Source of the DNA: a virus
Direction: 5' to 3' (one strand)
IMG/VR virus record: IMGVR_UViG_3300033998_000032
Span: 1 to 21,727 of that record
DNA: 21,727 bases
Shown here: positions 1-21,727 of the stretch, one piece after another
Numbering within the stretch: position 1 is the first letter of the stretch
Layout of the letters: every line of letters begins with the position of its first letter
Notes under the pieces: model-generated
Seen by the model: the letters and a program-made list of their open reading frames with translations, nothing else
The model's database searches: none
Told to the model about the DNA's origin: nothing
Position numbers and translations under genes: made by a program

Positions 1-396
1 GATGAAGCAAAGAGTGTTTTATTCGAGACTGCAAAGAAAGCTGATGACATAGAGGGAGGATATTGGGGGAGCAAAACCAGATTACTGCCCTTCCTAAGAA
101 AAAACCTAGGCAAGCTACTATCCAAAGACGAAACCGTTTGGGCTACCCTGTTGTTAATGGCTTATGGCTTTCCCCAGTTTACTCGCCTCAAGAAGCTTTC
201 CCCTATCAGAGAAAAGGTAATGCTTGTGGCTGATTATGGTTATGGATTTGTGAATTTCATAGGGGAATTCGAGGATGCTATAAGCGATCTCATCTCCAGG
301 CACGGTTATCCAACGTATCAAGGTAAAGGTTATCTTATATTGCTACCTCAAGCGGCCCTGAAGAATGCAAATGTTGTGCCATTTGGTAAGCCTTAA
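1..396 (+). CDS. Hypothetical protein, 5'-truncated by window edge
   Basis: The frame is open from base 1 to a TAA at 394-396, giving 131 visible residues; the true start lies outside the window. An internal ATG at 151 has no good ribosome binding site, and the open frame before it reads like ordinary protein (residues ETAKKADDIEGGYWGSK are encoded upstream of it), so I treat the whole stretch as one partial gene. I see no catalytic motif, signal peptide or membrane segment. The protein is mixed charged/hydrophobic and probably soluble. It is followed 48 bases later by another small gene in the same direction. I do not recognise the family; it sits among small accessory genes upstream of the terminase module. 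Confidence 0.6.
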   Translation, partial: DEAKSVLFETAKKADDIEGGYWGSKTRLLPFLRKNLGKLLSKDETVWATLLLMAYGFPQFTRLKKLSPIREKVMLVADYGYGFVNFIGEFEDAISDLISRHGYPTYQGKGYLILLPQAALKNANVVPFGKP

Positions 397-444
397 TCAT
401 GTTGAGATTGGGGAGTTACCGATAGGAGGCACGAGAAAAAGGAA

Positions 445-669
445 ATGGACGGCAGAGAATTTAGGCGTTTATTCGATGAAGGGGCATTAGATGCTTACTT
501 CGATGAAGTGGTTATGTACTACAACGTTATTGATCAGCATTGGTATATTTACAAGAAAGGTGCCGGCGATGACCATTGGTATGGGGATTCGAACAACAAA
601 GAAGAAGCTTACCGCATATTTGAACAAGCGTGTAGTGACTTGAAGAAAGCGCATGGTGAGGGGGTGTAG
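445..669 (+). CDS. Small acidic hypothetical protein
   Basis: This 74-residue protein is rich in Asp, Glu and aromatic residues (for example the stretch YYNVIDQHWYIYKKG) and has no Cys, signal peptide or membrane segment. A GGAGG lies at 425-429, rather far from the ATG, and a second purine-rich AAAGGA abuts it, so the start is reasonable but not certain. The stop codon TAG at 667-669 falls inside the conserved-looking D-arm start of the degenerate tRNA-like sequence that begins at 660. I do not recognise the family. An open frame on the opposite strand over the same bases is a shadow. Confidence 0.6.
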   Translation: MDGREFRRLFDEGALDAYFDEVVMYYNVIDQHWYIYKKGAGDDHWYGDSNNKEEAYRIFEQACSDLKKAHGEGV

Positions 670-722
670 TTCAGCGGCCAAAATACTGGTCTTTTGTCCG
701 ATGACGCAGGTTCGAGTTAACC
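660..722 (+). pseudogene. Degenerate tRNA-like sequence
   Basis: The 5' part (GGGGGTGTAGTTCAGCGG) reads like a tRNA acceptor strand, the TA at positions 8-9 and a D-arm. The 3' part (GCAGGTTCGAGTT, about 706-718) reads like the 5' T-stem and T-loop. The rest does not fold: the T-stem partner reads TAACC instead of CCTGC, no strand pairs with the 5' acceptor strand, and no CCA follows. The anticodon region carries CTTTTG without a clean five-base-pair stem. It resembles the neighbouring tRNA-Arg and tRNA-Thr, so a decayed third tRNA copy is likely. A highly divergent functional tRNA is less likely. Confidence 0.5.
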
Positions 723-737
723 GAGGGAGGAAAAGAG

Positions 738-953
738 ATGTTGCCCCTTCTTGTTGGTATTGGGATAATAGCGGTTATGTTTATTGTTAGTTCGCTTCTT
801 CCTTTACGCAGTTGTCGGAATTGCATCCACTACGTTGGAACCAAATATGTTCCACGTGGTTATAAAGAGTACGATGTAGAAGTTCATGACGATTGCCTCT
901 TATACGGTTGTAAACTTAAAGATTATAAGCCCTGCAAATTTTGGTTTGGCTAA
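738..953 (+). CDS. Small membrane-anchored Cys-rich protein
   Basis: This is a 71-residue protein. Residues about 2-23 form one hydrophobic membrane segment (LVGIGIIAVMFIVSSLL). It is followed by a short domain with Cys26, Cys29, Cys53, Cys58 and Cys66 in a CxxC...CxxxxC...C arrangement that could bind zinc or form disulfides. A strong GAGGGAGG at 722-729 lies eight bases upstream of the ATG. The gene starts just after the degenerate tRNA and ends 13 bases before tRNA-Arg. The short C-terminal Cys domain recalls small phage proteins of unknown function. The topology (Cys domain in or out of the cytoplasm) cannot be decided from sequence alone. No function is proposed. Confidence 0.7.
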   Translation: MLPLLVGIGIIAVMFIVSSLLPLRSCRNCIHYVGTKYVPRGYKEYDVEVHDDCLLYGCKLKDYKPCKFWFG

Positions 954-966
954 GCTTCTGGTTAGT

Positions 967-1043
967 GGGAGTGTAGTTCAACTGGATAGAGCAACCGCCT
1001 TCTAAGCGGTTCTATGCAGGTTCGAGTCCTGCCGCTCCCGCCA
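967..1043 (+). tRNA. tRNA-Arg, anticodon UCU
   Basis: A full cloverleaf can be drawn. The acceptor GGGAGTG pairs with CGCTCCC (one G-U). The D-stem is GTTC/GAGC, the anticodon stem ACCGC/GCGGT encloses loop CTTCTAA with anticodon TCT, and the T-stem GCAGG/CCTGC has loop TTCGAGT. The discriminator is G and a CCA is encoded at 1041-1043. It would read AGA (and AGG by wobble). Its 17-base anticodon arm differs from that of the tRNA-Thr at 2031 by one base only, the middle anticodon position. Confidence 0.95.
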
Positions 1044-1088
1044 AAACAACCAGGAGTGATATGCCCAAAGGAGAAAGAGGGGAGAAAT

Positions 1089-1437
1089 GTGTACAAGGAA
1101 TGCGAAATAGTTCCGATTGAAGACGTCTATGGCACAGTAGGCAACATTATTTTCTCGGAAGATAGGATCGAGATAAAACTAAACGACGACAATCTGACTG
1201 GCGGCTCAGGGACGCCCTGCCCATGAAGATATTCTAGACCTTTGCAACCAGGGACACATAGTAAGTTTTGAAGAAGATTGGGGCGACAATACAATAACAG
1301 TAATGATTGACGATGCCCATTCACATTGCGGTGTTCCCGATGGAGATTTTGACCTGTTGGTGGAACACCTGTATGATTTATTGGTTCACGGTCGCGGGTT
1401 GTCTTGGATGAAAAATGGAGGCACGGGTAAGAAATGA
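1089..1437 (+). pseudogene. Small hypothetical gene, apparently frameshifted
   Basis: A GTG at 1089 has a good ribosome binding site (AGAGGGGAG, 1076-1084) and opens a frame ending at TGA 1224-1226. A second frame (+1) is open from 1198 to TGA 1435-1437 and encodes protein-like sequence with no start codon: the stretch beginning HEDILDLCNQGHIVSFEEDW runs on to a Lys-rich end. The second frame overlaps the next gene's ATG by ATGA at 1434-1437, the usual phage coupling, which argues that it is real. Removing one base near 1199 would join the frames as ...NDDNLTAAQGRPAHEDIL..., a protein of about 115 residues. The cause could be a real mutation, a sequencing error or, less likely, programmed +1 frameshifting. 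An apparent ATG at 1014 lies inside tRNA-Arg and is not used. Function unknown. Confidence 0.55.
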
Positions 1438-1787
1438 ACGAACATATCGAACGTTGCGTTGACGAGCTTCGTGAACGGTTCTGGAGGGGAGAAATTTCAC
1501 CTGAGAAATATATTGAGGAAATTCTGAAGTACAAGGACGGCTGCGAGGAAAGAAAACGGCTTATTCAGAGGGCAGAGAAAATATTTGACGAGCTTCGCAG
1601 AGAAAGACAGGAACGGAAGGAAATGGTGTATAGACTATTGACTATCCTCGGTATAGGTGCGCTTGTGTTTGGAATTGTGGGCCTAGCTTGTGACGTGTTC
1701 ACTAACGTGGCCTCTGTATTAGTCCCTATGTCTACAGCTTATCTCATGATGTTGGCCCTTTGTTGGTGTTTCTGGGAAGTGGAATAA
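1434..1787 (+). CDS. Membrane protein: N-terminal helix plus two membrane spans
   Basis: This is a 117-residue protein. Residues 1-64 are highly charged and predicted helical or coiled-coil (for example RAEKIFDELRRERQERKEM). Two hydrophobic segments follow at about 66-86 (LLTILGIGALVFGIVGL) and 91-114 (VASVLVPMSTAYLMMLALC), then a short acidic tail. Two spans in a small phage protein can indicate a holin. However, holins usually sit in a lysis cassette, and the charged domain here is N-terminal and long, so this stays a membrane protein of unknown role. Its ATG overlaps the stop of the preceding frame by ATGA, suggesting translational coupling. Confidence 0.7.
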   Translation: MNEHIERCVDELRERFWRGEISPEKYIEEILKYKDGCEERKRLIQRAEKIFDELRRERQERKEMVYRLLTILGIGALVFGIVGLACDVFTNVASVLVPMSTAYLMMLALCWCFWEVE

Positions 1788-1856
1788 CAAGGCACTATCA
1801 AAAGCAGAACAAAGATTCTTGGCCGCTTTCGATAAAGTATGCGACATTTGGGAGGG

Positions 1857-2015
1857 ATGCGAATAGCCAAGCGTGTGAAGAAGGAAAAAACCGTTCTTTG
1901 TTTCTATTGTGGCATCCCAGTTAAGGCTAAAGAAGCCCTGCTGGGCAATTTTTGTAGTCAGGAATGCTACTTCCGCTGGTTAGATGAACTATGCAACAGA
2001 TTCAAACGCCCCTAG
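1857..2015 (+). CDS. 52-residue zinc-finger protein
   Basis: The frame encodes 52 residues: a basic N-terminus, then Cys15-x2-Cys18 and Cys33-x3-Cys37 (LCFYCGIPV ... NFCSQECYF), a treble-clef-like zinc finger of the kind found in small phage DNA- or RNA-binding proteins. The start is uncertain. ATG 1857 directly follows GGGAGGG, which is too close for an ideal ribosome binding site; ATG 1839 and GTG 1875 are in-frame alternatives. The stop codon TAG at 2013-2015 lies in the loop of the terminator hairpin at 2006-2028, so the gene ends the upstream transcription unit. The Cys pattern resembles each of the three fingers of the endonuclease near the window end. Function unknown; nucleic-acid binding is inferred. 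Confidence 0.6.
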   Translation: MRIAKRVKKEKTVLCFYCGIPVKAKEALLGNFCSQECYFRWLDELCNRFKRP

Positions 2016-2028
2016 CGGGTGTTTTTTT
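2006..2028 (+). terminator. Rho-independent terminator
   Basis: The stem ACGCCC/GGGTGT (six pairs, one G-U) encloses a CTAGC loop and runs into a block of T residues up to 2028. It overlaps the stop codon of the 52-residue gene and ends two bases before tRNA-Thr. It separates the accessory block from the tRNA-terminase block. Confidence 0.8.
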
Positions 2029-2030
2029 AT

Positions 2031-2104
2031 GCCCCCGTAGTTCAACGGCAGAACAACCGCCTTGTAAGCGGTAGATGCGGGTTCGATTCCTGCCGGAGGC
2101 TCCA
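2031..2104 (+). tRNA. tRNA-Thr, anticodon UGU
   Basis: D-stem GTTC/GAAC, anticodon stem ACCGC/GCGGT with loop CTTGTAA (anticodon TGT), and T-stem GCGGG/CCTGC with one G-U. Discriminator T and encoded CCA at 2102-2104. The acceptor GCCCCCG/CGGAGGC has one C-A mismatch at the fourth pair (2034 with 2097); a T at 2034 would restore it. It would read ACA codons. Transcription may start just downstream of the terminator at 2006-2028 or come from readthrough. Confidence 0.9.
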
Positions 2105-2123
2105 AAGCAAAGAGGTGATCGTT

Positions 2124-2492
2124 ATGTCGGACGAAAAACTTCCCGCCACAATTGAAGAATTATCCGAACAACTGGATAGAAAAAGGCAGCTGGCCGCCCT
2201 TCAGGCCCGCGAAGACGATATAAAGCATACTGGCCAGCTTAACGAACTTCTAGAGACTATGCTGGACGCTCTTACCCAAGACAAAGAGGCTTTCAAAAAA
2301 GCCATTGCCAAATGTGTTGAGAAAGGCGAGATGAAGCAGATCAAAGAGCTAATGATTGCTCTTGGTATTGCCATTGATAAGCGTGAAGTATTGCTCAGCT
2401 ATGATGAGCAACGGCAACCTAAGAAGAGCAGGTTAAAACTCCAAGTTATGTGGAAGGATGGTACCAATGGCATCCAAATCGTCGAAGGGTAA
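2124..2492 (+). CDS. terS: Putative terminase small subunit
   Basis: This 122-residue, almost entirely helical and charged protein lies directly upstream of, and overlaps, the large terminase gene, the usual place for the DNA-recognition subunit. An N-terminal Glu/Lys-rich helix region (LPATIEELSEQLDRKRQLAAL) is followed by helices around residues 35-85 and a basic segment near residue 100 (RQPKKSRLKL). I see no clear helix-turn-helix signature, so the call rests mainly on position, size and composition. ATG 2124 has AGAGGTGAT at 2111-2119; the longer frame reaching back to 2019 would run through tRNA-Thr and is rejected. If correct, it would bind the packaging start site as an oligomer and present DNA to the large subunit. 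Confidence 0.65.
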   Translation: MSDEKLPATIEELSEQLDRKRQLAALQAREDDIKHTGQLNELLETMLDALTQDKEAFKKAIAKCVEKGEMKQIKELMIALGIAIDKREVLLSYDEQRQPKKSRLKLQVMWKDGTNGIQIVEG

Positions 2493-3954
2493 AGAAAAGA
2501 AGCTGGAAGGCCACTACTCGCCCATCAAGCAACCGAATGCTAGGTTTGCCGTTTGCAAAAACTGCGGAGCTACTTTTGAACAAGTGTGGCGGCCCAAGCT
2601 ACAAAACTACACTTCTTTTGACACCTGCCCTAAGTGCCGAATGAACAAAGGTCGCGAGATACAAAGAAACACCAGTAAGGTTCTTATGCCTTATTCGCCC
2701 CATCCCGCCCAGCTCATAATACACCAGAGCAAAGCCAGGTTTAAGATATTGCGTTGCGGTTCGCGCTTCGGCAAAGACCGATGCTCGATAAACGAAATGA
2801 TCGTTAAGCTGGCGGAAATGCTGAGCGAAGAACGGCCTGAAGAGTTAATTCCTCCAGTATACGCTTGGATAGTGGGGCCAACGTACAAGATCGTTGATCC
2901 TGTATGGAACGAGTTTGTACAATCCTTTCCTAAGAAATGGGTAGTCAACGTATTGAAAGAAGAACGCACGATGTATACAGTAAACGGCGGTGTAATAGAG
3001 GCCCGTTCGGCAGACCAACCTGAGCACTTAGTAGGTGTCGGGTTGGATTTTGTTTTGATCACAGAGGCCGCCCGCATCCCTAACCTAGAAGAAGTATGGG
3101 CTAACCTAGAAATGCGGCTTAATTCACCGATGCGAGGCCCTGAAGGAAAAGGTGGACTAGCGATAATCAACTCCACCCCTGTCGGCAAGGGCTTTTTCTA
3201 TAAGATGTGCCGATGGGGAACGAAAGGAGATTCCCTGCATAATCCCCAGTTTGAACAGTTCCATTTTACCTCCTACGATAATCCCTACATTGACCACGAA
3301 TTTCTTGATGACTGCAAAGCACGTTGGCCCGAGCGAAGGTTTAAGCAAGAAGTCCTGGCCGAGTTTGTAGACGATGCCGCATCGGTGTTCACCAATCCCG
3401 AAGATTGCGCCACGTACAAAGGCGGCCCAACGCCAGAAGCCGGGGAGATTTACGTTATTGGCTACGACCCGGCCAGGACAATCGACTTTGCCGGCGTGGC
3501 CGTACGAAATTCCCGAGGCGAATGCGTGTATATCACCCGCTGGACAGGAAAATCTTGGACGCAACAGGCTGATGACATCGCCGAGTTATCCAAATACTAC
3601 AACTACGCAAAAGTAGTTATCGACCGGACAGGCTTGGGAGAAGCTTTGCCAGAAGCCCTTATCCAGCGGGGAGTTGAAGTAGAGGCTATTTACATGAGCA
3701 ACCAAGAAAAAGAGAAAATGGTTAACAACTTGGCCTTCTTGATTGAACAGAAGGCCATTTCTTATCCCTATTATGAACCCCTTATTAACGAGCTTAAGGA
3801 TTACGAATACGTAGTAACCAAAGCAGGGAACATTCGTTATTCGGCTTCAGGAAAGCATCATGACGACTTGGTAACGGCTATGATGCTGGCGTATAAAGAT
3901 TTTAACCTAGTTGATTCGACGCCAATATACATGGGGCTATTGGAGAGCCTATAA
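2467..3954 (+). CDS. terL: Terminase large subunit (ATPase-nuclease)
   Basis: This 495-residue packaging motor translocates DNA into the prohead and cuts it. Residues 25-60 form a zinc ribbon (Cys30-Cys33 and Cys54-Cys57) placed before the ATPase. The Walker A loop is GSRFGKDR at residues 98-105, with Asp104 where Ser/Thr is usual. The Walker B-like strand is FVLITEAA with Glu200 preceded by Thr. A coupling-type STPVGKG follows. The C-terminal RNase H-like nuclease has Asp334 (GYDPAR), Asp386 (VIDRTG) and Asp466/467 (HHDDL). I chose ATG 2467 because GGAAGG (2452-2457) lies nine bases upstream; ATG 2458 abuts that site. It overlaps the preceding gene by 26 bases. The length is normal for the family plus the extra ribbon. 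Confidence 0.95.
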   Translation: MASKSSKGKEKKLEGHYSPIKQPNARFAVCKNCGATFEQVWRPKLQNYTSFDTCPKCRMNKGREIQRNTSKVLMPYSPHPAQLIIHQSKARFKILRCGSRFGKDRCSINEMIVKLAEMLSEERPEELIPPVYAWIVGPTYKIVDPVWNEFVQSFPKKWVVNVLKEERTMYTVNGGVIEARSADQPEHLVGVGLDFVLITEAARIPNLEEVWANLEMRLNSPMRGPEGKGGLAIINSTPVGKGFFYKMCRWGTKGDSLHNPQFEQFHFTSYDNPYIDHEFLDDCKARWPERRFKQEVLAEFVDDAASVFTNPEDCATYKGGPTPEAGEIYVIGYDPARTIDFAGVAVRNSRGECVYITRWTGKSWTQQADDIAELSKYYNYAKVVIDRTGLGEALPEALIQRGVEVEAIYMSNQEKEKMVNNLAFLIEQKAISYPYYEPLINELKDYEYVVTKAGNIRYSASGKHHDDLVTAMMLAYKDFNLVDSTPIYMGLLESL

Positions 3955-3965
3955 GGAGGAAGGAT

Positions 3966-4265
3966 ATGAAGAAAGTATTCATTTCCCACCCGTTCCGCGA
4001 CGACCCAGAAGGGAACATGCTTAAGGTTTCCAGGATATGTAAAGCCATTGTCGAGAAATACCCCGATGTTCTTCCAATAAGCCCGCTACACTCCCTGTCT
4101 TTTCTGAATGACGAGGAAAGCAGGGAATATTCTCTTATGTGGTGCCGCGAGGTTCTGAGGATGTGCGATGAAGTGTGGGTGTTTGGAGAATGGGAGAAGA
4201 GCGAGGGGTGCAGAAAAGAGGTGAGTTGGGCCAAAGAATATGGCAAACCTGTAATGTTCAAATAA
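3966..4265 (+). CDS. DUF4406/DUF7768-like protein (deoxyribosyltransferase-like fold)
   Basis: This is a 99-residue protein. The N-terminal VFISHPFRDDPEGN strand-loop is followed by a helix, the PISPLHSLSFL segment, CDEVWVFG at 67-74, and SEGCRKEVSWAKEYGKPV at 79-96. This order matches small phage proteins of the DUF4406/DUF7768 type, related in fold to nucleoside 2-deoxyribosyltransferases. There, a Glu in the final helix (here probably Glu85) is the catalytic nucleophile. A nucleotide- or nucleoside-processing role is inference. AAGGAGGAAGG upstream gives a strong start, 11 bases after the large terminase stop and 12 bases before the portal. A small metabolic-looking enzyme between terminase and portal is unusual and may be a cargo gene. 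The family resemblance is recalled, not computed. Confidence 0.7.
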   Translation: MKKVFISHPFRDDPEGNMLKVSRICKAIVEKYPDVLPISPLHSLSFLNDEESREYSLMWCREVLRMCDEVWVFGEWEKSEGCRKEVSWAKEYGKPVMFK

Positions 4266-4277
4266 GGTGGTGATCCA

Positions 4278-5714
4278 ATGGCGTTTTGGAATAAGTGGTT
4301 TGCCCGGCAACGGGACGAGCCTTCTACCATTCCTACTGGCCGGATAACAGCGATTGATTATTACGGAACCTTATCCCCTTTCCGTTCACGGACAACGGAT
4401 ATTCTTAAAACCCTGCGCCAGATACCAGAGGAAGCCGAAGCCATACACTTTCTCCGCAAAGTTACCCCTGATGTATCTATGGCTGTCTGGAACTTCCTTC
4501 GATTGGCGAACCAGGGGCACACGATGCATTTTTACGATGTCAATGACAGACAAAGGCGACTTCCAAGGGCCGAAGCCCGTTGGCGGGAGTTTGCTGAAAG
4601 AGTGAACCAAATATCCAACTCTGGCATGGATGGGTTAATTGACCAACTACATGCCAGTGCGTTTTTACGGGGAGCAATGGGGCTAGAAGCTGAGGTTAAC
4701 TCTTTTAGAACCGATATTGTAGACCTCTACCCCGTCATTCCCCAGACCATTGTCTGGAAGCTAGAAGACCGCAACGGAAGGAAAAAGTGGATACCGTACC
4801 AGCAACAAATAAAGGGAGAGGTTTCGTTAGAACCCGGCAAGGCAAATTTCTTCTGGGTGCCAGTAGACCCGGACATTGAAGACCCACGAGGAAACCTGGT
4901 TATGGCTCCCGTCCTGTGGGCCATTGATTTTCAACTTCAGATTCTTCAGGACTTACAGGCGGTCTTACATCATCAAGGCTGGCCACGAAATGATGTTTCG
5001 ATCATCTACGAGCGGGTTATGCAGAGAATGCCGCCTGATGTAAAAGCTAACCCCAGAAAAGCTAGGGAATGGCTATGGGAAGAGTGGAACACAATTGTGG
5101 AAAAACTCAGGTCACTTGAGCCAGACCGTGACTATGTCCATTTTGATGATGTTCAAATTCAAATGAAAGGCGGCGATGCTGGCCGCTCCTTGGATGTTCG
5201 GGCTGTCAATGAATTGGTAGACGTTCAGGTGCTCAATGGTACAAAGCAAATGGGCATAGTGACAAACCGCGTTGGGGGATTAGGACAAACGGAAAGCTGG
5301 GGTTCTATCACTTTCAAGATTTTCTGCGATGGCATAAAGTCCGTCCAGCGTGGTTCCAAACGCCTGATGGAAGAGGTGGCCCGCCTATGGCTCCGGGTTC
5401 ATGGTATGCAGGGAATTCCTGTATTTGAACACAACGTAGTTAACTGGCAATCTGAAGAGCAGAAGTGGAATGTGAAACTGTTGCAAGAGCAGTTCTGGGC
5501 CGTAGCTAAGTTGATGAATTGGGTGGATAACGATACTGCGGCGCAAAACGTTGTGGGTACCGAGAAGGCTACCGAGAGTGAGCCGAGTGAAACCATTCGA
5601 GTAAGTCTAAGCTTAGGAGGCAATCAAAGTGCTTCACAACAACTGTCGGGTGAATTACAGCCGAACAGGGAGGATAAGGTGCTACAACTGCGGCAACGTG
5701 ATGCAAGAAGTTGA
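4278..5714 (+). CDS. Portal protein
   Basis: This 478-residue protein lies directly before the protease and capsid genes, the standard portal position. The portal is the dodecameric ring at the capsid vertex through which DNA is packaged and the tail attached. Supporting sequence features are an N-terminal FWNKWFARQ start, the aromatic VSMAVWNFLRLAN region near residue 70, a long helical middle (LVMAPVLWAIDFQLQILQDL near 210), and a VGGLGQTESWGSITFKIFC segment near 330, of the kind seen in portal stem/crown regions. AAGGTGGTGA upstream of ATG 4278 is the same ribosome-binding motif used at the nested scaffold start at 7058. The last 86 bases overlap the zinc-ribbon gene starting at 5629 in another frame. 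I cannot assign a portal subfamily. Confidence 0.85.
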   Translation: MAFWNKWFARQRDEPSTIPTGRITAIDYYGTLSPFRSRTTDILKTLRQIPEEAEAIHFLRKVTPDVSMAVWNFLRLANQGHTMHFYDVNDRQRRLPRAEARWREFAERVNQISNSGMDGLIDQLHASAFLRGAMGLEAEVNSFRTDIVDLYPVIPQTIVWKLEDRNGRKKWIPYQQQIKGEVSLEPGKANFFWVPVDPDIEDPRGNLVMAPVLWAIDFQLQILQDLQAVLHHQGWPRNDVSIIYERVMQRMPPDVKANPRKAREWLWEEWNTIVEKLRSLEPDRDYVHFDDVQIQMKGGDAGRSLDVRAVNELVDVQVLNGTKQMGIVTNRVGGLGQTESWGSITFKIFCDGIKSVQRGSKRLMEEVARLWLRVHGMQGIPVFEHNVVNWQSEEQKWNVKLLQEQFWAVAKLMNWVDNDTAAQNVVGTEKATESEPSETIRVSLSLGGNQSASQQLSGELQPNREDKVLQLRQRDARS

Positions 5715-5835
5715 CCGTGGGATAGTTACTTCTTGGGTATGCCATAATTGTCGGACTGAAATCTTTGAACATGACTATGATGATGAGTTTACCGTTGAGA
5801 AAATCTATCGGAGGAGGAAAAGAGAGGTGATCTAA
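5629..5835 (+). CDS. Zinc-ribbon protein overlapping the portal gene
   Basis: This 68-residue protein starts with GTG. AGGAGG at 5615-5620 lies eight bases upstream, well placed although inside the portal coding region. Cys18-x2-Cys21 (CYNCG) and Cys38-x2-Cys41 (CHNC) form a zinc ribbon; the C-terminus is basic (KIYRRRKREV). The first 86 bases overlap the portal C-terminus in a different frame, so portal residues from about 451 share coding with this gene. The stop is separated from the protease ATG by one base, suggesting coupling. Such ribbons often bind nucleic acid or stabilise a complex. Its place between portal and protease suggests a head-assembly or regulatory role, but no function can be assigned. 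Confidence 0.75.
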   Translation: MLHNNCRVNYSRTGRIRCYNCGNVMQEVDRGIVTSWVCHNCRTEIFEHDYDDEFTVEKIYRRRKREVI

Positions 5836-5836
5836 T

Positions 5837-7480
5837 ATGCCCGTTGTTGCTTACAAAGAATTCCCTTTAGCTGATAAAGAAATGTCCTGGTCTTTTACTG
5901 CCGAAGATGGCAACCGTTTGATCGAACGTGGCGGGTGGAGTTTGTTCAAGCAGGTTCACACTTGGTATGATGACTCGGATGGCCCTACTCCCGAACGGAA
6001 ATCCGCGTATAAACTTCCACATCACAAAGAAGTGGGCGACGAAGTAAAAACGGTTTGGCGTGGCTGTACGGCGGCGATGGCCAGATTGATGCAGGAACGT
6101 ACCCAAATTCCCGATTCTGACCGCCGTGGATGCTACAACCATTTAGCCAGACACTACCGCGAATTTGACGAGGAACCGCCCGAGTTTGGCAGGTATTCGA
6201 ACGAGGAAATAGCTGAGTGGTTGGCCAAGTGGGGATACACCAGAGAAGAAATTAATCAAGTTCTTTATCGTGATTTCGGCGTTCCAACGCCCAGCCAACT
6301 CGAGAAAATTAATGCCTTAGCGAAACGGCCTCTTAGAAAAGAAGAGGTTTTTGTTTTTCCCGCTAAATTGGCGGGGGATATGATTGTTCCGGGCCGCAAT
6401 GTACAAATTCACAAATCTTTGCTTGAAGTATTCAGAGAAGATGCAAAACAGGGTGTAGCTTTAATGCTCGATCACCCGTGGGCAGGAATGTTTGGCCGCC
6501 CCAAGGCTGCTTATCCTTATGGCCGCACGTTCGATGCTGTGTTAAAGAAGAGTGATCTGAAAAATGAAAACTATGCACTTTACGCCGACCACTACATCGT
6601 TCGGGGTAAAGAAAAGGATGGTATCAGCACAGATGCTATTATAGCCGACATCGAAGACGGCACCTTATTTGATACTTCCATTGGATGGGGTGCCGAAATT
6701 TACGAGTGTTCTATTTGCGGCAACGATATCCGCGATTCTAAGTGTGAACATTGGCCCGGTGAAACGTATGAAGGGCAACTGTGCCATGCCATTGCTAAAC
6801 CTCCAGGATTCCTTATGGAAAACTCGCTAGTGTTCGATGGGGCCTATCCTACCGCTGGTGTGCTTTCAAAACTTGATGAACCCAATCCGAGTGAGTATTT
6901 GGTTGTCAACAATTTCAAGAACATTCCTCTTGGCGCAACTGTTTACCACACTTATTCTGCGACTAGAAACAAGCTGATTACCCTAGTAAGGAGGGATGCA
7001 CTAGAAAAGCAACCGCTACTTGTAGTTCCCAACCTTAAGAAAGGTGGTGAGCCAACTATGGACGAGAAGAAGTACACACAAGAAGAAGTGGATGCAATCG
7101 TCAAACAAGAGGTTGAAAAGGCCCTCAGTGCTACTCCTAAGCCTTACATGACCCAAGAGCAGGTTACCGAGGTGCTGAAGAAGGCTTATTCTGCCGATGA
7201 AGTCTTGAAGTTGGCCCAGGAGGGATTGCAGTACCGGGAGGAGTTGATCCAAGACACGCTTGAATGGGGCGTCCGTGCTTACGGTAACGACTTTGCGACC
7301 GATGCCTGGAAGCAGCTCTTAAGTGAACCTGGGCGTACCATTCAGGCGATCAAGGACTTCCGCAATCAGTTTAAGGCTGTGGCCGAGAAGGTTATTCCTG
7401 CTGGCCGTGTAACTGACCCCAATGCTGGTAAGAAAGCTGACTCTTCCACTGAAATTCCCGATGAAGCATTTGATCTATAA
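5837..7480 (+). CDS. Prohead maturation protease with C-terminal scaffold domain
   Basis: This is a 547-residue protein. Residues about 10-115 form a domain with AYKLPHH and HLARHY motifs that I associate with the front end of phage proteases. The protease region has FVFPAKLAGDMIVPG, His213 in LDHPW and Ser281 in DTSIGW, which fit the His and Ser of a prohead serine protease. A small metal-binding cluster follows directly (Cys291, Cys294, Cys303, His305). Residues 408-547 are helical and charged, as in scaffolding proteins, and can also be made separately from ATG 7058. Fused protease-scaffold genes with a nested scaffold product are known in phages. The gene lies between portal and capsid, as expected. 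It also contains a terminator-like hairpin at 6329-6358. Confidence 0.85.
   Translation: MPVVAYKEFPLADKEMSWSFTAEDGNRLIERGGWSLFKQVHTWYDDSDGPTPERKSAYKLPHHKEVGDEVKTVWRGCTAAMARLMQERTQIPDSDRRGCYNHLARHYREFDEEPPEFGRYSNEEIAEWLAKWGYTREEINQVLYRDFGVPTPSQLEKINALAKRPLRKEEVFVFPAKLAGDMIVPGRNVQIHKSLLEVFREDAKQGVALMLDHPWAGMFGRPKAAYPYGRTFDAVLKKSDLKNENYALYADHYIVRGKEKDGISTDAIIADIEDGTLFDTSIGWGAEIYECSICGNDIRDSKCEHWPGETYEGQLCHAIAKPPGFLMENSLVFDGAYPTAGVLSKLDEPNPSEYLVVNNFKNIPLGATVYHTYSATRNKLITLVRRDALEKQPLLVVPNLKKGGEPTMDEKKYTQEEVDAIVKQEVEKALSATPKPYMTQEQVTEVLKKAYSADEVLKLAQEGLQYREELIQDTLEWGVRAYGNDFATDAWKQLLSEPGRTIQAIKDFRNQFKAVAEKVIPAGRVTDPNAGKKADSSTEIPDEAFDL
6329..6358 (+). terminator. Intragenic terminator-like hairpin (protease gene)
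   Basis: CCTCTT (6329-6334) pairs perfectly with AAGAGG (6342-6347) around a seven-base AGAAAAG loop, and TTTTTGTTTTT follows directly (6348-6358). It has the form of an intrinsic terminator but lies inside the protease coding sequence at codons 165-174. The stem is A/T-G/C mixed, so it would be moderate in strength. Whether it terminates is untested. Confidence 0.45.
7058..7480 (+). CDS. Nested in-frame scaffold protein
   Basis: An internal ATG at 7058, in frame with the protease, is preceded by AAAGGTGGTGA at 7040-7050, ten bases away and nearly identical to the portal gene's ribosome binding site. The 140-residue product is helical and charged (MDEKKYTQEEVDAIVKQEVE at its start, acidic end), as expected of scaffolding proteins that guide capsid assembly and are then cleaved or expelled. 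This matches the lambda C/Nu3 arrangement, in which the scaffold is made from an internal start of the protease gene. The strong ribosome binding site in mid-gene is direct sequence evidence; expression is inferred. Confidence 0.7.
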   Translation: MDEKKYTQEEVDAIVKQEVEKALSATPKPYMTQEQVTEVLKKAYSADEVLKLAQEGLQYREELIQDTLEWGVRAYGNDFATDAWKQLLSEPGRTIQAIKDFRNQFKAVAEKVIPAGRVTDPNAGKKADSSTEIPDEAFDL

Positions 7481-7496
7481 GAAAGGAGTGGTCTAG

Positions 7497-7919
7497 ATGA
7501 GCAGGTACGGTCTTGATTTCGAGCACATTGGTTTCCGTGGCGTTACTTTCGAGGCAGACGACAGCTTGAAAAACGCTGTCCTGGCAGCTCGGGGCTGGGA
7601 GAATGATGGCCGGAGCGCCGTGCTGGACAAAGCCGTTGCTTTGACCGGCGATGGCAAGGTTGGTTTTGGTGCCGACGGCGACCGCCTGTTTGGACGTGTT
7701 CACCAGTATGAATTCGACGGCTATGTTACTGTGCAGGATTCTGGTTATTGTACCCTGCCTGCCAACGAAACTGCAATGCCTGCCCCCGGCGACTGGGTAG
7801 TGGTAGACGGGACGGGCAAAGTCAAGGTTTCCGAGAACGCTGGCACTCCTGTTCCCACAAATGCAATTGTTGTGAGTGCTGATAGCGTAAATAAGACTGT
7901 TGTGGTCAGGATTTCTTAA
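7497..7919 (+). CDS. Capsid decoration (cement) protein
   Basis: This 140-residue, beta-rich, Gly/Val/Asp-rich protein lies directly before the major capsid gene. The sequence has the style of small phage head-decoration or cement proteins (DUF2190-like): alternating VALTGDGKVGFGADGDRLFG, then DGYVTVQDSGYCTLP, then PAPGDWVVVDGTGKVKV, then a C-terminal SVNKTVVVRIS strand. Such proteins bind on the outside of the mature shell. AAAGGAGTGG upstream of ATG 7497 is a good ribosome binding site, and the intergenic distances on both sides are 16-17 bases. The exact family is a resemblance rather than a proven match. Confidence 0.75.
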   Translation: MSRYGLDFEHIGFRGVTFEADDSLKNAVLAARGWENDGRSAVLDKAVALTGDGKVGFGADGDRLFGRVHQYEFDGYVTVQDSGYCTLPANETAMPAPGDWVVVDGTGKVKVSENAGTPVPTNAIVVSADSVNKTVVVRIS

Positions 7920-7936
7920 GGAAGGAGTGAGGTTAA

Positions 7937-9007
7937 ATGAGCGAAAGAATTGAGTTGAGCTTTACCGTTTATGACCAAGCAAAGGCGGAAAAACTAACGC
8001 TTTCAAAGTATCTAGAAAAACTCTACCCCACACCTGAAGGTTCTAAACTGGATGCTTTTGAACGGGCGTTGAAACAGGAAGGGATCATTGTAAAATCGGT
8101 TTATGAGAAAGGCATCTACGCCGATCCAGTAGATGCCTTTTATCGTACCGAGACGAGCCGGGTTCTTTTCCCTGAGTTCATTGCCCGTACTGTACGTGAG
8201 GCGATTGTGGAGGACACAGTTCTACCGTACTTGATTGGACAGAACACCACAATTGATACCGACACCTATCGCACATTTTATGTAGAGGATCAGCCGACCA
8301 AGTCTAAGAAAGTACGGATTACTGAAGCTGCCGACCTGCCCGTAGCTGTTATCCGTGGCAAGGATCAGGTTGTGCGGCTTTACAAGTTTGGCCGTGCTAT
8401 TGATGTATCCTACGAAGCTCTTCGCCGGATGGCTATTGACATGCTGGCCCTTCACATTCGCCGGATTGCCATTCAGACGGCCAAGGACAAGGTGGAGGAA
8501 ATCCTGAACGTTATCAAGAACGGTGACGGTAACAACAATGCTGCTCCTGTTCTCAAGTTAAGTGTGCTGGATAGCGGCGCAACCCCCGGAACAATTACTC
8601 CCAAAGCGCTTCTCAAGTTCCTTATGGAGTTTGAGCCGTTCCCGTGTGATACTTTGATTGCTTCCAAAGATGCGTTTGTCCAGTTGGTGCTGACGGATGT
8701 TCCCAACCTGGATACCGCTACCTTACTGAGGCTCTTGGCGACCGGCGTAACTTCCGGCGTAAACTTCAATGCTCCTCAGATGCCCAACGGCACGGTAAGG
8801 CTATTCTGGAATGCCAACATTACCGGCAACCAGATTTACGGCATTAACCGCCGGTATGCCATCGAGCAGATTACCGAGGCCGGTTCGGACATCCGTGAGG
8901 CCGACAAGTTCATCAAGAACCAGACCCAAATTCTGACCATTTCCGAGAACACCGGTTATTCCAAGATGTTCCCGGAGGCTACGAAGATTCTAGACCTTGA
9001 TCAGTAA
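7937..9007 (+). CDS. Major capsid protein (HK97-fold expected)
   Basis: This 356-residue protein follows the protease/scaffold and decoration genes, the standard capsid position, and its length is normal. A charged N-terminal region (to about residue 70) could be a delta-type or N-arm segment. Typical shell-protein sequence follows: FPEFIARTVREAIVEDTVLP, YVEDQPTKSKKVRITEAADLP, KFGRAIDVSYEALRRMAID near residue 155, then the helical IRRIAIQTAKDKVEEILNVI. The C-terminal ITENTGYSK-like ISENTGYSKMFPEATKILDL ends the protein. A GGAAGGAG site precedes ATG 7937. A 12-base-pair hairpin followed by a T-run lies within codons 58-69 (8108-8141). Confidence 0.88.
   Translation: MSERIELSFTVYDQAKAEKLTLSKYLEKLYPTPEGSKLDAFERALKQEGIIVKSVYEKGIYADPVDAFYRTETSRVLFPEFIARTVREAIVEDTVLPYLIGQNTTIDTDTYRTFYVEDQPTKSKKVRITEAADLPVAVIRGKDQVVRLYKFGRAIDVSYEALRRMAIDMLALHIRRIAIQTAKDKVEEILNVIKNGDGNNNAAPVLKLSVLDSGATPGTITPKALLKFLMEFEPFPCDTLIASKDAFVQLVLTDVPNLDTATLLRLLATGVTSGVNFNAPQMPNGTVRLFWNANITGNQIYGINRRYAIEQITEAGSDIREADKFIKNQTQILTISENTGYSKMFPEATKILDLDQ
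8108..8141 (+). terminator. Intragenic terminator-like hairpin (capsid gene)
   Basis: AAAGGCATCTAC (8108-8119) pairs perfectly with GTAGATGCCTTT (8129-8140) around a nine-base loop, twelve pairs in all, ending in a run of four T. The A-tract on the 5' arm makes it symmetrical, as in bidirectional terminators. It lies in codons 58-69 of the major capsid gene. No minus-strand gene nearby would need it. Confidence 0.5.
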
Positions 9008-9019
9008 GGAGGAGGCGTT

Positions 9020-9409
9020 ATGCCCAACCTGATCCTTACTGTTACTGGCTGGGAGTCTCGCATTAGGGACAAACTGGGCGTAGATCAGGCATACCTTCCT
9101 GATAGCGTGCTTCAGCAACCCGAAATTATTGGTGTAGCTGAGGCTTTTATTATTGACCAAATTCCTGACTACGCTACGCTGGAGGGAACGGATAGGCTGT
9201 GGCTAGAGGCCGCTACCGTATGTCAGGCGGCGGCCCTAGCCTGCTCCCAGATGTCCGCAAGACTCCCGGCAATTGAACAAACATCGGAGTATCGTAGAGA
9301 AAACAGCATTAACTGGGAAAGGAGACGAGAACAGTTGGAACAGGAAAGGGATTCATACCTGGCCAGGTTGATTCCTTTCCTGGATGTCCCTCATTTTGAA
9401 ACTGCTTGA
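9020..9409 (+). CDS. Head-tail connector (adaptor) protein
   Basis: This 129-residue, mostly helical protein is the first gene after the major capsid gene, where siphophages encode the adaptor that binds the portal ring. The N-terminus (LILTVTGWESRIRDKLGVDQ) and the helix LEGTDRLWLEAATVCQAAALA fit the compact helical bundle of connector proteins. A charged segment (YRRENSINWERRREQLEQER) leads to the end. AAGGAGGAGG provides a strong start at 9020. The following gene begins 14 bases after the stop. The call is by position, size and helical style. Confidence 0.65.
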   Translation: MPNLILTVTGWESRIRDKLGVDQAYLPDSVLQQPEIIGVAEAFIIDQIPDYATLEGTDRLWLEAATVCQAAALACSQMSARLPAIEQTSEYRRENSINWERRREQLEQERDSYLARLIPFLDVPHFETA

Positions 9410-9423
9410 AAGGGGGACGGCCT

Positions 9424-9984
9424 ATGTCTTATGTGGGAAAGTTTCTAATGGCGGCAGGCCGTCCCTGCACCATTCTACGAGCAACTCCTATCGAGTCTTA
9501 TGTTAGTCTTCGCCGTGCTTCCCGTTCGACAAGAAGAGGAGAAGCCTACTGGGAGGGATTGATACTTGCAGACACCAACCTTACAAGCGGCGATATTCTC
9601 CAGATTGGCCTCGATAAGTTTCTTGTGCATTACACCCATGCTAGTTCTGGGGAGTTGGCTTGGTTTGGTGCAAAGGCCAATGCCGCCGTAAGTATTTACA
9701 GGTATGCAGAATTGGCCGATGAGAACGGCAACATTATTCAGGATTGGGAACTAGTAGCCAGTAATGTACCCGCGTATGGCGAAATAGTAACCGCATCTTT
9801 AAGGGCACAAGACCCCGGTCTTCTTCCCAACACCCGGCTTCTACTCCAGATTCCTAAGAGCGTAAATGCTCAAGTCATGGACAGGATCGTTCTGGGAGAC
9901 AAAAAGTATCAATTAGATTCCCTAGATGATGTCATGCTCCAAGGGATAGCTCGTCTTCAGCTTTCGGAGGATTTGAGACCGTGA
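9424..9984 (+). CDS. Head-closure (stopper-like) protein
   Basis: This 186-residue, beta-rich protein lies in the second neck position, where siphophages encode the stopper that closes the DNA exit. Segments such as AYWEGLILADTNLTSGDILQ and GDKKYQLDSLDDVMLQGI look like barrel strands. An in-frame TTG at 9406 overlaps the previous stop, but AAGGGGG at 9410-9416 is seven bases from ATG 9424, so I use 9424. The stop overlaps the next gene's GTG as GTGA at 9981-9984. The functional name is an inference from position; the sequence itself shows only a small beta-rich protein. Confidence 0.55.
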   Translation: MSYVGKFLMAAGRPCTILRATPIESYVSLRRASRSTRRGEAYWEGLILADTNLTSGDILQIGLDKFLVHYTHASSGELAWFGAKANAAVSIYRYAELADENGNIIQDWELVASNVPAYGEIVTASLRAQDPGLLPNTRLLLQIPKSVNAQVMDRIVLGDKKYQLDSLDDVMLQGIARLQLSEDLRP

Positions 9985-10526
9985 GTGTAAGGTTTGACAC
10001 GGCAAGATGCATAAGTGCGCTTCGCTTGCAACTGGCCGAAGCAATAAAGAAGGCACAAAAAGAGTATCTTAACGAGATTGTCAGCGGAGTAAAACAACCT
10101 GAAGCACGAGGTGATTGGGAAGAAGGAGAAATTGAAGATGCAGCTTGGATCATTGCTGCTGCGGTTGTGGGCGGAGCTTGGGCGGTTATGGACAACTACG
10201 GAAGAGGAAGTCTCATGGATACTTCCAATCCGGCACTCGAAGCGTATCGGCAAAGTGAACTTTGGAACCCTGCCCGGCCCGACCTGTACATTCGTGGCCG
10301 ACCGCCGGGAACGTATACGGATATTTTTGGCAGGCAACGCACATCTACAGGCCGTGCTGTTGGGCGAAACCTTGAAGGTTTGGGAGAAGAATTTGCCCCC
10401 TGGCCCCCGTCCAAAGCCTTACAGGTTGCCACACAGGTTATGAAGAAGGGGAGGTTTAGAGAGATCATTCAAGAAGCTATAGATTCCTTTCCTTGGGGTG
10501 ACTTTATTATCGCTACACCCGATTAA
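9981..10526 (+). CDS. Neck/tail-completion protein (HK97 gp10-like position)
   Basis: This 181-residue protein starts with GTG, overlapping the previous stop by four bases (GTGA), with GGAGG at 9966-9970. A helical N-terminus (LRLQLAEAIKKAQKEYLNEI) is followed by an Ala-rich helix (DAAWIIAAAVVGGAWAVMDN). Then comes a segment with YIRGRPPGTYTDIFGR and a helix toward the end (ALQVATQVMKKGRFREIIQE). The third neck gene in siphophages is often of the HK97 gp10 type; I see some similarity in layout but no decisive motif. The Ala-rich helix is short and contains charged flanks, so I do not call it a membrane segment. Confidence 0.5.
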   Translation: MSVRFDTARCISALRLQLAEAIKKAQKEYLNEIVSGVKQPEARGDWEEGEIEDAAWIIAAAVVGGAWAVMDNYGRGSLMDTSNPALEAYRQSELWNPARPDLYIRGRPPGTYTDIFGRQRTSTGRAVGRNLEGLGEEFAPWPPSKALQVATQVMKKGRFREIIQEAIDSFPWGDFIIATPD

Positions 10527-10537
10527 GGAGGTGATGT

Positions 10538-10957
10538 ATTTGTTTTGATCCTGATGCCGATCTGACGGCCATACAGAAGGTATTAATCGACGATTCGACA
10601 CTTAAGGAGTTGCTTGGACTATCGGGAGCTACCTATACGGAAGTTGTAAAGCATATTATCAAGCGGAGCCAGTGGGATGATTTGGCGTCCACAGAAAGGA
10701 GGATAACGATTTACTTCCGCCCCTCCCGTTACACCCGGAACGAGATTATTTCGGAGCAGATAGTTGAGATTGACTGCCATGTTCCCGCCAAACAAGATTA
10801 CATTGCCCACCGGATTCAAAAGAGAATCAAGGAGCTTCTTCACAACGCTGTCCTGAACGGGCGGCGTTATTATTTTGAGATGTTCTTGGGCGAGCTTCCA
10901 ACGGCAACAGGTTTTGTTTGTGTGGGTAGTAGGTTCCGGAGTTACGTGATTATCTGA
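10538..10957 (+). CDS. Tail-completion protein, apparent AUU start
   Basis: The coding frame is clearly used from at least 10541 (CFDPDADLTAIQKVLIDDST and on), giving 139 residues to TGA 10955-10957. The only codon after the in-frame stop at 10532 that is well placed to the strong ribosome binding site (AAGGAGG, 10525-10531) and can act as a start is ATT at 10538, spacing six bases. AUU is a known rare start codon, as in infC. TTG 10610 is a poor alternative because it would drop 24 good residues and has only the weak AAGGAG at 10603. A one-base insertion in the TTTT at 10543-10546 would also explain the pattern, with a TTG 10540 start. Position between neck and major tail protein suggests tail completion. 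Confidence 0.6.
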   Translation: MCFDPDADLTAIQKVLIDDSTLKELLGLSGATYTEVVKHIIKRSQWDDLASTERRITIYFRPSRYTRNEIISEQIVEIDCHVPAKQDYIAHRIQKRIKELLHNAVLNGRRYYFEMFLGELPTATGFVCVGSRFRSYVII

Positions 10958-10971
10958 AAGGAGTGGTAATT

Positions 10972-11757
10972 ATGAGGCCAATCGTATTCAAAGAAGCAGG
11001 AAAGATTGTGCTTGTTCCCTACAATGCCGACGGCACCTTGAATTTTACTTCTGACAAGGTGGTAACTAACGTCGGCAAGCTGGTGTCTATTGCCCCGAGT
11101 GTTACTATTAACACTTCCACCCTGGCCGATGGTAATTCTGACTGGCAGATGGTCTTCGATACCGGTCGTACCGGTCAGATTACTGTCACTATGGCCACGT
11201 TCCAGCCGAAACTTTATGCGGCTTTAATGGGTACGAACGTAACCGAAGGCGGCTCTGGTACGATGTGGGCGGCTGACGAGGGCTATACCATTCCTTCCGT
11301 TGCGCCGTATGAAGTAACACTGGCTCATACACCTGCAACTAATGGCACCTTAATCGTAGTTGGCGAGGATGGTACGGCTTTCAACAAGGTGGAGACTGCT
11401 CCGGCTGCTGCTGGAGAGTTTAGCCTGTCCGATAACAAACTTACGTTCCATGCCGGAGATGCCGGTAAGGCTATCTTTGTCACCTACGAGTGGTCGGCTA
11501 CTGGTGTAACTGCTTTTGGATTACCCGAGCGTGGTTCCCGTCCGGCCCTGTATGCGGTAATTTCGGGTATCGTGACTTCGGACGATGAATCTGCGGTTTA
11601 CGATACCAACATCATTATTGATAAGTGCAAGGCTAGTGGCGATATTGCCCAGCCAACTATGCAAAGGGAAGCGCAGAACTGGAACTTTACTCTTCAGGTT
11701 TTGCAACCGCGGCCTGGAAACAAAGCTGTAGATTACAAGTTTGCTCTGAGGGCGTAA
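10972..11757 (+). CDS. Major tail protein (tail tube)
   Basis: This 261-residue, beta-rich protein lies just before the chaperone genes, the normal place of the tube protein that forms stacked rings around the tape measure. Strand-rich segments include KIVLVPYNADGTL, QMVFDTGRTGQITVTMATF and WNFTLQVLQPRPGNKAVDYK. Residues about 105-185 look like an added Ig-like or beta-sandwich domain (VTLAHTPATNGTLIVVGEDG to KAIFVTYEWSATG), which would project from the tube. GTG 10963 is in frame, but AAAGGAG (10957-10963) is eight bases from ATG 10972, so I use that. No tail-sheath gene is present, supporting a siphovirus. Confidence 0.85.
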   Translation: MRPIVFKEAGKIVLVPYNADGTLNFTSDKVVTNVGKLVSIAPSVTINTSTLADGNSDWQMVFDTGRTGQITVTMATFQPKLYAALMGTNVTEGGSGTMWAADEGYTIPSVAPYEVTLAHTPATNGTLIVVGEDGTAFNKVETAPAAAGEFSLSDNKLTFHAGDAGKAIFVTYEWSATGVTAFGLPERGSRPALYAVISGIVTSDDESAVYDTNIIIDKCKASGDIAQPTMQREAQNWNFTLQVLQPRPGNKAVDYKFALRA

Positions 11758-11768
11758 GGAGGTAGACT

Positions 11769-12086
11769 ATGAGTAAGAAGGAAGCCGTGCCGCTCTCTGT
11801 TATGACGGGGAGCGGCTCCTCTTTTTCTGCTGCCGGGAAGAAGTATACAATTACCCCACTTAAACTCAAGGATGTCCCAGATTTTGTTAACGACCAATTA
11901 AGCATTACGTCTCAGCTATTCAATATTGTCAATCCCGAAGCACGCGAGAAGCTTGCCAAATGGTTGCCTAAATGTGTTTTTGATGCGAATGGGGAACCTG
12001 TGACTTTAGAGAAAGCAATGGACGATGGATGGGATTTAAGCGATCTACGCAAGGCTGTTGAGAAACTGTGTGACTTGTCGGGCTGA
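11769..12086 (+). CDS. Tail assembly chaperone, short form (G-type)
   Basis: This 105-residue protein lies between the major tail protein and the tape measure, the conserved place of the tail assembly chaperone. It has a mixed beta N-terminus (SSFSAAGKKYTITPLKLKD) and a helical C-terminus (WDLSDLRKAVEKLCDLSG). The chaperone binds the tape measure during tail assembly and is absent from the virion. It is expected to be made in excess over the frameshifted G-T form. The TGA at 12084-12086 lies exactly in the loop of a GGGC(TGAA)GCCC hairpin. A terminator-like hairpin is embedded at codons 7-20. Confidence 0.8.
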   Translation: MSKKEAVPLSVMTGSGSSFSAAGKKYTITPLKLKDVPDFVNDQLSITSQLFNIVNPEAREKLAKWLPKCVFDANGEPVTLEKAMDDGWDLSDLRKAVEKLCDLSG

Positions 12087-12343
12087 AGCCCGCCTCCTCA
12101 AGTGAAGAGGAGGCTGACTGGGGCGAGGTTTTTACACAACTTCTGGCTCATACTTCCCTGGGATACGAGGAGATTCTTGACAGGACAATTCCTCAGTTAA
12201 TGGCGATCCTTGAGAGATTACCAAACCAATTAAGAATCAAACTGGGGTTGTCAGTTGACAATTCTTCTGCAAATGAACCCCAAAAGCCTTCTACCATCAG
12301 TGATGTTATAGCGTTTTGTAATCTATTTTCAAGAGGGGGGTAG
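11769..12343 (+). CDS. Tail assembly chaperone, -1 frameshift fusion (G-T)
   Basis: After the G stop, the -1 frame is open from 12074 to TAG 12341-12343 and encodes protein-like sequence with no usable start: LKPASSSEEEADWGEVFTQL, then LGYEEILDRTIPQLMAILER, ending LFSRGG. This is the style of T-domain sequence. A -1 slip at GGC (12081-12083), just before UGA, joins them as DLSG-LKPASS and gives 191 residues. The upstream limit is the in-frame TGA at 12071-12073, so the slip must occur within 12074-12086. No canonical X-XXY-YYZ heptamer is present there; a P-site slip GGC to GGG at the stop codon is the likeliest. A strong hairpin lies eight bases downstream. G/G-T frameshifting before the tape measure is conserved in long-tailed phages. 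Confidence 0.8.
11789..11826 (+). terminator. Intragenic terminator-like hairpin (chaperone gene start)
   Basis: GCCGCTC (11789-11795) pairs with GAGCGGC (11810-11816); three further inner pairs (two of them G-T) extend the stem to ten. TCCTCTTTTT follows (11817-11826). It lies at codons 7-20 of the chaperone, just after the abundant major tail protein gene, where a terminator would reduce downstream expression. The T-run is offset from the stem by five bases, so it is a weaker example. Confidence 0.4.
12080..12114 (+). promoter_or_regulatory. Frameshift-stimulating tandem hairpins
   Basis: GGGC (12080-12083) pairs with GCCC (12088-12091), and the four-base loop TGAA contains the UGA stop of G. 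Directly adjacent, GCCTCCTC (12092-12099) pairs perfectly with GAGGAGGC (12107-12114) around a seven-base loop. The second stem starts eight bases after the presumed slip codon, a normal distance for a -1 stimulatory structure. The hairpins can stack coaxially. Confidence 0.7.
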
Positions 12344-12348
12344 CACAT

Positions 12349-15300
12349 ATGGCCGATGAAATCAAAATTATGTCACGGTTGGGAGTGGATTACTCGCAAG
12401 CTATCAAATCGGCAGATCAATTAGCTGCCTCCCTCTCCGCCGTTGACAAGCAACTTAAGCAACTTCAATTCGAATATTCTCTGACTGTTAGTCAGTTAAA
12501 TAAATCTTTTCAGGGATTACAAACGGGCAAGGTTATTCTGGATCAGTTTGGCCGTCCTTTGAAGCAAATTCCCGAGATTGCCCAGCAAACTGCCAATGAA
12601 ATACAAAAGATAGCCCAAAAGTCGGCTACTGATGCGGAAACACTGGCGAAGAATACCACAAGACGTGCCCAAACTTTTTGGGAACGGCGCGTTGGTTGGT
12701 TTGTGGCTGGACTAGGGTTCTACGGCGGGCTAAATGCCCTACGTGATACCATCAAAACCATCGGCGATGTAGAAATGGGCATGACCCAGATTGCCCGGGT
12801 GATTGAAGACACCAACTTCTCTTTTGCCGGCATGAGGGAAGAGCTGTTCAAACTTGGCAAAGAGTATGGCATGACCTTCGACAAAATCCAAGATATTGCC
12901 CTTCGTTGGGCGCAGGCCGGCTACAACATGCAGGACACACTAGAACTTACCCGCGATTCCCTATTGGCCCTCAATACTGCCGAACTTGATGCGGAGCAAG
13001 CCACTTCGGGCTTAATTGCTATCATGGCTCAGTGGGGGCTTACTGCTGATCAACTCTTACCCGTGATCGACAAGATTAACAAAGTAGCCGATGACTATGC
13101 TATTACGTCACAGGATTTAGTTGACGGCCTTACCCGTTCCAGCGGTGCTGCAAGGGTTTTAGGATTAACCCTTGAGCAGACCATCGCTATCCTGACTGTA
13201 ATGCGGGAAGCCACAGGACGTACAGGAAAAGAAATCGGTAATGCTTTGAACTCTATTCTTTCTTTCATACAACGCCCCAAGTCTATTGAATTGTTTGAGA
13301 AGGAAGGAATTAAGGTTTGGGCCGACGAGGCCAAGACAACCTTCCGCAACGTTATCGACATATTCAACGACCTAGCGCAGCGTTGGCCGCAGATGTCCCA
13401 AGCTACCCAGGATATGTTCGTAGATGCCGCCGAACAGGCTGGGCTTTATACGGAAGAGATTGCCGAACTTACCGGAACAATGAAAGAGTTTACCGATGCC
13501 CAGCAGCGTGACTTGTCCCAAGCTGCCGCTGGTATCTACCGTAGGAATTATCTTCTTGCTCTTTTGCAGAACTGGTCGAAGATAAATCAGGTTCTGTTGT
13601 CCCAGGAACAGGCTCTGGGATACTCTTTGAAAGAGAACCAGCGGACGATGGAAACCTACCAGAAAAAAGTCGAACAACTAAAGGTAGCCTATCAAGAGCT
13701 ACAGGTTGCTATCGGTGAGAGCGGGTTGCTAGATAACCTTAAGGGGATTGTGGATGTGGCGCGGGAAGGTGTTGAATGGCTAAACAAAGCCGACCCTACA
13801 ATCAAGAATTTCGTTGTGAACCTTGGCATGATTGCCGGGGCGATAGTCACAATAAACACCCTCCTTCGGATTATGGGCGGCGTAGAAATCATCAAGATGG
13901 GTGCTGCACTGTCTGAACAAATCGAGATAGCTACCAAGGGAGTTACTGGGCTTAAGGCTGCCCTAGCTGGCCTCGGGGTGTTTATCAAAGCCAATCTACC
14001 TCTTCTGGCCGTTACTGGAGCTTTAACCGTTCTTGGCACAGTACTAACTGAAATGCGCCAGCAGGAACAGAAGATGCGGGAACAGGCCGCTACGGCGGGC
14101 CAGCTTCTTGAAAGATACGAGCAGATTCAAAAACGTCTATCTGGGCTTACAGAAGGCACCAAGCAGTATACCGATGCTTTGCAGGATTTGCAATCCATCA
14201 AGCTAGACATTTTCGCCCAGTTCCCTGAAGTGATGAAGGACGGGATAGTTGATATTGAAAAACTCCGTGGAATTGCTACCGCCTTCGACGATATTGGAAA
14301 GTCCGTGCAGCAAAGTGTTTCGGTTATTGAGCAGTACAACAAGCAGGTCGATTCTCTTACCCAGGAAATCAATACCCTTGAGCGAAACAAGAACCTACTC
14401 CAAGAACTGGCACAGAAACACCGTGAACTTTCCCGGGCACTCAACGAAGAAAAAGAAAGCTCCGAAGAAGCTAGTCAAAAGAAGGATGCCCTTGCCCAGA
14501 TAGAGCAGGGAATTATCGGCGTTATCGGCAAAGAAGGATACGAACGCCTCAAAGCTGCTGGTTTTACCGTAGAAGCAGTTAACAAAGAAATCGAGGCTAT
14601 CAACAAGAAGATTCAGGCCAAGAACCAAGAACAGAAAGCGATTGCGGAAAATGAAAAAGCTATGACTCAAACCATGATTCGCGAAACTATCACCCGCATG
14701 AACGCCGCTCTTCTGGAAGCCCAAGCTATGGCCGAACGTGCTCAAGCCTTACGGAGTGCTTGGATGACGAATGACAGCAACCTTTTGAATATGACTAATA
14801 TTACCGAGGCACACAAGGCTGAGCAACAATCCCAGTACTACGCGAACAAAGCTAGAGAGTACCAGCAACTTATTACCAAACTTCAGTCTCATCTTAACTC
14901 CCTGAGCCAGACCCAAGGAAAGGTTGCGAGGGCTGCGGGCGTTAGTGCAGGGGAGACGGGAAAACTTACCGATGCTATCAGGCGGTACATTGACACGGTT
15001 ATGGAAGCTGTGGATGCCATTCAAGAACTCAACACCCGCCGTCAAGAGGAAGTCGACCTATTACAAGCCCGCATTGACTACTTCAGCCGCGAAGGTGCTT
15101 CTTGGGACAGCCACCTAGCCGCCTTGCGAGACCATACAAGACTGATTGAGTTGGCCCAGGAAATGCAGAAAGGACTTCACGACGAGAACATCAGACTAGC
15201 AGAAGCCAACAAGAAACTTGAAGAACGAATGAAGAATGTTAATCGCACTACTGAGGAAGGGCGGCAGGCTTTCCAGGAGTTGTCCAGCCAGATTCAAGAG

Positions 15301-17079
15301 AACACGCGGCAGATGGCTCAAAACAGCGTCGAGTGGTGGAAGTGGCAGGAAGTAATAAGTAGCGGGATAAGTAAGGCCCAGATGATTTGGGATATAAGAG
15401 AAGCTGAGTTGGAAAGTCTCAGAACTCAACTGAGGTGGTACGCCCGCGAAGGAGCTACCAAGGAAGACCTAAACCGCGCGGAAGAAATTCGGGCCAAGAT
15501 TCTCATGGAACTAACCAGTAAATATATGGATATTCAAGAAAAAATCCAGGATTTAACCAAGGCGCAAGAAGAACTTAATAGACAAATGTTGGCGGGGGAA
15601 ATTGCTACAGGTAAATATAATGAAGAAATGAGAAATATGGGGGTTTTAAGCAAGCAATTAGAGGGGGAATTGTTCGAAACAAAGCTAGAAATGAAGGACC
15701 TAATTGCCGAAGTAAATAAAGGAGCTGATGCCTTCGAAAGTGTAATTCGGCCCTTAGACCACTTTGCGCGGATGGGGATGCTCACTGTTGAAGAGCAAAT
15801 CAGGGCACTCAGAAGGCTAAAGCGCAGTAGAGAAATAGACATGGAAGAGCAATGGGAAATAGACGAACGGTTGTTTGAACACTACAAAGACTTGCTGAAC
15901 GAACAGAAGGAAAGGATCGAAGAGGCATACAAAGAGCGCCTGAAACTCCTTGAAGAAACGACCGATGCCCAGATCAAAGAAATCCAACGCCTGATTGACG
16001 CACTAGATGTAGAAGCTACCCAAGAAGACAGGGAAGAAGCTGAAAGACAACACAATCAGAAGATAGCCGAACTTCTCAAAGAACGCTACTACCATGAGCT
16101 TCGTACGGGGATTGAACACCAGAGAGAGATTGAACGAATTAACCAAGAAATTGCTGAAGAAAACAGGCGTTGGGAGCTTCAGCAGAATGAATGGTCTAGG
16201 GAAGATCGGAGAAAAGAATACGAGAAACAGATTAAGGATATTCGGGAACAGGCCGAGAAGCAACGTCAGGAATGGGAAGAAGCATGGGAACGACTAGAGG
16301 AAGACTTTTCAGAACACAATATTAACATGATTGCCGCTGCCGCTGCCTATGATGATGATTGGTACAAGGACGCCAAACGAAAAGCTCAAAAGTGGTTTGA
16401 GGGGTTCAAAGAAGGACTGCCGAGCGATTTGGTTGGCAATTACCTTTCTAGCTTGGTTGGCGAAGCGGAAAATTACCTGGAAGATATTCGGAAACGTGAA
16501 ACAACCGAGTACAGTTCTTCAAAGGGTTCTAGTAGTCCTGGTTCCAGCAAGTCTTCCACAGTAGATGAGCAGTATTACCGAGATAAAGCACTCTTGAGCC
16601 TTAAAAAGCTGGCTGAGGAAGCTTATGCTTCTGGAAACAGGAGCTTGGCCGAACAATATCACAAACAGGCTAATGCTATTCGCGAATCTGGTTCTACGCT
16701 TGATCCAAACAATACCAAGACTGCGAAACAGTTAGAACAAGAAATGCTACAGAAATACGGCAAGGCCCACGAAGGAGCCTATGTCGTAGAAAGCGGTGCA
16801 GCAGTTCTTCTCAAAGGGGAACGGGTGCTTTCACCCCAGCTTACGGTAAGTTTCGACCGACTAGCCAATGCACTACTGAACAAGAATGTGCTTTTCACCG
16901 ACAACATTGACCGTGCCCTTAACAGGATTGTGGCTGCGCTGGAAAAGTCTAGAGGGCCGCAAGTTGATAAGCTGCTCAACATTGAGCGGTATGAACCTGC
17001 GGATGCCACGGACATCCAGATACTAGGACGGGAACTTGTTCGCAGCTTAAATCTTCTCAATTCGGCGAGGGGGAGATGA
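12349..17079 (+). CDS. Tape measure protein
   Basis: This is a 1576-residue protein that sets tail length and is thought to pass into the host during DNA entry. Residues about 135-340 form the TP901-1-type tape measure core (GDVEMGMTQIARVIEDTN, FDKIQDIALRWAQAGYNMQD, EATGRTGKEIGNALNSILSF). Hydrophobic stretches lie at about 110-130, 486-512 and 547-570, compatible with membrane insertion. From about 570 the protein is mostly long coiled coil, including three related motifs at about 913, 1033 and 1141 (REGAS, REGAT, RMGML contexts). The C-terminus (KAHEGAYVVESGAAVLLKGE, RVLSPQL) is typical. As one extended helix at 0.15 nm per residue, it would span up to about 235 nm if unprocessed. GAGGGGGG upstream supports ATG 12349. 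Confidence 0.93.
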   Translation: MADEIKIMSRLGVDYSQAIKSADQLAASLSAVDKQLKQLQFEYSLTVSQLNKSFQGLQTGKVILDQFGRPLKQIPEIAQQTANEIQKIAQKSATDAETLAKNTTRRAQTFWERRVGWFVAGLGFYGGLNALRDTIKTIGDVEMGMTQIARVIEDTNFSFAGMREELFKLGKEYGMTFDKIQDIALRWAQAGYNMQDTLELTRDSLLALNTAELDAEQATSGLIAIMAQWGLTADQLLPVIDKINKVADDYAITSQDLVDGLTRSSGAARVLGLTLEQTIAILTVMREATGRTGKEIGNALNSILSFIQRPKSIELFEKEGIKVWADEAKTTFRNVIDIFNDLAQRWPQMSQATQDMFVDAAEQAGLYTEEIAELTGTMKEFTDAQQRDLSQAAAGIYRRNYLLALLQNWSKINQVLLSQEQALGYSLKENQRTMETYQKKVEQLKVAYQELQVAIGESGLLDNLKGIVDVAREGVEWLNKADPTIKNFVVNLGMIAGAIVTINTLLRIMGGVEIIKMGAALSEQIEIATKGVTGLKAALAGLGVFIKANLPLLAVTGALTVLGTVLTEMRQQEQKMREQAATAGQLLERYEQIQKRLSGLTEGTKQYTDALQDLQSIKLDIFAQFPEVMKDGIVDIEKLRGIATAFDDIGKSVQQSVSVIEQYNKQVDSLTQEINTLERNKNLLQELAQKHRELSRALNEEKESSEEASQKKDALAQIEQGIIGVIGKEGYERLKAAGFTVEAVNKEIEAINKKIQAKNQEQKAIAENEKAMTQTMIRETITRMNAALLEAQAMAERAQALRSAWMTNDSNLLNMTNITEAHKAEQQSQYYANKAREYQQLITKLQSHLNSLSQTQGKVARAAGVSAGETGKLTDAIRRYIDTVMEAVDAIQELNTRRQEEVDLLQARIDYFSREGASWDSHLAALRDHTRLIELAQEMQKGLHDENIRLAEANKKLEERMKNVNRTTEEGRQAFQELSSQIQENTRQMAQNSVEWWKWQEVISSGISKAQMIWDIREAELESLRTQLRWYAREGATKEDLNRAEEIRAKILMELTSKYMDIQEKIQDLTKAQEELNRQMLAGEIATGKYNEEMRNMGVLSKQLEGELFETKLEMKDLIAEVNKGADAFESVIRPLDHFARMGMLTVEEQIRALRRLKRSREIDMEEQWEIDERLFEHYKDLLNEQKERIEEAYKERLKLLEETTDAQIKEIQRLIDALDVEATQEDREEAERQHNQKIAELLKERYYHELRTGIEHQREIERINQEIAEENRRWELQQNEWSREDRRKEYEKQIKDIREQAEKQRQEWEEAWERLEEDFSEHNINMIAAAAAYDDDWYKDAKRKAQKWFEGFKEGLPSDLVGNYLSSLVGEAENYLEDIRKRETTEYSSSKGSSSPGSSKSSTVDEQYYRDKALLSLKKLAEEAYASGNRSLAEQYHKQANAIRESGSTLDPNNTKTAKQLEQEMLQKYGKAHEGAYVVESGAAVLLKGERVLSPQLTVSFDRLANALLNKNVLFTDNIDRALNRIVAALEKSRGPQVDKLLNIERYEPADATDIQILGRELVRSLNLLNSARGR

Positions 17080-17081
17080 GT

Positions 17082-17789
17082 ATGGCTTTGTGGGTAGATG
17101 AAGAAAACATCCTGCAACCTCTGGGTCTAACCGTCCTACGAGACAGCAGATACGAGCTTTTACCCAGTACTAGGGACTATTTTGAGAAGATACCTGGAAG
17201 GCACGGTGAAATTGATTTTGGGGCCGAGTTTGAAGCAAGGATATTGGAGTTGCATTGCTGCATCGAGATTAATCCTTCCGATTGGCCTGCCAAAAGGCAG
17301 GAAATAGCTCAATACCTTAATCCTCTCCTAGGCACTCAAACGCTAACTTTTGCTAACGAACCCGGTAAGGTTTATCACGTAAGGTACTCGGGGAATATTG
17401 ACATTACCAACTACCTTGACGGGAAGGAATTTACTATTCCTTTCAGGATGTGTGATCCATTTATAACCAGCGCAGAAGAAAACCAACTAACGGGAAGTGG
17501 GATAGCGACAAATGCCGGAAATGTGGAGACACCTTTTATTTTAATTATCCACGGCCCTGCAACCAATCCAAGCGTGACCGTTGGTGGATACGCAATGACC
17601 TATACCGGGACAATCGGTGTAAACAGCGAGTTGGTAGTAGACACAGAAAAACTCACGGCTACCCTTGACGGACAAAATGCATTGCCGAACTATAACGAAG
17701 TGTTCCCAAAGTTGCAACCCGGAGACAATACCGTGGTGGCAGCAACGGAGGGAACAACGATTATCAAGTGGTACGATAGATGGATTTAA
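17082..17789 (+). CDS. Distal tail protein (Dit)
   Basis: This 235-residue protein follows the tape measure, as Dit does in Gram-positive siphophages, and forms the hexameric hub linking tail tube to the tip. LGLTVLRDSRYELLPSTRDY, PGRHGEIDFGAEFEARILEL and LNPLLGTQTLTFANEPGKVY match the N-terminal Dit/Sipho_tail domain in order and style. The C-terminal half (PFILIIHGPATNPSVTVGGY, KWYDRWI end) looks like its galectin-like domain. ATG 17076 overlaps the tape measure stop as ATGA, but GAGGGGG (17067-17073) is better spaced for ATG 17082, two codons later; either is possible. Confidence 0.88.
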   Translation: MALWVDEENILQPLGLTVLRDSRYELLPSTRDYFEKIPGRHGEIDFGAEFEARILELHCCIEINPSDWPAKRQEIAQYLNPLLGTQTLTFANEPGKVYHVRYSGNIDITNYLDGKEFTIPFRMCDPFITSAEENQLTGSGIATNAGNVETPFILIIHGPATNPSVTVGGYAMTYTGTIGVNSELVVDTEKLTATLDGQNALPNYNEVFPKLQPGDNTVVAATEGTTIIKWYDRWI

Positions 17790-17806
17790 TCGGGGGTGGT
17801 GGGTAA

Positions 17807-20800
17807 ATGCCTTTAGTTATCCCGCCGTATATTGAAATACGCACGGCCGCCGGTGCAACGGCGGCCTTTTTATCTCCTGAATCCGATAACATCAAGGAAG
17901 TTGAAATCGAACGGGAACTGAACGGTAAATCCGTTTTAACCTTTTCCATGCCTCTAAGCAGCACCAAGTGGACTTACATTTCCGATGCCTACCGCATTTA
18001 CGCTGGGGGTAGAGAATTCGTAGTCCTTAACCCCGAAGCGATAAAGAAAGAACGAGACGGGAAGAAACTTTTCGGACTGGTAACTGCCCAGGAATCGTGG
18101 ATACTGCTAGGGAAGAAGTACGCCACGTTATCCAACGATCCCCAAAACACTTCCCCTCCCTGGTCTGCTGTTGTTATTGTTTCTGGGGGTAGTGACCTGT
18201 CTGGGGGACGTTATCCTGTTGGCAGCGCAGGACACGCATTGTACGCCCTCCTACAGGGAACGGGATGGTCTGTTGGTACGGTAGATGTTGAAGGCACGCA
18301 TGATTTAGAAACGGAAAAGCTATCCGTTCTGGCGAATATTTACAATATACAGGAAATTTGGGGTGGCTACCTTGTATGGGATAGCATTAACAAGACTGTT
18401 TCCCTCCGTAGCGAAGAAAACTGGGCACCATATACTGGCTATCAGATCAGATACGCCAAAAACCTGAAGAATATCACCAGAACCGATGACTACGACATTA
18501 TCACCAGACTATACCCGTTCGGAGAAGACGATTTGAACATTGCTTCTGTCAACAATGGTCAGCTTTATATTGAGAATCACAGTTATACCGATGAAATCTT
18601 GGAAGGAATATGGGTTAATCAGGACATTTCCGATCCGCAGGAGTTGAAGGACAAGGCCACAAAGTATTTGGAAAAGGTGTGCAAACCACGGCACAATTAC
18701 AAGGTTACTCAGGTTGACCTGCGGACGTTGCCCGGCTACCAGCACGAGGACTTCGACCTGGGTCACATCGTTGATGTGATAGACGAAGAACTTGGCATCA
18801 ATAGTAAGGCCAGAATTATTGGATACAAGTATGACGTATTCCAGCCCTGGAAGTGTGAGTTGGAAATCGGCGATCCAATTGACAAGATCGAAGCTGTCCT
18901 AGCAGACAGTCGCGAAGTAGTCAACTACCTTAACACTATAAGGAACAGCAAAGGACAAATTACGGCTTATAAACTTGTGGACGAAAGCATTATTAGTGAA
19001 AAAATAGCCAAAAGTGCAATAGATGCCAGCAAAATCAACGTTGGTCTTATCTTCCTAAGTGGTGATTCTTGGTCTGACAATACTCCTGCTCCTGGTTACG
19101 TGTCCTGGAACCAGCACAAGGTTTACTGGAAAGGTAATGAATATGTCATTACCGCAGGCAATACCAATCTGAAATACATCTACTGGGACAACCAAGCGAC
19201 AACTTACAGCGCCAGCGCAACCTTGCCCGACCTTACGGATGCAGGGTTTATTATTGCTGTGAACAATGGGGGATTGCATGAGCTAGTTTGGAATCAATCT
19301 ATCGCAAAGAAGCTTGTAGGCAACGAAATGATTGAAGAATTTGCTGTTGATACTTCCAAACTGGCCGATGCCGCCGTAACTACAGCCAAACTAGCTAATG
19401 CAGCAGTAGATGTGAATAAACTAGCCGATTTGGCTGTAACTGCTTCTAAAATAGCTGATGGAAGTATTACCACACCCAAGCTAGGGGATGCTTCTGTAAC
19501 TACTGGAAAACTTGCCGATTTGGCTGTAACTGCTTCAAAAATTTCCGATGGTGCAGTAACTACAACTAAGATTGGTATTGGTGCTGTAGGTTCTGCACAA
19601 TTAGCAGACGCTGCTGTAACCACTTCCAAATTAGCTAATGGAGCAGTTGATATTAATAAGCTGGCTGATCTTTCAGTAACGGCATCAAAAATAGTAGATG
19701 GCAGTATTACAACACCTAAGCTTGGAGATGCAGCGATAACAGCCCAAAAAATTGCAGATCAGGCCGTTACTGGTACAAAAATTGCGACAGCAGCTATAGG
19801 TACAGCGCACATTCAAAACGGTGCAATTACTAATGCCCATATTGCGAACGGCGCTATAGATTCTGCCAAAATCGCGGATGCAGCCATTACATCAGCTAAA
19901 ATTGCCGAAGCTGCTGTGGGTTCCGCAGCCATTGCTAATGCCGCCGTTGGTACTGCTCATATAGCGGATGGTGCTATTACCAACGCCAAAATTCAAAAAT
20001 GGATACTGGGTAAATCTGGTACAACATTTCCTACTTCTCCGACAGATGGAGAGGTTTTTTATCGTACTGATCTTAATAAAGCATATCGCTACAGCGCGTC
20101 TACCGCGTCTTGGATAGCTGTGGATTTTGTAGAAAACTCTAACCGAATCGCAGATGGAGTAATTACTACTACCAAAATAGTAGATGCGGCTATTACTACT
20201 GCCAAAATAGCGGATGCCGCTGTAAATAGTGCCAAAATAGCCAATCTTGCAGTTGGTACTGCGGCTATCCAAGATGGGGCTATTACAAATGCCAAAATTG
20301 CTAATCTGGCTGTTGATTCGGCAAAGATAGCTGATGCTGCTATTACTTCCGCTAAAATTGCTAATGCGGCGGTGGGTAGCGCAGCTATAGCTAATGCTGC
20401 AGTAGGCACGGCACATATTGCGGATGGAGCAATCACTTCTACCAAGATAGGCGATGCACAGATAACTAATGCAAAAATCCAGGATGGTGCCATTAGTACC
20501 GCCAAAATAGCGGATGCGGCCATCACTTCGGCCAAGATTGCCAATGCTGCTGTTGGTAGTGCGGCCATAGCTAACGCCGCCATAGGTTCTGCTCATATTG
20601 CCAATGGTGTGATCCAGACTGCGCATATAGCCGATGCGGCGATAACTGATGCTAAGATAGCCAACATTACAGCTAACAAGATTACCAGCGGCGAGCTTAA
20701 TGCTGGCTTGGTTAACGTAGTGTCCGACAACGGTATATTGAGATTAAATGGGGCTGGCCTTACCGTGCATGATGATACTGGTAATCTCCGGGCCAGTATG

Positions 20801-20869
20801 GGTATGGAATCTCTTGGGGAACAGACTGCTACGTTTACAAGAAACAGCGTTGCCTATGTAGAGGGGTGA
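17807..20869 (+). CDS. Tal/tail-tip adhesin, apparently the N-terminal part of a split protein
   Basis: This is a 1020-residue product. Residues 1-365 resemble the Tal/gp27-like baseplate hub and prophage endopeptidase tail family ([60 protein letters not shown]). A helical linker and a domain at about 415-510 ([20 protein letters not shown]) follow. Then come 22 decapeptide repeats (513-732), an inserted small domain (733-784, [18 protein letters not shown]), 17 more repeats (785-954), and a tail ending [13 protein letters not shown]. That last motif is normally followed, in adhesins I know, by a ...V-A-x-N-x-P-R-F-x-P-G-x-F-G-x-A-V segment. Here that segment is encoded after the endonuclease gene. 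The gene therefore looks interrupted at its 3' part. It would form the host-binding tip. Confidence 0.85.
17845..17871 (+). terminator. Intragenic terminator-like hairpin (start of Tal gene)
   Basis: GGCCGCCG (17845-17852) pairs perfectly with CGGCGGCC (17859-17866) around GTGCAA, with TTTTT directly after (17867-17871). This is a textbook intrinsic terminator by form, and the strongest of the intragenic set because its eight pairs are all G-C. It lies at codons 13-22 of the Tal gene, just downstream of Dit. Confidence 0.6.
19343..20668 (+). repeat. Decapeptide (30-base) repeat array in Tal
   Basis: There are thirty-nine 10-residue units of consensus A-[IV]-T-x-[AS]-K-[IL]-A-[DN]-[AGL]: 22 units at 19343-20002 and 17 at 20159-20668, split by a small domain. 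Longer segments recur almost unchanged. The trio [30 protein letters not shown] reappears eight units later with small changes, and a four-unit block ([10 protein letters not shown] to [10 protein letters not shown]) recurs in the second array. This shows segmental duplication as well as single-unit growth. Such repeats form long fibrous stalks in tail fibres; the fold here is not determined. Confidence 0.85.
20034..20060 (+). terminator. Intragenic terminator-like hairpin (Tal insert domain)
   Basis: CTTCTCC (20034-20040) pairs with GGAGAGG (20048-20054), seven pairs including one T-G, around GACAGAT; TTTTTT follows directly (20055-20060). It lies in the small domain that interrupts the decapeptide repeats. 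Confidence 0.45.
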
Positions 20870-21661
20870 ATATCTTGCCAGTACAACTAACTTGTGCTTT
20901 TTGTGGCAAAACCTTTAAAGTAAGACCATATGAGTTAACCAAAAGATACCCCAGAAAATATTGTAGTAATGAATGTTATTGGAAGTCCGGTACACCAAAA
21001 CCCAAACAAAAGAAAGGTACTTACAAGAAATGCCCAGTTTGCGGAAAGGAATTTTATGCAAAACCCAGTCAAGCAAACAAACGTTTTTGTTCTAAGAAGT
21101 GTGCAGCCACAAAGGGGCCATTGCTAACTTGTAAGGTGTGTGGGAAACAATATCGTCGCAATCCCTGGGCTGTTAAAAACTTAGGTTCTTCTTGTTGTAG
21201 TATAGAATGCAGAGATAAAGCTAGAATTGGCTATGTTCCAAGCGAAGAAACCAGAAGAAAGTTGTCGATAGCACTAAAAGGGAAAATGGTTGGCAAAAAC
21301 AATCCTCGTTATGGCAAAACTCCACCCAAATTAGGTTACGGAAAAAGAATGTGGTACAAAGATGTTTTATTTCGTTCAACTTACGAAGTTAGATTTGCCA
21401 AGGCACTAGATATGTTAGGAATACCGTGGCAGTACGAACCTAAGAGATTTGAATATACAGATTCGCAAGGACGTGAACGGACATACTTGATTGATTTTTA
21501 CTTGCCCCAGCAAAATTTATGGGTAGAAGTAAAAGGGTATGTAACCGAGGAAGATAAAGAAATGCTTAAGGCTCTCCGTAATGAGGGCCTTAATATTTTG
21601 CTGGCTACTTTGCAAATTATTAGGATGTTTGAAGCAAGTGCTTCAAAAGGTGGTGGGTTGG
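20870..21661 (+). mobile_element. Endonuclease insertion splitting the tail adhesin gene
   Basis: The insertion is inferred, with boundaries known only approximately. The left side ends with adhesin motif residues SVAYVEG and a TGA at 20867-20869. The right side resumes at ATG 21662 with VASNVPRFYPGRFGQAV, which reads as the direct continuation of the motif. The element contains only the endonuclease gene, out of frame with the adhesin, so it is not an intein. There is no room for a group I or II intron core on either side. This resembles the free-standing endonuclease insertion reported in a T4-like phage nrdA gene (mobE, Aeromonas phage Aeh1). Confidence 0.6.
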
Positions 21662-21687
21662 ATGGCATTAGTGCAAGTTGCTTCTAA
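20875..21687 (+). CDS. Zinc-finger/NUMOD3/PD-(D/E)XK homing-type endonuclease
   Basis: This is a 270-residue protein. Three Cys fingers come first: Cys7-Cys10/Cys30-Cys34, Cys53-Cys56/Cys72-Cys76 and Cys86-Cys89/Cys108-Cys112. A NUMOD3-like DNA-binding motif follows at about 123-150 (RRKLSIALKGKMVGKNNPRY). The nuclease domain (155-250) has Glu171 (STYEVRFA), Asp207 (LIDFYLP) and Glu218-x-Lys220 (WVEVKGY), a PD-(D/E)XK/Vsr-like layout. TTG 20875 is preferred because GAGGGG (20861-20866) lies eight bases before it; GTG 20866 overlaps the Tal stop and is an alternative. The last residues (LDGISASCF) are the out-of-frame reading of the downstream adhesin segment. Likely role: a mobile, site-specific nuclease that spreads its own gene. 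Confidence 0.82.
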   Translation: MPVQLTCAFCGKTFKVRPYELTKRYPRKYCSNECYWKSGTPKPKQKKGTYKKCPVCGKEFYAKPSQANKRFCSKKCAATKGPLLTCKVCGKQYRRNPWAVKNLGSSCCSIECRDKARIGYVPSEETRRKLSIALKGKMVGKNNPRYGKTPPKLGYGKRMWYKDVLFRSTYEVRFAKALDMLGIPWQYEPKRFEYTDSQGRERTYLIDFYLPQQNLWVEVKGYVTEEDKEMLKALRNEGLNILLATLQIIRMFEASASKGGGLDGISASCF

Positions 21688-21727
21688 TGTCCCACGATTT
21701 TATCCTGGCAGGTTCGGCCAGGCGGTG
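21662..21727 (+). CDS. Tail adhesin C-terminal part, 3'-truncated by window edge
   Basis: ATG 21662 has AAGGTGG (21647-21653) eight bases upstream, within the endonuclease gene. The 22 visible residues start MALVQ and continue VASNVPRFYPGRFGQAV. This matches the second half of the adhesin motif FTRxSxAY...VAxNxPRFxPGxFGxAV, whose first half ends the Tal gene before the endonuclease. In such proteins a carbohydrate-binding or lectin-like domain usually follows. The start overlaps the endonuclease end by 26 bases, giving possible translational coupling. An independent natural gene is less likely because the motif is cut exactly in the middle. Confidence 0.65.
   Translation, partial: MALVQVASNVPRFYPGRFGQAV

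Follow-up and report, generated by a model that had tools for sequence, protein, structure and literature searches.

The virus fragment that we analyzed (IMGVR_UViG_3300033998_000032, 21,727 bp, hereafter the window) appears to carry the gene of a free-standing, intron-less homing endonuclease that inserted where a siphophage Tal gene is most conserved and split it in two. Tal is the tail-associated adhesin, a host-binding phage tail protein. On the comparisons described below we consider this reading very probable, and the part of it that concerns the insertion and the split is firmer still.

The tail genes of the window run from tape measure (12349-17079) through distal tail protein (17076-17789) to Tal. 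The 5′ half of Tal (Tal-N, 1020 aa in the ORF list) occupies 17807..20869 on the plus strand and consists of a Prophage_tail domain (PF06605, E 1.5e-47) followed by a long repeat stalk, with SVAYVEG-stop at its C-terminal end. An endonuclease ORF (20866-21687, plus strand) overlaps that stop in a different frame, and the Tal frame is then reopened by ATG 21662 at the head of MALVQVASNVPRFYPGRFGQAV, which remains open up to the end of the window. This is the beginning of the 3′ half (Tal-C; 21662..21727, plus strand), which runs past the end of the window. Its reading resumes as VQVASNVPRF...EEGTTN, with an ATG of its own and its own Shine-Dalgarno site, AAGGTGG at 21647..21653 on the plus strand (duplex -11.0 kcal/mol, on par with other genes here). 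The original prediction had described just this arrangement, in which Tal stops, an endonuclease gene follows and a new frame begins MALVQ, and the ORF list and coordinates confirmed it. They likewise upheld the statements that Tal-C has its own AAGGTGG and ATG inside the end of the endonuclease gene, and that the endonuclease is out of frame with Tal. Two tRNA genes, tRNA-Arg (tct) at 967-1043 and tRNA-Thr (tgt) at 2031-2104, lie upstream of the terminase region of the window.

When the joined flanks were set against 64 uninterrupted junctions, all distinct, the inserted segment could be placed at 20867..21670 on the plus strand, a length of 804 bp with ends accurate to within a few bases. 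It is bounded by the Tal glycine codon GGG (20864-20866) and the valine codon GTG (21671), and almost all of it is taken up by one intact endonuclease ORF, while the Tal frame meets 16 stops on its way through. The Tal-N stop is the first codon of the insert and the Shine-Dalgarno site and ATG of Tal-C fall within its last ~25 bases, so that both the stop and the restart are supplied by the element itself. At the junction Tal-N carries no added residue and Tal-C three (MAL). When joined, the motif of the window has 21 residues, as against 22 in 61 of the 64 intact junctions and 23 in 3 of them. Being one codon short of every intact junction, it indicates either some imprecision in the insertion or the loss or change of a codon.

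The left half of the split motif lies at 20831..20866 on the plus strand, as aligned with intact homologs. The break, and with it the insertion, falls inside the block of 39 residues in which the region is best conserved, a conserved target for a homing endonuclease. Mean conservation in this block was 0.81 compared with 0.43 elsewhere, a figure that is in part selection bias because the loci were fetched partly via EEGTTN; the stretch FTRxSVAY...NVPRF was outside the fetch patterns. Three smaller features were seen near the break. The bases GATGGC at 21661-21666 are possibly leftover Asp-Gly codons of the target that also supply the ATG, and could equally be due to chance. A near-perfect inverted repeat, TTGAAGCA-AG-TGCTTCAA (window 21629-21646), immediately precedes the ribosome-binding site of Tal-C. 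Shortly after the break, around TTCGGCCAGGCGGTGATGGTGGAGGAGGGGACGACGAA (L002:5844-5895 in the sister contig described below), ~38 bases are identical at the DNA level to the nearest uninterrupted relative, while the surroundings are only ~72% identical, which may reflect recent exchange or constraint on the target.

That nearest relative, L102 (contig 3300033998_000206), has the same order of tape measure, distal tail and Tal genes as the window, and its Tal is 71% identical over the first 541 residues. Across the junction its sequence is FSRPSVAYKQDGTQVAANVPRFEAGKFGQAVMVEEGTTN, uninterrupted. The original prediction had proposed a homolog search with Tal joined to the downstream residues, and in that search a single BLASTP alignment to L102 spanned the junction (53/90 identical, E 4e-35). 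A second homolog, L005, encodes an intact Tal of 1238 aa in which Prophage_tail, the motif and LamG lie in one chain. Among all loci fetched, the 64 distinct junction DNA sequences mentioned above were uninterrupted and the split was found in the window and its sister only; the joined Tal-N and Tal-C aligned end to end with the uninterrupted homologs. The earlier claim that the two pieces form one contiguous motif in uninterrupted adhesins was thus borne out. We also looked for relatives in which Tal naturally ends at SVAYVEG with the next gene separate, and saw none. Judged by sequence comparison, these homologs demonstrate the ancestral continuity of Tal-N and Tal-C.

The sister is a 14-kb contig, IMGVR_UViG_3300034520_000041 (L002), which carries the same insert with both junctions, and all 862 of 862 bases from 20866 onward are identical to the window. 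Tal-C is complete there (L002:5797-7677, 626 aa) and has a LamG/concanavalin-like domain (Laminin_G_3, PF13385, E 3.3e-10). Outside repeats, about 4.2 kb of the two contigs contain a single difference, and the 1.3 kb surrounding the insert contain none. They are nearly the same phage, so that one insertion event is known, and their divergence is too small for selection on Tal-C to be measured from the pair. Co-conversion, as read from the low-divergence tract over the endonuclease, was dropped because the upstream region is equally identical. When relatives of the far downstream half were searched for, the sister alone matched.

The Tal repeat stalk, which is made of decapeptides (19223-20434 in the window, compared with L002/L003), is nearly the sole region of difference between the window and its sister. 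Tal-N has 1020 aa in the window and 788 aa in the sister, in frame, the sister stalk being 232 residues shorter, which points to repeat shuffling as a source of change in stalk length. Farther along, the sister encodes a calcineurin-like phosphoesterase with a helix-turn-helix region (L002:8945-10009) directly before a Subtilase-family protease gene (L002:10013-10819; PF00082, E 3e-53). In three different phage contigs (L002:8344-8853, L103:11197-11730 and L004:7917-8891) the tail genes are closely followed, on the opposite, minus strand, by a gene whose product has a copper amine oxidase N-terminal domain (PF07833).

We then examined the endonuclease itself. Its ORF encodes 273 aa if translation begins at GTG 20866 and 270 aa if it begins at TTG 20875, and the latter is more probably the start, since it has a strong Shine-Dalgarno-like site, GAGGGGTGA at 20861..20869 on the plus strand (duplex -10.6 kcal/mol), and GTG 20866 has none. 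The final codons of Tal, together with its stop, make up this site. All domains of the protein are encoded on the plus strand. Three clusters of Cys pairs resembling zinc ribbons (residues 10-37, 56-79 and 89-115; 20893..21210) are apparent in the sequence and gave weak matches to zinc-finger profiles. They are followed by NUMOD3, a homing-endonuclease DNA-binding module (21229..21321; PF07460, 26.5 bits, cut-off 20.4), and by a PD-(D/E)XK nuclease domain like that of T7 endonuclease I (21358..21582), which was recognized by phmmer to 2pfj/1m0d and by alignment (E 2e-4 to 2pfj, T7 endonuclease I). E174, D210, E221 and K223 align with the catalytic residues of T7 endonuclease I, and all four are kept. 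The score to the T7 endonuclease I family PF05367 was 25.8 bits, below the gathering cut-off of 29.1. By fold similarity and catalytic residues the nuclease is predicted to be a relative of that family and no formal member of PF05367.

Searches of viral contigs with the whole protein and with the nuclease domain found no other copy of the endonuclease than that in the sister contig. Named phages had weak homologs to its C-terminal half only, and of two that were inspected neither was inside tail genes. With intact catalytic residues and a NUMOD module in a protein encoded between the Tal halves, the most likely identification is an intron-less homing endonuclease that split Tal. The gene also contains a terminator-like hairpin followed by TATTTT (21566..21593, plus strand, -15.7 kcal/mol), a stability reached by 0.24% of 30-nt windows, the count of the pattern itself being not above that in shuffles. 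This hairpin may lower transcription into Tal-C. T4 mobE and segF likewise carry internal terminators, and free-standing endonucleases whose start overlaps the upstream gene are known for mobE, segC, segF and mobA (PMC2988022).

Several other explanations of the interrupted Tal frame had to be weighed. The insert might be an unrecognised self-splicing intron, its core overlapping the endonuclease ORF, with full-length Tal made after RNA splicing. A spliced tail gene interrupted by a homing endonuclease gene is known, the tape measure gene of ICP1 (PMC10448857), and here a splice pair of the form U/...G/ can be written (TAT/...TGG/ATGGCATTAGTG) whose product is in frame and near-homologous. However, no group I intron (RF00028) or other intron family in Rfam was matched in the window or the sister at E<=10 or at the gathering threshold, while the same search gave 105 bits (E 6.5e-28) for the T4 nrdD intron. 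The insert is almost wholly coding, its folding is not more stable than that of shuffles (z -0.39), and a separate Shine-Dalgarno site and ATG for Tal-C would be superfluous. We therefore consider an intron improbable. An intein or split intein was excluded: the Tal frame is closed throughout the insert, and the junction residues counted above leave no room for intein halves. The earlier claim of a split without intron or intein is supported on both counts. A single polypeptide could also be imagined to arise by recoding, through a -1 slip on GGGGTGA, long-range bypassing or stop read-through. The bases GAGGGG-TGA could indeed slip -1 into the endonuclease frame, but this merely fuses Tal-N to the endonuclease and Tal-C needs a second shift; read-through halts at 20888, and 804 nt far exceeds the T4 gene 60 bypass, which is 50 nt. 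Recoding is accordingly highly improbable. We place equally little belief in the proposal that the Tal pieces have always been separate genes, or that the split is an assembly artefact. In some phages (THSA-485A) the gene of the motif protein is apart from that of the tail-spike protein, but the motif itself is uninterrupted even in this type, and it is continuous in the syntenic nearest relative. Both junctions are common to two contigs with different repeat stalks, which must be separate assemblies of two variants and make an artefact unlikely.

The alternative with the most weight accepts the insertion and holds that the adhesin is broken, with Tal-N alone acting as a shortened tail tip and Tal-C left as an unassembled or decaying remnant that persists only because the insertion is recent. 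The near identity of window and sister gives no record of a time span in which decay could have become visible. The hairpin in the endonuclease gene could reduce Tal-C transcription, and the structure models allow a similar reading. An AlphaFold model of an intact homolog had a pLDDT of 90 overall and above 90 through the motif, and resembled carbohydrate-binding modules (CBM16-like by Foldseek), so that the break is predicted to fall within a folded unit or at its margin, and outside the stalk. The model of the Tal-C fragment had a pLDDT of 75 with a disordered N terminus (about 35 beside the break), where the intact homolog is well ordered; the two models come from different sequences, and this makes the comparison an uncontrolled one. 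On the other hand, Tal-C is open over all 626 codons and keeps the residues that are invariant among homologs. Its Shine-Dalgarno site and ATG are of gene strength, which is only permissive for translation and assembly. We hold a broken adhesin to be somewhat less likely than not.

Functional reassembly of the Tal halves on the virion, as judged from these same features, has a little under an even chance of being correct, and a split receptor-binding protein on the virion is plausible. In its fullest form the proposal is of a naturally split receptor-binding adhesin, in which two chains would re-form the Tal tip and the endonuclease would supply a stop, a ribosome-binding site and a start, and so sit harmlessly, with neither intron nor intein, in a structural gene that is essential; we offer this form tentatively. 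One tail-operon message would give three polypeptides (Tal-N, endonuclease and Tal-C) by re-initiation. By cutting Tal alleles that lack the insert, in the conserved motif or close to it, the endonuclease would spread through repair. Both halves of Tal would remain functional, Tal-N as the hub of the tail tip and its stalk, Tal-C as a lectin-like tip held non-covalently. If the halves do reassemble, a tail adhesin tolerates a backbone break beside its binding tip, and gene fission is suggested as a route to modular, swappable receptor-binding subunits. The locus would then serve to test whether a selfish element can do without a self-splicing device by carrying signals of its own for stop and restart.

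Fractured genes with split inteins, reportedly described by Dassa et al. in 2009 (cited in PMC10448857), resemble the present locus in having an endonuclease gene between the gene halves, but differ in the intein halves, for which the window has no room. PD-(D/E)XK homing endonuclease genes occur in tail operons, and the interrupted tape measure gene of ICP1 is RNA-spliced (PMC10448857). ICP1 is similar to the window in that the endonuclease gene lies inside a tail gene, and different in that its transcript is spliced, whereas no intron is detectable here. Closer in mechanism are the T4 topoisomerase large subunit gene, split by mobA, and gene 43 of Aeromonas phage 25 with seg43 (PMC2988022). 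In these, as in the window, an endonuclease gene is located between halves of an ancestrally single gene; they concern DNA-metabolism enzymes with HNH and GIY-YIG nucleases, unlike the adhesin of the window. We found no report of an intron-less homing endonuclease gene splitting a tail fibre or adhesin gene in the open-access literature searched, which is weak evidence.

The closest parallel is that drawn in the original prediction, with nrdA of the Aeromonas phage Aeh1, which is split by mobE without intron or intein (PMC2988022), and the mechanism does match. The halves of the split nrdA product, alpha-a and alpha-b, assemble into the enzyme (PMC3267527). In both phages a free-standing homing endonuclease lies in a conserved gene that is now two separately coded halves. 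Aeh1 has interaction tails, and these, according to the title of a 2011 paper by Crona et al., are said to be derived from the mobile element. Its halves were shown to assemble, whereas those of the window, which may do so, have zero and three extra residues at their ends. The nuclease of Aeh1 is of the HNH type and its split gene encodes a soluble enzyme, compared with a T7-endonuclease-I-like PD-(D/E)XK nuclease and a virion tail adhesin here. Intron-less splits by homing endonuclease genes have been documented for phage enzymes, namely ribonucleotide reductase, topoisomerase and DNA polymerase; in the window the gene predicted to be split encodes a host-recognition protein of the virion. 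The apparent novelty with respect to the known split genes lies in this virion adhesin as host gene, in the different nuclease fold and in the almost complete lack of added residues at the junction.
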